DNA from: Chromobacterium subtsugae
GTDB taxonomy: Bacteria; Pseudomonadota; Gammaproteobacteria; Burkholderiales; Chromobacteriaceae
Direction of reading: 5' to 3'
Assembly: GCF_001676875.1 (NCBI RefSeq)
Contig: NZ_JYKA01000016.1
Coordinates: 1-64,000, forward strand
DNA: 64,000 nucleotides
Below are positions 1 to 64,000 of the stretch, one piece after another. The notes under the pieces were generated by a model. It was not told the DNA's origin. It was given only the letters and a program-made list of their open reading frames with translations, and searched no databases. The translations under genes were made by a program, and so were the position numbers. Within the stretch, counting starts at the first letter, position 1, and each line of letters begins with the position of its first letter.

Positions 1-2
1 CC

Positions 3-14
3 TGTTAAAGAGCG
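3..14 (-). promoter_or_regulatory. boxA antitermination element of an rRNA operon leader
   Basis: On the minus strand the sequence reads CGCTCTTTAACA, one base from the rrn boxA consensus TGCTCTTTAACA, which nucleates the NusB/S10 antitermination complex. It lies about 75 nt downstream of a strong promoter on the same strand, as in rRNA leaders. The 16S gene itself would lie to the left of the window, so the operon is inferred. Confidence 0.75.
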
Positions 15-91
15 GTGCCGATCGCTGCGTCGTCATCACCGGAACTGTTTTGTTTCCGCTGTTTCGTTCGCTGCGTCAGCTGAGGAGGCGA

Positions 92-120
92 ACTATACGC
101 CCGGGACCCACACCCGTCAA
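92..120 (-). promoter_or_regulatory. rrn P1-like sigma70 promoter
   Basis: The minus strand carries TTGACG, a 17-nt spacer and TATAGT. A/T tracts lie just upstream (121-150), as in an UP element, and a G/C-rich discriminator follows the -10. An ATTGAT/ATCAAT inverted repeat at 171-187 could be an upstream factor site. Together with the downstream boxA this is the expected layout of a growth-rate-controlled rRNA promoter firing leftwards out of the window. Confidence 0.8.
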
Positions 121-217
121 CACCTTTCGCCACAAAAAATGCAAAAAGATGGCGGAAGAACACGCAAACCATTGATAAACCATCAATATGACACAAAAAG
201 AATTTCAGCTCTTCATG

Positions 218-243
218 AAAAACGCCGCGATCCGCGGCGTTTT
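218..243 (-). terminator. Rho-independent terminator after the peroxidase gene
   Basis: A 9-bp stem AACGCCGCG/CGCGGCGTT with a 3-nt loop is followed on the minus strand by a run of U. It lies 30 nt past the stop of the peroxidase gene and separates it from the rRNA promoter. The flanking A and T runs could let it work in both directions. Confidence 0.75.
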
Positions 244-272
244 CGCTGCACTCCGTGCCCTGCTACGCGGCC

Positions 273-821
273 TCAAGGCTGCGCGGGAGCGGCCGGCGGC
301 TTCAGATAGGGCAGAAAAGCGTCCACCACTTCCGGCGCGTCCGGTTTCGTGCGGGTGGAGATGCTCACCACCTTGCTCGCGCCCGGCAGGATCAGGTACT
401 TGTGGAAGTTCCACACCGGCGCGTCGTCGGTGGCGGCGATCAACGCCTTGAAGAAAGGCTGCGCGTCGCCGCCGCGCACGTGGCCCTTGCCGGCCATCGG
501 AAAGGTCACGCCGTAATTGGCCTGGCAGAACGCGCCGATCTCGCTGGGCTGATCCAGTTCTTGGAAGAAATCGTTGCTGGGAAAACCGATCACCACCAGG
601 CCGCGCGGACCGTATTGCTTATATAGAGACTCCAGCTGGGTGAACTGCGGCGTGAAGCCGCAATGGCTGGCGGTGTTGACCACCAGCACCGGCTGCTCCG
701 CGTACTGGCACAGATTGATCTCGCCGCCCATCAAGCCCGGCACCTTGTAATTGAGCAATGGCGGGCACGCGGCCAAGGCGGCCTGCCCCCATAGCAACAG
801 CAGATATCCCCAACGTTTCAT
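273..821 (-). CDS. Periplasmic glutathione peroxidase
   Basis: A 182-residue glutathione peroxidase-family protein that would reduce hydroperoxides with thiol electrons. The N-terminus (MKRWGYLLLLWGQAALA-A) is a signal peptide, so it should act in the periplasm. The peroxidatic cysteine is C54 in NTASHCGFTPQF, and the WNFHKYL segment near the C-terminus carries the conserved Trp. The second conserved Cys of many bacterial homologues (GFPCNQF) is Ser here (GFPSNDF), so a resolving cysteine at that site is missing. The start is set by GGGGAGG upstream; a longer frame to 908 has no ribosome site. The thioredoxin gene just upstream on the same strand is a plausible electron donor by function, though it is cytoplasmic. 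Confidence 0.85.
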   Translation of the reverse strand: MKRWGYLLLLWGQAALAACPPLLNYKVPGLMGGEINLCQYAEQPVLVVNTASHCGFTPQFTQLESLYKQYGPRGLVVIGFPSNDFFQELDQPSEIGAFCQANYGVTFPMAGKGHVRGGDAQPFFKALIAATDDAPVWNFHKYLILPGASKVVSISTRTKPDAPEVVDAFLPYLKPPAAPAQP

Positions 822-935
822 GACGACCTCCCCGCCGGATGCGCCACCCGGCTTTGCTCCAGATATAAGAATAGGGCAATGCGCCCGCGCACTGCCCCAT
901 CCTCTCACATCGCGGCGGCACGCGCCGCCGGCCTG

Positions 936-1298
936 TCATTCCGGCTGGCTGGCGATTTCCGCGCGCACCTTGTCCATGTCCAAGTCCCGCAGGCTCTGCA
1001 GCAACTGCTCGAACTGCGCGCCCATCATCGCGCCGGCCTGGTTGAAGACCATGATGCCATCCTTGATGGCGATCAGCGTCGGAATGGAGCGGATATTGAA
1101 GTGGGCGGCCAGGTCGCGCTCGTCTTCGGTATTGATCTTGCCGAACACGATGTCGGCGTGCTTTTCCGCCGCCGCCTCGAACACCGGGCCGAACATCTTG
1201 CACGGGCCGCACCACGGCGCCCAGAAGTCCAGGATGACCAACCCTTCTTCCCTCATATTGGCGTTGAAATTGTCGGCGGTGAGGTTGATATAAGACAT
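936..1298 (-). CDS. Thioredoxin family protein
   Basis: A 120-residue cytoplasmic thioredoxin with the canonical WCGPCK active site at residues 29-34 (FWAPWCGPCK) and the cis-proline segment RSIPTL near residue 71. It would reduce protein disulfides using thioredoxin reductase. No signal peptide is seen. It is slightly longer than classic TrxA (about 108 residues), with an extra C-terminal tail (DMDKVRAEIASQPE), so it may be a second thioredoxin and not the housekeeping one. A GAAAGAGAG sequence upstream of the ATG serves as ribosome site. Confidence 0.9.
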   Translation of the reverse strand: MSYINLTADNFNANMREEGLVILDFWAPWCGPCKMFGPVFEAAAEKHADIVFGKINTEDERDLAAHFNIRSIPTLIAIKDGIMVFNQAGAMMGAQFEQLLQSLRDLDMDKVRAEIASQPE

Positions 1299-1423
1299 GG
1301 CGGCTCTCTTTCGTAATCGGGTGGCCCGCCAGCGGCGGGCTGTCTGCCATCAAGATATGAGCGGCCCCGGGCCATTGCAAGCGATCGCGCCGGTTGTATT
1401 TTTCAATCCGGCCGATAGCCCGC

Positions 1424-2626
1424 TCAGCCGACGAAGGGCAAAGCCAGGTACAGCTTGATCACGATGGCGTTGACGATGTCGATGAAGAAAGCGCCCACCA
1501 TCGGCACCACCAGAAAGGCCAGATGCGAGGGGCCGAAGCGCTCGGTCACCGCCTGCATATTGGCGATGGCGGTGGGCGTCGCGCCCAGGCCGAAGCCGCA
1601 ATGGCCGGCCGCCAGCACCGCGGCATCGTAGTTGCGCCCCATCACGCGGAAGGTGACGAACACGGCGTACAAAGCCATCGCCAGCGTCTGCAGCAGCAAC
1701 AGGGCGAAGATAGGCAAGGCCAGCGCCGCGAGGTCCCACAGCCGCAGCGACATCAGCGCCAGCGCCAGGAACAGCGACAGGCTGACGTTGCCCACCACCG
1801 ATACCTCGCGCTCGAAAACCTTGTACCAACCCAGCGCCGCCAAGCCATTGCTGATCAGCACGCCGACGAACAGCACGCAGACGAAAGTCGGCAGCTCGAA
1901 AGCCGTGCCTTTCAGCAGGCCGCCGAGAAAAGTGCCGCCCAGCAGGCAGACCGCGATCAATGCCAGCGTTTCGATGAAGGAATGCGGCGTGATCAGCCGC
2001 TGCGCGTCCGGCTGCTCGAAGCCTTGCGGCGGCTGATCGGCGTTGTGCTCGGCGCCCGGCGTATTCACCCGCTTGACCAGAAAGCGCGCCACCGGCCCGC
2101 CGATCAGGCCGCCCAGCACCAGGCCGAAGGTGGCGCAAGCCATCGCCAGTTCGGCGGCGGAGGCCAAGCCGTACTTGTCGGCGAAGGTGCCGCTCCAGGC
2201 GGCGCCAGTGCCATGGCCGCCGGACAAGGTGATCGATCCGGCCAGCAAGCCCATCAGCGGGTCCAGCCCCAGCGCGCTGGCCACCGCCACGCCCAAGGTG
2301 TTCTGCACCAACAGCAGGCCCACCACCACGCCGAGGAAGATGCCTACCGACTTGCCGCCCTGCTTCAGGCTGGCCAGGTTGGCGGTCAGGCCGATGGCGG
2401 CGAAGAAGGCCAGCATCAGCGGCGTTTGCAGCGAGGCGTCGAAGCGCACCTCCACACCGGAAAACTGCCGCGAGGCCAGCAAGGCGGCCGCGACCAGCAG
2501 GCCGCCGGCCACCGGCTCGGGGATATTGTAGGTGCGCAGCGCGCCGCTATGGGCGACCAGTTTGCGCCCCAGCAGCAGGACCAGCGAGGCGGCCACCAGC
2601 GTGCCGTAGAAGTCGAGTTGGATCAT
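1424..2626 (-). CDS. gltS: Sodium/glutamate symporter GltS
   Basis: A 400-residue inner-membrane Na+/L-glutamate symporter. It starts MIQLDFYGTLVAASLVLLLG and carries about ten hydrophobic segments and the two inverted-repeat glycine-rich hairpins typical of GltS (near LSGGHGTGAAW and GHCGFGLGATPTAIANM). The length matches the family. The start was chosen for GGGAGA 7 nt upstream; the frame upstream of it is not GltS-like. It stands alone, with its own upstream region. Confidence 0.92.
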   Translation of the reverse strand: MIQLDFYGTLVAASLVLLLGRKLVAHSGALRTYNIPEPVAGGLLVAAALLASRQFSGVEVRFDASLQTPLMLAFFAAIGLTANLASLKQGGKSVGIFLGVVVGLLLVQNTLGVAVASALGLDPLMGLLAGSITLSGGHGTGAAWSGTFADKYGLASAAELAMACATFGLVLGGLIGGPVARFLVKRVNTPGAEHNADQPPQGFEQPDAQRLITPHSFIETLALIAVCLLGGTFLGGLLKGTAFELPTFVCVLFVGVLISNGLAALGWYKVFEREVSVVGNVSLSLFLALALMSLRLWDLAALALPIFALLLLQTLAMALYAVFVTFRVMGRNYDAAVLAAGHCGFGLGATPTAIANMQAVTERFGPSHLAFLVVPMVGAFFIDIVNAIVIKLYLALPFVG

Positions 2627-2816
2627 CGGTTCTCCCTTTATCGTTTTCGAGCGAAAACGCGTCCGCGGCGCGGCGCAGACAAACCGATGAATCAGGAAGG
2701 CATGGAGGCGCTCCACATCCCGCCGCTGGCGCGGCGAGGCGGCGCGAAGGCCGCCGGCTGGCTGGTCGGCGACTCCATGCGGAAACGCGCTTTCTTATAG
2801 GAGAGCGGAAGCGGAG

Positions 2817-2840
2817 AAAAAGTTCGCGTAAAAACTTTTT
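2817..2840 (-). terminator. AT-rich hairpin after the rRNA methyltransferase
   Basis: AAAAAGTT and AACTTTTT form an 8-bp A/T-rich stem with an 8-nt loop, followed on the minus strand by U-rich sequence, about 20 nt past the methyltransferase stop. The stem is weak in G/C, so terminator function is only possible. The rest of 2627-2861 shows no gene. Confidence 0.35.
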
Positions 2841-2861
2841 ACAATCAGCGGCATGCGTTCG

Positions 2862-3806
2862 TCAGCCGCGGCTGATCTGCCAGCACTGGTGGATCTTGCG
2901 GTTGCGGAAGTCTTCCGGCACCGACTGCTCGCTGATATCGCGGATCTGATAATCGCCGCGCAGACGCTCGTCCAGCGCGAAGCTGCGCAGGTTGTTGGAG
3001 AAGTACAGCTTGCCGCCCGGCGCCAGCAGCGCCATCGCGTAGTCGATCAGCCAGACGTGGTCGCGCTGCACGTCCAGGATGTCGCGCATCTTCTTGGAGT
3101 TGGAAAAGGTGGGCGGGTCCATCACGATCAGATCGAACTGCTTGCCGGCGTCCACCGCCTCTTCCAGATACTGGAACACATCGGCGCGCACCAGCTTGTG
3201 CCGGGACGAGTCCAGGCCGTTCAGCTCGAAATTGCGGCGCGACCAGTCCTGGTAGGTATTGGACATGTCCACCGTCTCGGACGACGCCGCGCCGCCGGCG
3301 CCGGCGTAGACGGTGAAGCTGCCGGTATAAGCGAACAGATTGAGGAAGCGCTTGCCTGCCGCCTCTTCGCGCACCCGTTTGCGGGTGTTGCGGTGGTCGA
3401 GAAACAGGCCTGTGTCCAGATAGCGGTCCAGATTGACGATGAAGCGCTGGCCGAATTCCTCAACGATGAAATCGTCACCCTCGCGGCCCACCTTTTCGTA
3501 TTGGCTGACGCCCTTCTGGCGGCGGCGGTTCTTCAGCGTGACGGCGGCAGCGGCAATGCCGGTCACTTGCTCGATAGCCGCCACCACCGCGTCTATCCAG
3601 GCGCGGTAGTCGTCGTCGGCCATTTCCCAGCCGGTGTCGTACTCCTGCAGATGCACCTTGCCGCCGTAGATGTCGACCGCGAACGGGAACTGCGGCACGT
3701 CCTTGTCGTAGGCGCGCCAGGCGTCCAGCCCCTGGCGGCGCGCCCATTTGGCGTAATGCTTGTAATTCTTGGCCAGACGGTTGGCGAAGGCGCTGACATC
3801 CTGCAT
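2862..3806 (-). CDS. rlmK: 23S rRNA (m7G2069) methyltransferase, RlmK-like
   Basis: A 314-residue class I SAM methyltransferase. The opening (FANRLAKNYKHYAKWARR ... FAVDIYG) and the RQKG-QYEK motif match the C-terminal RlmK half of E. coli RlmKL, which makes m7G2069 in 23S rRNA; here it is a stand-alone protein, as in other Neisseriales. SAM motif I is FLNLFAYTGSFTVYAGAGG at about residue 157, and DPPTFSNSKKM is the catalytic motif IV. The RlmL half is not adjacent and must be elsewhere or absent. The assignment within the RlmI/RlmK group is from memory of family sequences. Confidence 0.8.
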   Translation of the reverse strand: MQDVSAFANRLAKNYKHYAKWARRQGLDAWRAYDKDVPQFPFAVDIYGGKVHLQEYDTGWEMADDDYRAWIDAVVAAIEQVTGIAAAAVTLKNRRRQKGVSQYEKVGREGDDFIVEEFGQRFIVNLDRYLDTGLFLDHRNTRKRVREEAAGKRFLNLFAYTGSFTVYAGAGGAASSETVDMSNTYQDWSRRNFELNGLDSSRHKLVRADVFQYLEEAVDAGKQFDLIVMDPPTFSNSKKMRDILDVQRDHVWLIDYAMALLAPGGKLYFSNNLRSFALDERLRGDYQIRDISEQSVPEDFRNRKIHQCWQISRG

Positions 3807-3824
3807 GGCTATCCTCGAGACGGC

Positions 3825-3854
3825 AAAACAAACGCGCCAGACGAATCTGGCGCG
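3825..3854 (-). terminator. Terminator after the CoaD-type gene
   Basis: A 9-bp stem CGCGCCAGA/TCTGGCGCG with a 4-nt loop is followed on the minus strand by TTTGTTTT. It lies 30 nt past the stop of the adenylyltransferase gene and directly upstream of the methyltransferase start. Confidence 0.8.
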
Positions 3855-3883
3855 GCTGGTGATTCAAAACCGCATTATAAGCG

Positions 3884-4414
3884 CTATTGCTGCGAATACA
3901 TCGCCAGCATCTTGCGATAGACCGGCTCCGGCAGGTATTGGCGGATCATCCCTTCCCAGCCGCGCGGCCCCACCAGGCCCTTGACCATGGTGGACGACAC
4001 CTCGGCGTATTCGCGCGGCGGCAGCAGGAACAGCGTGGTGATGTCCGGGTGCAGGTCGGAGTTGATGTAGCGCATCGTGCGTTCATATTCATAGTCGCTG
4101 GCGGTGCGGATGCCGCGCACGATGTAATTGGCTCCCACGCTTTGCGCGTAGTTGACCAGAAACTGGTTTTCAAACACGTCCACCCGCAGCTTGCTGAAGC
4201 CGGCGGTGACTTCGCGCAGCAGCCCCACCCGCTGTTCGACATCGAAGGTGCAGTGCTTGTCCGGGTTCACCCCGACCGCCACGATGAGTTCGTCGAACAG
4301 TTCCACGGCTTCGCGAATCATCCACAGGTGGCCATTGGTCACCGGATCGAAGCTTCCGGCATACACGGCTCTCTTCAATTGACGTTTTCCTTTGGATTTT
4401 GGCATGAGTTCCAT
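3884..4414 (-). CDS. coaD: Phosphopantetheine adenylyltransferase-type protein
   Basis: A 176-residue nucleotidyltransferase with the signature [13 protein letters not shown] (the TNGH is the HxGH-type adenylyl-transfer motif) and the later [15 protein letters not shown] and SSTMVKGL segments of CoaD, which makes dephospho-CoA from phosphopantetheine and ATP. It differs from the commonest CoaD at the C-terminus ([22 protein letters not shown] in place of the usual GGDVSHFLP region) and has about ten extra residues before the fold, so it could be a diverged paralogue. Two ATGs (4414 and 4405) are possible; neither has a strong ribosome site. Confidence 0.7.
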
Positions 4415-4505
4415 GGCGAATGTATCTTGCGAAGGCGGGAGGGTAAAGGAATATTTGTGCGATGCGGCAAAACGGCGCCGCACCGCCCACATTGTCAAAA
4501 TTCTG

Positions 4506-4913
4506 TCACAACTGGCAGTTGATCATCCAGTTGACGCCGAATTTATCACTAAAACAGCCAAAAAGCGCATTCCAAAAAGTCTTGCCCAGCGGCACCGTCA
4601 CCTGCCCCCCGGCGCTGAGCGCCGCGAAAGCCTTCTCCGCCGCCGCGGTGTCGCCGTCCAGGTTGATCGACAGCACAATCTGCTGGCTGGGCGGCGCCGG
4701 CCGGTCGGTGTCGGAAATCATCAGCACATTGGCGCCGAACGCCAGCCGGGCGTGCATCACCCAGTTCGGGTCGATATCGCCCATCGGCGGCGTGTCCTTC
4801 GGCGCGTCCGAATAACGCATCAGCATCGCGATGTCGCCGTTCAAGGCCTCGCGGTAGAACTGCAGCGCCTCTTCGGCGCGTCCGTTGAAATTGAGATACG
4901 GATACACATGCAT
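4506..4913 (-). CDS. VOC superfamily protein, PhnB/YjdN-like
   Basis: A 135-residue vicinal-oxygen-chelate fold protein of the PhnB-like group: it opens [20 protein letters not shown] and ends [11 protein letters not shown], both characteristic. Members bind a metal or small ligand as dimers; for this subgroup no reaction is firmly known, so the substrate is unassigned. A GGAGG site sits 7 nt before the ATG. It is single-gene in appearance, ending 91 nt before the start of the CoaD-type gene on the same strand. Confidence 0.8.
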
Positions 4914-4973
4914 GGCAAGCCTCCGTCAGTGGTGGGAAAGCCAGTGTACGCCCGCGCTTACGACAATGAAATG

Positions 4974-5004
4974 AAAAAAGCCCGCGCCTTGACCGCGCGG
5001 GCTT
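4974..5004 (-). terminator. Rho-independent terminator of the dpp operon
   Basis: On the minus strand AAGCCCGCGC and GCGCGGGCTT flank a short loop and are followed by a U run (the A run at 4974-4979). It is just past the dppF stop and is the expected end of the five-gene dpp transcript. Confidence 0.88.
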
Positions 5005-5025
5005 GCTTGTCGGCAGGGCCAAGGC

Positions 5026-5989
<964 letters not shown>

Positions 5990-5997
<8 letters not shown>

Positions 5998-6970
5998 GCT
6001 GCTTCTCCTTGGCCAGCAACGGGTAGTGGCAACGCACCGCGCCATTCGGCTGCGGCGTGAGTCCCGGCCGCTGGCTGCGGCAGTTCTCCTGCACATACGG
6101 ACAACGCGGCGACAACAGGCAGCCGCTCGGACGGTCGTATTGTCCGGGCACGATGCCGGGCAACGTCGCCAGCCGGCGCGCGCCCTTGCTGTGCTCCGGA
6201 ATCGACGACAACAGCGCCTCGGTATACGGATGGGCCGGCTGGCGGAAAATGCCGGGCACGCCGCCCACCTCCGCCGACTGGCCGGCGTACATCACCACCA
6301 AGCGCTGCGCGACTTCGGCCACCACGGCCAGATCATGGGTGATCAGGATCAGCGCCATGTTCTGGCTCTTCTGCAGACTCACCAGCAGCTCCATGATCTG
6401 GGCCTGGATGGTGACGTCGAGCGCGGTGGTCGGCTCGTCGGCGATCAGGAGCTTGGGGTTGCAGGCGATGGCCATCGCGATGGCCACGCGCTGGCTCATG
6501 CCGCCGGACAGCTGGTGCGGATAGGCGTCCAGCCGCGAAGCCGCGGCCGGAATCTCCACCTGCTGCATCAGTTCCAGCGCGCGCGCTTTCAAGGCGGCGC
6601 CGCGCAGGCCCTGGTGCACTTTCAGCACTTCCATGATCTGGTAGCCGACGGTATAGCTGGGATTCAGCGCCGTCATCGGATCCTGGAAGATCATCGAGAT
6701 ATCCTTGCCGACGATCTTGCGGCGGCCGCGCGCGGAGATGGTCAGCAAGTCTTTGCCGTCGAAGCTCAGCTCGTCGGCGACGATGCGGCCCTGGCCTTCC
6801 AACAGGCCCATCATCGCCATCATGGTGACCGATTTGCCGGAGCCGGACTCGCCGACGATGCCGACGATTTCCCCTTGCGCCACAGTCAGGTCCAGCCCCT
6901 CCACCGCGCGGAAGGGATTTTTCTCGGCGCCGAACTCCACCGACAGATTCTTGATTCGCAACAGACTCAT
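5990..6970 (-). CDS. dppD: Dipeptide ABC transporter ATPase DppD
   Basis: The 326-residue partner ATPase. Walker A is GESGSGKSV (Val instead of the usual Thr/Ser at the end, as is normal in DppD/OppD), the signature is LSGGMSQR, and Walker B is [12 protein letters not shown]. The oligo_HPY C-terminus is present ([14 protein letters not shown] ... [10 protein letters not shown]). The start [13 protein letters not shown] is 11 nt after the dppC stop; the much longer upstream frame overlaps dppC and is not real. It forms a heterodimer with DppF on the cytoplasmic face. Confidence 0.93.
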
Positions 6971-6981
6971 GTTTCTTATCC

Positions 6982-7896
6982 TCAGGCGGCGCGCTTCAGC
7001 TTCGGATCCAGCGCGTCGCGCAGGCCGTCGCCCATCAGGTTGATCGCCAGCACCGACAGCAGAATGGTCAGGCCCGGCAGCGTCACCACCCACCAGGCGC
7101 TCTCGATGTAATCGCGGGCCGAGGCCAGCATGGTGCCCCACTCGGCGGTCGGCGGCTGCACGCCCAGGCCCAGGAAGCCCAGCGCGGCGATTTCGAGAAT
7201 GGCCGAGGAAAAGCTCATGGTGGCGTGCACGATCAGCGGGGCCATGCAGTTGGGCAGCACGGTGACGAACATCAGCCGGAACAGGCCGGCGCCCGCCACC
7301 CGCGAAGCCACCACGTAGTCGCGGTTCAGCTCGGTCATCGCCGAGGCGCGGGTCAGCCGCACGTAAGCCGGCAACGACACGGTGGCGATGGCGATCATCG
7401 CGTTGGTCAGGCCGGGGCCGAGGATGGCCATGATGGCCACCGCCAGCAGCAGGGACGGCAACGCCATCATGATGTCCATCAAGCGCATGATGGAAGCGCC
7501 CAGCGCCTTCGGGAAAAAGGCGGCCAACAGCCCCAGCACCACGCCGGGGATCAGCGCCATCAGCACCGACATCAGGCCGATGAACAGCGACAGTCTGGCG
7601 CCGTGGATCAAGCGTGACAGGATGTCGCGGCCCAACTCGTCGGTGCCGAACAGGAACTGCACGCTGCCGCCGGCCTCCCAGGCCGGCGGGGTCAGCATGT
7701 GGTCGCGGTACTGCTCGATCGGGCTGTACGGCGCGATGACAGGCGCCAACAGCGCACAGGCGACGATGAACAGCACGAAGATCAGGCCGGCGACCGCGCC
7801 CTTGTTGTGGGAAAAGCCCTGCCAGAACTCCTTCAGCGGAGACGGATAAGACAGCGCCAGGTCGGCCGGGGCCGCGTTTTGCTTGGTTTGGCTCAT
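6982..7896 (-). CDS. dppC: Dipeptide ABC transporter permease DppC
   Basis: A 304-residue permease with an N-terminal cytoplasmic stretch, a first membrane helix at about residues 35-55 ([19 protein letters not shown]), a periplasmic loop with the [13 protein letters not shown] motif of DppC/OppC, five more helices and the EAA-type loop ([19 protein letters not shown]) that contacts the ATPases. It starts 13 nt after dppB ends, so both are on one message. Confidence 0.93.
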
Positions 7897-7909
7897 AATG
7901 CGTCCCTGC

Positions 7910-8938
7910 TTACTTGGCGTGACGGATGCGCGGGTTGGCGATGCCGTACAGGATGTCGACGATGAAGTTGGTGACGATCACCAGCGTGGCCACCATCAAA
8001 ATGCCGTTCTGCACCACCGGGTAGTCGCGGCGGGCGATGGCGTCGATCAGCCATTTGCCGATGCCGGGCCAGGAGAAGATGGTCTCGGTCAGCACCGCGC
8101 CGCCCATCAGCGTGCCCACTTGCAGGCCGATTACGGTCAGCACCGGGATCAGCGCGTTGCGCAGCGTATGGATGAAGATAACGCGGGCGGGCGACAGGCC
8201 CTTGGCGCGCGCGGTGCGCACGTAATCCTCGCGCAGCACTTCCAGCATCGACGAGCGGGTCATCCGCGCAATCACCGCCAGCGGAATGGTGCCCAGCACG
8301 ATGGACGGCAGGATCAGGTGGCTCAGCGCGCTCTTGAACGCGCCGGCGTTGCCTTCCGGATCGGCCATCTCGGCCAGATAGCTGTCGATCAGCATGAAGC
8401 CGGTGCGCGGATGGATGTCGAACATCAGGTCCATGCGGCCCGACACCGGCGTCCAGCCCAGCTTGACCGAGAAGAACATGATCAGGATCAGGCCCCACCA
8501 GAAGATGGGCATCGAGAAACCGGTCAGCGAAATGCCCATCACGCCGTGATCGAATAGCGAGCCGCGCTTGATCGCGGCCAGCACGCCGGCCAGCAAGCCC
8601 CAGACGACGGCGAACAACAGCGCCGACAGCGCCAGCTCCAGCGTGGCCGGGAACAGGGTCTTGAACTCGGTCCAGACGCCCACCTTGGTCACCAGCGATT
8701 CACCCAGATTGCCGTGCAGAAGGTTGGTGACATAGTCGAAATATTGCGCGTACAAAGGCTTGTCCAGCCCCAGACGATGCAGCGCCTCGGCGTGCAGTTT
8801 GGGATCGAGCGTGCGCTCGCCCACCATCACTTCCACCGGGTCGCCGGGAATCATGCGGATCAGGCCGAACGTGAGCAGCGTGATGCCGAAGAAGGTGGGC
8901 ACCAGCAGGCCCAGCCTCCGCAGAATGAATGCAAACAT
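7910..8938 (-). CDS. dppB: Dipeptide ABC transporter permease DppB
   Basis: A 342-residue permease that opens MFAFILRRLGLLVPTFFGIT, the typical DppB start, followed by IRMIPGDPVEVMVG and the coupling EAA loop ARAKGLSPARVIFIHTLRN. Six membrane segments are visible. GGAGAGG upstream of the ATG supports the start; a longer frame to 8989 lacks support. It is separated from dppA by a 413-nt gap containing a strong hairpin. Confidence 0.93.
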   Translation of the reverse strand: MFAFILRRLGLLVPTFFGITLLTFGLIRMIPGDPVEVMVGERTLDPKLHAEALHRLGLDKPLYAQYFDYVTNLLHGNLGESLVTKVGVWTEFKTLFPATLELALSALLFAVVWGLLAGVLAAIKRGSLFDHGVMGISLTGFSMPIFWWGLILIMFFSVKLGWTPVSGRMDLMFDIHPRTGFMLIDSYLAEMADPEGNAGAFKSALSHLILPSIVLGTIPLAVIARMTRSSMLEVLREDYVRTARAKGLSPARVIFIHTLRNALIPVLTVIGLQVGTLMGGAVLTETIFSWPGIGKWLIDAIARRDYPVVQNGILMVATLVIVTNFIVDILYGIANPRIRHAK

Positions 8939-9351
8939 GGATAAACCTCTCCTGGACGCAGGCGCGGCCTCGAACGCCGCGCGCGCCATCTAACCCAGAC
9001 ATCGCGTGCAAGGAATCGACACAGGAAAGGAAAACGGATCGCCTCTCGGCGAAGGGAGAAAAAAGGGTGCCGGGCAGCGGACAGGCAACTAAACCACCCA
9101 CCAGCCTTAGCTGCAGCCACTGCCGCGGCGAGGAAAACGATATCAGCGTCCCTCTTCCCGCGGCTTGACGCAGGTCAAGCCGGCTGCAAGCCGCCCCTCC
9201 CGCGTTCCACTCCATTCCTGTGCAGATACTGCCATGTCGGCGCCGGCGCCCTCTCTGCCGGACGGCTGTCAACGCCTACACTTGTCGCCAGGCGGCGGGG
9301 AGCGAGCTCCCCGCCGCCTCGTTCTGAAATAACGCCTTTTTCAGGCCAGCC
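8939..9351 (-). other. Intergenic gap between dppA and dppB
   Basis: No convincing gene is seen in these 413 nt. Near the dppA end lies a 13-bp hairpin (9291-9318), annotated separately. The remainder is GC-rich on the whole, with an A-rich purine stretch at 9020-9065 upstream of dppB. A secondary promoter for dppBCDF could be here, but I see no clear -35/-10 pair. Confidence 0.6.
9291..9318 (-). terminator. Intercistronic hairpin after dppA (attenuator or mRNA stabiliser)
   Basis: GGCGGCGGGGAGC and GCTCCCCGCCGCC form a perfect 13-bp arm pair with a 2-nt centre, 33 nt past the dppA stop. There is no U run on the minus strand, so it is not a textbook terminator. In binding-protein operons such a hairpin commonly protects the 3' end of the binding-protein message and lowers read-through to the permease genes. 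Confidence 0.7.
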
Positions 9352-10947
9352 TTACTTGATGCTGACGCCGTAGAAGGAGTTCATGCCGAACGGACTGACC
9401 TTGAAGCCCTGCACCGACTTCAGCATCGGCTGGTTGACGGTGGAGTGCGCGATGGTGGTGTAAGGCAGTTGCTGCTTCACGATCTCCTGCGCCTTCATGT
9501 ACAGCTTGGTGCGTTCGGCGACGTTGGCGGTGGTCTTGCCCTTCTGGATCAGGTCTTCGAACGGCTTGTAGCACCACTTGGTGAAGTTGTTGCCGTTCAG
9601 CGCCTCGCAGCCCAGCTGGGTGCTCAGCCAATTGTCCGGATCGCCGTTGTCACCGGTCCAGCCGATCAGCATCGCATCATGCTCGCCCGCCTTGGAGCGC
9701 TTGATGTATTCGCCCCATTCATAGGAAGTGATCTTGGCCTTGACGCCGATCTTGGCCCAATCGGACTGGATCATCTCGGCCATCAGCTTGGCGTTGGGAT
9801 TGTACGGGCGCTGCACCGGCATCGCCCACAAGGTGATCTCGAAACCATTGGGGTAGCCGGCCTTGGCCAGCAGCGCCTTGGCCTTGGCCACATCGTACGG
9901 CGCGTCCTTCAGGCTCTTGTTGTACGACCACTGGGTCGGCGGCATCGGGTTGGTCGCGGCTTGGCCGGCGCCCTGGTACACCGCTTGCAGGATGGCCTTC
10001 TTGTTGATGGACATGTCCAGCGCCTGGCGCACTTCCAGCTTGTCCATCGGCTTATGCCGGACGTTGTAAGCCAGATAGCCCAGATTGAAGCCTGCTTGCG
10101 AGATCACGTGCATTTTCGGATCCGCCTTCATCGCCGGGATGTCGGTCGGGCGCGGGAAGGTGGTGATCTGGCACTCGCCGGCCTTCAGCTTCTGGTAGCG
10201 CACCGAGGCGTCGGTGGTGATGGCGAACACCAGGTTGTCAACCTTGGGGCCATCCACTTTGTCCCAGTACTGCTTGTTGGCGACGAAACGGATCTGCGCG
10301 TCCTTCTGGTAGCGCTTGAAGATGAACGGGCCGGTGCCGACCGGCTGCTGGTTGATCAGCTGCGGCTTGCCATCCTTCAGCAGCTTGTCGGCATACTCGG
10401 CCGACTGGATGGAGGCGAAGCTCATCGCCATGTTCTGCACGAAGGCGGCATCCACCTTTTTCAGGCCGAACTTGACGGTATACGGATCGAGCTTCTCGAT
10501 CTTGACGATGTTCACGTCCATGCTCATGTCGGAGAAGTACGGGAACTCGGTCGGGTAGGCTTTGCGGAACGGATGGTTCTTGTCGATCATGCGGTTGAAA
10601 GTGAACAGCACGTCGTCGGCGTTGAAATCGCGGGTCGGCTTGAAGTAGTCGGTGGTCTGGAACTTCACGCCCTTGCGCAGATGGAAGGTGTAGGACAGTC
10701 CGTCAGCGGAAACATCCCATTTTTCGGCCAGGCCCGGCACTACCTTGGTGCCGCCGCGCTGGAATTGCACCAGCCGGTTGAATACGGTTTCGGCCGAGGC
10801 GTCGAAGTCGGTGCCGGTCGTGTACTGGCCGGGGTCGAAACCCGCCGGACTGCCTTCCGAGCAGAACACCAGAGTACCCGCGGCATGCGCCGCCAATGAA
10901 GAGCCCGCGACCACGCCAGCAACCAGCAGCTTCTTGAAAGCTTGCAT
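9352..10947 (-). CDS. dppA: Periplasmic dipeptide-binding protein DppA
   Basis: A 531-residue solute-binding protein (SBP family 5). The signal peptide is MQAFKKLLVAGVVAGSSLAAHA-A, with a type I cleavage site, not a lipobox. The mature start GTLVFCSEGSPAGFDPGQYTTG is the DppA hallmark, and GTGPFIFKRY, YLAYNVRHKPMDKLEVRQAL and LIGWTGDNGDPDNWL are all conserved. It captures dipeptides (and possibly heme or 5-aminolevulinate, as E. coli DppA does) for the DppBCDF pore. The ribosome site is GGGAAA. It is the first gene of the operon and the only one with its own strong promoter. Confidence 0.94.
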   Translation of the reverse strand: MQAFKKLLVAGVVAGSSLAAHAAGTLVFCSEGSPAGFDPGQYTTGTDFDASAETVFNRLVQFQRGGTKVVPGLAEKWDVSADGLSYTFHLRKGVKFQTTDYFKPTRDFNADDVLFTFNRMIDKNHPFRKAYPTEFPYFSDMSMDVNIVKIEKLDPYTVKFGLKKVDAAFVQNMAMSFASIQSAEYADKLLKDGKPQLINQQPVGTGPFIFKRYQKDAQIRFVANKQYWDKVDGPKVDNLVFAITTDASVRYQKLKAGECQITTFPRPTDIPAMKADPKMHVISQAGFNLGYLAYNVRHKPMDKLEVRQALDMSINKKAILQAVYQGAGQAATNPMPPTQWSYNKSLKDAPYDVAKAKALLAKAGYPNGFEITLWAMPVQRPYNPNAKLMAEMIQSDWAKIGVKAKITSYEWGEYIKRSKAGEHDAMLIGWTGDNGDPDNWLSTQLGCEALNGNNFTKWCYKPFEDLIQKGKTTANVAERTKLYMKAQEIVKQQLPYTTIAHSTVNQPMLKSVQGFKVSPFGMNSFYGVSIK

Positions 10948-11031
10948 AATGTTTCCCTTTTCCTTTGTACAGACCGTTAAAGTCTTTTTCTGATAGTCAA
11001 CCTGAGCCTTGAGACTTGGCTGGTGGGGGAT

Positions 11032-11060
11032 ACATTATGCACAGAGGGCGCTTTTGACAA
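11032..11060 (-). promoter_or_regulatory. Strong sigma70 promoter of dppA, with -35 inside a palindrome
   Basis: Minus strand: TTGTCA, 17-nt spacer, TAATGT. Transcription would start near 11025 and give a leader of about 75 nt before the dppA ATG. The -35 hexamer lies in the loop and right arm of the perfect inverted repeat at 11042-11070, so a factor bound there, or cruciform formation, would affect initiation. Confidence 0.75.
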
Positions 11061-11070
11061 GCGCCCTCTG
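11042..11070. repeat. 10-bp perfect inverted repeat overlapping the dppA -35
   Basis: CAGAGGGCGC and GCGCCCTCTG are separated by 9 nt. A T6 run follows on the plus strand (11073-11078), so it also looks like a plus-strand terminator although no plus-strand gene precedes it. The run is on the wrong side to terminate the FabH-like gene. An operator, or the end of a short antisense transcript, are both possible. Confidence 0.65.
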
Positions 11071-11119
11071 GCTTTTTTATGCGGACGGCAGCCGCGATCG
11101 CGGCAGCCAAGGCGGCGGA

Positions 11120-12241
11120 CTATCGCTTCTTCAGCACCACCGACCCGACGGAATAGCCCGCGCCGAAAGAAGAAATGACGCCGACATCCCCAGCCGCAAG
11201 ATCATGCGAATGGAGATGGAAGGCGATGATGGAGCCGGCCGAACTGGTGTTGGCATAACGATCCAGAATCACCGGCGCCTCCACATTGTCGGCCTCGCGG
11301 CCCAGCACTCGCTTGGCGATCAGCTGGTTCATCGCCAGGTTGGCCTGGTGCAGCCAGAAACGGCGCACGCCCTCCGGCGCGATGTCCAGGCTGCCCAGAT
11401 GCGCGACGATGTGCTCGCCCACCATCGGACACACCTCTTTGAATACCTTGCGCCCCTGCTGAATGAACAGCTTGTCCGGCTGGCCGACGCCGGCCTCGTC
11501 GCAGCGGTTCAGGAAGCCGAAGTTATTGCGGATATTGTTGGAGAACACCGTGGCCAGCTTGCAGCCCAGCACTTCGAAACGCTGCGCCGAAGTGGCCGCG
11601 TCGGCGCGCTCCAGCACCACCGCGGTGCAGGCGTCGCCGAAGATGAAGTGGCTGTCGCGGTCGCGGAAGTTCAGGTGGGCCGAGCAGATCTCCGGGTTCA
11701 CCATCAGCACCGCGCGCGCCTGGCCGGTGGCGATGGCGCCGACCGCGGTCTGGATGCCGAAGGTGGCGGACGAGCAGGCGACGTTCATGTCGAAGGCGAA
11801 GCCGGCGATGCCCAGCGCCTGCTGCACCTCGATCGCCATCGCCGGATACGGGCGCTGCATATTGGAGCAGGCGACGATCACCATGTCGATGTCGGCGGCG
11901 GCGCGGCCGGCGGCTTCCAGCGCCTGGCGCGCGGCGGCCACAGCCATCTCGGCCTGCAGCGACAATTCGTCATTGCCGCGCTCCGGCAGATGCGGCGCCA
12001 TCCGCGCCGGATCCAGCACGCCGCCCTTGTCCATCAGGAAGCGCTGCTTGATGCCGGAGGCCTTTTCGATGAATTCGGCGCTGGATTCGGCCAGTTCCGC
12101 CACCTCTCCCGCGTCGATGGCCGCCCGGTTGGCGGCATTGAAGTCGCGGACGTAGGCGTTGAACGCCTCCACCAGCTCGGCATTGCCGACGGCATGGGGC
12201 GGGGTGAACAGGCCAGTCCCGCTGATAACAACCTTATGCAT
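11120..12241 (-). CDS. 3-oxoacyl-ACP synthase III (FabH-like)
   Basis: A 373-residue thiolase-fold condensing enzyme of the KAS III group. The catalytic triad is visible: Cys in MNVACSSATFG, His in WLHQANLAMNQLI and Asn in RYANTSSAGS. It is longer than housekeeping FabH (about 320) because of an insertion after residue 20 (NAYVRDFNAANRAAIDAGEV), as in the Pseudomonas-type KAS III enzymes that condense medium-chain acyl-CoA with malonyl-ACP. That substrate is an inference. The start MHKVVISGTG is preceded by AAGGA; the longer frame to 12283 is less likely. It is divergent from iscR. Confidence 0.85.
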   Translation of the reverse strand: MHKVVISGTGLFTPPHAVGNAELVEAFNAYVRDFNAANRAAIDAGEVAELAESSAEFIEKASGIKQRFLMDKGGVLDPARMAPHLPERGNDELSLQAEMAVAAARQALEAAGRAAADIDMVIVACSNMQRPYPAMAIEVQQALGIAGFAFDMNVACSSATFGIQTAVGAIATGQARAVLMVNPEICSAHLNFRDRDSHFIFGDACTAVVLERADAATSAQRFEVLGCKLATVFSNNIRNNFGFLNRCDEAGVGQPDKLFIQQGRKVFKEVCPMVGEHIVAHLGSLDIAPEGVRRFWLHQANLAMNQLIAKRVLGREADNVEAPVILDRYANTSSAGSIIAFHLHSHDLAAGDVGVISSFGAGYSVGSVVLKKR

Positions 12242-12422
12242 GTTGATTTGTCCTTTTTCACCCGCGGGCGCGGGAGCAAACATGGCGGCCAGCCTATGCG
12301 GCCGAATATTGCCGCGATTTTACACAAGCCCCCGCAAAAAGTAAGAAATCCATAGCCCGCAACAAGTTAAACCTAGTAAAATGCTCGACTTTGCGGCATG
12401 CGGTGGCGGTTGCGCCTGACAA

Positions 12423-12457
12423 ATACTTGACTAATTTAGTCGGATATTGGGTATAAT
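12423..12457 (+). promoter_or_regulatory. iscR promoter with type 1 IscR binding site
   Basis: The 25-bp element at 12423-12447 starts ATACTTGACT, has a short A/T core and ends TTAGTCGGATAT. It fits the E. coli type 1 IscR consensus at the conserved GACT and AGTC half-sites and the ATA and TAT flanks. It covers TTGACT, and TATAAT follows at 12452-12457, with a 19-nt spacing. Holo-[2Fe-2S] IscR binding here would repress its own operon, the known feedback on cluster demand. Confidence 0.85.
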
Positions 12458-12494
12458 CCGTACAGTACCACCACCCACCGGAACGAAAAACATC

Positions 12495-12977
12495 ATGCGC
12501 CTCACCACCAAAGGACGTTTTGCCGTCACAGCCATGCTGGACCTCGCCATGCGCGAGGAAGGCGGCCCGGTCACGCTGGCCGGCATCAGCGAACGCCAAA
12601 GCATCTCGCTGTCCTATCTGGAGCAGCTGTTCGGCAAGCTGCGTCGCGCCGAGCTGGTCGACAGCGTGCGCGGTCCCGGCGGTGGCTACACGCTGGCCAA
12701 GGAGACGCACGAAATCACGGTGGCCGACATCATCGTCGCCGTGGACGAACCGGTGGATGCCACCCAGTGCGGCGGACGCGAAAACTGCCGCGGCAGCCAG
12801 CGCTGCATGACCCATGACTTGTGGACCAACCTCAACGTCACCATATTCGACTACCTCTCCAAGGTGAGCCTGGCCAGCCTGGTCGCCGAGCAGCACGCCA
12901 AGGAGACCAGCGTGGTGCAGGACAAGCGCGATAGCTGTAGCACCCCTCACCTTGCCGCTGCCAGCCGAGCCCTGTAA
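12495..12977 (+). CDS. iscR: Fe-S cluster assembly regulator IscR
   Basis: A 160-residue Rrf2-family winged-helix regulator. It starts MRLTTKGRFAVTAMLDLA, with the recognition helix around SISLSYLEQLFGKLRRAELV. The three cluster cysteines fall at C92, C98 and C104 with His107, exactly the ligand set of E. coli IscR, so a [2Fe-2S] holo form is expected. The C-terminus is short and unlike E. coli (DSCSTPHLAAASRAL). A longer reading from 12447 would start inside the promoter and is rejected. Confidence 0.95.
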   Translation: MRLTTKGRFAVTAMLDLAMREEGGPVTLAGISERQSISLSYLEQLFGKLRRAELVDSVRGPGGGYTLAKETHEITVADIIVAVDEPVDATQCGGRENCRGSQRCMTHDLWTNLNVTIFDYLSKVSLASLVAEQHAKETSVVQDKRDSCSTPHLAAASRAL

Positions 12978-13007
12978 GCGCCCCGAAATCTTGTGGAGAT
13001 TATGCAA

Positions 13008-14225
13008 ATGAGCCAGCCCAAGCTGCCGATCTATCTGGATTACTCTGCCACCACGCCGGTGGACCCGCGCGTCGCCGAAAAAATGATTCCCTACCTGACC
13101 GGGAAGTTCGGCAACCCCGCCTCGCGCAGCCACAGCTTCGGCTGGGAAGCGGAGGAAGCGGTGGAAAACGCGCGCGCGGAAGTGGCCAAGCTGATTGGCG
13201 CCGATCCCAAGGAAATCGTCTGGACCTCCGGCGCGACCGAGTCCGACAACCTGGCGATCAAGGGCGCCGCCCAGTTCTACAAGAGCAAGGGCAAGCACCT
13301 CATCACCGTCAAGACCGAACACAAGGCGGTGCTGGACACCTGTCGCGAACTGGAGCGCCAGGGCTTCGAAGTCACCTATATGGACGTGCAGGAAAACGGC
13401 CTGCTCGACCTGGAGGCCTTCAAGGCCGCCATCCGCCCGGACACCATCCTGGTGTCGGTGATGTATGTGAACAATGAAATCGGCGTGATCCAGGATATTC
13501 CGCAAATCGGCGAAATCTGCCGCGGAAAAGGCATCATCTTCCACGTCGACGCCACCCAGGCGCCGGGCAAGGTCAAGATCGACCTGAACACGCTGAAAGT
13601 GGACCTGATGAGTCTGTCCGCGCACAAGGCTTACGGCCCCAAGGGCATCGGCGCGCTGTACGTGCGCCGCAAGCCGCGCGTGCGCCTGGAAGCGCAGATG
13701 CACGGCGGCGGCCACGAGCGCGGCTTCCGCTCCGGCACCCTGGCCAGCCACCAGATCGTCGGCATGGGCGAAGCTTTCCGCATCGCCCGCGAGGAAATGG
13801 ACGGCGAATGCGAACGCATCCGCATGCTGCGCGACCGCCTGTGGAACGGCATCAAGGACATGGAAGAGGTCTACATCAACGGCGACATCGACCAGCGCGT
13901 GCCGCACAACCTCAACGTCAGCTTCAACTTCGTCGAAGGCGAGAGCCTGATCATGGCCATCAAGGATCTGGCCGTGTCCAGCGGCTCGGCCTGCACCTCC
14001 GCCTCGCTGGAGCCGTCCTACGTGCTGCGCGCGCTGGGACGCAACGACGAGATGGCGCACAGCTCGATCCGCTTCACGCTGGGCCGCTTCACCACCGAGG
14101 AAGAGATCGACTTCACCATCGCCCTGCTGAAGTCCAAGATCGGCAAGCTGCGCGAGCTGTCGCCGCTGTGGGAGATGTTCAAGGACGGCGTGGACCTGAA
14201 TAGCGTTCAATGGGCGGCCCACTGA
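13008..14225 (+). CDS. iscS: Cysteine desulfurase IscS
   Basis: A 405-residue PLP enzyme that takes sulfur from L-cysteine for cluster assembly. PLP Lys is in [13 protein letters not shown]; the His of KTEHKAV stacks on PLP; the mobile catalytic loop Cys is in [17 protein letters not shown]; the C-terminal tail [18 protein letters not shown] is the IscU/ferredoxin docking segment. GGAGA at 12995 is 9 nt before the ATG at 13008 but only 3 nt before the alternative ATG at 13002, so the shorter start is preferred. Confidence 0.95.
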
Positions 14226-14285
14226 GCCGATAACGGATTATCGGCCGCGGCAACTCCAACCGCCGCGGCCCGCAGGAGAAAAGAC

Positions 14286-14669
14286 ATGGCATATAGCGAA
14301 AAGGTAATGGACCACTACGAGAACCCGCGCAACGTGGGTTCCTTCGACAAAGGCGACGACAGCATCGGCACCGGCATGGTCGGCGCGCCGGCCTGCGGCG
14401 ACGTGATGAAGCTGCAGATCAAGGTGGGCGCGGACGGCGTGATCGAAGACGCCAAGTTCAAGACCTACGGCTGTGGCTCCGCCATCGCCTCCTCGTCGCT
14501 GGTGACTGAGTGGGTGAAGGGCAAGTCGCTGGACGAGGCGCTGACCATCAAGAACACCGCCATCGCCGAAGAACTGGCGCTGCCGCCGGTGAAGATCCAC
14601 TGCTCCATCCTGGCCGAAGACGCGATCAAGGCCGCGGTGGAAGACTATAAACAGAAACACGGCAAGTAA
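14286..14669 (+). CDS. iscU: Fe-S cluster scaffold IscU
   Basis: A 127-residue scaffold on which [2Fe-2S] clusters are built with sulfur from IscS. The three cluster cysteines are in [19 protein letters not shown] and [12 protein letters not shown], with the neighbouring Asp. The LPPVK motif recognised by HscA is present at residues 99-103. It follows iscS by 60 nt with a GCAGGAGAAA ribosome site. Confidence 0.96.
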
Positions 14670-14683
14670 ACCGGGGAACGGTC

Positions 14684-15007
14684 ATGGCACTTACTCTCTC
14701 CGAACGCGCCGCCGCCCACATCAGCGCCTTTATCGCCAAGCGCGGCAAAGGCCTGGGCGTGCGCCTGGGCGTGAAAACCTCCGGCTGCTCCGGCATGGCC
14801 TACAAGCTTGAATTCGTCGATGTCGCCAGCGACGACGACGTGCGCTTCGACAGCCACGGCGTCTCGATCTTCACCGACGCCAAGAGCCTGGCCTACCTGG
14901 ACGGCACCGAGCTGGACTACGCCAAGGAAGGCCTGAACGAGGGCTTCAAGTTCCACAACCCCAACGTCAAGAACGAGTGCGGTTGCGGCGAGAGCTTCAA
15001 CGTCTGA
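14684..15007 (+). CDS. iscA: Iron-sulfur carrier IscA
   Basis: A 107-residue A-type carrier that transfers clusters to target proteins. The three invariant cysteines are in TSGCSGMAY and NECGCGESF. It starts 14 nt after iscU. The length and layout are those of E. coli IscA. Confidence 0.96.
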
Positions 15008-15102
15008 CCCCTCGCGGCCGGGCGGAGCGTTGGCGCGGCACGCGTCATCCTCCGCCTTGCGCTTTTGCCGGCCGCCCAGCCCCCTGCCTCTCTGGAAGCC
15101 TG

Positions 15103-15630
15103 ATGAACACCGATTTCAGCCAAGACTTCTTCAGCCTGTTCGGCCTGCCGCGCCGCTTCGCCATCGACAGCGCCCTGCTCGACAACGCCTGGCGCGCTGC
15201 CGCGGCCCAAGTGCATCCCGACCGCTACGCCGCCAGCCCCGATGCCGAGAAGCGCAGCGCGCTGATGCTGTCCACCCGCGTCAACGAGGCTTACCGCACG
15301 CTGAAATCGCCGCTGTCGCGCGCCCGCTACCTGCTGCAACTGTCCGGCGTGGACACCCAGGAAGAGAGCAATACCGCAATGCCGGGCGACTTCCTGATGG
15401 CCCAGATGGAGTGGCGCGAAGACATAGACGATGCCCGCCGCGACCTCGCCCGGCTGGAAGCGCTGTCCAGCCGGCTGCGCGCCGAAGCCAATGCACTGCA
15501 GGCGGCGCTGGCACAGGCGCTGGACAGCCGCGCCGACTTGGACGGCGCCACGGTTCTGGTGCGAAAATTGCGATTCATGGAAAAGCTGGACCAGGAAATC
15601 GGCGACGCCATCGAAAGCCTGCTGGACTGA
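15103..15630 (+). CDS. hscB: Co-chaperone HscB
   Basis: A 175-residue J-domain protein that brings IscU to HscA. The J domain occupies about residues 1-80, with the HPD motif in AAQVHPDRYA, and the C-terminal three-helix IscU-binding domain follows. The start MNTDFSQDFFSLFGLP matches the family; GGAAG lies upstream. The 95-nt gap after iscA has no other gene. Confidence 0.94.
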   Translation: MNTDFSQDFFSLFGLPRRFAIDSALLDNAWRAAAAQVHPDRYAASPDAEKRSALMLSTRVNEAYRTLKSPLSRARYLLQLSGVDTQEESNTAMPGDFLMAQMEWREDIDDARRDLARLEALSSRLRAEANALQAALAQALDSRADLDGATVLVRKLRFMEKLDQEIGDAIESLLD

Positions 15631-15678
15631 AACCGGCCGCGACGCCGCCCTGAGCAACGACACAAAGACCACCACGAC

Positions 15679-17538
<1,860 letters not shown>

Positions 17539-17550
17539 GGATACGCCCCC

Positions 17551-17892
17551 ATGCCGCGCATCATCGTACTGCCCCACGCCGACCTATGCCCGGAAGGCGC
17601 CGTGATAGACAACGCCGAAACCGGCCAGAGCATCTGCGACGTGCTGCTGGCCCACGACATCGAGATCGAGCACGCCTGTGAGATGTCCTGCGCCTGCACC
17701 ACCTGCCACTGCATCGTGCGCGAAGGCGGCAACTCGCTGAACGAGGCCGACGAACTGGAAGAAGACTTGCTGGACAAGGCCTGGGGCCTGGAAGCCCAGT
17801 CGCGCCTGTCCTGCCAGGCCATCGTCGCCGACGAGGACCTGGTGATCGAGATTCCGCGCTACACCATCAACCACGCCCGCGAACATCACTGA
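17551..17892 (+). CDS. fdx: [2Fe-2S] ferredoxin of the isc operon
   Basis: A 113-residue adrenodoxin-type ferredoxin, electron donor for cluster assembly. The cluster ligands are the Cys in HACEMSCACTTCHC (spacing CX5CX2C) and the distant one in SRLSCQAIV. The C-terminal HH tail is common. It begins 12 nt after hscA. Confidence 0.95.
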   Translation: MPRIIVLPHADLCPEGAVIDNAETGQSICDVLLAHDIEIEHACEMSCACTTCHCIVREGGNSLNEADELEEDLLDKAWGLEAQSRLSCQAIVADEDLVIEIPRYTINHAREHH

Positions 17893-17907
17893 GCCAGGAG
17901 ACGCGCA

Positions 17908-18102
17908 ATGAAATGGACCGACGTCAACGACATCGCAATCGAGCTGGCCGATGCCCATCCGGAAGTGGACCCGAAAACCGTCCGCTTCGTCGACCTGCAC
18001 AACTGGGTGGTGGAGCTGCCCGGTTTCGATGACGACCACAGCCGCGGCGGAGAACGCGTGCTGGAAGCCATCCAGCAAGCCTGGATAGACGAGGCGGAAT
18101 AA
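17908..18102 (+). CDS. iscX: Fe-S assembly protein IscX
   Basis: A 64-residue acidic protein (MKWTDVNDIAIELADAHPEVDP ...) of the IscX/YfhJ family that binds IscS and iron and modulates cluster assembly. It closes the isc operon, 15 nt after fdx with GGAG upstream. The Asp/Glu-rich surface (PGFDDDHSRGGE) is conserved. Confidence 0.95.
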   Translation: MKWTDVNDIAIELADAHPEVDPKTVRFVDLHNWVVELPGFDDDHSRGGERVLEAIQQAWIDEAE

Positions 18103-18407
18103 TCCCATCCTCCTGACCGGCCGCGAGCGGGGCTCCCCGCCCCAGCCATAGCTCGCGCCGGCGCCTTCCCTTCCCGCTCGACACTCCCCTTTCCGCATCG
18201 CGCAATGCGCCACAGCCACGCCACCAACCCAAGTTTCTCCTGTCAGCCGACTCCCGCCCCGCCCTCCGGCAGCGTCAGCGCTCGCGCTCCGCTCCTGCGC
18301 GCCGAATCCGCTCTCTAAAAAATCCAAAATAAATATTAATTTGGATTGACCAATGTCAAACATTGTCTAAAATGACAAATTCATAGTGACGCAAGCGGAG
18401 AACCTCT
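18103..18407 (+). other. Intergenic region between isc and the 18-26 kb cluster
   Basis: No gene is seen. The first 200 nt are GC-rich without a clear terminator; from about 18315 the sequence becomes strongly A/T-rich and holds the promoter of the next cluster. Confidence 0.6.
18346..18373 (+). promoter_or_regulatory. Promoter with palindromic operator before the biosynthetic cluster
   Basis: TTGACC, a 16-nt spacer and TAAAAT. The spacer holds CAATGT-CAA-ACATTG (18351-18365), and TGAC/GTCA-type half-sites recur four times between 18346 and 18377. That is the arrangement expected of a repressor or activator site. No regulator gene is in the cluster, so control would be by a distant factor. 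Confidence 0.6.
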
Positions 18408-19691
18408 GTGGAAACAGTTGAAGCATTGAAATTCTTGTCGCCGGAAGAAATCCCTCATCTGGCAGAACGCTATGGCACGCCTCTTTTTGTGTACGATCTG
18501 GACACCATCAAGAGAAACTACGACTACTTCAGCCAAATACCGGCGCCGTACGGCCTTACCGTGCGCTATTCCGTAAAGGCCAATCCGACTCGCGCCATCC
18601 TGGCCTATTTCAACCAGCTGGGCGCCTCGTTCGATGTCAGCTCGGTGTGGGAAGCCCGCCGCTGCGTCAATGCCGGCATTGATGCGAGCAAAATCCTGAT
18701 CACGGCGCAGGAGGTGTCCGCAGGCTGGGAAGAACTGTGCGAAGCGGGGATGGAATTCGATGCCGGCTCGCTGCAGCAGCTGCGCGCTTACGGCGAGAAA
18801 TTCCCGGGCGGCCAGGTTTCCCTGCGCATCAATCCGGGCTTTGGCTCCGGCCTGGTCAAGAAGCTCACCAGCGGAGGCGACCACTCCAGCTTCGGCCTGT
18901 GGTACGCCCAGTTTGACGAAGCCCTCGCGCTGGCCGAGCGTTATTCCCTTTCCATCAAGCGCATCCACCTGCACATCGGCTCCGGCCATGATTCCGGCAT
19001 CCTGGAAAAAACGGTCAATCGCGCGCTGGAACTATGCGCCCGCGCGCCTGGCGTCACCCATCTGAACCTGGGCGGCGGCTACAAGGTCACCGCGCTGAAC
19101 AGCGACCCCCAATACGATCACCACGCGGTAGGCGCTCGCATCAGCGCTTCGCTGGAGCAGTTCCACCGCGAAACCGGACGCCAACTGCATCTGGAAATGG
19201 AGCCCGGCACCTTCGCCATGGCATTGGCCGGCTCACTGATCACCCGGGTCATCGACGTGGTCAACACCGGCGGCGATGGCTATCGCTTCATCAAGATTGA
19301 CGGCGGCCTCACCGAACTGATGCGCCCGTCTTACTACGGCGCGCTGCACCCATTGGTCGTGGTCAAGAAGGATGGCTCGCTGGGAACCCATGACGTCACT
19401 CCGCAGATGGTCTGCGGCCACTGCTGCATCGCCGGAGACAGCCTGACGCCGGTAGCGGGCAATACGGAAGATTTCACGCCGGTGCCGCTGGCCCGCGCGG
19501 AAATCAACGACTATCTGGTGGTGGAACGCACCGGCGGCTACGCCGCCAGCATGAGCGTGAAAAATTTCAACTCCTATCCGGAGGCCGCCGAGGTCTGCCG
19601 CGCCGGCAAAGGCAGTTATCACAAGATTCGGGAACGCCAGACCCTGGAGCAGATGACGCAGAACGAGCGCGACCTGCCTCTGGAGCGTTGA
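18408..19691 (+). CDS. LysA-like fold III PLP decarboxylase
   Basis: A 427-residue protein of the diaminopimelate/ornithine decarboxylase group (alanine-racemase fold). The PLP lysine is K58 in YSVKANP; the phosphate-binding HIGSGHDSG and LNLGGGYKV motifs and the catalytic-loop Cys pair C339-C340 (VCGHCCIAGDSL) are present. At residues 265-268 it has EPGT where diaminopimelate decarboxylases have EPGR; that Arg contacts the substrate carboxylate, so a different substrate is likely. The start is GTG, with GGAG 7 nt upstream. It is the first gene of a six-gene run that also holds an aspartate-semialdehyde dehydrogenase, an arrangement recalling the lysA-like tabA of tabtoxin synthesis. Confidence 0.8.
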   Translation: METVEALKFLSPEEIPHLAERYGTPLFVYDLDTIKRNYDYFSQIPAPYGLTVRYSVKANPTRAILAYFNQLGASFDVSSVWEARRCVNAGIDASKILITAQEVSAGWEELCEAGMEFDAGSLQQLRAYGEKFPGGQVSLRINPGFGSGLVKKLTSGGDHSSFGLWYAQFDEALALAERYSLSIKRIHLHIGSGHDSGILEKTVNRALELCARAPGVTHLNLGGGYKVTALNSDPQYDHHAVGARISASLEQFHRETGRQLHLEMEPGTFAMALAGSLITRVIDVVNTGGDGYRFIKIDGGLTELMRPSYYGALHPLVVVKKDGSLGTHDVTPQMVCGHCCIAGDSLTPVAGNTEDFTPVPLARAEINDYLVVERTGGYAASMSVKNFNSYPEAAEVCRAGKGSYHKIRERQTLEQMTQNERDLPLER

Positions 19692-19724
19692 GCCCGCCCA
19701 GCCGCCAACAACCCCTCCCTTTCC

Positions 19725-19779
19725 AGGCAAGCGCCAAGCTTGCCTATGAGCCGCCGGCAAGCCAGGCATCGCCGGCGGC
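19725..19779 (+). repeat. Two tandem hairpins between decarboxylase and desaturase genes
   Basis: AGGCAAGC/GCTTGCCT (19725-19745) and GCCGCCGGC/GCCGGCGGC (19750-19779) are perfect stems on the transcript, 5 nt apart, with no U run. They may stabilise or attenuate the message between the first and second genes of the cluster. Confidence 0.6.
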
Positions 19780-19906
19780 GGGGAGACTGTTGCCCGGCGG
19801 ATCCGGTTTCACACCCGCAACTTAGTTTTGCATGGCCCAACTCAGTTTCCCCCACTCCCTCGCGGAGAGTTCAGGTTCAGGAAACGCTGTCACTTTAGGA
19901 GCAAAT

Positions 19907-20938
19907 GTGAGTACGACGAATACGACCGCATACGATCTTCTGGCCGGCGATTTGGAAGGCAGCACCGATGTGCAGCTCGCGCCGGTCAAGGGCCAGGATT
20001 TGCGCCGCAACCTGCCGCGCGAATACTTCGTTAAGCGCCCCGCCCTGTTCACCGCCAAAATCCTGTTCGCCTTCGCCCTGATCGCCTTGGGCTGGTACGG
20101 CATCTGGTACGCGCTGACCACACCCGTCACCACCGTTTCGATACTGGCGGCGGTTGGCGGCTTTTTCCTGAACGGCCTGATTTACGCCCACCTGATCGAG
20201 CTGCAGCACGAATGCCTGCACTGCCACGCCTTCAAGTCGGTGAAGCTCAACCGTCTGTTCGGCGCTCTCGCCGGCGTATTCATGTTCAGCTCCCATTCGC
20301 ACTACCGCTACGACCATCTGCGCCACCATGCCTACCTTGGCACGGAACGCAATCTGGAGCACTTCGACTACCGCTTCAATGATCTCAACTCGCTGACCGG
20401 CTTCGCCATCGCCTTCTTCGACTTGAACCGTTACAAGCGCGTATTCAACATCCTGGCCGCCGCCCTGACCGGCAAGCCGATAGCCGGGGTCGCCAAAGAG
20501 GAAGCCCAACGCCACATCAAGCAGGAGTATCTGATCTACGCGCTGGCCTTCATTGCCAGCGTGATCGCCTCGCTGCATTTCCACACCTGGCTATTCGCCC
20601 TGGCCTGGTGGCTGCCGACGCTGATCATCGCCGAAGGCGCCCACTTCATGATCGAGATGCCCGAACACTACGGGCTGAATACCCAAACCGCGCCCGATGT
20701 GCTGGAAAACACCCGCACCATCCGCACCAACCCCATCATCGCCTGGTACGTGAACGGCAACCACACCCACACCGCCCATCACTTTCACCAAGGCGTGCCC
20801 ATGTGCAACGTCAAAAAGCTGAACGCGCTGATCAAGCCGCAATTGCAAGTCGTGGAAACCTCGTACTTCGCGTTTTATTGCGATGTGATCCGCGGACGAA
20901 TCAGCCACCGCTACGACGCGACTTGCATGGCCAGATGA
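19907..20938 (+). CDS. Membrane fatty acid desaturase/hydroxylase-type diiron enzyme
   Basis: A 343-residue membrane protein with the three histidine boxes of the FADS superfamily: HECLH in the first, DHLRHH in the second and THTAHH in the third, which together bind a diiron site. Four or so membrane segments lie around them (IGLGWYGIWYAL-type and FLNGLIYAHLIEL stretches). Such enzymes desaturate or hydroxylate acyl chains or small molecules. GTG at 19907 has AGGAG 5 nt upstream; the longer ATG frame from 19832 has no ribosome site. Its place in a pathway-like cluster suggests a dedicated substrate, not membrane lipid homeostasis; that is inference. Confidence 0.75.
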   Translation: MSTTNTTAYDLLAGDLEGSTDVQLAPVKGQDLRRNLPREYFVKRPALFTAKILFAFALIALGWYGIWYALTTPVTTVSILAAVGGFFLNGLIYAHLIELQHECLHCHAFKSVKLNRLFGALAGVFMFSSHSHYRYDHLRHHAYLGTERNLEHFDYRFNDLNSLTGFAIAFFDLNRYKRVFNILAAALTGKPIAGVAKEEAQRHIKQEYLIYALAFIASVIASLHFHTWLFALAWWLPTLIIAEGAHFMIEMPEHYGLNTQTAPDVLENTRTIRTNPIIAWYVNGNHTHTAHHFHQGVPMCNVKKLNALIKPQLQVVETSYFAFYCDVIRGRISHRYDATCMAR

Positions 20939-21007
20939 GGATGATGGTTAGCGTTGCCGATCATGCAACTCGGCTCAATGAATATTTCTTATAAATAACT
21001 TTGCCCG

Positions 21008-21040
21008 GCGCCCGATGACTAATGACAGTCGATCGGGTGC
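21008..21040 (+). repeat. Hairpin upstream of asd
   Basis: GCGCCCGAT pairs with ATCGGGTGC (one G-U), with an inner GACT/AGTC stem, between the desaturase stop and the asd start. There is no U run, so it is a structured spacer and not a terminator. It is too short and lacks the architecture of a lysine riboswitch. Confidence 0.6.
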
Positions 21041-21101
21041 TGAGGTATAAGAAGTTGAGTTGAATAATTCGCAACACCCTAACTTGAATGGAAACAGGCT
21101 C

Positions 21102-22220
21102 ATGAAGAAAGTTGGTTTGGTCGGTTGGCGAGGCATGGTCGGCTCGGTCCTGCTGCAACGCATGCAGGAAGAGAACGATTTCCATGGCATTGATCCTCAC
21201 TTTTTCAGCACATCCAACGCCGGCGCCGCGGGTCCCGCCATCCATGGCGCCACCCACCTGCTGAAGGACGCCAACGATATCCGATCGCTGGCGGAAATGG
21301 ACATCATCATCACCTGCCAGGGCGGCGACTACACCAAGGCAATCTACCCGGAGCTCAAGGCCAGCGGCTGGCAAGGCTACTGGATCGACGCCGCCTCGGC
21401 GCTGCGCATGGACAAAGACTCCTGCATCATCCTCGACCCGGTCAACCGTCCGCAGATTGACCAAGCCATTCAAGATGGCCTCAAACTGTTTGTCGGCGGC
21501 AACTGTTCGATCACGCTGAGCCTGATGGGCCTTGCCGGCCTGATCAAGGCCGACTTGATCGAATGGATGAGCCTGATGACCTATCAATCCGCCTCCGGCG
21601 CCGGCGCCAAACAGGTCCGCGAGTTGATCGCCCAGAGCGGCTACATCAGCTCTCGCCTGGAGCAGGAAGGCCTGACGAAGCAGGATTCGATTCTGCCGCT
21701 GGTCAAACGCGTCTGCGAACTGATCTCCAGCCCGGAGCTCCCGACCGAAGCGCTGGGAGCGCCGCTGATGGGCAGCATCATCCCCTGGATCGACAGCGAT
21801 CTTGGCGACGGCAATAGCCGCGAGGAATGGAAGGGCGAGGTGGAGACCAACAAGATTCTCGGCCTGGCGCCCGGCACGATTCCGGTCAACGGCCTATGCG
21901 TGCGCGTCGGCGTGATCCGCTGCCACAGCGCGGCCATCACCATGAAGTTGAAGCGCGAGGTCAATGAACAGGAATTCGCCGCACTGGTGAAGGACGCGCA
22001 TCCGTTCGTCAGCTACGTGCCCAATAACAAGCAGCAGAGCGTCACGCAGCTGACCCCTGCCGCGATCAGCGGTTCGCTCAAGGTGGGCATCGGCCGCTAC
22101 AAGAAAATGTCGCTTGGACAAGAGCCTATCTATTCGGTGCTCACCGTCGGCGACCAGCTGCTGTGGGGCGCAGCGGAGCCGCTGCGCCGCATGCTGAACA
22201 TCCTCCTCGGCCGCGCATGA
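21102..22220 (+). CDS. asd: Aspartate-semialdehyde dehydrogenase
   Basis: A 372-residue enzyme very close in sequence to E. coli Asd: KKVGLVGWRGMVGSVL (NADP-binding), VGGNCSITLSL with the acylated catalytic Cys, SGAGAKQVRELI, and CVRVGVIRCHSAA with the catalytic His. It reduces aspartyl phosphate to L-aspartate-4-semialdehyde, the branch point to lysine, threonine and methionine. All catalytic residues are present, so it should be active. Its position inside the cluster suggests it supplies, or protects, an aspartate-family precursor; whether it is the only Asd in the genome cannot be seen here. The ATG start is preferred over a TTG 42 nt upstream. Confidence 0.92.
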   Translation: MKKVGLVGWRGMVGSVLLQRMQEENDFHGIDPHFFSTSNAGAAGPAIHGATHLLKDANDIRSLAEMDIIITCQGGDYTKAIYPELKASGWQGYWIDAASALRMDKDSCIILDPVNRPQIDQAIQDGLKLFVGGNCSITLSLMGLAGLIKADLIEWMSLMTYQSASGAGAKQVRELIAQSGYISSRLEQEGLTKQDSILPLVKRVCELISSPELPTEALGAPLMGSIIPWIDSDLGDGNSREEWKGEVETNKILGLAPGTIPVNGLCVRVGVIRCHSAAITMKLKREVNEQEFAALVKDAHPFVSYVPNNKQQSVTQLTPAAISGSLKVGIGRYKKMSLGQEPIYSVLTVGDQLLWGAAEPLRRMLNILLGRA

Positions 22221-22273
22221 TGACAACCAGGGCGGCGCCTGCCGCGCCGCCCGCTTAAGGAAGCATTATCTTC

Positions 22274-23167
22274 ATGGGATACCTCGCTGCTTACGGATGG
22301 TGCCTGGTTACCGCCTTTTCGATGCTGTTGACCGGCGAAGTCAGCCAGCGGCTGAGTCCTTTCATCGTCTGCTTTTTCACTTTCGCGCTGGCGACAGCCA
22401 TTTTCCTGTCCTACAACGCGCGCCATCTCGGATCCCTCTGGCGCCGCATCCGCGAAAAACGCGTGCAGGGCCCGGTGCTGGCCATCAATCTGAGCAGCTT
22501 CGCCAGCTGGGGCTTGATGATCTACCCGCTCACCTATCTGCAGCCCACCTTGGTCGCCACCATGATTCTCGGCATCAATCCGTTGGCTACCGCCCTGATT
22601 ACCCGCCTGTTTCTCAAACAGCGCTCGCCGGACAAGCTGGTGGTCACCAGCCTGGCCCTGTTCGCGGTGATCGTTTTCCTTTCCTACCGCAGTTGGCAAG
22701 GCGAAAACAGCATCCCTGGCACGCCTCACCAGCAAATCGCGCTCTCGCTGCTATGCTGCGTGCTCTCCGGCATCGCCACTTCGGTCAACAACATCCTGAC
22801 CAAAAGAATCATGTCGAATGCTTTCGGCATCATCGATGTGATGTGCATGCGTTTTTACTTCACCATCCTGATTTCCGGCGTCATCGGTTTCTCCAGCCAT
22901 CAGGTGGCGCTCAATCAGGATCTGGCGGTTTCCATCCTGCAAACCACGCTGGTATTCGTGGTGGTGCCGTTGATCCTGCTGCAGATCGCTTTGAAGAAGC
23001 TGGATCCGCTGCGCGTCGCCATCATCTCGCCGCTGATGCCGGTGCTGGTGGTATTGATGCAACTGTATGGCAATATCGCCGCCCTTTCCGCCGCCGCCAT
23101 CGGCGCCGCGCTGGCCACCTGGCTGCTCGTATCATTGGGCACCTATTGGGCCATGCAGAAAAACTGA
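22274..23167 (+). CDS. DMT-superfamily (EamA-type) transporter
   Basis: A 297-residue membrane protein with about ten hydrophobic helices arranged as two repeats of the EamA type. Members export amino acids and metabolites. It sits 53 nt after asd, between the predicted biosynthetic enzymes, so export of the cluster product or uptake of a precursor is the natural reading. An AAGGAAG ribosome site lies upstream. Confidence 0.8.
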   Translation: MGYLAAYGWCLVTAFSMLLTGEVSQRLSPFIVCFFTFALATAIFLSYNARHLGSLWRRIREKRVQGPVLAINLSSFASWGLMIYPLTYLQPTLVATMILGINPLATALITRLFLKQRSPDKLVVTSLALFAVIVFLSYRSWQGENSIPGTPHQQIALSLLCCVLSGIATSVNNILTKRIMSNAFGIIDVMCMRFYFTILISGVIGFSSHQVALNQDLAVSILQTTLVFVVVPLILLQIALKKLDPLRVAIISPLMPVLVVLMQLYGNIAALSAAAIGAALATWLLVSLGTYWAMQKN

Positions 23168-23278
23168 CCGTTCCGAACGCCTGGCGCCAAGCCAGGCGAC
23201 TCGCCAGACCGCAGTGTCAAGACGATGCGGGCTCGGCGGCCCCGGATGATTCTCTTATCGTCGCAAAGGATGCCGTAA

Positions 23279-24856
23279 ATGTCGAAATTGTATTTGAAGC
23301 CCAATACCATCCTCGAACCCTTGCTGTGGAACTGGCACGCATGGTCGCATCTGATGAGCCCGCTGACCGCATCCATGCACATCAAAAACCGCCATCTGCG
23401 CATCATGCAGCGCTTTGTCGAAACCGGCAGCAAGCCTCAGGTCAAGAACCAGAAATTCGAAGGCGGCCCAGTCGTGCAGCTGGACGGCTCCTTTGCCCGC
23501 GATGTGGAGCGCTTGCTGAACAAGACCCTGGACGAATGCCAGGACCTGATCGCGCTGGCGGAAGGCATCGAAGACGCGTCGCAAAAAGTGCTGGAGCCCG
23601 CCGGGAAAACCCTGGAGCCGCTGTACGACTCGCTGCAGCCGGCAGTCAAGGGCCTGCTGGAGCTGGTATACAACCTCGACTTCCAGCCTGGCCTGAAGTT
23701 TTACGAATCACTGGTGTGGCAAGACTATTACTCCACCCAGCCGCAGGCCATCGCCTTCTCCCAGATCCACTCCGACCGGCGTCCTTTCATCCTCGGCACG
23801 CCGGTGCTGTCAACCGCGGACAATCTCGTTCTGCCGCTGCCGTTCGCCTCGTCCATCATCGACGACATCCAGCGCTCCACCCAGCACGGCATTGAGCGGC
23901 AGACGCTGCTGGACCAGCTGCAGCTCGATCCCTCCCAGCTGGACTCCTTGCTGCGCTTTTTCAGCACCGAGCCGATCGCCACCCGCCACAAGCGCTACGA
24001 CGGCGAAGGCGTGCGAGTGCGCTATTACGGCCACGCCTGCTTGCTGATCGAGAGCAAGGACACCGCCATCCTGATCGACCCGCTGATCAGTTATGACTAC
24101 CCGGCCGAGATCGAGCGCTTCACTTACAGCGACCTGCCGGATCAGATCGACTACGTGCTGATCACGCATGCCCACCAGGACCATTTCTCCATCGAGACCT
24201 TGCTCAAGATCCGCCACCGCGTGAAGAACATCGTGGTGCCGCGCAACAACCGCGGCGACCTGGTCGATCCGTCGCTGAAGCGCATCCTGCAGCACATGGG
24301 CTTCGCCAATGTGATCGAACTGGAGGAAATGGACCAGGTGCCGCTGCCGCATGGCGAAATCACCGCCATACCGTTCATCGGCGAGCACGCCGAACTGGAT
24401 ATCCAGACCAAGCTGGTTTACAACGTCCGCCTGCATGGCCGCTCCTACTTCGCCGGCGCGGACTTGAACAATTTCGACGGCGATGTCTACCGCCGCTCGT
24501 TCCGCAAGCTGGGCGAGATAGAAGTCGTCTTCATCGGCATGGAGTGCGACGGCGGCCCGATCCACTGGCTGTACGGGCCGCTGATCACCCGCAGCTATGA
24601 CAAGGAAGCCACCCGCAGCCGCACGCTGTCCGGCTCCGACTGCGCCAAAGCCAGCGCGCTCATCGAAAGCATAGGCGCCAAGCATGCCTACGTTTACTCC
24701 ATGGGAGAGGAGCCCTGGCTGAACTACATCATGAACATCAATTACTCCCCGGAAGCGCTGCAAATCATCGAGTCGGACCGTTTCATCCGGCAAAACCAGC
24801 AGAACGGGCTGCACTCACGCCGCCTGTTCGGCAAGGACGAGTGGCTGTTCTCCTGA
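23279..24856 (+). CDS. CmlA-like metallo-beta-lactamase-fold diiron oxygenase
   Basis: A 525-residue protein: an N-terminal domain of about 240 residues with no obvious hydrolase relatives, then an MBL-fold domain. Metal ligands seen are H297, H299, D301 and H302 (THAHQDHFS), E369 (FIGEHAEL) and D395 (FAGADLNNFD); a later His is H469. From memory, CmlA of chloramphenicol synthesis (532 residues) has its diiron ligands at H305, H307, D309, H310, E377, D403 and H468, so the first six are displaced by a constant 8. That argues for an O2-dependent hydroxylase and against a simple hydrolase. CmlA acts on a carrier-bound amino acid; no carrier protein is in this cluster. Alternative: an MBL hydrolase of unknown substrate. 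Confidence 0.68.
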   Translation: MSKLYLKPNTILEPLLWNWHAWSHLMSPLTASMHIKNRHLRIMQRFVETGSKPQVKNQKFEGGPVVQLDGSFARDVERLLNKTLDECQDLIALAEGIEDASQKVLEPAGKTLEPLYDSLQPAVKGLLELVYNLDFQPGLKFYESLVWQDYYSTQPQAIAFSQIHSDRRPFILGTPVLSTADNLVLPLPFASSIIDDIQRSTQHGIERQTLLDQLQLDPSQLDSLLRFFSTEPIATRHKRYDGEGVRVRYYGHACLLIESKDTAILIDPLISYDYPAEIERFTYSDLPDQIDYVLITHAHQDHFSIETLLKIRHRVKNIVVPRNNRGDLVDPSLKRILQHMGFANVIELEEMDQVPLPHGEITAIPFIGEHAELDIQTKLVYNVRLHGRSYFAGADLNNFDGDVYRRSFRKLGEIEVVFIGMECDGGPIHWLYGPLITRSYDKEATRSRTLSGSDCAKASALIESIGAKHAYVYSMGEEPWLNYIMNINYSPEALQIIESDRFIRQNQQNGLHSRRLFGKDEWLFS

Positions 24857-24974
24857 CGGCCTCACCTGCCACGGCGGCCCGCCGGGCCCGGTCGGGCCTG
24901 GCTCGCTGACGGACGCTTTGCGCGGCCGCGACGGAAACGCTTCCGCACTTCCACAAAACAATAAGGAGTTGCCC

Positions 24975-26237
24975 ATGCCTCAACGCAACAAACTCGTCAT
25001 TATCGTGGATGCCTATGGCCCCGCCCGCCACTTCCGCCACTACTTGCAGCAGCAGGGCTATCTGTGCGCGCACCTGCTCGGCACCCCCCAACCGCTGCCG
25101 CGGCTGAAGCTCACCGAGCTGGATCGTTACGATGCGGCCTTGATCCATCACGGCGACCTCGCCGCCACCGCGCGGCGCATCGAGGAGCTGGCGCAGGAAC
25201 TGGATGCGGAACTGCAGGAGATTCTGCCGGGCGTGGAGCCCGGAGTGCTGCTGGCGGACCAGCTCAGCCATCGCTTCCAGTTGCGCAGCAACGGCATCGC
25301 GAAAAGCCTGGCGCGGCGCGACAAATCGGTCATGGCGGATGTCCTGTCCGCCGCCGGCGTCAAGGTGCCATCGTATTGCCGCACCGCCAGCCTAGACGAG
25401 GCGCTGGCGTTTTCCCGCGGCCAGCAATGGCCGCTGGTGCTCAAACCGCTGGACAGCGCAGGCACCAACGGGGTGTTCTTCTGCCATTCCGAACAGGAAC
25501 TGGCCCACGCCTTCGATCAAGTGATGGGCGCCGAGAACAATATGGGCCTGATCAACCAGGCGGTCTTGGTGCAAAGCTTCCTGCAAGGCAAGGAGTACAT
25601 GGTCAACACCGTCAGCCGCGACGGCCGGCACCTGATAACGGATATCTGGTTTGCCGAAAAGACCCGGATCTCCGGCTATGCCTACATCTACGACAAAAAC
25701 CACTTGATCGACAGCGGCTCGGCAGAATACGCGCTGCTGCGCGACTACGTCTTCACGGTGCTGGACGCGCTGGATATCCGCTATGGCCCCGCCCACGCCG
25801 AGGTCATCATCACGCCGGACGGGCCGGTGCTGGTGGAAGTGGCTTCCCGCATCAGCGGCGGCGTCGATCCGGAATTCAACCAGCTTTGCCTGAGCCATGA
25901 CCAGATCACGCTGACCCTGGAAAGCTATCTGCGGCCGGACGCCTTCCTGCAGCGCATCGGCCAGCGCTACCAGATCCGCAAGCATGGGCTGCAGCTGTTC
26001 CTGTCGTCCAGCCAGGCCGGCGTCGTGACGGCATTCGACTTCCCGGAACATTTGTCGCGGATCGCCAGCGTGGTGAACTACAACCTGAAACCCAAGGTAG
26101 GCGATACGCTGGCGAAAACGATAGATCTGAGCAGCTCGCTGGGCATCGTCCACCTCGCCGCGGACGACCAGGCCACGCTGCAGGCCGACTACCAGCACAT
26201 TCAGCATCTGCTCGCGCGGCATCTGCAGTTTGCCTAG
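24975..26237 (+). CDS. ATP-grasp ligase (amino acid/dipeptide ligase type)
   Basis: A 420-residue ATP-grasp enzyme like BacD and carnosine-synthase-type ligases, which join a carboxylate (as acyl phosphate) to an amine. The ATP-binding lysine and lid are in PLVLKPLDSAGTNGVFF, and the metal-binding segment is VLVEVASRISGGVDPEFN. The start is MPQRNKLVIIVDAYGPARHF, with AAGGAG upstream. It is the last enzyme of the cluster and would condense the product, for example to a dipeptide. The acyl and amine substrates cannot be read from sequence. Confidence 0.8.
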   Translation: MPQRNKLVIIVDAYGPARHFRHYLQQQGYLCAHLLGTPQPLPRLKLTELDRYDAALIHHGDLAATARRIEELAQELDAELQEILPGVEPGVLLADQLSHRFQLRSNGIAKSLARRDKSVMADVLSAAGVKVPSYCRTASLDEALAFSRGQQWPLVLKPLDSAGTNGVFFCHSEQELAHAFDQVMGAENNMGLINQAVLVQSFLQGKEYMVNTVSRDGRHLITDIWFAEKTRISGYAYIYDKNHLIDSGSAEYALLRDYVFTVLDALDIRYGPAHAEVIITPDGPVLVEVASRISGGVDPEFNQLCLSHDQITLTLESYLRPDAFLQRIGQRYQIRKHGLQLFLSSSQAGVVTAFDFPEHLSRIASVVNYNLKPKVGDTLAKTIDLSSSLGIVHLAADDQATLQADYQHIQHLLARHLQFA

Positions 26238-26329
26238 GCGATGATCTGGCGCAAGGGGCCGCCCGGCGCGCCTCTTGCTCCCGCCCGGGAATTGGCGTCA
26301 AATGGCCGGATAGCCCTGCGGAGGTGGAC

Positions 26330-26965
26330 ATGTTCACGCTGGTCATAGGCAACAAGAACTTCTCGCCCTGGTCGCTGCGCCCCTGGCTGGTGCTGAAAAT
26401 GCTGGACGAACCGTTCAAGGAACAGCAGATCGATCTTTACCTATCCGACAGCAAGGCCCGCATTCTCGCCGCCAACCCCGCCGGCAAGGTGCCGGTGCTG
26501 GTCGACGACAAGCTGCGGGTCTGGGACTCGCTGGCGATCTGCGAATACCTGGCAGAGTGTTTCCCCGCCGCCGGCTTATGGCCGGACGATAGCAAGCTGC
26601 GCGCCGTCGCCCGGTCCATCATGGCGGAAATCCACTCCGGATTCGCCGCTTTGCGGCATTCCTTGTCGATGGACATCTCGCTCAGGCAAATAGACTACGA
26701 AACTTCGCCCGCGGTGGAATCGGACATCGCGCGCGTCGTGTCGCTCTGGGAAGAGCATAGACAGCGGCATGTGGCTGACGGCGAATTCCTGTTCGGCCGC
26801 TTTTCCATCGCCGACGCGTTTTTCGCGCCGATCTGCACCTGCTTCGAAACCTACAACGTCAAGCTGCCGCCGGTATCGCAGGCCTACGTCCGCCATATCC
26901 TGTCGCTGCCCGCCATGCAGGAATGGTATCGGGCTGCCCGCCAGGAAAGGCAGCGGCAAGCTTAG
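26330..26965 (+). CDS. Glutathione S-transferase family protein
   Basis: A 211-residue GST: an N-terminal thioredoxin-fold domain (FTLVIGNKNFSPWSLRPWLVL, with the Ser-Pro-Trp-Ser active region, and NPAGKVPVLVDD) and a helical C-terminal domain (FLFGRFSIADAFFAPICTC). It resembles maleylacetoacetate isomerase/zeta-type and YfcF-like GSTs. GGAG stands 6 nt before the ATG. It ends just before a strong terminator, so it may be co-transcribed with the cluster upstream, but a metabolic link is unproven. Confidence 0.85.
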   Translation: MFTLVIGNKNFSPWSLRPWLVLKMLDEPFKEQQIDLYLSDSKARILAANPAGKVPVLVDDKLRVWDSLAICEYLAECFPAAGLWPDDSKLRAVARSIMAEIHSGFAALRHSLSMDISLRQIDYETSPAVESDIARVVSLWEEHRQRHVADGEFLFGRFSIADAFFAPICTCFETYNVKLPPVSQAYVRHILSLPAMQEWYRAARQERQRQA

Positions 26966-26993
26966 TCAATTCTGTCGCAAATCGAGTGGAACA

Positions 26994-27035
26994 ACGCGCC
27001 ATAAGTCATTAGAATGGCGCGTTTTTTATTTTTTC
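26994..27035 (+). terminator. Strong Rho-independent terminator
   Basis: ACGCGCCAT/ATGGCGCGT, a perfect 9-bp stem with an 11-nt loop, runs directly into TTTTTTATTTTTT. It marks the end of transcription from the cluster and GST gene and isolates udk. Confidence 0.9.
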
Positions 27036-27055
27036 ATTACACCGAGGAATCCGAC

Positions 27056-27670
27056 ATGAGCACCCCCTTCATCATTGGCGTGGCCGGAGGCAGCGGCAGC
27101 GGCAAAACCACGGTTACCAACAAGGTGCTGGAAACCATTGGTTCCGAGATGGCGGCGGTGATCATCCAGGATTACTACTATCGCGACCAGAGCCACCTGA
27201 CCTTCGAACAACGGCTCGGCACCAACTACGACCATCCGCAAGCCTTCGACTGGCCGCTCTTGATCTCGCACATCGACGATCTGCGCAACGGCCGCGCCAT
27301 CGAGATGCCGGTGTACGACTTCGCCAACCACACCCGCTCCGACCAGACCATCACCGTGCAGCCGGCGCCGGTGATCGTGATCGAAGGCTTGTTCCCGCTG
27401 TACGACGCCGCGCTGCGCGAAATGATGTCGCTGAAGATCTTCGTCGACACCGATTCCGACGTGCGCTTCATCCGCCGCCTGAAACGCGACATCGCCGAGC
27501 GCGGCCGCACCATGGAAAACGTGATCGAGCAATACCTGTCTACCGTGCGCCCGATGCACAACCAGTTCATCGAGCCGACCAAGCGCTTCGCCGACGTGAT
27601 CCTGCCGCACGGCGCCAATGATCCGGCGGTGGACATCATCACCACCAAGGTCGCCAGCCTGATGGTGTGA
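27056..27670 (+). CDS. udk: Uridine kinase
   Basis: A 204-residue uridine/cytidine kinase of the pyrimidine salvage pathway. The P-loop is GVAGGSGSGKTT, followed by DYYYRDQ, NYDHPQAFDW (substrate base pocket), YDFANHTR and IVIEGLFPLYD. The start is supported by GAGGAA; the ATG lies 21 nt after the preceding T-rich terminator tail, so a promoter must overlap or precede that terminator. Confidence 0.94.
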   Translation: MSTPFIIGVAGGSGSGKTTVTNKVLETIGSEMAAVIIQDYYYRDQSHLTFEQRLGTNYDHPQAFDWPLLISHIDDLRNGRAIEMPVYDFANHTRSDQTITVQPAPVIVIEGLFPLYDAALREMMSLKIFVDTDSDVRFIRRLKRDIAERGRTMENVIEQYLSTVRPMHNQFIEPTKRFADVILPHGANDPAVDIITTKVASLMV

Positions 27671-27692
27671 CGGCCCCGCGCGCCAAGCCATG

Positions 27693-27715
27693 AAGCCGCC
27701 CAAGGGCGGCTTTTT
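27693..27715 (+). terminator. Terminator after udk
   Basis: AAGCCGCC/GGCGGCTT with a CAAG loop, then TTTTT, 22 nt past the udk stop. Confidence 0.85.
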
Positions 27716-27725
27716 GCTTGCCCGA

Positions 27726-27755
27726 TTGACGCCGCGGGCCGCGCAGGCGGACAAT
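27726..27755 (+). promoter_or_regulatory. Putative promoter of the small ORF
   Basis: TTGACG, 18-nt spacer, GACAAT. It is placed 40 nt before the ATG of the small basic protein, immediately after the udk terminator. Confidence 0.5.
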
Positions 27756-27795
27756 CGCCGCTCGCGCCATCCGGCGCTTCCACACCGAGACAAAC

Positions 27796-28071
27796 ATGCA
27801 CACCATCAAACCGCGCAATCCGCTGGCTTGCGCCGCCATCCTGAAAAAGGGCGGCGCCCACGGCCGCAGCCGCTCCGGCCAGCGCCAATCGCAAAAACAG
27901 GCGCTATGGGCCGAACTGGATCAAGACTGGAATCTGGAAGCCGATCTTCCGCCATCGCCGCTCGCGGCTCGCGCCGGCCAAGACGCCGACGAGGCTTTTT
28001 CGCCGCGCCAAGCCCCAAAAGAAACAGGCCATCGCAAGATGGCCTGTTTCTTTTGGGCGCATGCCGCCTGA
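27796..28071 (+). CDS. Small basic protein, ORF runs through its own terminator
   Basis: A 91-codon frame that opens MHTIKPRNPLACAAILKKGG and is rich in Lys/Arg over residues 5-45 (HGRSRSGQRQSQKQALWAE). The conserved-looking part ends by about residue 50. A perfect 20-bp hairpin with a U-rich tail spans codons 73-88, ahead of the stop, so transcripts should end without a stop codon. This is how arfA (alternative ribosome rescue factor A) is organised in E. coli. The protein also shares ArfA's small, basic character, but I cannot show homology. An alternative is that the frame ends by chance inside a plain terminator and only the N-terminal part matters. Confidence 0.5.
   Translation: MHTIKPRNPLACAAILKKGGAHGRSRSGQRQSQKQALWAELDQDWNLEADLPPSPLAARAGQDADEAFSPRQAPKETGHRKMACFFWAHAA
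28014..28057 (+). terminator. 20-bp perfect hairpin inside the end of a small ORF
   Basis: Arms 28014-28033 and 28038-28057 pair without mismatch around a GCAA tetraloop; the right arm includes GTTTCTTTT. The symmetrical A/U base makes it bidirectional in form. It is long enough to be an RNase III substrate. No minus-strand gene ends here, so it serves the plus-strand small ORF. Confidence 0.85.
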
Positions 28072-28155
28072 CAATCCGGCACACTTCGTTTACACAGAAT
28101 CACACGCCGCGCCGGTAAAATGCGGCATCGCCTCATTCAAGATGGACATACCGCC

Positions 28156-28608
28156 ATGAAATGGATCGCCACCACCCTGCTGATGTTGCTGCTGGCCGGC
28201 TGCGGCTCGCTGGGCCTGAAGAAGCCGCAAGTCGGCCTCAGCAATATCGAACCCGGCAACAGCACGCTATTCGAACAGAACTTCACCGTAACCCTGCGCA
28301 TCCGCAACCCCAATCCGATACCGCTCAGCGCCAGCGGGCTGAATTTCGAACTTATGCTGGGCGGCGAAAAACTGGGCGGCGGCGCCAGCAACCAGGCCTT
28401 CAGCGTGCCGGCCCAGGGCGAGAGCCTGGTGCCGCTGCAGGTTCACACCTCGCTGGCCGCCTGGATCCGTCAGCTCGCCAACTGGCAAAAGCTGCCCGAC
28501 GGCAAGCTGGATTACCAAATCCGCGGCGAGCTGCAAGGCCTGAACGGCCTGGCCACCCTGCCCTTCGACAACAAGGGCGAATGGAAGCTGCCAGCCCGGG
28601 GCCGCTAA
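28156..28608 (+). CDS. LEA type 2/WHy-domain lipoprotein
   Basis: A 150-residue lipoprotein: the signal MKWIATTLLMLLLAGCG has a lipobox LAGC with the lipidated Cys at residue 16. The mature part (KKPQVGLSNIEPGNSTLFEQNF, VTLRIRNPNPIPLSASGLNFELML) is a WHy/LEA14 domain, an immunoglobulin-like fold of unknown role in the bacterial envelope. ATG at 28156 is chosen over one 36 nt upstream because only it opens a signal peptide. It converges with the next gene with 3 nt between stops. Confidence 0.82.
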   Translation: MKWIATTLLMLLLAGCGSLGLKKPQVGLSNIEPGNSTLFEQNFTVTLRIRNPNPIPLSASGLNFELMLGGEKLGGGASNQAFSVPAQGESLVPLQVHTSLAAWIRQLANWQKLPDGKLDYQIRGELQGLNGLATLPFDNKGEWKLPARGR

Positions 28609-28611
28609 ACC

Positions 28612-29052
28612 TCACTGGCGCGGCAACGCCACGCAGTCGTTGCCGTCGAAGCTGACGCTCAGCACTTCCTGGGTTTTCTTGTCCACCACGAAATTGGTGG
28701 TGCACTTGTAGTGAATGGTGCCGCCGCCGCTGACGCCGTCGCTGACCCAACGGCCCGGGGTTTCCACCACCTTGGTCTGGCCGTTGCTGTCGGTCACGCT
28801 CAGCTTGGTGCCGGGCTCGTAGCGGGTGTTCTGGGTCAGCGGCTGCTGCTGGGTGCTTTCCTTGACATAGGCATACAGCGTGTTGCCGTTGGGCATCTTC
28901 AGGCTGTTGCTGGGCGCGCCCCACTCGGCCAGCAGTTCGTTGACGTCGCGGCCTTGCCAGCGGTACACCTTTTGCGCATAGCCCTGCTGGGTGGGAATCA
29001 TCGAGCAGCCGGCCGCCAGCAAAGCCAGCAGCGGTAAGCACAGCTTCTTCAT
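28612..29052 (-). CDS. Hypothetical lipoprotein
   Basis: A 146-residue predicted lipoprotein: MKKLCLPLLALLAAGCSM has a lipobox AAGC. The mature protein starts near a TQQGYAQKVYRWQGRDVNELLAEWGAP segment that recalls BamE/SmpA-type small lipoproteins (the WG-P motif), but similarity is too low to call. Two Cys near the C-terminus (IHYKCTTNF and GNDCVALPRQ) could form a disulfide. No function is assigned. Confidence 0.7.
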   Translation of the reverse strand: MKKLCLPLLALLAAGCSMIPTQQGYAQKVYRWQGRDVNELLAEWGAPSNSLKMPNGNTLYAYVKESTQQQPLTQNTRYEPGTKLSVTDSNGQTKVVETPGRWVSDGVSGGGTIHYKCTTNFVVDKKTQEVLSVSFDGNDCVALPRQ

Positions 29053-29214
29053 CGTTTGCCTCGTCTGATTAGCAGATTCGGCCATTGTCACGTCTGTTGC
29101 GCGAAAACGCCAGCGCCGGCAATCCGCCATCGCTGCCGCCGGCGTCGACGGCGCCGCCCAAAACCAAACCCCGCGCCTGACGGCAGCGGGGTTGGGCAAG
29201 ACATCGGCAAGCGC

Positions 29215-31098
29215 TTACAGCTTGAAGCGGCTGAAGGCCTCCTGCATGCTGCGCGCCACGCCGTCCAGGGTTTTCAGCGTCTGCTGCGCGCTTTGCAGCG
29301 CGGCGTCGGAATCCAGAATCTTGTTGTTGATGGATTCGGTGCTCTGCGCCATCGCGGTGGTGGCGTTATGCTGCTCGCCGGTGGACAGCGCCACGTCGCC
29401 GATCTTCTCCACCACCTGCCGCATCGCGCGGGTGATGTCCACCAGCCGCTCTCGCGCCGCCTCGGTCTGCGCGGCGCTGCTGTCCACCGCGCCGATGGTG
29501 CTGTTCATATTGCCCACCGCCTTGCCGGTTTCGGACAGGATGTTTTCCACCATCTTGCCGATCTCCACCGTCGCCGAACCGGTGCGCTCGGCCAGCTTGC
29601 GCACTTCGTCGGCCACCACCGCGAAGCCGCGGCCCTGCTCGCCGGCGCGCGCCGCTTCGATCGCCGCGTTCAAGGCTAGCAGATTGGTCTGGTCGGCGAT
29701 GTCGCTGATCACGCCGGTGATCTTGGAGATCTCCTGCGAGCGTTGCTCCAGCGACGCGAGCAAGCCGGATAGTTCGCCCACCGACTGGCTGGTGCGCGCC
29801 ATCGCGCCGCTGATGCGCTGCAGCTCCTCGGCGCTGGCCTGGGAGTTGGCGCCGGTGTCGCGCGCCAGTTCGTCGGTTTCGCGGGTGGCGTCGGCGATGT
29901 GCGAGATGCTCACCGTCACCTGCTCGATCGCCGCCGCGTTGGAGCTGGAAATGTCGGCCAGCGTGTGGGAATCCTCAGCCAGCCGCTCCACGTCGCCGCC
30001 GACCGCGATCACGCCGTCGGCCAGCTGCACCGCCTCGCTGCGCAATTCGCGGAACAGGCGGTTCAGGCGGCCGACGAACTGGTTGAAGGCTTCGGCCATT
30101 TGCGCCACTTCGTCGTCGCCGGCCGCTTCGATGCGGCGGGTCAGGTCGCCTTCGCCCTGGGCGATCTCGCGCAAGGCGTCGCGCACCTGCAGCAGGCCCT
30201 TGAGCAGGCGGCGCAGATAGGCGCCTGCCAGCAGCTGGGTCAGCGCCAGCACCGCCAGCAGCGCCAGCAGCATGTCCACCATCATCTGGCGCAGCGGCGC
30301 GTCCAGCAATTCGCGGTCCACCACCACGCCCAGCACCCAGTCGCTGCCGGCCACCGAGCTGAGGCGCAGCAACCGGCTGCTCCCCTCCAGCTCGACCGTC
30401 GCCAGTTGCTGCTTGTCCAGCAGGCTGCCGATGCGGTCGGCGTCCATGCCGGGCATCAGGTCGGACAGCGGCTTGAGCGCGGTGTCGGCCTTCGGGTAGG
30501 CGATCAGCTTGCCATCCTTGCCCATCAGGAACACGAAGCCGTTGCCCGGCAGCGATACCGACAGCACCGACTTCACCAACTGGCCGATGGCGATGTCGCC
30601 GCCGACCACCTTGTTGCCGCCCGGCAGCGCCTGGGCGATGGTGATCACCAGATCCTTGATCGACGCGCTGGCCGGCTGGTAAGGCGCGGTGACGATGGTC
30701 TGGCCGCTGGCCTTGGCCATCTTGAACCAGCCGCGTGAAGCGGGATCGTACTCCGGCGTCGGCTTTTGCTTGCCGGGAATGGAGTAGACCATGCCCTTGG
30801 TGTCGCCGTCGCCGACGAAGAGCTGGGTGTAGCCGCCGGCCTCGGCCAGCTGCTGCAGATAGAGAGTGGGATCGGCTTCGTTGCCGTGGCGCAAGGCGCT
30901 GGAGATGATCTGCCGGCGCTGTTCCAGCCAGGCCGACACGAAGCGCTGCTGGCCGGTGATGGCCAGGTCCAGTTGGGTATCCACGCTGTCGGACAGGCTG
31001 TCGCGGAATTTGTAATAGGCGCTGACGGCGGTGCTGCAGGTAGCCACCAGGATGGCCAGCGCCAGCAGCAGGGCGATCTTGCTACGGATGGATTTCAT
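29215..31098 (-). CDS. Methyl-accepting chemotaxis protein (dCache type)
   Basis: A 627-residue chemoreceptor: TM1 at about 7-28 ([19 protein letters not shown]), a periplasmic dCache-like sensor (about 30-275, with [24 protein letters not shown], the typical ligand-pocket segment), TM2 near 280-300, HAMP, and the cytoplasmic signalling domain with tip [29 protein letters not shown]. It lacks a CheR-docking pentapeptide; the tail is FSRFKL. It is a clear paralogue of the next receptor. The start at 31098 is the M before [11 protein letters not shown]. Confidence 0.9.
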
Positions 31099-31406
31099 GG
31101 CAATCAGCTTCTCATCGACTGTTGCCAACCCGCTGCGCGCGAAACAGGGCCGGTGCGCCAGGCCCTTTTCGCAGCAAACCGCCCACGCATCGCTGGGGGC
31201 CAAGTCCATGCCTGGAGCTTGATAGACTGTCGTTTGGCGAGTTGGCGTTTTTAGACCGGGGGATTGTAAACAACGCTTACAAATACCGCGATAGATTAAA
31301 ACACAAATACTCGAACAGCCTGATTGTCATACCAATAATAGTGACCCGACATGGCATTTTCGCCACACCGGCCGCAGCCGGCGCGGCAAATCCGCCTGCC
31401 TGGTCT
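31099..31406 (-). other. Intergenic region between two chemoreceptor genes
   Basis: 308 nt with no gene. The middle (31260-31345) is A/T-rich and probably holds the promoter of the downstream receptor. I do not see a sigma28-type TAAA/GCCGATAA pair. Confidence 0.6.
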
Positions 31407-33293
31407 TTATAGCTTGAAGCGGCCAAACGCGCCCTGCATGCTGCGCGCCAGCTGATTCAACGCTTCCAGCGTCTGCATCGCGCCTTGCAGCGCCGAGTCG
31501 GAATCCAGTATCTGGTTATTGATGGATTCGGTGCTTTGCGCCATCGCGGTGGTGGCGTTGTGCTGCTCGCTGGTGGACAAGGCGACGTCGCCGATCTTGT
31601 CTATCACCTGCTGCATCGCGTCGCTGATGGCGATCAGGCGGCCGCGCGCCTGGCTGGTCAGGTCCACGCTGGTATCCACTGCCGACACGGTGCGCTGCAT
31701 ATTGCCCACCGCCTTGCCGGTTTCGGACAGAATGTTCTCCACCATTTGGCTGATTTCCACCGTCGCCTTGCCGGTGCGCTCGGCCAACTTGCGCACCTCG
31801 TCGGCCACCACCGCGAAGCCGCGGCCCTGCTCGCCGGCGCGCGCCGCTTCGATCGCCGCGTTCAAGGCCAGCAGATTGGTCTGGTCGGCGATGTCGCTGA
31901 TCACATTGGTGATTTTGGATATCTCCTGCGAACGCTGCTCCAGCGACGCCAGCAGGCCGGACAGCTCGCCCACCGCCTGGCTGGTCTGCTCCATTTCGCT
32001 GCTGATGCGCTGCATGTCGCCGGCGCTCTCGCGCGAATGCTCGCCGGTGTTGCGCGCCAGCGTGTCGGTTTCGCGCGTCGCTTCGGCGATGTGCGAGATG
32101 CTGACGGTCACTTCCTCGATCGCCGCGGCATTGGAGCTGGAGATGTCGGCCAGCCGGTGCGAATCGTTGGCCACCTGCTTCACCGCGCCGCCCACTTCGA
32201 TCACGCCGTGCGCCAGTTGCTCGGCCTCGCCGCGCAGTTCGCGGAACATGCCGTTGAGGCGGCCGACGAACTGGTTGAAGGCCTCGGCGGTCTGCGCCAC
32301 TTCGTCTTCGCCATGCACCTCGATGCGGCGGGTCAGGTCGCCTTCGCCCTGCGAGATTTCACGCATCGCGTCGCGCACCTGGATCAGGCCGCGCAGCAGG
32401 CGGGTCAGGTAGCCGGAGCTCAGCGCCACCAGCACCAGCAGCACCACCGCCACGCCGCCGGCGATCAGCCAGATCAGTTGGGTCACCGGCGCCAGCACCG
32501 CGTCTTCGTCGGCGGCCACGCCCAGCACCCAATCGGTGCCTTCCACCTGGCGCAGGTCCACCAGGAAGGTCTTGCCATCGATCTCCATCGGCGTCACATC
32601 GCCGCTGGCCACCAATTGCTGGAAGCGGTTGTCGTCCAGCGCCGGGATCAGCTCGCTCACCGGCTTCAACTCCTGGCCCGGCTTCGGATAGGCGATCACC
32701 TTGCCCTGGCGGGTCAGCAGGAAGGCATGGCCGTCGCCGGCCAGCTTGATGTCCAGCACCGACTTCACCAGCTTGTCGATCAGGATGTCGCCGCCGACCA
32801 CGATCTCCTGGCCCTGCGCCTTGTCGGCGATGGTGATCACCAGCTTGTCCTTGGTTTCCGGCTCGGAATCCTTATACGGATCGGTGACGATCAGCCCGCC
32901 CTGCGCCTTGGCCTGCTGATACCAGGGGCGCTGCGCCGGCTGATAGTCGGCGCTCGGCTTCACCCGGCCCGGCACAGAGTAGAACATCTCGCCGCTGTCG
33001 CCATGGCCGGCGTAGATGATGTTGAAGCCGCCGCCCTTGGCGATCTGTTGCAGATAGTAGCTGGCCTGCGGATCGCCGGCCTTCGACAGGCTGGCGCTGA
33101 TCAGGCTTTTGCGCACGCCCAGCCATTCCGATACCAGTCCGCCCTGCAGTTGCAGCACCTGGGTGACTTCGCGCTTGGCTTCGTCGTAAGCGTGGTTGCG
33201 GATATTCAGGCAGGCGATGATGGCGACGCTTAGGGTGGCGACCAGGATGGAAACCGCCGTCAGCAAGATGAGCTTGTGTCGGATGGAGCGCAT
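31407..33293 (-). CDS. Methyl-accepting chemotaxis protein (dCache type), paralogue
   Basis: A 628-residue receptor with the same plan as its neighbour: TM1 ([20 protein letters not shown]), a dCache sensor ([26 protein letters not shown]), TM2 near 280-300, HAMP, and tip [25 protein letters not shown]. The signalling halves of the two proteins are nearly the same while the sensor halves have drifted, as expected of a tandem duplication with new ligand specificity. The AT-rich 33301-33405 gap upstream holds its promoter. Confidence 0.9.
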
Positions 33294-33405
33294 AAGATGA
33301 TTAGCCGATGCTGATAAAAGGGCTATTATCCGTCATAGCCAACAACATGCATCGTTAAAAATAACATTATATTTAAATAATATTGCGGTCTTTAAATCAA
33401 ATTAC

Positions 33406-34365
33406 TCAGAAAATATCGCCGAATGATTGCTGCCAGCGCTCGGCCAGCCGCGCGGATTGATCCCGCACCAGCGCGTTGAAGAAGTTTTGCAGCGGATCGG
33501 CATTGCGGCGCGGATGCCACAAGTGCTCGATGCCGATCTGCAATTCGGCGTCGGCCAGCCGCTGCGCGGCCAGGCCGTTGTCTCCCCTGCGCAACACCCC
33601 GGCGATCAGGTCCGGCAGCACCGCCACCGCCGGCAGCTGCGCCAGGACGGCCGGAATCGCCAACAGGCTGGCGGTGGAGGCGATCACCCGCCGCTTCAGC
33701 CCCTGCCCGCTCAGATAATCATCCACCAAGCTGGCGCTGTCGCCGGCGTAGGAAGTATGGATGTGCGGCGGCCGCGCCAAGTCTTCGGCCCGCAGCGTCT
33801 GCGGCATCCGGATTTGCGCGGCGTGGTAGAAACAGACGAAGCGGCTGACGAACAGCGCCTGCCGGCCCAGCCGCGCGGAGGCATGCGGAAAATAGCCTAT
33901 CGCGCCGTCTATCCGCCTCCGCTCCAGCGCGTCTTCCACCTCGCCGGCCGGCATCGCCACCACTTGCAGGCTCAATCCCGGCGCCTGCGCCTGCAGGGCG
34001 ACGATCAGCGCCGGCAGCAAGGCCGCCTCCAGCAAATCGGGCATCGCCAGCCGGTATTCGGCCCGCAGCGCGGCCGGATCGAAAACCTGCGGCCGCAACA
34101 GCCGCTGCCCCTGCTCCAGCCAAGCCTCCAGCGGCGGCAGCAAGGCCTCCGCCAGCGGCGTCAGCTCCATGCGCCGGCCATGTCGGCACAACAGTTCGTC
34201 GCCGGTCAGCGCGCGCAGACGCTTGAGGATGTGGCTGACCGCCGGCTGGCCCAGGCATAGCCGCTCGGCGCTTTGGCTGACGCTGCGGGTACTGAGCAGC
34301 GCATGCAGCGCCACCAGGCTGTTCAGGTCCAGCTTGCGCAGCTGGACCGCATCAATATTATTCAC
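33406..34365 (-). CDS. LysR-family regulator
   Basis: A 319-residue LTTR: HTH at about residues 14-75 (LNSLVALHALLSTRSVSQSAERL, QPAVSHILKRLRALTGDELL) and a periplasmic-binding-type effector domain after residue 95. The NodD/NahR-like opening (RKLDLNSLVALHALL) suggests an aromatic or small-molecule effector. It is divergent from the MFS transporter, which is its likely target. Confidence 0.88.
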   Translation of the reverse strand: MNNIDAVQLRKLDLNSLVALHALLSTRSVSQSAERLCLGQPAVSHILKRLRALTGDELLCRHGRRMELTPLAEALLPPLEAWLEQGQRLLRPQVFDPAALRAEYRLAMPDLLEAALLPALIVALQAQAPGLSLQVVAMPAGEVEDALERRRIDGAIGYFPHASARLGRQALFVSRFVCFYHAAQIRMPQTLRAEDLARPPHIHTSYAGDSASLVDDYLSGQGLKRRVIASTASLLAIPAVLAQLPAVAVLPDLIAGVLRRGDNGLAAQRLADAELQIGIEHLWHPRRNADPLQNFFNALVRDQSARLAERWQQSFGDIF

Positions 34366-34377
34366 AGTAATATTTTA

Positions 34378-34409
34378 GATGAAAAACATCGATTTTATTA
34401 AATAAATCG
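34378..34409. promoter_or_regulatory. Candidate LysR operator in the divergent promoter
   Basis: GATG-AAAAA-CATC (34378-34390) adjoins CGATTT-N8-AAATCG (34390-34409). Both are inverted repeats of LTTR-like spacing in an A/T-rich tract between the divergent starts. TTTATT, a 17-nt spacer and TACACT (about 34394-34422) could be the transporter promoter. Confidence 0.5.
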
Positions 34410-34452
34410 GGCTTTCTACACTGGGCGCATCCCCATCGCCGGATTCGCCTTC

Positions 34453-35958
34453 ATGTCCCAAGCCCCCTCCGCCCGCCCGCTGCCGCGGCTGCTCGCCATC
34501 ATGCTGATCGCCTGGCTGGAATTCCTGCAGAACGGCATGCTCAATTTCGCCTCCTCCCACGTGATGGGCGGCGTCGGCGCCGGGCCGGAGGAGTTCAGCC
34601 TGGCGGCCATGGCTTACGCGCTGTGCGCGGTGGTGGCGCTGTTCAACCACCAATGGTGCGTCGAGCGCTTGGGCTCGCGCCGCCATCTGCAAATCTCCCT
34701 GCTGCTGTTCGGCCTGGGCGCGCTCCTGGCCGCCAATGCCCAGACTCCGGCCGCCTTCATCGCCGGGCGGGCAGTGCAGGGCCTGGGCGGCGCGGCCTTC
34801 TTCACCGCCGCCAGGCTGGAGGCTGCCCAGCTGCCCCCGGCCTGGCGCGCGGCCGGGCTGGTGGCCTTCGGCCAGGCGCTATTGCTCGGCTCGGCGCTGG
34901 GGCCGCTGCTGGGCGGCATGATATTGCGCGCCGGCAGCTGGCGCGGCATCTTCTGGGCCATCCTGCCCTGCCTGCCGGCCGCCTGGTGGGCGGCGCGGCA
35001 ACTGCCCCTGCGCCCGCCGGCGCCGCAAGCGCCGCGCTATCACCCCGCGGCTTTCATCTGGCTGGTGGCTGCGGCCTTTCTGCTGCAGTGGCTGATCCAG
35101 CAACTGCCCTACCAGCTGTTCGGCCATCCGCAATGGCTGCTGGGTTTGCTGGCGGCCGCGCTGGCTTGCTGCGCCGCCCTGCGCCTGCGCCATCCCGGCG
35201 GCGCCAGCGACCGCGAGCGCTGGCGGGCGCTGAAGCAGCCGGGCTACCTGCTGGGTCTGTTTTGCTACGCCTGCTGCTACCTGCTGGTTTCGGCCAATAG
35301 CTACATCCTGCCGGCGGTGGCCATCCAGGCGCTGGGCTTCGACGTGCCGACCAGCGGCGCGCTGCTGGCCGTCAGCTTCTTCGCCGGCATGGCCGCGTCC
35401 CTGCTGTACGCCGTCCTGCTGCGCTCGCGCCGCCCGCCCAGCCTCGCCGCCGCCATGCTGTGCGGCTGCCTGTTGCTGGCGCTGTACGGCTGGCGGATGA
35501 GCGCGCTGAACGCCGAAGCCAGCCAGCTGCGGCTGACATTGACGCTGCTGCTCAACGGCGGCTTCATGTCGCTGTTCATCATGGCCACCGCGCAACGCGC
35601 GTTCCGCGACATCGCGCCGGCCGCCTTCGGCCACGCGTATCAAACCAAGAACATCGTGCGCCAGGTGTCCATCTCCGCCGGCGTGGCGCTGGCCACCGTG
35701 TTCCTGCAGGCGCGCAACGCGCTGCACTACAGCCGGCTGGGCGAGAATTTTTCTTGGAATACGCCACAGTTTGTCGAGGTTTTGCATCAAATGCGACAAT
35801 TGATGCCCGAATTGAGCGATACTCAACGCTTGGGAGTGCTGGCCGGCGAACTCGCCCGGCAGGCCACGCTGCTGTCCTGCCTGGACTTTTTCCGGCTGGA
35901 AAGCGGCATCGCGCTGGGCCTGGCCGCTGCCATCGCCTGCCTGCGCAAGCGGATGTGA
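34453..35958 (+). CDS. MFS transporter (14-helix, EmrB/QacA-type)
   Basis: A 501-residue major facilitator with about fourteen hydrophobic helices. The region FIAGRAVQGLGGAAFFTAARLEAAQLPP matches the motif of the drug:H+ antiporter-2 group, although motif A is weak. It would expel a toxic or signalling compound. It is flanked by a divergent LysR regulator and a following TetR regulator 43 nt on, so it may be under double control. Confidence 0.82.
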   Translation: MSQAPSARPLPRLLAIMLIAWLEFLQNGMLNFASSHVMGGVGAGPEEFSLAAMAYALCAVVALFNHQWCVERLGSRRHLQISLLLFGLGALLAANAQTPAAFIAGRAVQGLGGAAFFTAARLEAAQLPPAWRAAGLVAFGQALLLGSALGPLLGGMILRAGSWRGIFWAILPCLPAAWWAARQLPLRPPAPQAPRYHPAAFIWLVAAAFLLQWLIQQLPYQLFGHPQWLLGLLAAALACCAALRLRHPGGASDRERWRALKQPGYLLGLFCYACCYLLVSANSYILPAVAIQALGFDVPTSGALLAVSFFAGMAASLLYAVLLRSRRPPSLAAAMLCGCLLLALYGWRMSALNAEASQLRLTLTLLLNGGFMSLFIMATAQRAFRDIAPAAFGHAYQTKNIVRQVSISAGVALATVFLQARNALHYSRLGENFSWNTPQFVEVLHQMRQLMPELSDTQRLGVLAGELARQATLLSCLDFFRLESGIALGLAAAIACLRKRM

Positions 35959-36001
35959 GCGCCGGCTCCCGACTGTGTCCGTGTCATCAGGAAGAATCAT
36001 C

Positions 36002-36646
36002 ATGCGTAAAAGCGGCAGCCAATCGCCGACCTTTGACAAGATCATCGAAGCCAGCCTGCAGCTGTTCAACCAGGAGGGCGAGCGGGTGATCACCACCAAC
36101 CACATCGCCGAGCGGATGAACATCAGCACCGGCAAGCTCTACTACCACTTCCGCAACAAGGAAGAGATAGTCAATGAGCTGTACCAGCGCTACGTGAAAG
36201 GCATGGGTGAACAACTGTCCGCCGCCATCAACCATTGCAACTCGATAGAGGCGATGGTGGGCGCGATGGAAAAGACGCTGCGCCACATCTGGAGCTTCCG
36301 CTTCCTGCCGCAAAGCCTGCCCAGCCTGTTTTGCGTCAACCCGACGCTGGCCGAGAACCACCAGCAGATTTCGCGTGGCCAGCTCAGCGACAAGCTGGCC
36401 CAGCTGTTCGCCCGCCTGCGCGAACAGGGCATGCTGCAAGGCGACGACAGCCAGCTGCAGCACCTGGTCCAGCATTTCCAGATGGTGCAGACCGGCTGGA
36501 TCAACACCATCAAGCAGAACGCCAGCCCGGCCGAGCTGGAAAAACTGATCCAGTCCGGCTGCCGCAGCCTGATGTATCTGCTGACGCCCTACGTCAGCCC
36601 GCGCTTCCAGTCGCCGTTCGAGCGCGCCTGCGCGCGCTTCGCCTGA
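36002..36646 (+). CDS. TetR-family regulator
   Basis: A 214-residue regulator. The N-terminal HTH is PTFDKIIEASLQLFNQEGERVITTNHIAERMNIS-type (about residues 7-40) with GKLYYHFRNKEEIVNEL following, a classic TetR signature. The C-terminal ligand domain is unassigned. AGGAAG 8 nt before the ATG at 36002 decides the start. It ends ahead of a bidirectional terminator. Confidence 0.88.
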   Translation: MRKSGSQSPTFDKIIEASLQLFNQEGERVITTNHIAERMNISTGKLYYHFRNKEEIVNELYQRYVKGMGEQLSAAINHCNSIEAMVGAMEKTLRHIWSFRFLPQSLPSLFCVNPTLAENHQQISRGQLSDKLAQLFARLREQGMLQGDDSQLQHLVQHFQMVQTGWINTIKQNASPAELEKLIQSGCRSLMYLLTPYVSPRFQSPFERACARFA

Positions 36647-36710
36647 TACGCCTGCGTCCCCGCGGGCATCGCCTTTGGCGTACCCGCGCGCTGCGAGGCG
36701 CTAAATAAAA

Positions 36711-36740
36711 AAACACCCCGCGATCGCTCGCGGGGTGTTT
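36711..36740. terminator. Bidirectional terminator between tetR and sucD
   Basis: AAACACCCCGCGA/TCGCGGGGTGTTT, a perfect 13-bp stem with a TCGC loop and A/T runs on both sides, sits between the converging TetR gene and the TCA operon. Confidence 0.92.
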
Positions 36741-36764
36741 TCGCTCAGGCCAGGAAAACCGGGC

Positions 36765-37649
<885 letters not shown>

Positions 37650-37676
37650 TTTGTATTCCTCAGCTCAGTGCGGGTC

Positions 37677-38849
37677 TCAGGCCACGGCCTTGACGGCGGC
37701 GACGATCTTCTCGGCAGCGTCGTTCAGACCCTGGGCGGAAGTCAGTTTCAGGCCGGATTCGTCCAGGATCTTGGCGCCCAGCTCGGCGTTGTTGCCTTCC
37801 AGACGCACCACCACCGGCACGGTCACGTTCACTTCCTTCACGGCGGCGATGATCGCTTCGGCGATCATGTCGCAGCGGACGATGCCGCCGAAGATGTTGA
37901 TCAGCACGCCTTGCACCGAGGTGTCGGCCAGGATCAGCTTGAACGCTTCGATCACGCGCTCTTTGGTGGCGCCGCCGCCCACGTCCAGGAAGTTGGCCGG
38001 CTGGCCGCCCTTCAGCTTGATGATGTCCATGGTGGCCATCGCCAGGCCGGCGCCGTTCACCATGCAGCCGATATTGCCTTCCAGGGCCACGTAGTTCAGG
38101 TCGAACTCGGAAGCCTTCACTTCGCGCTCGTTCTCCTGGCTCTTGTCGCGCTGGGCCAGCAGTTCCGGGTGGCGGTACAGGGCGTTGGAGTCCAGGTTGA
38201 TCTTGCCGTCCACGCAGGCCAGCTCGCCGTTTTCGCGCAGCGCCAGCGGGTTCACTTCGAACAGGGCGAAGTCGTTTTCGACGAAGGCCTGGTAGGAGCC
38301 CAGCATCAGCTTGGAGAACGCGGCGACTTGCGCGCCGGACAGGCCCAGCGCGAACGCGGCGTCGCGCGCCTGGAACGGCTGCATGCCGACCAGCGGGTCC
38401 ACTTCGATCTTGATGATCTTTTCCGGGGTTTCTTCAGCCACCTTCTCGATTTCCACGCCGCCTTCGGTGGAAACCATGAACACGACGCGCTGGCTGCCGC
38501 GGTCCACCACGGCGCCCAGGTACAGTTCGCGCTGCACCGGGTACATGTCTTCGCAGACCAGAACGCTGTTCACCGGCTGGCCGGCGGCGTCGGTCTGGTA
38601 GGTCACCAGGTTGGTGCCGATCAGGGTCTTGGCGACTTCGGCGGCTTCTTCGCGGCTCTTCACCACTTTGACGCCACCGGCCTTGCCGCGGCCGCCGGCG
38701 TGCACCTGGGCCTTGACGACGGCGAATTTGCCGCCCAGCTTGTCGTAAGCGGCAGCCGCTTCTTCCGGCGACTTGGCCAGAATGCCTTGTTGCACCGGCA
38801 GGCCGTAACGGCTCAGCAGCTCTTTCGCTTGGTATTCATGCAGGTTCAT
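37677..38849 (-). CDS. sucC: Succinyl-CoA ligase subunit beta
   Basis: A 390-residue ATP-grasp subunit that binds nucleotide: [34 protein letters not shown] and the C-terminal [16 protein letters not shown], all diagnostic. AGGAAA stands before the ATG. Confidence 0.96.
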
Positions 38850-38945
38850 CTATGGTTTCCTTTATTGGAAATCAGACGGGGACACGCCCCATCCTAATCT
38901 GCTTCCGCCGCATTTGCGGCAGCCATCACTTTGCGGGAACACGTT

Positions 38946-39197
38946 TTACCATCTTGTCAGTCCCCATAACAAGAGAACTCCGACAAGCGCCACCCCCAGT
39001 GGCATCGGCAGGCGGCTCCTGGCCTTCTCTGAACAGATGAATACTGAACAGGGAAAACCAAGCGCCGCCACAAGCAGCACAACCCCATGCAATCCATCCA
39101 GCGCGCCAGCTTCGTCAAAGGCGATCTTCACCGCCCACAGTAGCGAGCCCACCATCAGCAATATCGCGATGATAGCCAGATGCATGGTCAGGGTCAT
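38946..39197 (-). CDS. Small membrane protein between lpdA and sucC
   Basis: An 83-residue protein with three hydrophobic stretches (about 6-26, 39-56 and 64-82). No domain is recognised. It lies within the operon between lpdA and sucC, with GGGAAC upstream of one of two possible starts. It could simply be carried along; it is not part of the dehydrogenase complex by known biology. Confidence 0.6.
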   Translation of the reverse strand: MTLTMHLAIIAILLMVGSLLWAVKIAFDEAGALDGLHGVVLLVAALGFPCSVFICSEKARSRLPMPLGVALVGVLLLWGLTRW

Positions 39198-39215
39198 GCC
39201 GAGTTCCCGCGCAAC

Positions 39216-40649
39216 TTAGCCGTGCAACGCGCGCTTGTCGGCGGCGAGCGCGGCTTCGTGGATCACTTCGGACAACGACGGGTGGGCGTGGACGATGCGC
39301 GCCAAGTCTTCGCTGGCGGCCTTGAACTCCATCGACACCACGCCTTCGCTGACCAGCTCGGACACCATCGGGCCGATCATGTGCAGGCCCAGGATGCGGT
39401 CGGTCTTGGCGCAAGCCAGGATCTTCACCGTGCCTTGCGCCTGGCCCAGGCCCAGCGCGCGGCCGTTGGCGCCGAAGCCGGAGGTGCCCTTCTTGTACTC
39501 GACGCCCTCGGCCTTCAGCTGCTCTTCGGTCTTGCCGACCCAGGCGATTTCCGGCGAGGTGTAGATCACCCACGGAATCACGCCGAAATCGACATGCGGC
39601 TTCTGGCCGGCGATGCGCTCGGCCACGGCCACGCCCTCTTCCGACGCCTTGTGCGCCAGCATCGGGCCGCGCACCACGTCGCCGATCGCCCAGACATTGG
39701 GCAGATTGGTGTGGCAGTGCTCGTCCACCGCGACGAAGCCGCGCTCGTCCAGTTGCAGGCCAACAGTCTCGGCGCCCAGGCCCTGGGTGTTCGGCACGCG
39801 GCCGATGGAGACGATCAGCTTGTCGAACTCGGCCTTCACCGCTTCGCCGTTCAATTCGTAATTGACGGTGACGCTCTTCTTGCCAGCCTTCACTTCGCCG
39901 ATCTTCACGCCCAGCTTGATGTCGAGGCCCGTATCTTTAGTCAGCGTCTTGAAGGCTTCCTTGGCGATCTGCTGGTCGGCGGCCGCCAGGAAGGTCGGCA
40001 TCGCTTCCAGAATGGTCACCTCAGCGCCTAAACGCTTCCAGACAGAGCCCATTTCCAGGCCGATCACGCCGGCGCCGATCACGCCCAGGCGCTTCGGCAC
40101 GGCGGAGAGCGCCAGCGCGCCCTCGTTGTCCAGCACCAGCTGGTTGTCGGTGGCCAGGCCCGGCAGCGCGCGCGGGCTGGAGCCGGTGGCCACGATCACG
40201 TGGCCGGCTTCCAGCGTGTCCACCACCGCGCCGTTGTCGGTGACTTCGATCACCCACTTGTCGCCCTGGCGGCCCTTGAAGGCGGCCAGGCCGTGGATGT
40301 TGGCGACCTTGTTCTTCTTGAACAGGAAGCTGATGCCCGAAGCGTTCTTGGTGATGATGTCGGTCTTGCGGGCCAGCATCTGGCCGACGTCCATCTTGGC
40401 GCCGGACACGCTGATGCCGTGCTTGGCGAAATCATGCTGCACCGCGTGGAAGTTTTCCGACGACTGCAGCAGCGCCTTGGACGGAATGCAGCCTACGTTC
40501 AGGCAGGTGCCGCCCAAGCTGGGCTTGCCTTCCGGGTTTTTGAACGCGTCTACGCAGGCGGCGCTGAAGCCCAGCTGGGCCGCGCGGATGGCGGCAACGT
40601 AACCGCCTGGGCCGCCGCCGATCACTACCACATCAAACTGTTGGCTCAT
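39216..40649 (-). CDS. lpdA: Dihydrolipoyl dehydrogenase (E3)
   Basis: A 477-residue flavoprotein that reoxidises the lipoyl arm of the 2-oxoglutarate dehydrogenase complex. FAD motif [20 protein letters not shown], the redox disulfide [16 protein letters not shown] (two Cys), the NAD motif [13 protein letters not shown] and the C-terminal HAHPSLSEV with the catalytic His-Glu base are all present. It follows a 61-residue membrane ORF and sucB on one message. Confidence 0.95.
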
Positions 40650-40664
40650 GGTATTCCCTTGGGA

Positions 40665-40850
40665 TCAGGCCTTGCCGACTTTGAACAGCAAGGCCCCGAA
40701 AGCGATCATGAACAGCGCGATGACGATCTTGCCCACCCGGCTGTAGCTGTCCTCACGCACGCCGCGCTGATGCTTCTTCCAGGTCAGGAAGAGCAGCACC
40801 ACGCCGGCCAGCACCGAGGCCACGCCGTAAAACCAGTCAGGCAGATTCAT
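40665..40850 (-). CDS. Small membrane protein between sucB and lpdA
   Basis: A 61-residue protein with two transmembrane helices (FYGVASVLAGVVLLFL and VGKIVIALFMIAFGALLF) joined by a basic loop. It lies 15 nt before lpdA and 53 nt after sucB. No function is known to me; its place suggests co-transcription with the E2 and E3 genes. Confidence 0.65.
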   Translation of the reverse strand: MNLPDWFYGVASVLAGVVLLFLTWKKHQRGVREDSYSRVGKIVIALFMIAFGALLFKVGKA

Positions 40851-40903
40851 TCTCGCTCCGTTCTTGCAGATTCAGACAGGCCGGCTCGCGCCGGCCCTTG
40901 TCG

Positions 40904-42148
40904 TTACAGGTCGAGGATCAGGCGGGCCGGATCTTCGATGGCGTCCTTGATCGCCACCAGGGACAGCACCGCTTCGCGGCCGTCGATGATGCGGTGGTCG
41001 TAGGACTGGGCAAGATACATCATCGGGCGCACCACGACTTGACCGTTCTCAACCACGGCGCGCTCCTTGGTGGCGTGCATGCCCAGGATCGCCGATTGCG
41101 GCGGGTTGATGATCGGGGTGGACATCATCGAACCGAAGGTGCCGCCGTTGGAGATGGTGTAGGTGCCGCCGGTCAGCTCTTCCACGGTCAGCTTGCCTTC
41201 CTGGGCGCGCTTGCCGAAGTCGGCGATCTGCTTCTCGATGTCCGCCAGGCTCAGCTGGTCGGCATTGCGGATCACCGGCACCACCAGGCCGCGCGGGCTG
41301 CCTACCGCCACGCCGATGTCGAAGTAGCCGTGGTAGATGATGTTGTTGCCGTCGACGGAGGCGTTGACGATCGGGTACTTCTTCAACGCCGAAACCACAG
41401 CCTTGACGAAGAAGCCCATGAAGCCCAGCTTGATGCCGTGCTCTTTCTCGAACTTGTCCTTGTACTTGTTGCGCAGGTCCATCACCGGCTTCATGTTCAC
41501 TTCATTGAAGGTGGTGAGGATGGCGTTGGTCTGCTGGCTCATCACCAGGCGCTCGGCCACGCGCTGGCGCAGGCGCGACATCGGCACGCTCTGCTCCGGA
41601 CGGCCGGACAGGATGCCGGCGATGTTGACGGCGGCCGGGGTCGACGACAGCGCCGCGCCGGAGGACACCGGGCCGGCTTGCGACGGGGCGGCCGGCTTGG
41701 CGGCGGCTTGCACGTCTTCCTTCAGGATGCGGCCGTCGCGGCCGGAACCGGCGACATTCGCCAGGTTCACGCCGGTTTCGGCGGCCAGCTTGGCGGCGGA
41801 CGGCATGGCGGCGGCGCCTGCCGCCGGCGCGGCGGCCGGGGCTTGAACCGGAGCCGGCGCGGCTGCCGGAGCGGCGGCTGCCGGGGCAGGAGCGGCGTCG
41901 CCGGCTTGGGCTGCGGTGTCGATCTTGGCGATCAGCTGGCCGGACACCACGGTGGCGCCGTCCTGCTCGATGATCTCAACCAGCACGCCGGCTTGCGGGG
42001 CCGGCAGCTCCAGCACCACCTTGTCGGTTTCCAGGTCGATCAGGTTTTCGTCGCGCTTGACGAATTCGCCGACCTTTTTGTGCCAGCTCATCAGCGTGGC
42101 TTCGGATACGGATTCCGGCAGTTGCGGGACTTTGACTTCAATCAGCAT
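40904..42148 (-). CDS. sucB: 2-oxoglutarate dehydrogenase E2 (dihydrolipoyl succinyltransferase)
   Basis: A 414-residue core subunit: one lipoyl domain ([17 protein letters not shown], lipoylated Lys in ETDK, about residue 43), an Ala/Pro-rich linker, an E3-binding domain ([24 protein letters not shown]) and a C-terminal acyltransferase with [11 protein letters not shown] holding the catalytic His. GGAG before 42148 sets the start; the in-frame ATG at 42160 is less favoured. Confidence 0.95.
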
Positions 42149-42200
42149 GTTCTTCTCCATGGCGGGACGGCGGCCGGCCGTCCCTGACTTTCTCGTAGGC

Positions 42201-45029
42201 TCAGCGGGCGACCGACATCGCTTCTTCGACGAAGGCTTTCAGCTGGGCGACGTGCTTGCTCATATAACCGACCGCCGGCGACGCCGACGACGGGCGACCG
42301 GCGAACGACAGTTGCTGCTTGGCGGACAACAGGCCTTCCAGGCGGTGGCGGATCTGGTACCAAGCGCCCTGGTTGCGCGGCTCTTCCTGCACCCACATCA
42401 CTTCCTTGGCCTGGGTGTAGCGCGCCAGCTCGGCGGCCACCTGCTCGGTCGGGAACGGGTACAGCTGCTCGATGCGGACGATGGCGATCTCATCTTCCAG
42501 ACCGCGTTCCTTGCGGCCGGCGGCGAGGTCGTAATATACCTGGCCGGCGCACAGCACCACGCGCTTGACCTTCTTCGGATCCTTGACGATGGCGTCGCCG
42601 ATCACCGGGCGGAAGCTGCCGCTGGTCAGGTCTTCGATCGGGCTCATCGAATCCTTGAAGCGCAGCAGGCGCTTGGACAGGAAGATCACCAGCGGCTTGC
42701 GGTACGGGCGCAGCACCTGGCGGCGCAGCATGTGGAACATCTGGCCGGCTTCGGACGGCATCACCACTTGCATATTGTGCTCGGCGCACAGTTGCAGCCA
42801 GCGCTCCAGGCGGGCGGAGGAGTGCTCCGGGCCCTGGCCATCGTAGCCGTGCGGCAGGATGGTGGTCAGGCCGCACAGACGGCCCCACTTGGTCTCGCCG
42901 GAAGAGATGAACTGGTCGATGGCCACCTGGGCGCCGTTGGCGAAGTCGCCGAACTGGGCTTCCCAGATCACCAGCTGGTCGGGAGCGGAACAGGCGTAGC
43001 CGTATTCGTAGGCCAGCACCGCTTCCTCGTTCAGGATGGAGTCGATCACCAGGAAATCGGCCTGGTTGTCGGACATATTGCGCAGCGGCACATAGGCGCC
43101 CTGGTCCCAGCGCTCGCGGTTCTGGTCGTGCAGCACCGCGTGGCGGTGGCTGAAGGTGCCGCGGCCGGAGTCTTCGCCGGAGATGCGCACGCCGAAGCCG
43201 TTGGTCACCAGGCTGGCGTAGGCCAGCGTCTCTGCCATGCCCCAGTCGACATTCTGCTCGCCGGCGGCCATCGCCTTGCGCGCGGCCAGCACTTTCTGCA
43301 CGGTCGGGTGCAGCTTGAAGCCTTCCGGCAGCGAGGTGAACTTGTCGGTCAGGCGCTGGATGTCGGCCTGCGGCAGCGAGGTGTCGGTCGGGTGCGCCCA
43401 GTGGGTGCCCAGGTACTGGCTGAAGTCCAGCGCGTGTTCGCGGCGGTAGTTGGTCAGCGCGGTCTGTTCGACATGCTCGCCCTTGTCCAGCGCGTCGCGG
43501 TAGGCCTGGATCTGCGCGTCGCCTTCTTCCGCCTTCAGCACGCCCTCCTGCACCAGGCGCTCGGCGTACATCGCGCGCACGCCCTGGTGCTTGGCGATCT
43601 TCTTGTACATCATCGGCTGGGTCAGGAAGGGATCGTCGCCTTCGTTGTGGCCGAGCTTGCGGTAGCACACCAGGTCGATCACCACGTCCTTCTTGAAGGT
43701 CATGCGGTAATCCAGCGCGGCCTGCATCACGTAGCAGACGGCTTCCGGATCATCGCCGTTCACGTGCAGGATCGGCGCTTCGATCATCTTGGCCACGTCG
43801 GTGCAGTACATCGTCGAGCGGATGTCGCGGGTGTCCGAAGTGGTGAAGCCCACCTGGTTGTTGATGACGATGTGGATGGTGCCGCCGGTGCCGTAGCCGC
43901 GGGTCTGCGACAGGTTGAAGGTGCCTTGGTTGACGCCCAGGCCGCCGAAGGCGGAGTCGCCGTGGATCAGCACCGGAACAGCGGTCTTGCGTTCCGCGTC
44001 CTTGCGGCGCTCCTGGCGCGCGCGCACCGAGCCCTCCACCACCGGGTTGACGATTTCCAGGTGCGACGGGTTGAACGCCAGCGACACGTGCATCGGGCCA
44101 TTGGCGGTCGGGATGTCGGACGAGAAGCCCATGTGGTACTTCACGTCGCCGGAAGCCATCTGCTGGGCGGCCTTGCCTTCGAATTCGGCGAACAGGTCGC
44201 GCGGCTGCTTGCCCAGGGTGTTGACCAGCACGTTCAGGCGGCCGCGGTGGGCCATGCCGATGATCAGTTCCTGCACGCCTTGCGCGGTGGCGTTCTGGAT
44301 CAGGTGGTCCAGCGCCGCGATCGCGGATTCGCCGCCTTCCAGCGAGAAGCGCTTCTGACCGACGTACTTGGTGTGCAGGTAGCGTTCCAGCGTTTCCGCC
44401 GCGGTGATCTGCTTCAGGATGCGCTGCTTCTTGGCCGCGTCGTAGCGCGGGGTGGACAGGTCGCCCTCGAAGCGCTTCTGCACCCAGTGTTTTTCATCGG
44501 ACTGGGTGATGTGCATGAACTCGACGCCGATATTGCCGCAGTAGGTCTGCTTCAGGCGCGCCAGGATGTCGGACAGCGGCAGCTTCTGCGGGCCCACCAG
44601 CGAGCCGACGTTGAACTGCACCGCCATGTCGGCGTCGGTCAGGCCGTGGGTGGCCGGATCCAGTTCGCGCAGCGTCTGCTGGTCCATCCGCTTCAGCGGG
44701 TCGAGGTTGGCCTGGCGCGAGCCCAGCACGCGGTAGGCCGAGATCAGCTTGAGCACGCCCACCTGCTTCTGCATCGCGTCCCAGTCGGCGGCGGCGCTGC
44801 TGCGCTGGCCGGACAGCGGCTTCTTGGCCAGCTGGATGAACGACTCCTGGATCGGCTGGTGCGGCACGTCGCGCTCGGCGGCGCCCGGCGCCTGCGCCAG
44901 CTTGTCGAAGTAGTCGCGCCACTCGTTCGGAACCGAATTGGCGTCAGCGAGGTACTGTTCGTACAGCTCCTCGATGAACGGTGCATTCCCACCGAACAGG
45001 TAAGAATGGCTGTACATGGATTGCATCAT
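42201..45029 (-). CDS. sucA: 2-oxoglutarate dehydrogenase E1
   Basis: A 942-residue thiamine-diphosphate enzyme. It starts [27 protein letters not shown]; the ThDP-binding region contains [16 protein letters not shown] and NNQVGFTTS, and the [12 protein letters not shown]-type C-terminal motif is present ([15 protein letters not shown]). It decarboxylates 2-oxoglutarate and passes the succinyl group to E2. The longer frame upstream of 45029 runs into the gltA terminator and is not used. Confidence 0.95.
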
Positions 45030-45071
45030 GATCTGGCTACCCTTTGTCTTTACGTTGCAGCATTCACTCAA

Positions 45072-45104
45072 AGCGCTTGGGCAAGGCGGCCTTGCCCCAG
45101 CGCT
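45072..45104 (-). terminator. Second hairpin in the sucA leader
   Basis: AGCGCT + GGGCAAGG pair with CCTTGCCC + AGCGCT around a CGG loop, with one T-C mismatch; a TTT follows on the minus strand. It lies just past the gltA terminator and before sucA, so it may be a back-up terminator or attenuator. Confidence 0.5.
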
Positions 45105-45108
45105 CTGT

Positions 45109-45146
45109 AAAAAAGGGCTGGCTGAAGCCCCCGCTTCAACCAACCC
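45109..45146 (-). terminator. Terminator after gltA
   Basis: On the minus strand, a 14-bp stem (GGGTTGGTTGAAGC/GCTTCAGCCAGCCC, four G-U pairs) is followed by U6. It lies 13 nt past the gltA stop, so at least part of the transcription of sdh-gltA stops before sucA. Confidence 0.8.
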
Positions 45147-45158
45147 TGGTGTTTCACA

Positions 45159-46448
45159 TCAGCGCTTCGCCACTTCCACGAAGTCGCGGCGCGGAGCGCC
45201 GGTGTACAGCTGGCGCGGACGGCCGATCTTCATGCCCGGGTCGCCGATCATCTCGTTCCAGTGCGCGATCCAGCCCACGGTGCGGGCCAGCGCGAAGATC
45301 GGGGTGAACATCGAAACCGGGATGCCGATCGCGGACAGCACGATGCCGGAGTAGAAGTCCACGTTCGGGTACAGCTTGCGCTCGATGAAGTACGGGTCGT
45401 TCAGGGCGATCTTTTCCAGCTCCATCGCCAGCTTGAACTTCGGGCTGTCGCCCAGGCCCAGTTCCTTCAACACTTCGTCGCAGGTCTGCTTCATGATGGC
45501 GGCGCGCGGGTCCATGTTCTTGTACACGCGGTGGCCGAAGCCCATCAGCTTGTAGCGCTTGTCCTTCACGCCCTGCATGAAGTCGGCCACATTGTCCACC
45601 GAGCCGATCTCGTCCAGCATCTTCAGCACGGCTTCGTTGGCGCCGCCATGCGACGGGCCCCACAGGCAGGCGATGCCGGCGGCGATACATGCGAACGGGT
45701 TCGCGCCGGAGGAGCCGGCCAGACGCACGGTGGAGGTGGAGGCGTTCTGCTCGTGGTCGGCGTGCAGGGTGAAGATGCGGTCCATCGCGCGGGCCAGCAC
45801 CGGGTTCACCTTGTACTCTTCGCACGGGGTGGAGAACATCATGTGCAGGAAGTTTTCCGCGTAGTTCAGGCCGTTTTTCGGGTAGGAGAACGGCAGGCCC
45901 TTGTTGTAGCGGTAGGCTTGGGCGGCGATGGTCGGCAGCTTGGCCACCAGGCGGTGGGCCGAGATGCGGCGGTGTTCCGGATTGGAGATGTCCAGCGAGT
46001 CATGGTAGAACGCGGACAGCGCGCCCACCACGCCCACCATCACGGCCATCGGATGCGCGTCGCGGCGGAAGCCCTTGAACAGGCTCATCAGCTGGTCGTG
46101 CAGCATGTTGTGGCGCATCACGCCGCGTTCGAATTCCTTGCGCTGCGCCGCGGTCGGCAACTCGCCGTTCAGCAGCAGGTAGCACACTTCCAGATAGTCG
46201 CTCTTCTCGGCCAGCTGCTCGATCGGGTAGCCGCGGTAGTACAGATGGCCGAGGTCGCCGTCGATGAAGGTGATGCCGGATTCGCAGCTGGCGGTGGCGA
46301 GGAAGCCCGGGTCGAACGTGAACATCCCGGTCTTGCCGAAAGAGCGGATGTCTACGACGTCCGGACCCAGCGAGCCCCCCAGGACCGGCAGGTCGATGGA
46401 GTCCTTACCCTCGTTGTAGCTGAGCGTGACTTTGCGATTAGTTTCCAC
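45159..46448 (-). CDS. gltA: Citrate synthase
   Basis: A 429-residue hexameric-type citrate synthase like E. coli GltA. The catalytic segments are [15 protein letters not shown] (His-Glu), [12 protein letters not shown] (His) and the Asp in [10 protein letters not shown]. It starts with GTG, with GGGAG 7 nt upstream. It is the fifth TCA-cycle gene in the run after sdhE. Confidence 0.96.
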
Positions 46449-46498
46449 AGCAATACTCCCAGTCGGTTTATATCGTTGTTGTTGGAGTGGTTTCGGCC

Positions 46499-46747
46499 TT
46501 ACAGCGATCGGAGGATCGCCACAATGGCCATCTCTTCCGGATCCTCGAGATCGGCCTTGCCGCTGACGATATCCAGAAAATCGGTGTCGGCCAGATCCAG
46601 CAGACGGCGGTAGGCCTCGATCTCGGCCGGGGCCAGCCGCCCGAACGGCCCGGCCAGGAATTTCTCCAGCACCAGGTCCAGTTCGAGCAGGCCGCGGCGC
46701 GAGCGCCAGCGCATCCGCTTCAGTTCTATCGGATCGTAAGTCGTCAT
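46499..46747 (-). CDS. sdhE: Succinate dehydrogenase flavination factor SdhE
   Basis: An 82-residue protein with the SdhE (YgfY/SDHAF2) signature [15 protein letters not shown]; the RGLLELD stretch includes the Gly-Leu-Leu-Glu needed for covalent FAD attachment to SdhA. Its ATG overlaps the sdhB stop by 3 nt, so the two are translationally coupled. Confidence 0.95.
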
Positions 46748-47454
46748 ACCGCGCGCTTGACCATCAGGTCCTTGATCTTGCCGATCGCCTTGGTCGGGTT
46801 AAGGCCCTTCGGGCAGACGTCGACGCAGTTCATGATGGTGTGGCAACGGAACAGGCGGTACGGGTCCTCCAGATTGTCCAGACGCTCGCTGGTGGCTTCG
46901 TCGCGGGTATCGGCGATGAAGCGGTAGGCGGCCAACAGGCCGGCCGGGCCGACGAACTTGTCCGGGTTCCACCAGAACGACGGGCAGGACGTCGAGCAGC
47001 ACGCGCACAGGATGCACTCGTACAGGCCGTCCAGCTCCTTGCGGTCCTCCGGCGACTGGCGGCGCTCGCGTTCCGGCGGCGGCGTGTCGTTGATCACGTA
47101 CGGTTTGATCGAGTGGTACTGCTTGAAGAACTGCGCCATGTCCACGATCAGGTCGCGCACCACCGGCAGGCCCGGCAACGGACGCAGCTCGATCGGCTGC
47201 TTCAGGCCGCGGAAGTCGGTGACGCAGGCCAGGCCGTTCTTGCCGTTGATGTTCATCGCGTCGGAGCCGCAGACGCCTTCGCGACAGGAACGGCGGAAGC
47301 TCAGCGTGTCGTCCTTGATCTTCAGCTTGACCAGCGCGTCCAAGAGCTTGTGCTCGGTGGCGTCCATCTCCACGCTGATGTCCTGCATGTACGGCTTGGC
47401 ATCCTGGTCCGGGTTGTAGCGGTAGATGCGGAATTTGATGGTTTCGGTAGTCAT
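46744..47454 (-). CDS. sdhB: Succinate dehydrogenase iron-sulfur subunit
   Basis: A 236-residue subunit with the [2Fe-2S] ligands in [12 protein letters not shown] plus NGLACVTD, and the [4Fe-4S] and [3Fe-4S] ligands in [13 protein letters not shown] and [15 protein letters not shown]. It links the flavin to ubiquinone. The ATG start [13 protein letters not shown] is 14 nt after sdhA; the longer frame overlaps sdhA. Confidence 0.95.
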
Positions 47455-47468
47455 CTCTGGTTCAACCC

Positions 47469-49244
47469 TTAGTAGGTGCGGGCCTTCAGCTTGATCGTGT
47501 CCACGGTCAGCGGCTGCATGTTCACCGGCTTGTACTCCAGGCGGTTGCCGTCGCGGAACCACAGCGTGTGCTTCAGCCAGTTGACGTCGTCGCGGCCGTT
47601 CGGGGTGGCCTCGGTGTCCAGCGCGTCGTCGCGGACGTGGGCGCCGCGGCTTTCGGTGCGGGCATTGGCGGAAACCATGGTGGCCTTAGCCACTTCGATC
47701 AGGTTCTCCAACTCCAGCGCCTCGATGCGGGCGGTGTTGAACACCTTGGACTTGTCGCCGATTTCGGTCTTGGCGACCATGTCGGCCACTTCCAGGATCT
47801 TTTCCACGCCTTCGGCCAGCATGTCCTTGAAGCGGAACACGCCGCAGTGGGCCTGCATGGTGCGCTGCAGCGCGGCGCGAGCCTCGTGCACCTGCACGCC
47901 GTTGGTCTGGTTGTCCAGACGCGCGACGCGGGCGACCGAACGCTCGACGTCGGCCATAGCCAGCTCCGGCAGGTCTTCCGGATGCTGCTTGATGAATTCG
48001 ATCATCGAGTTGGCCGAGCTCTTGCCGAATACCAGCAAGTCCAGCAGCGAGTTGGTGCCCAGGCGGTTGGCGCCGTGCACCGACGCGCACGCGCATTCGC
48101 CGGCGGCGTAGAAGCCATGCACCGCCTCGCCGTGGATCACCACTTCGCCGTGGTAATTGGTGGGGATGCCGCCCATCTGGTAGTGGCAGGTCGGCACCAC
48201 CGGAATCGGGGCCTTGATCGGGTCCACGCCGGCGAACTTGATCGAGATCTCGCGGATGCCCGGCAGCTTGGACATGATCACCTCGGGGTCGAGGTGGGTG
48301 ATGTCCAGCAGCACGTGATCCTTGTTCGGACCGCAGCCGCGGCCTTCGTTGATCTCGGTCACCATCGCGCGCGACACCACGTCGCGGGAAGCCAGGTCCT
48401 TGGCGTTCGGCGCGTAGCGCTCCATGAAGCGCTCGCCCTGCGCGTTGCGCAGAATGCCGCCTTCGCCGCGCACGCCTTCGGTGATCAGCACGCCCGCGCC
48501 GGCCACGCCGGTCGGGTGGAACTGCCAGAATTCCATGTCTTCCAGCGGGATGCCGGCGCGCGCCGCCATGCCCACGCCGTCGCCGGTGTTGATGAAGGCG
48601 TTGGTGGAGGAAGCGAAGATGCGGCCGGCGCCGCCGGTGGCAAACAAGGTGGCCTTGGCCTGGAACACCACGATTTCCGAGGTTTCCATTTCCATGGCGA
48701 CCACGCCCTGCACGCGGCCTTCGGCGTCGCGGATCAGGTCAAGCGCCATCCACTCGACGAAGAAGTGAGTGTTGGCGCGCACATTGCGCTGGTACAGCGC
48801 GTGCAGCATCGCGTGGCCGGTGCGGTCGGCCGCGGCGCAAGCGCGGCGAACCGGCTTGCCTTCGCCGAAGTCGGACATGTGGCCGCCGAACGGACGCTGG
48901 TAGATGGTGCCATCCGGATTGCGGTCGAACGGCATGCCGTAGTGCTCCAGCTCCACCACCACTTTCGGGGCTTCGCGGCACATGAATTCGATCGCGTCCT
49001 GGTCGCCCAGCCAGTCCGAACCCTTGACGGTGTCGTACATGTGCCAGTGCCAGTTGTCCGGCTCGGAGTTGCCGAGCGAAGCGGACACGCCGCCCTGGGC
49101 GGCCACGGTATGGGAGCGGGTGGGGAAAACCTTGGACAGCACGGCGGTCTTCAGGCCGGCTTCCGACAGTTGCAGCGCAGCGCGCATGCCGGCGCCGCCG
49201 GCGCCCACGACTACCGCATCAAAATGACGAACAGGAATACCCAT
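47469..49244 (-). CDS. sdhA: Succinate dehydrogenase flavoprotein subunit
   Basis: A 591-residue flavoprotein: FAD-binding VVVGAGGAGMRAALQLSEAG, the covalent flavin His in SHTVAAQGGVSASLGN, and the catalytic region HPTGVAGAGVLITEGVRGEGG and HGANRLGTNSLLDLLVFG. Its ATG overlaps the sdhD stop by one base (TAATG), so the start is well fixed. Confidence 0.96.
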   Translation of the reverse strand: MGIPVRHFDAVVVGAGGAGMRAALQLSEAGLKTAVLSKVFPTRSHTVAAQGGVSASLGNSEPDNWHWHMYDTVKGSDWLGDQDAIEFMCREAPKVVVELEHYGMPFDRNPDGTIYQRPFGGHMSDFGEGKPVRRACAAADRTGHAMLHALYQRNVRANTHFFVEWMALDLIRDAEGRVQGVVAMEMETSEIVVFQAKATLFATGGAGRIFASSTNAFINTGDGVGMAARAGIPLEDMEFWQFHPTGVAGAGVLITEGVRGEGGILRNAQGERFMERYAPNAKDLASRDVVSRAMVTEINEGRGCGPNKDHVLLDITHLDPEVIMSKLPGIREISIKFAGVDPIKAPIPVVPTCHYQMGGIPTNYHGEVVIHGEAVHGFYAAGECACASVHGANRLGTNSLLDLLVFGKSSANSMIEFIKQHPEDLPELAMADVERSVARVARLDNQTNGVQVHEARAALQRTMQAHCGVFRFKDMLAEGVEKILEVADMVAKTEIGDKSKVFNTARIEALELENLIEVAKATMVSANARTESRGAHVRDDALDTEATPNGRDDVNWLKHTLWFRDGNRLEYKPVNMQPLTVDTIKLKARTY

Positions 49245-49588
49245 TACAGCCCCCAAACCACTTTAACGGAATAGATGAAACAGGAAACCAGCCAGACGAT
49301 GGTGAACATGTGCAGCGCCAGGCGGATGCCCACCGGCTTCACATAGTCCATCCACACGTCGCGGATGCCCACCCATACGTGCAGGAACAGCGCCAGCAGC
49401 GTGGTCTGGGTCAGCACCTGCACCCAGGTATGGCTGAAGAGGTCTTTCCAGCCTTCATAGCCGGACGGCAGCGCCAACAGGAACAACGCCAGGGCCACGG
49501 TGTAGATCACCATCACCACGGCGGTGACGCGCTGCATCACCCAATCGCGCAGGCCGTAGCCGGCGCCGACAACATTGCGGTTTACCAT
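49244..49588 (-). CDS. sdhD: Succinate dehydrogenase membrane anchor SdhD
   Basis: A 114-residue membrane protein with three helices (about 15-38, 55-78 and 90-112). It binds heme b and ubiquinone with SdhC. The segment LFLHVWVGIRDVWMDYVKP holds the candidate heme/quinone residues. It overlaps the sdhC end by 7 nt. Confidence 0.93.
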   Translation of the reverse strand: MVNRNVVGAGYGLRDWVMQRVTAVVMVIYTVALALFLLALPSGYEGWKDLFSHTWVQVLTQTTLLALFLHVWVGIRDVWMDYVKPVGIRLALHMFTIVWLVSCFIYSVKVVWGL

Positions 49589-49959
49589 AGAGCGATGCCT
49601 CCCAGAACCAGGGTCAGCGCCAGGCTGACGACCAGCACGGTCTTGGCGGTGGCGCGGGCGGTCTCAAGTTCCAGACCTTTGTGAATATCGAGAAACAGGA
49701 AGCGGATGCCGGCGCAGAAGTGATGCATGTAAGCCCAGATCAGGCCCAGCAGCACCAGCTTCATCAGCGGGTGGGCGACCACGGCGCGGTAGGTTTCAAA
49801 CGATTCGGCCGAACTGAGCGAACCGTGCAGCAGATAGATCAACAGCGGGAGGGAGAAGAACAGCGCCACACCACTGACCCGGTGCAGGATGGAGACGAAG
49901 CCCGGCACGGGCAGTCTGATCCTGGCCAAGTCCAGATGCTTCGGTCTTTGCTTCTGCAT
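49582..49959 (-). CDS. sdhC: Succinate dehydrogenase cytochrome b556 subunit SdhC
   Basis: A 125-residue subunit: RPKHLDLARIRLPVPGFVSILHRVSGVALF contains the conserved ISILHRVSG-type quinone site, and the heme His is likely in YMHHFCAGIRFLFLDIHKG. Three membrane helices are visible. It is the first gene of the sdh-suc run; a TAGAAT -10 (plus strand 50111-50116) is a candidate for its promoter. Confidence 0.93.
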   Translation of the reverse strand: MQKQRPKHLDLARIRLPVPGFVSILHRVSGVALFFSLPLLIYLLHGSLSSAESFETYRAVVAHPLMKLVLLGLIWAYMHHFCAGIRFLFLDIHKGLELETARATAKTVLVVSLALTLVLGGIALW

Positions 49960-50110
49960 AAGGCTTTCCTTGGATGTTTTTTGTGACCAAGAGGGTTACA
50001 TGGCGACCGCCCACCACGGGAGGCCGCCCGGCCGGCTCTGCCCTTGTGTCGGGCGATGCCTGCCTTTACCTGGCACATTGCCGACGATTCATTTGCAATA
50101 TGCGCCGGGG

Positions 50111-50116
50111 ATTCTA
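50111..50116 (-). promoter_or_regulatory. Candidate -10 of the sdhC promoter
   Basis: TAGAAT on the minus strand, 150 nt before the sdhC ATG, in the 220-nt gap after the GntR gene. A -35 (TACGGG) 16 nt upstream is poor, so the site is tentative. I see no terminator between the GntR gene and sdhC. Confidence 0.35.
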
Positions 50117-50179
50117 ACAAATCTCGGACTACCCCGTACTGCTTCCGAGTCTTTTAATCTGCGTCAAAGCGGCCAGCCT

Positions 50180-50914
50180 TCAGCCGTGTTTCACTGTATA
50201 AGCCAGCTGGTGCGTCAGGCAGTAGCGCTGCCGCCATTCCAGCGGACTGCCGTCCATGCCTTCGGACAAGCGCAGCAGGCACAGCGCCGGCACATCGGCC
50301 ACCATGCCGGTCACGCCCAGAAGCCCCGCCTCTTCCCGCGGCAGCATCTCGGCGCGGAACTGCTCGCTGCGCACGCGCACGCGCACGCCGAAACGCTGCT
50401 GCAAGGTGGCGTAGACGCCGGCCGAATTGCGCAGCCAGCGCGCTTCCATGCCATCGAATCTTTCCGCCGGCAGCAGCACGTCGTCCAGCGCCACCGGCGC
50501 GCCGTGCCAGCGCCACAGCTGGCGAATTCTCAATAAAGGCGCCAGGCGCCGCAATTGCAACGCGTCGGCGATGTCCTCGCTGGCGTTCAGCCGCGACAGG
50601 CCCAAAAACTCCCGCGCCAGATCGTCCGGCTGCTCGCCGAACAGCCCAGGCGTCAGCAGCGCCGCGTCGCCCCAGTCGCCCGGCACCGGGGCCACATAGG
50701 TGCCGCGCCCCTGCTGCCGGTAAAGCAGGCCGGCGGCCTCCAGTTCGGACAAGGCCTTGCGCACCGTGCCTTGGCTCGCGCCCAGCTCGCCAGCCAGCTC
50801 CCATTCGCTGGGCAGCGCCTCATGCGCCTGCCACTCGCCCTCGCCCATTCTTTCCAGCAGCCGCTGTTTGACCTGGGCATAAAGCGGCTGTCTTTTCAGG
50901 GTATTGGCCGTCAT
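50180..50914 (-). CDS. GntR/HutC-type regulator of the TCA locus (putative)
   Basis: A 244-residue GntR regulator: winged helix (PLYAQVKQRLLERMGEGEW, PSEWELAGELGASQGTVRKALSELEAAGLLYRQQGRGTYV) and a C-terminal UTRA effector domain. It lies directly before sdhC on the same strand and is divergent from mdh, with a palindrome in the shared promoter gap, so it very likely controls the TCA genes and itself. The effector is unknown; a TCA intermediate is plausible. The start at 50914 (MTANTLKRQPLY) excludes a 28-codon extension into the promoter. Confidence 0.85.
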   Translation of the reverse strand: MTANTLKRQPLYAQVKQRLLERMGEGEWQAHEALPSEWELAGELGASQGTVRKALSELEAAGLLYRQQGRGTYVAPVPGDWGDAALLTPGLFGEQPDDLAREFLGLSRLNASEDIADALQLRRLAPLLRIRQLWRWHGAPVALDDVLLPAERFDGMEARWLRNSAGVYATLQQRFGVRVRVRSEQFRAEMLPREEAGLLGVTGMVADVPALCLLRLSEGMDGSPLEWRQRYCLTHQLAYTVKHG

Positions 50915-50953
50915 GGTCTGTGTTTTAACACCAAACAAATCAAGCGTAAAGGC

Positions 50954-50978
50954 AAGTCTTATATAAGACACAAGACTT
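50954..50978. promoter_or_regulatory. Palindromic operator between the GntR gene and mdh
   Basis: The core GTCTTATATAAGAC (50956-50969) is a perfect 14-bp palindrome with the GT-N10-AC pattern typical of GntR operators, extended by AAGTCTT (50954-50960) and AAGACTT (50972-50978). It lies upstream of a TTTACG-17-TAAAAC promoter for the GntR gene. A second inverted repeat (GACT-N4-AGTC, 51005-51016) is closer to mdh. Confidence 0.7.
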
Positions 50979-51112
50979 AAACGAGCGTTTGATGCCATAT
51001 TCTTGACTGATTAGTCCAAATCGATAAACAGCCGTGATACACTCAGGCCACACCTATACTGCAGGGCAACATCTGCAGCTCATTATCGGATAAGTCAAAG
51101 GAGAGTCCGCCA

Positions 51113-52093
51113 ATGAAAGCCCCCGTTCGCGTTGCCGTAACCGGCGCTGCCGGCCAGATCGGCTATAGCCTGCTGTTCCGTATCGCCAGTGGCGAAATGC
51201 TGGGCAAGGACCAGCCGGTCATTCTGCATCTGCTGGATCTGCCGCAAGCCCAAACCGCGCTGAAGGGCGTGATGATGGAGCTGGAAGACTGTGCCTTCCC
51301 GCTGTTGGCCGGCATGGTGGCCACCGACGACCCGAACGTGGCCTTCAAGGATGTCAAGGTTGCCCTGTTGGTCGGCGCCCGCCCGCGCAGCAAGGGCATG
51401 GAGCGCAAGGACCTGCTGGAAGCCAACGGCGCCATCTTCACCGTGCAGGGCAAGGCGCTGAACGACCACGCCGCCCGCGACGTCAAGGTGCTGGTAGTCG
51501 GCAACCCGGCCAACACCAACGCCTGGATCGCGATGAAGTCGGCTCCGGATCTGGACCCGAAAAACTTCACCGCCATGTTGCGTCTTGACCACAATCGCGC
51601 GCTGTCGCAGATCGCCGCCAAAACCGGCAAGCCGGTGGCTTCGATCGAGAAGCTGGCGGTATGGGGCAACCACTCGCCGACCATGTACGCCGACTACCGC
51701 TTCGCCACCATCGACGGCCAATCGGTTAAAACCCTGATCAACGACGACGTGTGGAACCGCGACGTGTTCCTGCCCACCGTGGGCAAGCGCGGCGCCGCCA
51801 TCATCGAAGCGCGCGGCCTGTCCTCCGCCGCCTCCGCCGCCAACGCCGCCATCGACCACATCCACGACTGGGTGCTGGGCAGCAATGGCAAATGGGTGAC
51901 CATGGGCGTGCCGTCCGACGGCTCCTACGGCATCCCGGAAGGCGTGATGTACGGCGTGCCGGTAGTATGCGAAAATGGCGAATACAAACGAGTTGAAGGC
52001 TTGGAAATCGACGCGTTCAGCCGCGAGCGGATGGACCTGACCCTGGCCGAACTGGAAGAAGAGCGCGCAGCCATCGCTCACCTGTTTGGCTGA
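51113..52093 (+). CDS. mdh: Malate dehydrogenase
   Basis: A 326-residue NAD-dependent malate dehydrogenase of the cytosolic type (as in Neisseria and Burkholderia). It starts [20 protein letters not shown] (NAD-binding), has the active-site [12 protein letters not shown] and the His of [11 protein letters not shown], and ends normally. The AAAGGAGAG site fits the ATG. A TACACT -10 at 51038-51043 is a candidate promoter. It completes the TCA genes on the other side of the regulator. Confidence 0.96.
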
Positions 52094-52112
52094 TACCCGA
52101 GCCGGATCGAAG

Positions 52113-52138
52113 AAAGCGCACCGCAAGGTGCGCTTTTT
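52113..52138 (+). terminator. Terminator after mdh
   Basis: AAAGCGCACC/GGTGCGCTTT with a GCAA loop, followed by TT, 20 nt past the mdh stop. Confidence 0.9.
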
Positions 52139-52207
52139 GTCTTTGGTCAAACCGCCATTCCGCATTTGCATTTATTGATTACCATCGACTGCCATTTGGA
52201 GTAGAGC

Positions 52208-53315
52208 ATGATTGAAGTTGAAGTCCTGAACCAAATCGCGGCCAAGATCGAAGACCTGGCCGCCCGCGCCGCCGATATTCGGGGGTATCTTTGACTACGA
52301 CGGCAAAAAAGACCGTCTGGAAGAAGTAAGCCGCCTCACCGAAGATCCGGATATCTGGAACGATCCGAAAAAAGCCCAGGACCTGGGCCGCGAGCGCAAA
52401 CAGCTGGAAGACGTGGTGCTGGTGCTGGACAGCATCAACGCCACCCTCGCTGACAGCCGCGAACTGTTCGACATGGGCAAGAGCGAAGACGACGACGACA
52501 CCATCCTCGCCGTGCAAGCCGACCTGGAAGGCGTGGAAGAGAAAGTGGCGAAGATGGAATTCCGCCGCATGTTCCACGACCCGATGGACCCCAACAACTG
52601 CTTCCTGGACATCCAGGCCGGCGCCGGCGGCACCGAAGCCCAGGACTGGGCCGGCATGCTGCTGCGCATGTACACCCGCTACGCCGAACGCAAGGGCTTC
52701 AAGGTGGACGTGCTGGAAGTGTCCGAAGGCGAAGTGGCCGGCGTCACCAGCGCCACGCTGAAGATCGAAGGCGAATACGCCTACGGCCTGTTGCGCACCG
52801 AAGTGGGCGTGCACCGCCTGGTGCGCGTGTCGCCGTTCGACTCCAACGCCCGCCGCCACACCTCGTTCTCGTCGGTATTCGTCTACCCGGAAGTGGACGA
52901 CAGCTTCGAGATCGACATCAACCCGGCCGACCTGCGCGTGGACACCTACCGCGCCTCCGGCGCCGGCGGCCAGCACATCAACAAAACCGACTCGGCGGTG
53001 CGGATCACCCACATCCCCACCAACACCGTGGTGCAGTGCCAGAACGACCGTTCGCAGCACCGCAACCGCGACGAGGCGATGCAGATGCTGCGCGCCAAGC
53101 TGTACGAGCTGGAACTGAAAAAGCGCAACGAAGCCAAGCAGGCGCTGGAAGACACCAAGACCGACGTGGGCTGGGGCCACCAGATCCGCTCCTACGTGTT
53201 CGACCAGTCCCGCATCAAGGATTTGCGCACCAGCCACGAGGTGGGCAACATCAAGGGCGTCATGGACGGCGACCTGGACGGCTTCATCGAAGCCAGCCTG
53301 AAGCACGGCGTCTAA
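52208..53315 (+). CDS. prfB: Peptide chain release factor 2, programmed +1 frameshift
   Basis: RF2, 368 residues after frameshifting. The first 28 codons end at an in-frame UGA (52292-52294) in the context CGG-GGG-TAT-CTT-TGA-C; a +1 slip on CTT restores the frame that continues to 53315. The downstream part has the SPF anticodon-like motif ([15 protein letters not shown]) and the GGQ loop ([16 protein letters not shown]). RF2 ends translation at UGA and UAA. GGAG lies 6 nt before the ATG. Automated callers would start it late, at 52413. Confidence 0.95.
52281..52295 (+). promoter_or_regulatory. prfB frameshift signal
   Basis: The SD-like GGGGG precedes TATCTTTGAC by the spacing found in E. 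coli prfB, and the slippery CTT sits before UGA and C. When RF2 is scarce the ribosome slips +1 and makes more RF2. Confidence 0.95.
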
Positions 53316-53323
53316 GCCAAACC

Positions 53324-53358
53324 GGCCGGCTCCCCGCGGGAGCCGGCCAAGCCGTTTT
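53324..53358 (+). terminator. Terminator after prfB
   Basis: GGCCGGCTCCC/GGGAGCCGGCC, an 11-bp stem with a CGC loop, followed after 5 nt by T5, ahead of lysS. Confidence 0.75.
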
Positions 53359-53399
53359 TATTGTTTTGCCGCAGGAACCCAACCCGGCACGGAGTCATC

Positions 53400-54908
53400 A
53401 TGTCTGATCACGAACAAGCACCGGCGCAAAGCCAAGACGAAAACCAGATCATGGCGGAACGCCGCCTGAAACTGCAGGCGATCCGCGAAAAAGGCATCGC
53501 CTACCCCAACGACTTCAAACGCAGCCACTTCGCCAAACCGCTGCAGGACGACCACGCCGCCAAAGAAGCGGAAGCGCTGGAAGCCGAAAAAATCGAAGTC
53601 GCCGTCGCCGGCCGCATGATGCTGAAACGTGTGATGGGCAAAGCCAGCTTCGCCACCCTGCAGGACGTGAGCGGCCGCATCCAGGCCTTCATCTCCCGCG
53701 ACAACGTGGGCGAAGACGTCTACGCCGACTTCAAGCGCTGGGACCTGGGCGACATCATCGCCGTCAAGGGCGTGCTGTTCAAGACCAAGACCGGCGAACT
53801 GACGGTGCAGGCCAGTGAAGTGCGCATGCTGTCCAAGAACATCCGTCCGCTGCCGGAAAAATTCCACGGCATCAGCGACCAGGAAACCAAATACCGCCAG
53901 CGCTACGCCGACCTGATCATGAGCGAGGAAAGCCGCGACACCTTCATCAAGCGCTCCAAGATCGTGCAGAAGGTGCGCGACGTGATGGTGGGCGAAGGCT
54001 ACCTGGAAGTGGAAACCCCGATGATGCACCCGATTCCGGGCGGCGCGTCGGCCAAGCCGTTTGTCACCCACCACAACGCCCTGGACATGCCGCTCTACCT
54101 GCGCATCGCCCCGGAGCTGTACCTGAAGCGCCTGGTGGTGGGCGGCCTGGAACGCGTGTTCGAAATCAACCGCAACTTCCGCAACGAGGGGATGAGCACG
54201 CGCCACAACCCCGAGTTCACCATGATCGAGTTCTACGAAGCGTACAGCGACTACCAGCGCATGATGGAGATGACCGAAACCATCATCCGCGAATGCGCGC
54301 TGGTTTCCTGCGGCGCCACCACCGTGAGCTACCAAGGCAAGGAAGTGGACCTGGGCAAGCCGTTCGACCGCTTCACCATCGTGGAAGCGATCAAGCACTA
54401 CAACCCGCAATACACCGACGCGCAACTGTCCGACTCCGCCTGGGTGGCCAGCGAGATCAAGCGCCTGGGCGGCAAGCTGCCCCCGGCGCCGGGCCTGGGC
54501 AGCCTGCAGCTGGCGCTGTTCGAAGAATGCGCCGAGTCGCTGCTGTGGAACCCGACCTTCATCATCGACTACCCGGTGGAAGTCTCCCCGCTGGCGCGCG
54601 GCTCCGACACCCAGCCGGGCCTGACCGAGCGCTTCGAGCTGTTCATCGTGGGCCGCGAGCACGCCAACGGCTACTCGGAGTTGAACGATCCGGAAGACCA
54701 AGCCGCGCGCTTCCAGGCGCAAGTCGCCCAGAAGGATGCCGGCGATGATGAGGCGATGCACTACGACGCCGACTACATCCGCGCGATGGAATACGGCCTG
54801 CCGCCGACCGGCGGTTGCGGCATCGGCATCGACCGCCTGGTGATGCTGCTGACCGATGCGCCGTCTATCCGGGATGTGATCTTGTTCCCGCACATGCGTC
54901 CGGAGTAA
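53400..54908 (+). CDS. lysS: Lysyl-tRNA synthetase (class II)
   Basis: A 502-residue class II LysRS. The OB-fold anticodon domain (about residues 55-165) is followed by the catalytic domain with motif 2 [22 protein letters not shown] and motif 3 [13 protein letters not shown]. It starts [16 protein letters not shown], with GGAG upstream. It lies 84 nt after prfB, the same order as in many proteobacteria. Confidence 0.96.
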
Positions 54909-54938
54909 GCTTTAGCGAGTTGACATTGGGCTAAAGAG

Positions 54939-54978
54939 AAAGCCGCTCACTGCAAGGTGGGCGGCTTTATTTATATTT
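54939..54978 (+). terminator. Terminator after lysS
   Basis: AAAGCCGCTCAC/GTGGGCGGCTTT (one G-U) with a 6-nt loop, then TTT-ATTTATATTT. It separates the core genome from the AT-rich block that follows; that block reads in the opposite direction and ends here. Confidence 0.88.
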
Positions 54979-54995
54979 AAAAAATACCTTGGGTT

Positions 54996-55637
54996 TTATT
55001 TCCACCCAACAAAGTGACAGGAGAAAAAAATTAAAAAAACAAATACAACCCAAGTCAAGATGTAAAAATAAGTACTTGCAAACTTCCAAGCCAAAGTAGC
55101 ACAAAATGACTCAAAGCATGTCATTGCAGGAACATTATCCGACTTTCTAAATTCATCTGAAAATCTATGCTTACTAATAAAGTAGGTATCATCGACTGGC
55201 TCATGATTATATGAGCAAGAGGTACGAATCTTAGCGTATTCTAAAGCTAGCTTCTCATACTGTTCCACTGTGAGAGAAGGAGCTTTTTTTTCACACTCGA
55301 CAATGATTGAAATACGCGTTTGAAAATCATTAAGCTCTTCTGCATTTCGATAAAGAGCATCAGCCTTAACTCCACTCCCCCCCGCCCACTCAACCAGTGT
55401 CAATACCAAAATCAACAAACCAAGACAAGCAGAAATAGCAGTCAGATAATTATCCAAAGAAGAACCTGATATGACAAAAATCTTCTGTATAAATGCAACC
55501 GCTATAATAGAAGCTGAGAATAAAGATAAGCTTAACGTTGAAAATATATCTTTTCGCCGTATTCGCCTCGCAGAATTATACCTAGCACTAGCAGTACGCC
55601 AAGCCTTTTTCCGAAGCTCTTCCAAACTGTCTTTCAT
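54996..55637 (-). CDS. SLATT-type membrane effector of the RT module
   Basis: A 213-residue membrane protein: a basic, charged N-terminus (MKDSLEELRKKAWRTASARY), two helices at about 31-55 and 62-85 and a third at the C-terminus (191-210), joined by a soluble helical middle with EAELNDFQTR-like and TVEQYEKLALEYAKIRT segments. This is the layout of SLATT domains (SMODS- and SLOG-associating 2TM effector), probably family 5, which is typically paired with reverse transcriptases and is predicted to kill infected cells by membrane leakage. GGAGG lies 4 nt before the ATG. It is AT-rich and downstream of the RT gene. Family assignment is from recognition; a profile search would settle it. Confidence 0.72.
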   Translation of the reverse strand: MKDSLEELRKKAWRTASARYNSARRIRRKDIFSTLSLSLFSASIIAVAFIQKIFVISGSSLDNYLTAISACLGLLILVLTLVEWAGGSGVKADALYRNAEELNDFQTRISIIVECEKKAPSLTVEQYEKLALEYAKIRTSCSYNHEPVDDTYFISKHRFSDEFRKSDNVPAMTCFESFCATLAWKFASTYFYILTWVVFVFLIFFSCHFVGWK

Positions 55638-55657
55638 GCGCCTCCTGCCTATTTAGG

Positions 55658-55811
55658 GCAGACCTCTCCAATACAATCTATTATATCCTCTCCCACAAAA
55701 TTTATAGTGGAAGGTTCCGATTTTACGGACCTAGAATCAGGTAATGTTCACTTCCGCCCCCAATGCAACTAAAGTCCATCGAGAGGTATGCGCATGCATT
55801 GAGAGGTCTGC
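55658..55811 (-). ncRNA. Candidate structured RNA between RT and SLATT genes
   Basis: In minus-strand (transcript) sense, GCAGACCTCTC (55811-55801) pairs perfectly with GAGAGGTCTGC (55668-55658), extended by AAT/ATT past a one-base bulge. Inside it, CCTCTC (55786-55781) pairs with GAGAGG (55692-55687), again extended by three pairs past a bulge, and AGGTCCG/CGG-A-ACCT (55732-55712) forms a hairpin. The nested arms close about 150 nt, which fills nearly the whole 197-nt gap. It recalls the closing arms of RT-associated non-coding RNAs. Base-paired regions are seen; the RNA and its role are inferred. Confidence 0.5.
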
Positions 55812-55834
55812 TTAGCTATTCTACTACAATCTCA

Positions 55835-57265
55835 TCAATACACAACCCCTTCATCCGCATGCATTGATGACAATACAAACCTCTTATAGCTTTGAAATCG
55901 GCTTTCTATTTGCTCATCACTCAAAGACTCATCTGGTGCGACTCTACCCCTCGCTACTAAAAATTCTAACTTATCAACCAAACTAACAATTGAATCATAA
56001 TTTTTAACATAGCCACCTGTCGGGTTAAACTTCATCTCCCAGTATGCTCTAGACAATTTTTTCAAATTGGGTGGGGCCGTAAAATCAAACTCACCAAGCC
56101 GGCCAAACAAATTACTAATCGCATTGTCAATTCTATACAGCAAACTCATATCATTTATCTGATTAAAATATGCAATCCAACCATATCTTTTATTATCTGA
56201 TATAGCACCAGCCACCTTCTCATTTAGCTCAGAAACAAATATATCTTTTAACCTGCTTGAATTTAAATAACTTAATCTTTCCAGTCTTTTACTTTTATTA
56301 TGTCTAAAATCACTAAACTTTGCTGCAATGGACTGCAAAAACCTTTCAACTGTGGCATGCCTAACCGTGAGAGTATCACCATCAAAACGATATCCAAGGT
56401 ATAAAAATGGCTCGCATCGCCTTCCAAAGTGTGTCTTTTCTGAACTTAAGGGATGTAGTTTCAACCCCCTAGTCTGAAGCCTCCTTTTCAAGGATTTAAA
56501 TGCAAATTCCACACTATCTCTCTCACCATACATTAACACATCATCTACATACCGATGATACCCAACACCCATCCCCACCATACCATCATCTATTGGCTGC
56601 ATATAGATAGATGACAATATATTTGATATAGCAAGACCCTGAGGTATTCCACACGCCCTCTTATATTTATGATATAAATTTTTAGAGCAATTTTTCGGAA
56701 CCGTCGGAGTAACCAAAGAGCTCTTAATCAGTTTCAATGCAATTTTCGATTTAATACGGCGAGAAAGCAGTGCAATCAACCTACTTATATCTACATCATC
56801 ATAAAATGTAACAATATCTGCCCCACAAACCCACGTGGAATCCATAGGTAGCTCAGCTAACTTTCCAGAAATATCCCGAATATATACGCTTGCGATGTTC
56901 CTAGTAACTCTTTCAGGATAGATTATCGACAGAAACTTATTTAGCTGGGAAAGAATTATTCTATCGCGTATTGTTGGAACGGAAATTAATCTGGGTGGCT
57001 TTTCTCTATTTTTTACCTTAAGAACCTCTAAGTAAGGAGAAAATCTATACGTCCCATTTATACTTTTCTCACAAGCCAAATATATTTCCGCAGCAGCCCT
57101 CGATGAAAATTGAAAGCCATTAATCCTATCAATACCTTTTGCGGAACTATTTTTATATTTCGCCTGATAAATATCAATCAAAAAATGAGCCGAAAAAAGG
57201 CTGCGAAACAAGCCATCATCATCAATCACCCCATCATTATACTTTTTAACTATGCCCTCTATCAT
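55835..57265 (-). CDS. Defence-type reverse transcriptase (UG/Abi group)
   Basis: A 476-residue RT. Motif 1-2 region is RFSPYLEVLKVKNREKPPRLIS-like with IPTIRDRII, motif A is ADIVTFYDDVD (residues 149-159), motif B is GIPQGLAISNILSSIY (206-221), motif C is RYVDDVLMYG (catalytic DD at 241-242), motif D is LSSEKTHFG and motif E is FLYLGYRF. Polymerase residues are intact. The PQG-LA-S-N-ILS motif B resembles Abi/UG RTs and not group II intron or retron RTs. No maturase or endonuclease domain follows; the C-terminal 190 residues are probably helical and unassigned. ATG at 57265 is chosen over a TTG 33 nt upstream. It is AT-rich, unlike its neighbours. Confidence 0.85.
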   Translation of the reverse strand: MIEGIVKKYNDGVIDDDGLFRSLFSAHFLIDIYQAKYKNSSAKGIDRINGFQFSSRAAAEIYLACEKSINGTYRFSPYLEVLKVKNREKPPRLISVPTIRDRIILSQLNKFLSIIYPERVTRNIASVYIRDISGKLAELPMDSTWVCGADIVTFYDDVDISRLIALLSRRIKSKIALKLIKSSLVTPTVPKNCSKNLYHKYKRACGIPQGLAISNILSSIYMQPIDDGMVGMGVGYHRYVDDVLMYGERDSVEFAFKSLKRRLQTRGLKLHPLSSEKTHFGRRCEPFLYLGYRFDGDTLTVRHATVERFLQSIAAKFSDFRHNKSKRLERLSYLNSSRLKDIFVSELNEKVAGAISDNKRYGWIAYFNQINDMSLLYRIDNAISNLFGRLGEFDFTAPPNLKKLSRAYWEMKFNPTGGYVKNYDSIVSLVDKLEFLVARGRVAPDESLSDEQIESRFQSYKRFVLSSMHADEGVVY

Positions 57266-57374
57266 AACAAAAAAGCCTCTATAAAATAAATACCGCAACC
57301 TTTACGCAAAAGCTATCAATTAAACTATACCGCTCTAACTATAACATTAACCACATAATATATATTTGTTTGGT

Positions 57375-57600
57375 GTCCGCTCCGCGGACTGATCCTTTAA
57401 TGCCGGTTCCGCCCGGCTTGACGGGTCCATTTCTTTTGCTTCGCCAAAAGAAATGGACGAAAGAAAAGGCGACCCAACAGCGCTGCGAAACCCCGCCTCC
57501 AAAGCCCTTTCCAAGGCGCCGCCGAACTCGCGGGGCGCTAACGTCGCCCCGCTCAAACAAACGGCGGCTTAAAACCTTGGAAAGGGCTTCGGAGTCGGCT
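57375..57600 (-). repeat. Dispersed intergenic repeat, copy A
   Basis: Reads on the minus strand. It shares with copies B and C a 5' block (GGTTTTAAGC, then TGTTTGAGC and GCGACGTTAGCGC), a middle block (CGAGTTCGGCGGC) and a 3' block GGGCGGAACCGGC ending in a short palindrome (GTCCGC-TCC-GCGGAC at 57375-57389). A 13-bp hairpin with TCCATTTCTTTTG and CAAAAGAAATGGA (about 57425-57456) lies inside. Frames through it give apparent proteins but are repeat-derived. Confidence 0.7.
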
Positions 57601-57615
57601 TGCGCTGATGGGATA

Positions 57616-57840
57616 GGGGCAAGTTGGTTCGACTCTACAACCAGCAAAAAGCAAAGACATTGAGATGATACAACATCAGCATAACTCATTCATCATGTCA
57701 GCAAGTTTGAAGCTCTCCATGACATGGAGGAAGACAAGCCTGTAGGAATCTTGGTCAGCAGTTCTGAGATATCCACACGGTAGTGTGGACTGGCAGACGA
57801 GAAACAAGCACGTTTGCGACGTGCCCCATCCCCTTCAAGC
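57616..57840. other. Intergenic stretch between repeat copies A and B
   Basis: No gene is seen. It holds one small hairpin (TCCACAC-GGTA-GTGTGGA, 57772-57789) and otherwise no structure I can support. Confidence 0.5.
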
Positions 57841-58069
57841 CTGCCGTCGGGTGGCAGGCCCGAGGTTTTAAGCGGCTGCCTGTTTGAGTCCCGCGACGTT
57901 AGCGCAGGACGAGTTCAGCCGCGCCTCGGGTCTGACGGGAACCGGCGGGAAGCCGCAGGCCAGGCTTGCAGGGTGGCCGGGATACCGAGTGAGGCCATAG
58001 AGCAGGCAAATATCCCCTCCCTGCCGCCGGGCAGCCCCGGCAACCCAAATCATCATCCGCGCAGCGGAT
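57841..58069 (+). repeat. Dispersed intergenic repeat, copy B
   Basis: Plus-strand copy of the same family: GAGGTTTTAAGCGGCTG, TGTTTGAG, GCGACGTTAGCGCAGGACGA and a closing palindrome ATCCGC-GCA-GCGGAT (58055-58069). It is more diverged than copies A and C. Confidence 0.65.
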
Positions 58070-58100
58070 TCCCAAAAGCACATCACAGGCAAACCGCCCG

Positions 58101-58364
58101 CTACTTGCTCGCCTTATCCAGCAAGCCGCCAAACATCTCCGGGTCAACCAAGTCTCTCAGCGCCACGCCCAAGGCGTCGGCCAATGCTCCCATATTGTCG
58201 ATGGAGACATTGCGCTCGCCGCGCTCGATCTCTGACACATAGGTTCTGCTCATCCCCGCCTGCAAAGCCAACGCCTCCTGCGACACATCGTGCAGACGTC
58301 TGGCAATCCGCAGGTTGCGGGCGAAAACCGCGCGGGCGGTTAAGGGTTTTGTTGTGTTTTCCAT
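58101..58364 (-). CDS. XRE-family HTH regulator
   Basis: An 87-residue single-domain XRE (Cro/C1-type) protein: RIARRLHDVSQEALALQAGMSRTYVSEIERGERNVS is the helix-turn-helix. It has the size and form of a restriction-modification controller or an orphan regulator, but no methylase or nuclease is nearby. A GGGGT sequence is the only ribosome-site candidate. It is GC-rich, unlike the RT block. Confidence 0.85.
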   Translation of the reverse strand: MENTTKPLTARAVFARNLRIARRLHDVSQEALALQAGMSRTYVSEIERGERNVSIDNMGALADALGVALRDLVDPEMFGGLLDKASK

Positions 58365-58378
58365 ACCCCGATAGCATC

Positions 58379-58394
58379 AGCGCTTGCTAGCGCT
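58379..58394. promoter_or_regulatory. Putative autoregulatory operator of the XRE gene
   Basis: AGCGCT-TGCT-AGCGCT, two self-palindromic hexamers 10 bp apart centre to centre, lie 15 nt upstream of the ATG, on top of a TTGAGC-like -35. Such pairs are typical of XRE autorepressor sites. Confidence 0.55.
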
Positions 58395-58634
58395 CAAGCC
58401 ACACGGTATGATTTGCAAAATGTTAACTATAAGTGACTTTTTGATTGTTATTGATATCTTCATGACACTCATTATGTGCTATGCGCTGCTTTGCCAGCCA
58501 CACATGGGGGTGCTTATGCAGAAAATTCCCATTCCGTGATCTACGGCGCTTTGCCGCTCCCGCTCTGTCTTGACCACATGCAGAACGTTGCCCACCCGAC
58601 CACGACAACGTTCAATCAAAATGAGGGTTTTGCC

Positions 58635-59051
58635 ATGCCTAGCATCACCCGCAGTTCATCGCATCTCGCGCTTTCCCTGAAAAACCGCCACCCCGCCCGC
58701 AGCCGTTGGCTGCTGCACAACCCAGTCCCCACCCATCCGCCCAGCCTGCTGGCCATGACCCGGCTGCACGAAGCCTTTGCCGCCTTGCAAGAGCAACTGG
58801 CCGGCAAGGATCAAGCCAAGGTCAGAGAACCGGCCGCGCGCGTGGCGCATTTGTGCCACGACATCGAGCAGGCGGTGGTGGAGTCCATCTGCCACCTCGC
58901 CCATGGCCAATTGGGTTTGCAATCCGTGATCGAGCTGCTGGCTTGCCTGGGCGACGATGTCCGCCTGCCTTCCAGCCGCATCACGGAGTTGCTGTCGCCG
59001 CTGGACAAGCGCATGGACGAGTCGCTGTCGCTGCTCACCCGCGTGCTGTAA
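58635..59051 (+). CDS. Hypothetical protein, possibly DUF1484 family
   Basis: A 138-residue protein that starts MPSITRSSSHLALSLK, with a basic N-terminus and a mostly helical body (LLAMTRLHEAFAALQEQLAG ... VVESICHLAHGQLGLQSVIELLACLGDDV) ending KRMDESLSLLTRVL. I recall a similar family in Chromobacterium and Ralstonia (DUF1484), function unknown. GAGGG 8 nt upstream supports the start. Its last 100 bp are repeated as a broken copy at 59248-59345. Confidence 0.65.
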   Translation: MPSITRSSSHLALSLKNRHPARSRWLLHNPVPTHPPSLLAMTRLHEAFAALQEQLAGKDQAKVREPAARVAHLCHDIEQAVVESICHLAHGQLGLQSVIELLACLGDDVRLPSSRITELLSPLDKRMDESLSLLTRVL

Positions 59052-59068
59052 GCCCTGCTCCATGAGCC

Positions 59069-59104
59069 AACAGCCTGCCCGCTTCCCAGCGACAGGCTGT
59101 TTTT
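59069..59104 (+). terminator. Terminator after the hypothetical gene
   Basis: AACAGCCTG/CAGGCTGTT with a 15-nt loop, followed by TTTT. Confidence 0.75.
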
Positions 59105-59119
59105 GATTCGACGGATTTT

Positions 59120-59243
59120 GTAGGGTGGAATCCCGGCAAAGCCGGGAGTTCCACCGCAATGCGATTCACTGCGATATGGCGGTGCAATGCCCGGCTGAAC
59201 AATGGCTGCATCCAATCGTTTCAAGCCGGGTATTGCACCCTAC
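59120..59243. mobile_element. 124-bp palindromic MITE-like element
   Basis: The ends are inverted repeats: left GTAGGGTGGAATCCCGGC and right, read inward, GTAGGGTGCAATACCCGGC. Inner palindromic segments (CCCGGC-AAA-GCCGGG) make the whole foldable. It carries no ORF, as in non-autonomous elements mobilised in trans. It sits between a gene and the truncated copy of its 3' end. Confidence 0.6.
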
Positions 59244-59247
59244 GCTT

Positions 59248-59345
59248 GCGACGCCCGCCAGCCCTCCAGCCGTATCACCGAGTTGCTGATGCCGCTGGGC
59301 AAGCGCATGCACGAGTCGCTGACACTGCTCACCCGCGTGCTGTAA
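59248..59345 (+). pseudogene. Truncated duplicate of the preceding gene's 3' end
   Basis: About 98 bp match 58954-59051 with a modest number of substitutions, including the shared segments CGAGTCGCTG and CTGCTCACCCGCGTGCTGTAA with the stop codon and the following GCCCT. The start and upstream part are missing, so it is a non-functional remnant. Confidence 0.8.
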
Positions 59346-59428
59346 GCCCTACATATCTCGCACAAACATTAAAACGTATACGATGCGCCCTATTCCCCTT
59401 CAGCACGCGCCGGGCAAAAAGCGTTGGG
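59346..59428 (+). other. Short spacer before repeat copy C
   Basis: No gene is seen between the truncated copy and repeat C. Confidence 0.5.
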
Positions 59429-59627
59429 CGGGGTTTTAAGACGCCGGCGGTTCGACGCCGCGCGACATTCGCGCGCGGCTAGTTCCGGCGGCTCCTCGCC
59501 CGGCGCTTTTTGGCCGGGGTTTCGCGGGCTGCTGGGGCGGCCTGGGGTCGAAAGGGGGCTGGCCGCGCAGCCCCCTTTCCCGTTTGCCGGGCGGAACCGG
59601 CACTTAAACATCGTCCGCGCAGCGGAC
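59429..59627 (+). repeat. Dispersed intergenic repeat, copy C
   Basis: Plus-strand copy: GGGGTTTTAAGACGCCGG, then GGCTAGTTCCGGCGGCTCCTC, GGGGTTTCGCGGGCTG, and GCCGGGCGGAACCGGCAC ahead of the palindrome GTCCGC-GCA-GCGGAC (59613-59627). It is closest to copy A at its 3' end. Confidence 0.7.
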
Positions 59628-59840
59628 TCCATGCCGCGCGCAAGCTATGGCGGGCCGTGGCGGGAGCATCATTCCGATGCGCCGGTGGTGAAGCCGGTAC
59701 GCCAATCCCGCCATGCGCCTGCCGCCCTGCCCCGCAAGCGGCAGGTCAAAGCGCTTCACACGTCAATTCCAAATCGATATAGTCTGCCGGGTTGCCGCGC
59801 CGCGCGCGGCTGCGCTTCTTGGCGCCACATGGAGATGCAG

Positions 59841-60254
59841 ATGAGCGAGAAATACACCGGGCAGTGCCTGTGCGGCGCAATCCAGTATGCCGCCGCCGCC
59901 GAACCGCTGTTCACCGGCAACTGCCACTGCCTAGATTGCCAGCGCAGCTCCGGCAGCGCCTATATTCCGGCCATGGTTTTTCCCGAAGCGGCGGTGGAAA
60001 TTGTCGGCCAGGCCAAATACTTCGCAACCACCGCCGATAGCGGCAATACCCACAGCCGGGGCTTCTGTCCGAACTGCGGCTCGCAATTGTTCGCCAGATT
60101 CAGCGCCATGCCCGGCCTGCTGGGCATCAAGGCCGGCACGCTGCACGACACCTCGCGCTACGCGCCCAAGCTGGATTTTCACGTGGCCAGCGCCGCGGCC
60201 TGGGACTACATGAATCCGCAGTTGCCGAAGAAGCCGGGGCCGGCGCAAGGCTAA
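59841..60254 (+). CDS. GFA family protein (CENP-V/Gfa fold)
   Basis: A 137-residue zinc protein with the GFA cysteines: GQCLCGAIQY, NCHCLDCQRSSGSAY and FCPNCGSQL. Members bind glutathione adducts; the name formaldehyde-activating enzyme comes from one founding member and the true substrate is unknown here. GGAG 6 nt before 59841 decides among three in-frame ATGs. Confidence 0.85.
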   Translation: MSEKYTGQCLCGAIQYAAAAEPLFTGNCHCLDCQRSSGSAYIPAMVFPEAAVEIVGQAKYFATTADSGNTHSRGFCPNCGSQLFARFSAMPGLLGIKAGTLHDTSRYAPKLDFHVASAAAWDYMNPQLPKKPGPAQG

Positions 60255-60298
60255 CAAGCCCATAGCCCGTCCACATCCGGTCTGTCAGCCCCAATCAG

Positions 60299-60325
60299 CA
60301 GCCAGTCCGCCCGCTGGCTGTTTTC
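60299..60325 (+). terminator. Terminator after the GFA gene
   Basis: CAGCCAG/CTGGCTG with an 8-nt loop, then TTTT. The remaining intergenic sequence to 60510 shows no gene. Confidence 0.7.
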
Positions 60326-60510
60326 ATTCGCAGCCTTTCCAACGCCGTGGCATCGCCTGGCCATGAGCACGCTTTTCCTGCCGGCCTCACCGTCAGCGGC
60401 AGGCTCTCCACTCGTCGATTAATGCCAATGACATCTATCGGCTTTATAAATAGCCGGCTGACGCGCCATGCACCAGGCGCGCGCGATTGCCCACCCCCAG
60501 GAGACGTTCA

Positions 60511-61128
60511 ATGAACATGCCATTCGCGGCCTGGATGCGCCGCCTTGCCCCGGCCGCCTTGCTGCTGCTAGCCGCCCACGCCAGCGCCGCCACCGAAACC
60601 ATCGTGATGATCCGCCACGGCGAAAAACCGGACCAGGGCCTCGGCCAGCTGACCTGCCAGGGCCTGAACCGCGCGCTGGCGTTGCCGCGGGTGCTGACCA
60701 GCGCCTTCGGCGCGCCGGACGCCATCTTCGCGCCCGATCCCGCCACCCAGGTGTCCGATTCCGGCGCCAACTACTACTATGTGCGGCCGCTGGCGACGAT
60801 AGAGCCCACCGCCATCAGCCTGGGCCTGCCGGTCAACACCGCTTACGGCTTCACCCAGACCGCCGACCTGGCCTCGCGGCTGCTGGCCTCCGACTATGCC
60901 GGCTCCACCGTGTTCGTGGCTTGGGAGCACAAGAAGATCGTCACGCTGGCCAAGCAGATCTTCGCCAACCTCAACCAATCCGCCAATATTCCGGCTTGGT
61001 CGGGATCGGACTTCGACAGCATCTACGTCATCACCATCAATAGCTCCGGCAGCCGCCGCACCGCCTCGTTTTCCATCCAGGCCCAGGGCCTGAACGGCCA
61101 GAGCACGGCCTGCCCCGGCCCCAACTAG
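60511..61128 (+). CDS. Secreted histidine phosphatase superfamily protein
   Basis: A 205-residue protein with a signal peptide (MNMPFAAWMRRLAPAALLLLAAHASA-A) and the RHG catalytic motif (IVMIRHGEKPDQGLG) near residue 38. The second catalytic His is presumably in FVAWEHKKIVTLAK. The branch includes phytase-like and phosphoglycerate mutase-like enzymes; the substrate is unknown. AGGAGA precedes the ATG. Confidence 0.8.
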   Translation: MNMPFAAWMRRLAPAALLLLAAHASAATETIVMIRHGEKPDQGLGQLTCQGLNRALALPRVLTSAFGAPDAIFAPDPATQVSDSGANYYYVRPLATIEPTAISLGLPVNTAYGFTQTADLASRLLASDYAGSTVFVAWEHKKIVTLAKQIFANLNQSANIPAWSGSDFDSIYVITINSSGSRRTASFSIQAQGLNGQSTACPGPN

Positions 61129-61134
61129 CCGCAG

Positions 61135-61169
61135 ACGGCGGGATGGCCTGCGCCATCCCGCCGTGTTTT
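61135..61169 (+). terminator. Terminator after the phosphatase gene
   Basis: ACGGCGGGATGGC/GCCATCCCGCCGT, a perfect 13-bp stem with a CTGC loop, then GTTTTC. Confidence 0.85.
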
Positions 61170-61467
61170 CTAGCCGCCATTCCGCCCCGCAGTCGCCGTG
61201 ATCCAATCGGAAATAATCAACCGCGCGATATTTCCACGCATTGCGAATCAAATTAAGACGCCTTCTTATTGGTAATGTCGAATCATTCGTATTTACGCTT
61301 AATTTTATCGATTCATGCCAAGCCTCTCCCTCCGACATATGGCAAACCATCATAAGCTATTGAAAATAATCCGTATTTACACTTAGTTTTTATTCAAAAA
61401 AGGGGGAAATATAAAAAACAACACTAATACTCAAATCTCAGCCAGCCTACTGACGGAACTCATCGCC
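61170..61467 (+). other. Chemoreceptor upstream region with a direct repeat
   Basis: 298 nt with no gene. The segment CGTATTTACGCTTAATTTTAT (61288-61308) recurs, slightly changed, as CGTATTTAC plus ACTTAGTTTTTAT (61372-61393), 84 bp apart. Two copies before a promoter suggest a regulator site. The A/T-rich stretch 61380-61440 probably holds the promoter. Confidence 0.55.
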
Positions 61468-63084
61468 ATGACTGTGTCCAAGAAAATCCTTCTGCTGATT
61501 CTGCTCTCCATCCTGGCCCAGATCGGCATCAGCGCTTACAGCCTCCATACCCAGTCCCAGCTGGCCGACACCGCCACCAGCTTCGCAAACGTCGACTATC
61601 CCAGCCTGATTAACTTAGGGCAGTTCAGCAATGCGGTGGGAACGCTGCGCTTGGCCGGCCTGCACGAATTGACCTCCACCACCGCCGCCGACCGCGCCGC
61701 GGCCAGAAGCAAAGTCGGCGACGCCTACCAGAGCGCCAAGGCGGCCTTGGGCGAATACCAGAAAATGATCAACGACGATGAAGACCGCGGGCACTTCAAC
61801 GACGATGGCCGCCTGCTGGACCAATACTACGCGGCAATGCAGCCTATGCTGGCAGCGGCGGAGCGCAACAATCTGGAAGACGCGCTCAAGATTCGCGCCG
61901 ATGCGGTGACGCCGGCCGGCAATGCGCTGACCAAGGCGATCAGCGCCCACATCGACTACAACAAGCGCTATGTCGAAAAGGAAGTGGCCGAGGCCCAGGC
62001 CTTGATCGGCAGCACCCGCGTCATCACGCTGGCCACCACCGCGGTGCTCACCCTGCTGCTGGGGGCGCTGGGCCTGCGCACCTACCTATCCATCACCCGT
62101 CCGCTGCATGAGCTGAACCACGCGATGAACCAGATCGGCGAGCGCCTGGACTTCACCCGCCAGGTCAAGGTGCATAACGCCAAGGACGAAATCGGCAATA
62201 CCGCCGCCGCCTTCAACCAGCTGGTGCAGCGCATCCGCCACAGCCTGCGCGACATCCTGCACAACTGCGGCAAAGTGGCGGGCTACAGCGCCGACCTCGG
62301 CCAGGCCGCCAACCACGTGCAGACCGCGGCGGAAAACCAGAACCAGGCCTCCGCTTTCATCGCCGCCACCATGGAGCAGCTGACCGTCAGCATCAACCAC
62401 GTCGGCGATCGCGCCGAGCAAAGCAACCAGCAAAGCGAAGAGGCCAGCCGCCACGCCGGCAACGGCCACCAGGTGATCGCCAAGACCGTGGAGGAAATCC
62501 GTTCCATCTCCGATACCGTCGGCCACGCCAATACCAGCCTCACCGAACTGGAGGCGCAAAACAGCCGCATCGCCAACTCGGTGGGCAGCATCAAGGACAT
62601 CGCCGATCAGACCAATCTGCTGGCGCTGAATGCCGCGATAGAAGCGGCGCGCGCCGGCGAAACCGGGCGCGGCTTCGCCGTGGTGGCGGATGAAGTGAGA
62701 AAACTGGCCGAGCGCACCGCCATCCTCACCAGCGAGATCGACCAAGTGATACGCGGCGTCACCGACACCTCGCGGCAAACCACCAGCCGGATGAGCGAAA
62801 CCCAGCAACTGGTCGCTTCCGGCGTGGTGTGCGCCGACGAGGCGATGACAGCCATCGGCGAAATAGGCAAATCATCCGGCACCGCCATGCAGATGGTCAG
62901 CGAAATCACCGACGCCATCCGCGAACAGGCCAATGCCTGCAACAGCATCGCCAACCAGGTGGAAAAGATCGCCCAGATGGCCACCCAGTCCAGCGCGGCC
63001 GCGCAGCAAACCGCCACCACCGCCCAACAGCTGGACAAGGCGGTGCTGGCGATGAACGAGGCGGTCAAACGCTACACGCTGTGA
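61468..63084 (+). CDS. Methyl-accepting chemotaxis protein (4HB type)
   Basis: A 538-residue receptor: TM1 (about 5-25, [19 protein letters not shown]), a four-helix-bundle periplasmic domain to about 185, TM2 ([19 protein letters not shown]), HAMP ([21 protein letters not shown]) and the signalling domain with tip [22 protein letters not shown]. It belongs to a different receptor class from the two dCache receptors upstream. Confidence 0.92.
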
Positions 63085-63100
63085 GGCCAGGCGGCCGGCG

Positions 63101-64000
63101 TCAAGGGCTGGCGAAGCGCGCCGAGTATTGCCAGGTGAAGCAGCCGCTGCTGTCTGAAAACAACTCCTTGGTCTGGTCGTCGGCCGCCCGCAGCCGGGTG
63201 CGCAGTTGTTCCAGCGGCAGCGATGCCAGCGCCGGAGCGTTGAGCGGACGAATCAGCGAGCGCACCACGGTTTCGCCGCTCAGCTCCTCCAGTCGGCAGC
63301 GTATGCCGGAAATCGCGTCATTGCGCTCCTCGGCCAGCGCGCCCACCTGGCTGCGGAAGTCGGCCTGCTCGTCCTGCAGCGCTTTCAGCATCGCGTTCAG
63401 CTGGTTGAGCTGCTTGAGCTTGGGGGCGGCCTGTTCCGACAACCGCTTCCAGCCTGCCTGCTGCTCGGCCGACAGTTGCAGTTCGCCCTTTTTCAGCCGC
63501 GCCGCCAGGCCCACGTAACGCTTGACGGTTTCATCCCCCATCAGCGCCGCCACCGCCTGCTGCGCCGTCGCCGTTTTCTGCGCCCCCTCCTGCTGCCGCT
63601 TTTCCAGCCAGTCCTGCCGGGCGGCGAAAGCCGACAAGTCCGGCAGCAAGATGGAAATCGCCGTCTCCTGGCTGGCGCGCGCGCCGACGCGGGCTATGCG
63701 CACCGACTTCGCGGCGATGGCGCAACCCATCGCGCTGTCGATATCGACTTCATCGGCGACGATCACGCAGCGGCTGGCCTCGGCGATGCGCACCTGCCGG
63801 CCGATCACCAGCGCGTTTTCCGCGCGCTGGATGGTGATGTCGCCGCGCTCGGCGCGCACCTGGGCGTTGGACACCATGCCCTCGACGCTGATCGGCCCGT
63901 CGTCGTTCAGCGCGGCGCCGCCCACCAGGTTTTGCTTCAACAGGATGCGGCCGCCGGTGGAGCGGACCGTGCCGTACACGTCGTTGCACAGGGTCAGGTT
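63101..64000 (-). CDS. FapA/DUF342 family protein, 5' end outside the window
   Basis: The C-terminal 299 residues of a FapA-type (DUF342) protein. The first part is the beta-helix (TVRSTGGRILLKQNLVGG, SNAQVRAERGDITIQRAENA) and the second a long coiled coil (about 63100-63660). The frame stays open to the edge, and residues upstream of a GTG at 63979 continue the repeat, so that GTG is not the start. The function is uncertain: FapA homologues are linked to polar flagellum or cell polarity. It converges with the receptor gene 16 nt away. Confidence 0.75.
   Translation of the reverse strand, partial: NLTLCNDVYGTVRSTGGRILLKQNLVGGAALNDDGPISVEGMVSNAQVRAERGDITIQRAENALVIGRQVRIAEASRCVIVADEVDIDSAMGCAIAAKSVRIARVGARASQETAISILLPDLSAFAARQDWLEKRQQEGAQKTATAQQAVAALMGDETVKRYVGLAARLKKGELQLSAEQQAGWKRLSEQAAPKLKQLNQLNAMLKALQDEQADFRSQVGALAEERNDAISGIRCRLEELSGETVVRSLIRPLNAPALASLPLEQLRTRLRAADDQTKELFSDSSGCFTWQYSARFASP

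Follow-up and report, generated by a model that had tools for sequence, protein, structure and literature searches.

A locus just downstream of lysS in Chromobacterium subtsugae is very probably a DRT10 (UG17) anti-phage system composed of a reverse transcriptase (RT), a non-coding RNA (ncRNA) and a SLATT protein, and belongs to a sublineage in which these parts are ordered RT-ncRNA-SLATT. It lies within the window, by which we mean the whole 64,000 nt stretch of DNA that was analysed (contig NZ_JYKA01000016.1, positions 1 to 64,000). Like DRT10, the locus carries a UG17 RT with a YxDD motif, an adjacent SLATT gene, a conserved structured RNA directly upstream of SLATT, a putative template loop that follows a stem-loop and has an A-B-A′ pattern (by comparison, in 16 of 18 loci), and a tyrosine at the C-terminal position occupied by the serine or tyrosine primer. 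The protein homologies, the conserved covarying RNA, the A-B-A′ register and the C-terminal tyrosine can all be read directly from the sequences, and by analogy with the DRT10 preprint (PMC12632851, in its available text) we infer protein priming, repeat synthesis and defence, together with expression of the RNA and production of cDNA. Phage defence and repeat synthesis by the locus are, on that analogy, strongly expected.

Relatives of this system are already known. In complete genomes, 82% of UG17 RTs are reported to have SLATT_5 as a neighbour (PMC8934634, available text), and UG17+SLATT systems have been reported to defend Escherichia coli and named DRT10 (PMC12632851, a preprint of October 2025); a further paper, PMC13174585, also concerns this kind of system. 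A preliminary description of the locus had taken the RT/SLATT pair to be uncharacterised, a claim that these reports overturn: because UG17 is DRT10, the pair is known in kind. A literature search found no paper on a UG17 RT/SLATT pair in Chromobacterium. According to the available text of PMC12632851, DRT10 has three parts, namely the RT, SLATT and an ncRNA upstream of SLATT that is bound by the RT and templates tandem-repeat DNA via an A-B-A′ arrangement. By comparison with DRT10, the conserved structured RNA in the gap between the two genes would be a third part, and the idea of a two-gene module has to be given up.

The reverse transcriptase and the SLATT protein

The layout proposed in the preliminary description, an intact RT and a separate SLATT-like protein on the minus strand of an AT-rich unit after lysS, is borne out. 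The RT ORF runs from 57265 to 55835 on the minus strand (476 aa counted from the ATG at 57265, or 487 aa from an alternative upstream start, a TTG at 57298) and the SLATT ORF from 55637 to 54996 on the same strand (213 aa), leaving an intergenic gap of 197 bases. The unit comes just after lysS, which ends at 54908. The GC content is 0.36-0.41 in 500-base windows inside 55000-57249, whereas it is 0.55-0.70 in the left flank and 0.50-0.69 in the right flank from 57500 on, with most flanking values at or above 0.6.

The RT matches the PADLOC RT_UG17 model at 1.7e-130 (433.7 bits, residues 19-474), followed by the generic PADLOC RT model at 7.1e-32 (108.9 bits); UG4 is the next UG model in PADLOC (4.6e-22), and the Pfam RVT_1 family is matched at 2.4e-19. 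By these sequence matches, the RT is of the UG17 type, i.e. of the DRT10 class, in agreement with the UG-type enzyme first suggested. The PADLOC Drt9 model, DRT9 being what we take to be UG28, is absent from the best 25 of the 69 models matching the RT, and the Drt3a model, which we take to represent UG3, is among the better non-UG17 models (1.1e-21). The YVDD catalytic motif is intact at residues 239-242. When used as a query on its own genome, the RT found itself as the sole match at E up to 0.001, and the UG17 profile has two matches in that genome, this RT and a weaker one.

The last residue of the RT, Y476, is invariant in 16 of 16 rows of RT alignment A3. More broadly, a tyrosine lies among the final three residues in all 18 loci of the window's clade (for L015, whose RT is split in two frames, it was read from the second frame), being the last residue in eight, followed by Gly in nine and followed by Pro-Lys in one. 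Y476 is placed like the known C-terminal primers of DRT10, S456 in Eco3 and Y444 in Eco1 (PMC12632851, available text), and is a candidate protein primer.

The 213-aa protein matches Pfam SLATT_5 (2.2e-31, 109.1 bits, above the cut-off of 29.5), NCBIfam SLATT_5 (118.1 bits, above the cut-off of 60) and PADLOC RTasSLATT (7.4e-41), as the preliminary description had anticipated; a search of solved structures returned no relative at E up to 1. As a SLATT_5/RTasSLATT protein, it is predicted to be the membrane effector of the system.

A conserved structured RNA between the two genes

None of 200 shuffles of the 197-nt gap folds as well as the gap itself (z -2.78). A covariance model, R1, was built from 16 relatives with the window and L051 excluded. 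Searched with R1, the gap scores 45.5 bits (E=1.7e-11). R1 matches no other place in the window at E up to 10, and nowhere else in the 4.8-Mb genome, where 150 of 629 first-look candidates were scored, did it give a match at E up to 0.001. L051, likewise outside the model, is also detected (7.2e-14). The match delimits a DRT10-type ncRNA at 55816-55652 on the minus strand, with predicted ends. A search of 54800-57500 against Rfam 15 gave no family at E up to 1.

Eighteen loci were compared: the window, 14 loci from genome contigs, L020 and L021 from the search of the order, and L051 from viral contigs. In an alignment of these loci that was fitted to R1, so that its pairing and covariation figures lean towards the model, standard pairs occupy 88.8% of cells (vs 69.0% when shuffled and 40-47% when slid), both-sided changes occur in 42 of 49 pairs and the covariation score is 0.551 (0.208 after shuffling and 0.10-0.14 after sliding). 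When 17 loci were aligned simply with MAFFT, 30 of the 39 predicted pairs had both-sided changes. Judged by this comparison, the gap holds a conserved structured RNA. Its closing stem, P1, pairs 55811-55801 with 55668-55658 on the minus strand (11 pairs, overall span 55658-55811) and can be extended inward by three pairs past a one-base bulge; as helix 1 of the alignment, it has both-sided changes in 13 of 13 pairs, and 94.4% of its cells are paired. A smaller stem-loop (55713-55707 with 55696-55690, minus strand; helix 6 of the covariation alignment) lies 5′ of the putative template loop, and by position is the counterpart of SL5 in Eco3DRT10.

A -10-like hexamer, TAGAAT, is found at 55818-55823 (minus strand), just 5′ of the ncRNA. 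In 13 of 18 loci the motif TANNAT starts 7-11 nt ahead of the R1 start (the rate in shuffles is 0.047), and this recurrence makes it plausible that the ncRNA has a promoter of its own; a -35 element was sought upstream of the ncRNA and none stands out.

The predicted template loop and cDNA repeat

The loop after the stem-loop at 55713-55690 is AGGATATAATAGATTGTAT, and carries GAT-ATAATA-GAT in an A-B-A′ pattern. The predicted template A-B is GATATAATA (55679-55687, minus strand, with A = GAT at 55687-55685) and the predicted alignment segment A′ is GAT (55676-55678, minus strand), in a register shared across loci. The predicted cDNA is (TATTATATC)n, with a 9-nt unit.

As 78% of loop shuffles do as well, the A-B-A′ pattern of the window is not significant by itself, and the case for it rests on the comparison across loci. 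We scored identity in the 18 loci for all pairs of loop columns at a distance of six columns or more. The three pairs with the highest identity sit side by side in a single register (identical in 18, 17 and 17 of 18 loci), and each shows one concerted change. The A and A′ triplets are identical in 16 of 18 loci, as GAT in 15 and as TAA in L010, where both triplets changed alike. In L009 (GAT/GAA) the match is broken, and in L015 the triplets agree at two of three places, with one column showing a concerted change. The presence of GAT at both sites in 15 loci may be plain conservation.

A reading in which the same DRT10 enzyme uses a register other than the 9-nt GAT...GAT, or adds repeats imprecisely and so yields another unit length, is unlikely, albeit the best placed of the alternatives. 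It would accord with the outcome of the single-loop shuffle test, with the imprecise repeats of Eco1DRT10 (PMC12632851, available text) and with the periods that the scan chose in some loci (7 in L008, L009, L011, L012 and L014, and 6 in L015). However, the predicted register is the only one in which the triplets match in at least 4 of the 18 loci, all others falling below that number, and GAT is present just twice in the window's loop.

Two loci allow a comparison with the published Eco3 system. In L114, a positive control found by protein homology, the Eco3 template and A′ are present exactly as published (CAATGATTC-CAAT); the RT frame of L114 has an altered C-terminus and ends unlike that of its kin. 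The exact Eco3 template pattern was not found in L080, a close E. coli relative, which has CAACGGTTC-CAA at the template position. This loop would predict a 9-nt repeat, GAACCGTTG. In E. coli, the UG17 locus L080 (1591-3712) has an integrase at its side, next to dusA, and its RT has 456 aa and a C-terminal Ser.

The main ground for caution about the window's own copy is its RNA, since the window is the lowest-scoring R1 match (45.5 bits) in a set of 18 rows of which 16 built R1, and so match it by construction, and its own minimum-energy fold retains only 15 of 31 conserved pairs, the lowest share among the 18 loci, and base-pairs part of the template. A weak RNA match with an atypical fold is what a decayed, non-working copy might display, and a related locus, L015, looks decayed, with its RT in two frames and SLATT not found. 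Yet both frames in the window are open and of full length, and YVDD, Y476, the closing stem and A/A′ are all retained, which makes decay a distinctly improbable account.

Still less probable is that the gap RNA is a leader or attenuator of SLATT and no template for the RT, which would then make untemplated DNA in the manner of Abi enzymes. The RNA does sit immediately upstream of SLATT, the R1 match running to 55652 and the SLATT ORF beginning at 55637, and Class 1 Abi RTs make untemplated DNA (PMC12632851, available text). However, the same source treats UG17 as Class 2 and describes a DRT10 ncRNA upstream of SLATT that binds the RT and templates cDNA, and the in-register identity of A and A′ across loci would not be expected of an attenuator.

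Relatives, gene order and phylogeny

The order RT-ncRNA-SLATT is found in 16 of the 18 loci of the window's clade, in line with the initial expectation that the RT and SLATT genes would be conserved as neighbours in other genomes. The exceptions are L014, whose contig ends ~290 bases past the RT, and L015, with its broken RT and missing SLATT. L015 (1-1267) is a decayed relative that retains the RNA (134.8 bits). L052 is the same as L014 over the shared compared stretch and was left uncounted.

In contrast, the other UG17 loci (n=32, many of them near-identical) have the order SLATT-RT in 28 and are cut by a contig end in four; the SLATT of L057 was counted on a weak match (7e-5). The window's clade, in which the RT is upstream of the ncRNA and SLATT comes last, differs in order from the E. 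coli examples of DRT10. The C-termini also differ: whereas every one of the clade's 18 loci has the tyrosine, the RT ends in Ser in 30 of the 32 other loci, the remaining two being L056, with Tyr, and L114, with its different frame end. The RTs of the window's clade are ~30% identical to other UG17 RTs. With R1, no match was found at E up to 10 in any of these 32 loci, so the homology of the two groups of RNAs rests on their place and outline.

In a quick tree of 45 rows, including five outgroup rows and with identical rows merged, the window's clade forms one branch (SH-aLRT 99, 17 rows) on a long stem, and the remaining UG17 loci are not a single clade; the branches of both the clade and the outgroup are among the long ones flagged with a warning that they may meet. 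Broken or partial frames (L015, L121, L122 and L114) were excluded from this tree. That the RT is a group II intron or retron-like enzyme beside an unrelated membrane gene can be dismissed for practical purposes, and a group II identity is largely refuted: the group II RT/maturase model TIGR04416 does align to the RT, at 4.8e-33, and retron-type/group II RTs give the best scores among solved structures, but the TIGR04416 score of 114.7 bits is under the curated cut-off of 300 and far below the 433.7 bits of UG17, the five outgroup RTs, assumed to be group II-like, fall outside the UG17 rows, and SLATT and the RNA are conserved together with the RT. With SLATT matches, an RT outside group II and a conserved pair, the core of the preliminary description stands.

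At E up to 0.001, the UG17 profile has matches in 130 of the 399 genomes from the order; among the matches listed, L020, L021 and the window alone score above 400 bits. The RT has matches at E up to 0.001 in four of the 18 other genomes of the genus. Only the match in G004, which is UG17 and 32% identical, spans most of the protein, and its locus has the order SLATT-RT and lies on a different contig from lysS; the three further matches cover ~170-215 residues. A second kind of UG17 locus, with SLATT-RT order and a C-terminal Ser (L016/L058), is present in another genome of the genus, on a contig other than that of lysS. A phage collection contained no relative of the RT at 1e-20, and a plasmid search gave seven records at 26-32% identity, of which H1, H2, H4 and H5 were retrieved and H3, H6 and H7 left out. 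E. coli genomes searched as DNA gave no match to L016 and L056; with L055 as the query, 184 genomes matched, L080 being the one examined.

These differences raise the possibility that the window represents a separate DRT10 lineage, with a permuted RT-ncRNA-SLATT order, an obligate tyrosine primer, its own RNA family, a nearly fixed GAT and a variable B; we put this forward tentatively, as a proposal that may well not hold. The main text of PMC12632851, figures and supplements aside, was found to contain no statement on the RT-ncRNA-SLATT order.

A model for the locus and its implications

We propose a model in which the ncRNA would fold as a long stem bearing smaller stem-loops, and the RT would prime DNA synthesis from its C-terminal tyrosine and copy the template. 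The nascent 3′ end (ATC) could then slip back and re-anneal to the downstream GAT, and repeated cycles would generate RT-linked single-stranded repeat DNA. This DNA may control the SLATT membrane protein, which would harm the cell once phage infection upsets the balance. The joint action of cDNA and SLATT is speculative, in the DRT10 preprint as here.

Other templated systems offer partial parallels. DRT9, likewise a Class 2 DRT, is primed by protein and templated by an ncRNA of similar outline (per PMC12632851, available text), but its poly-U tract gives rise to poly-A, unlike the template predicted here. In DRT3a, too, a loop motif is copied into repeats (PMC13174585, available text); DRT3a differs in having a partner RT, DRT3b. 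In the window's genome the RT query found only itself at E up to 0.001, although the UG17 profile gave a second, weaker match there. Telomerase (TERT/TR) resembles the system in combining a template, an alignment segment and repeat addition, a comparison drawn in the DRT10 preprint (PMC12632851, available text); the likeness put forward here is one of working.

Few DRT10 systems have been tested, and DRT10 is proposed to be both a bacterial counterpart and a relative of telomerase. The lineage described here offers an independent test set, with a near-fixed triplet, a variable B, a tyrosine primer and a permuted operon, and wherever the A and A′ triplets agree, in 16 of 18 loci, an exact DNA unit can be predicted. 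If the clade is indeed a separate lineage of this kind, the RT-ncRNA-SLATT order could allow the RT to be produced before, and apart from, the RNA and SLATT. If the near-fixed GAT reflects SLATT (or the RT) reading ATC at repeat ends, the cDNA sequence would itself be read as a signal, and the cDNA would be more than a repeat of free sequence.

The genomic setting downstream of lysS

All 19 genomes of the genus that were searched retain lysS, and the genes that follow it, compared in 17 of the 18 other genomes (G002 was left out), differ between genomes of the same genus. Cargo was listed at 12 loci, and the proteins of seven were scanned, with L082, L084, L085, L086 and L090 outside the scan. 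Putative defence cargo is present in five of the seven scanned loci, by PADLOC matches, from models that carry no cut-off, in four and by a Pfam EVE domain in one. The PADLOC matches are SIR2/ThsA-like in L081, GmrSD_N/NsnA-like in L087, an NsnB-like AAA protein in L088 and PD-Lambda-2 A and B in L091, where Pfam identifies the A protein as a HigB toxin; the EVE domain, in L089, was found by Pfam only. L096 carries an acyltransferase. With cargo this varied and several defence matches, the spot after lysS looks, from its gene content, like a defence hotspot, which accords with an anti-phage role for the module. The main ORF of L083 (570 aa, 12559-14271, minus strand) matches neither Pfam nor PADLOC models at E up to 0.001, and is a candidate for an unknown defence gene. 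L082 has two copies of one ORF that presumably derives from an IS, given its resemblance to a transposase. The cargo of the window extends over 54972-57343, and cargo genes across the genus are mostly of low GC.

As for the repeats that the preliminary description had placed beside the unit, 54850-59300 contains two inverted-repeat pairs, all of whose arms fall in 57493-57929, and a search there for direct repeat families of at least 18 bases found none. Inverted arms are at 57511-57580 and 57860-57929, and a block downstream of the module covers 57343-57638. This block, with a start at 57343-57364, recurs downstream of lysS in 9 of the 17 compared loci of the genus, and is present twice in both L086 and L087.

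In L091 (genome G016), a partial duplication of the lysS 3′ end, 591 bases long and 94.8% identical to the window, lies next to the cargo. This duplication may mark how cargo enters the site; in the orientation of lysS, the duplicated segments of L091 are at 1-718 and 1339-1929.
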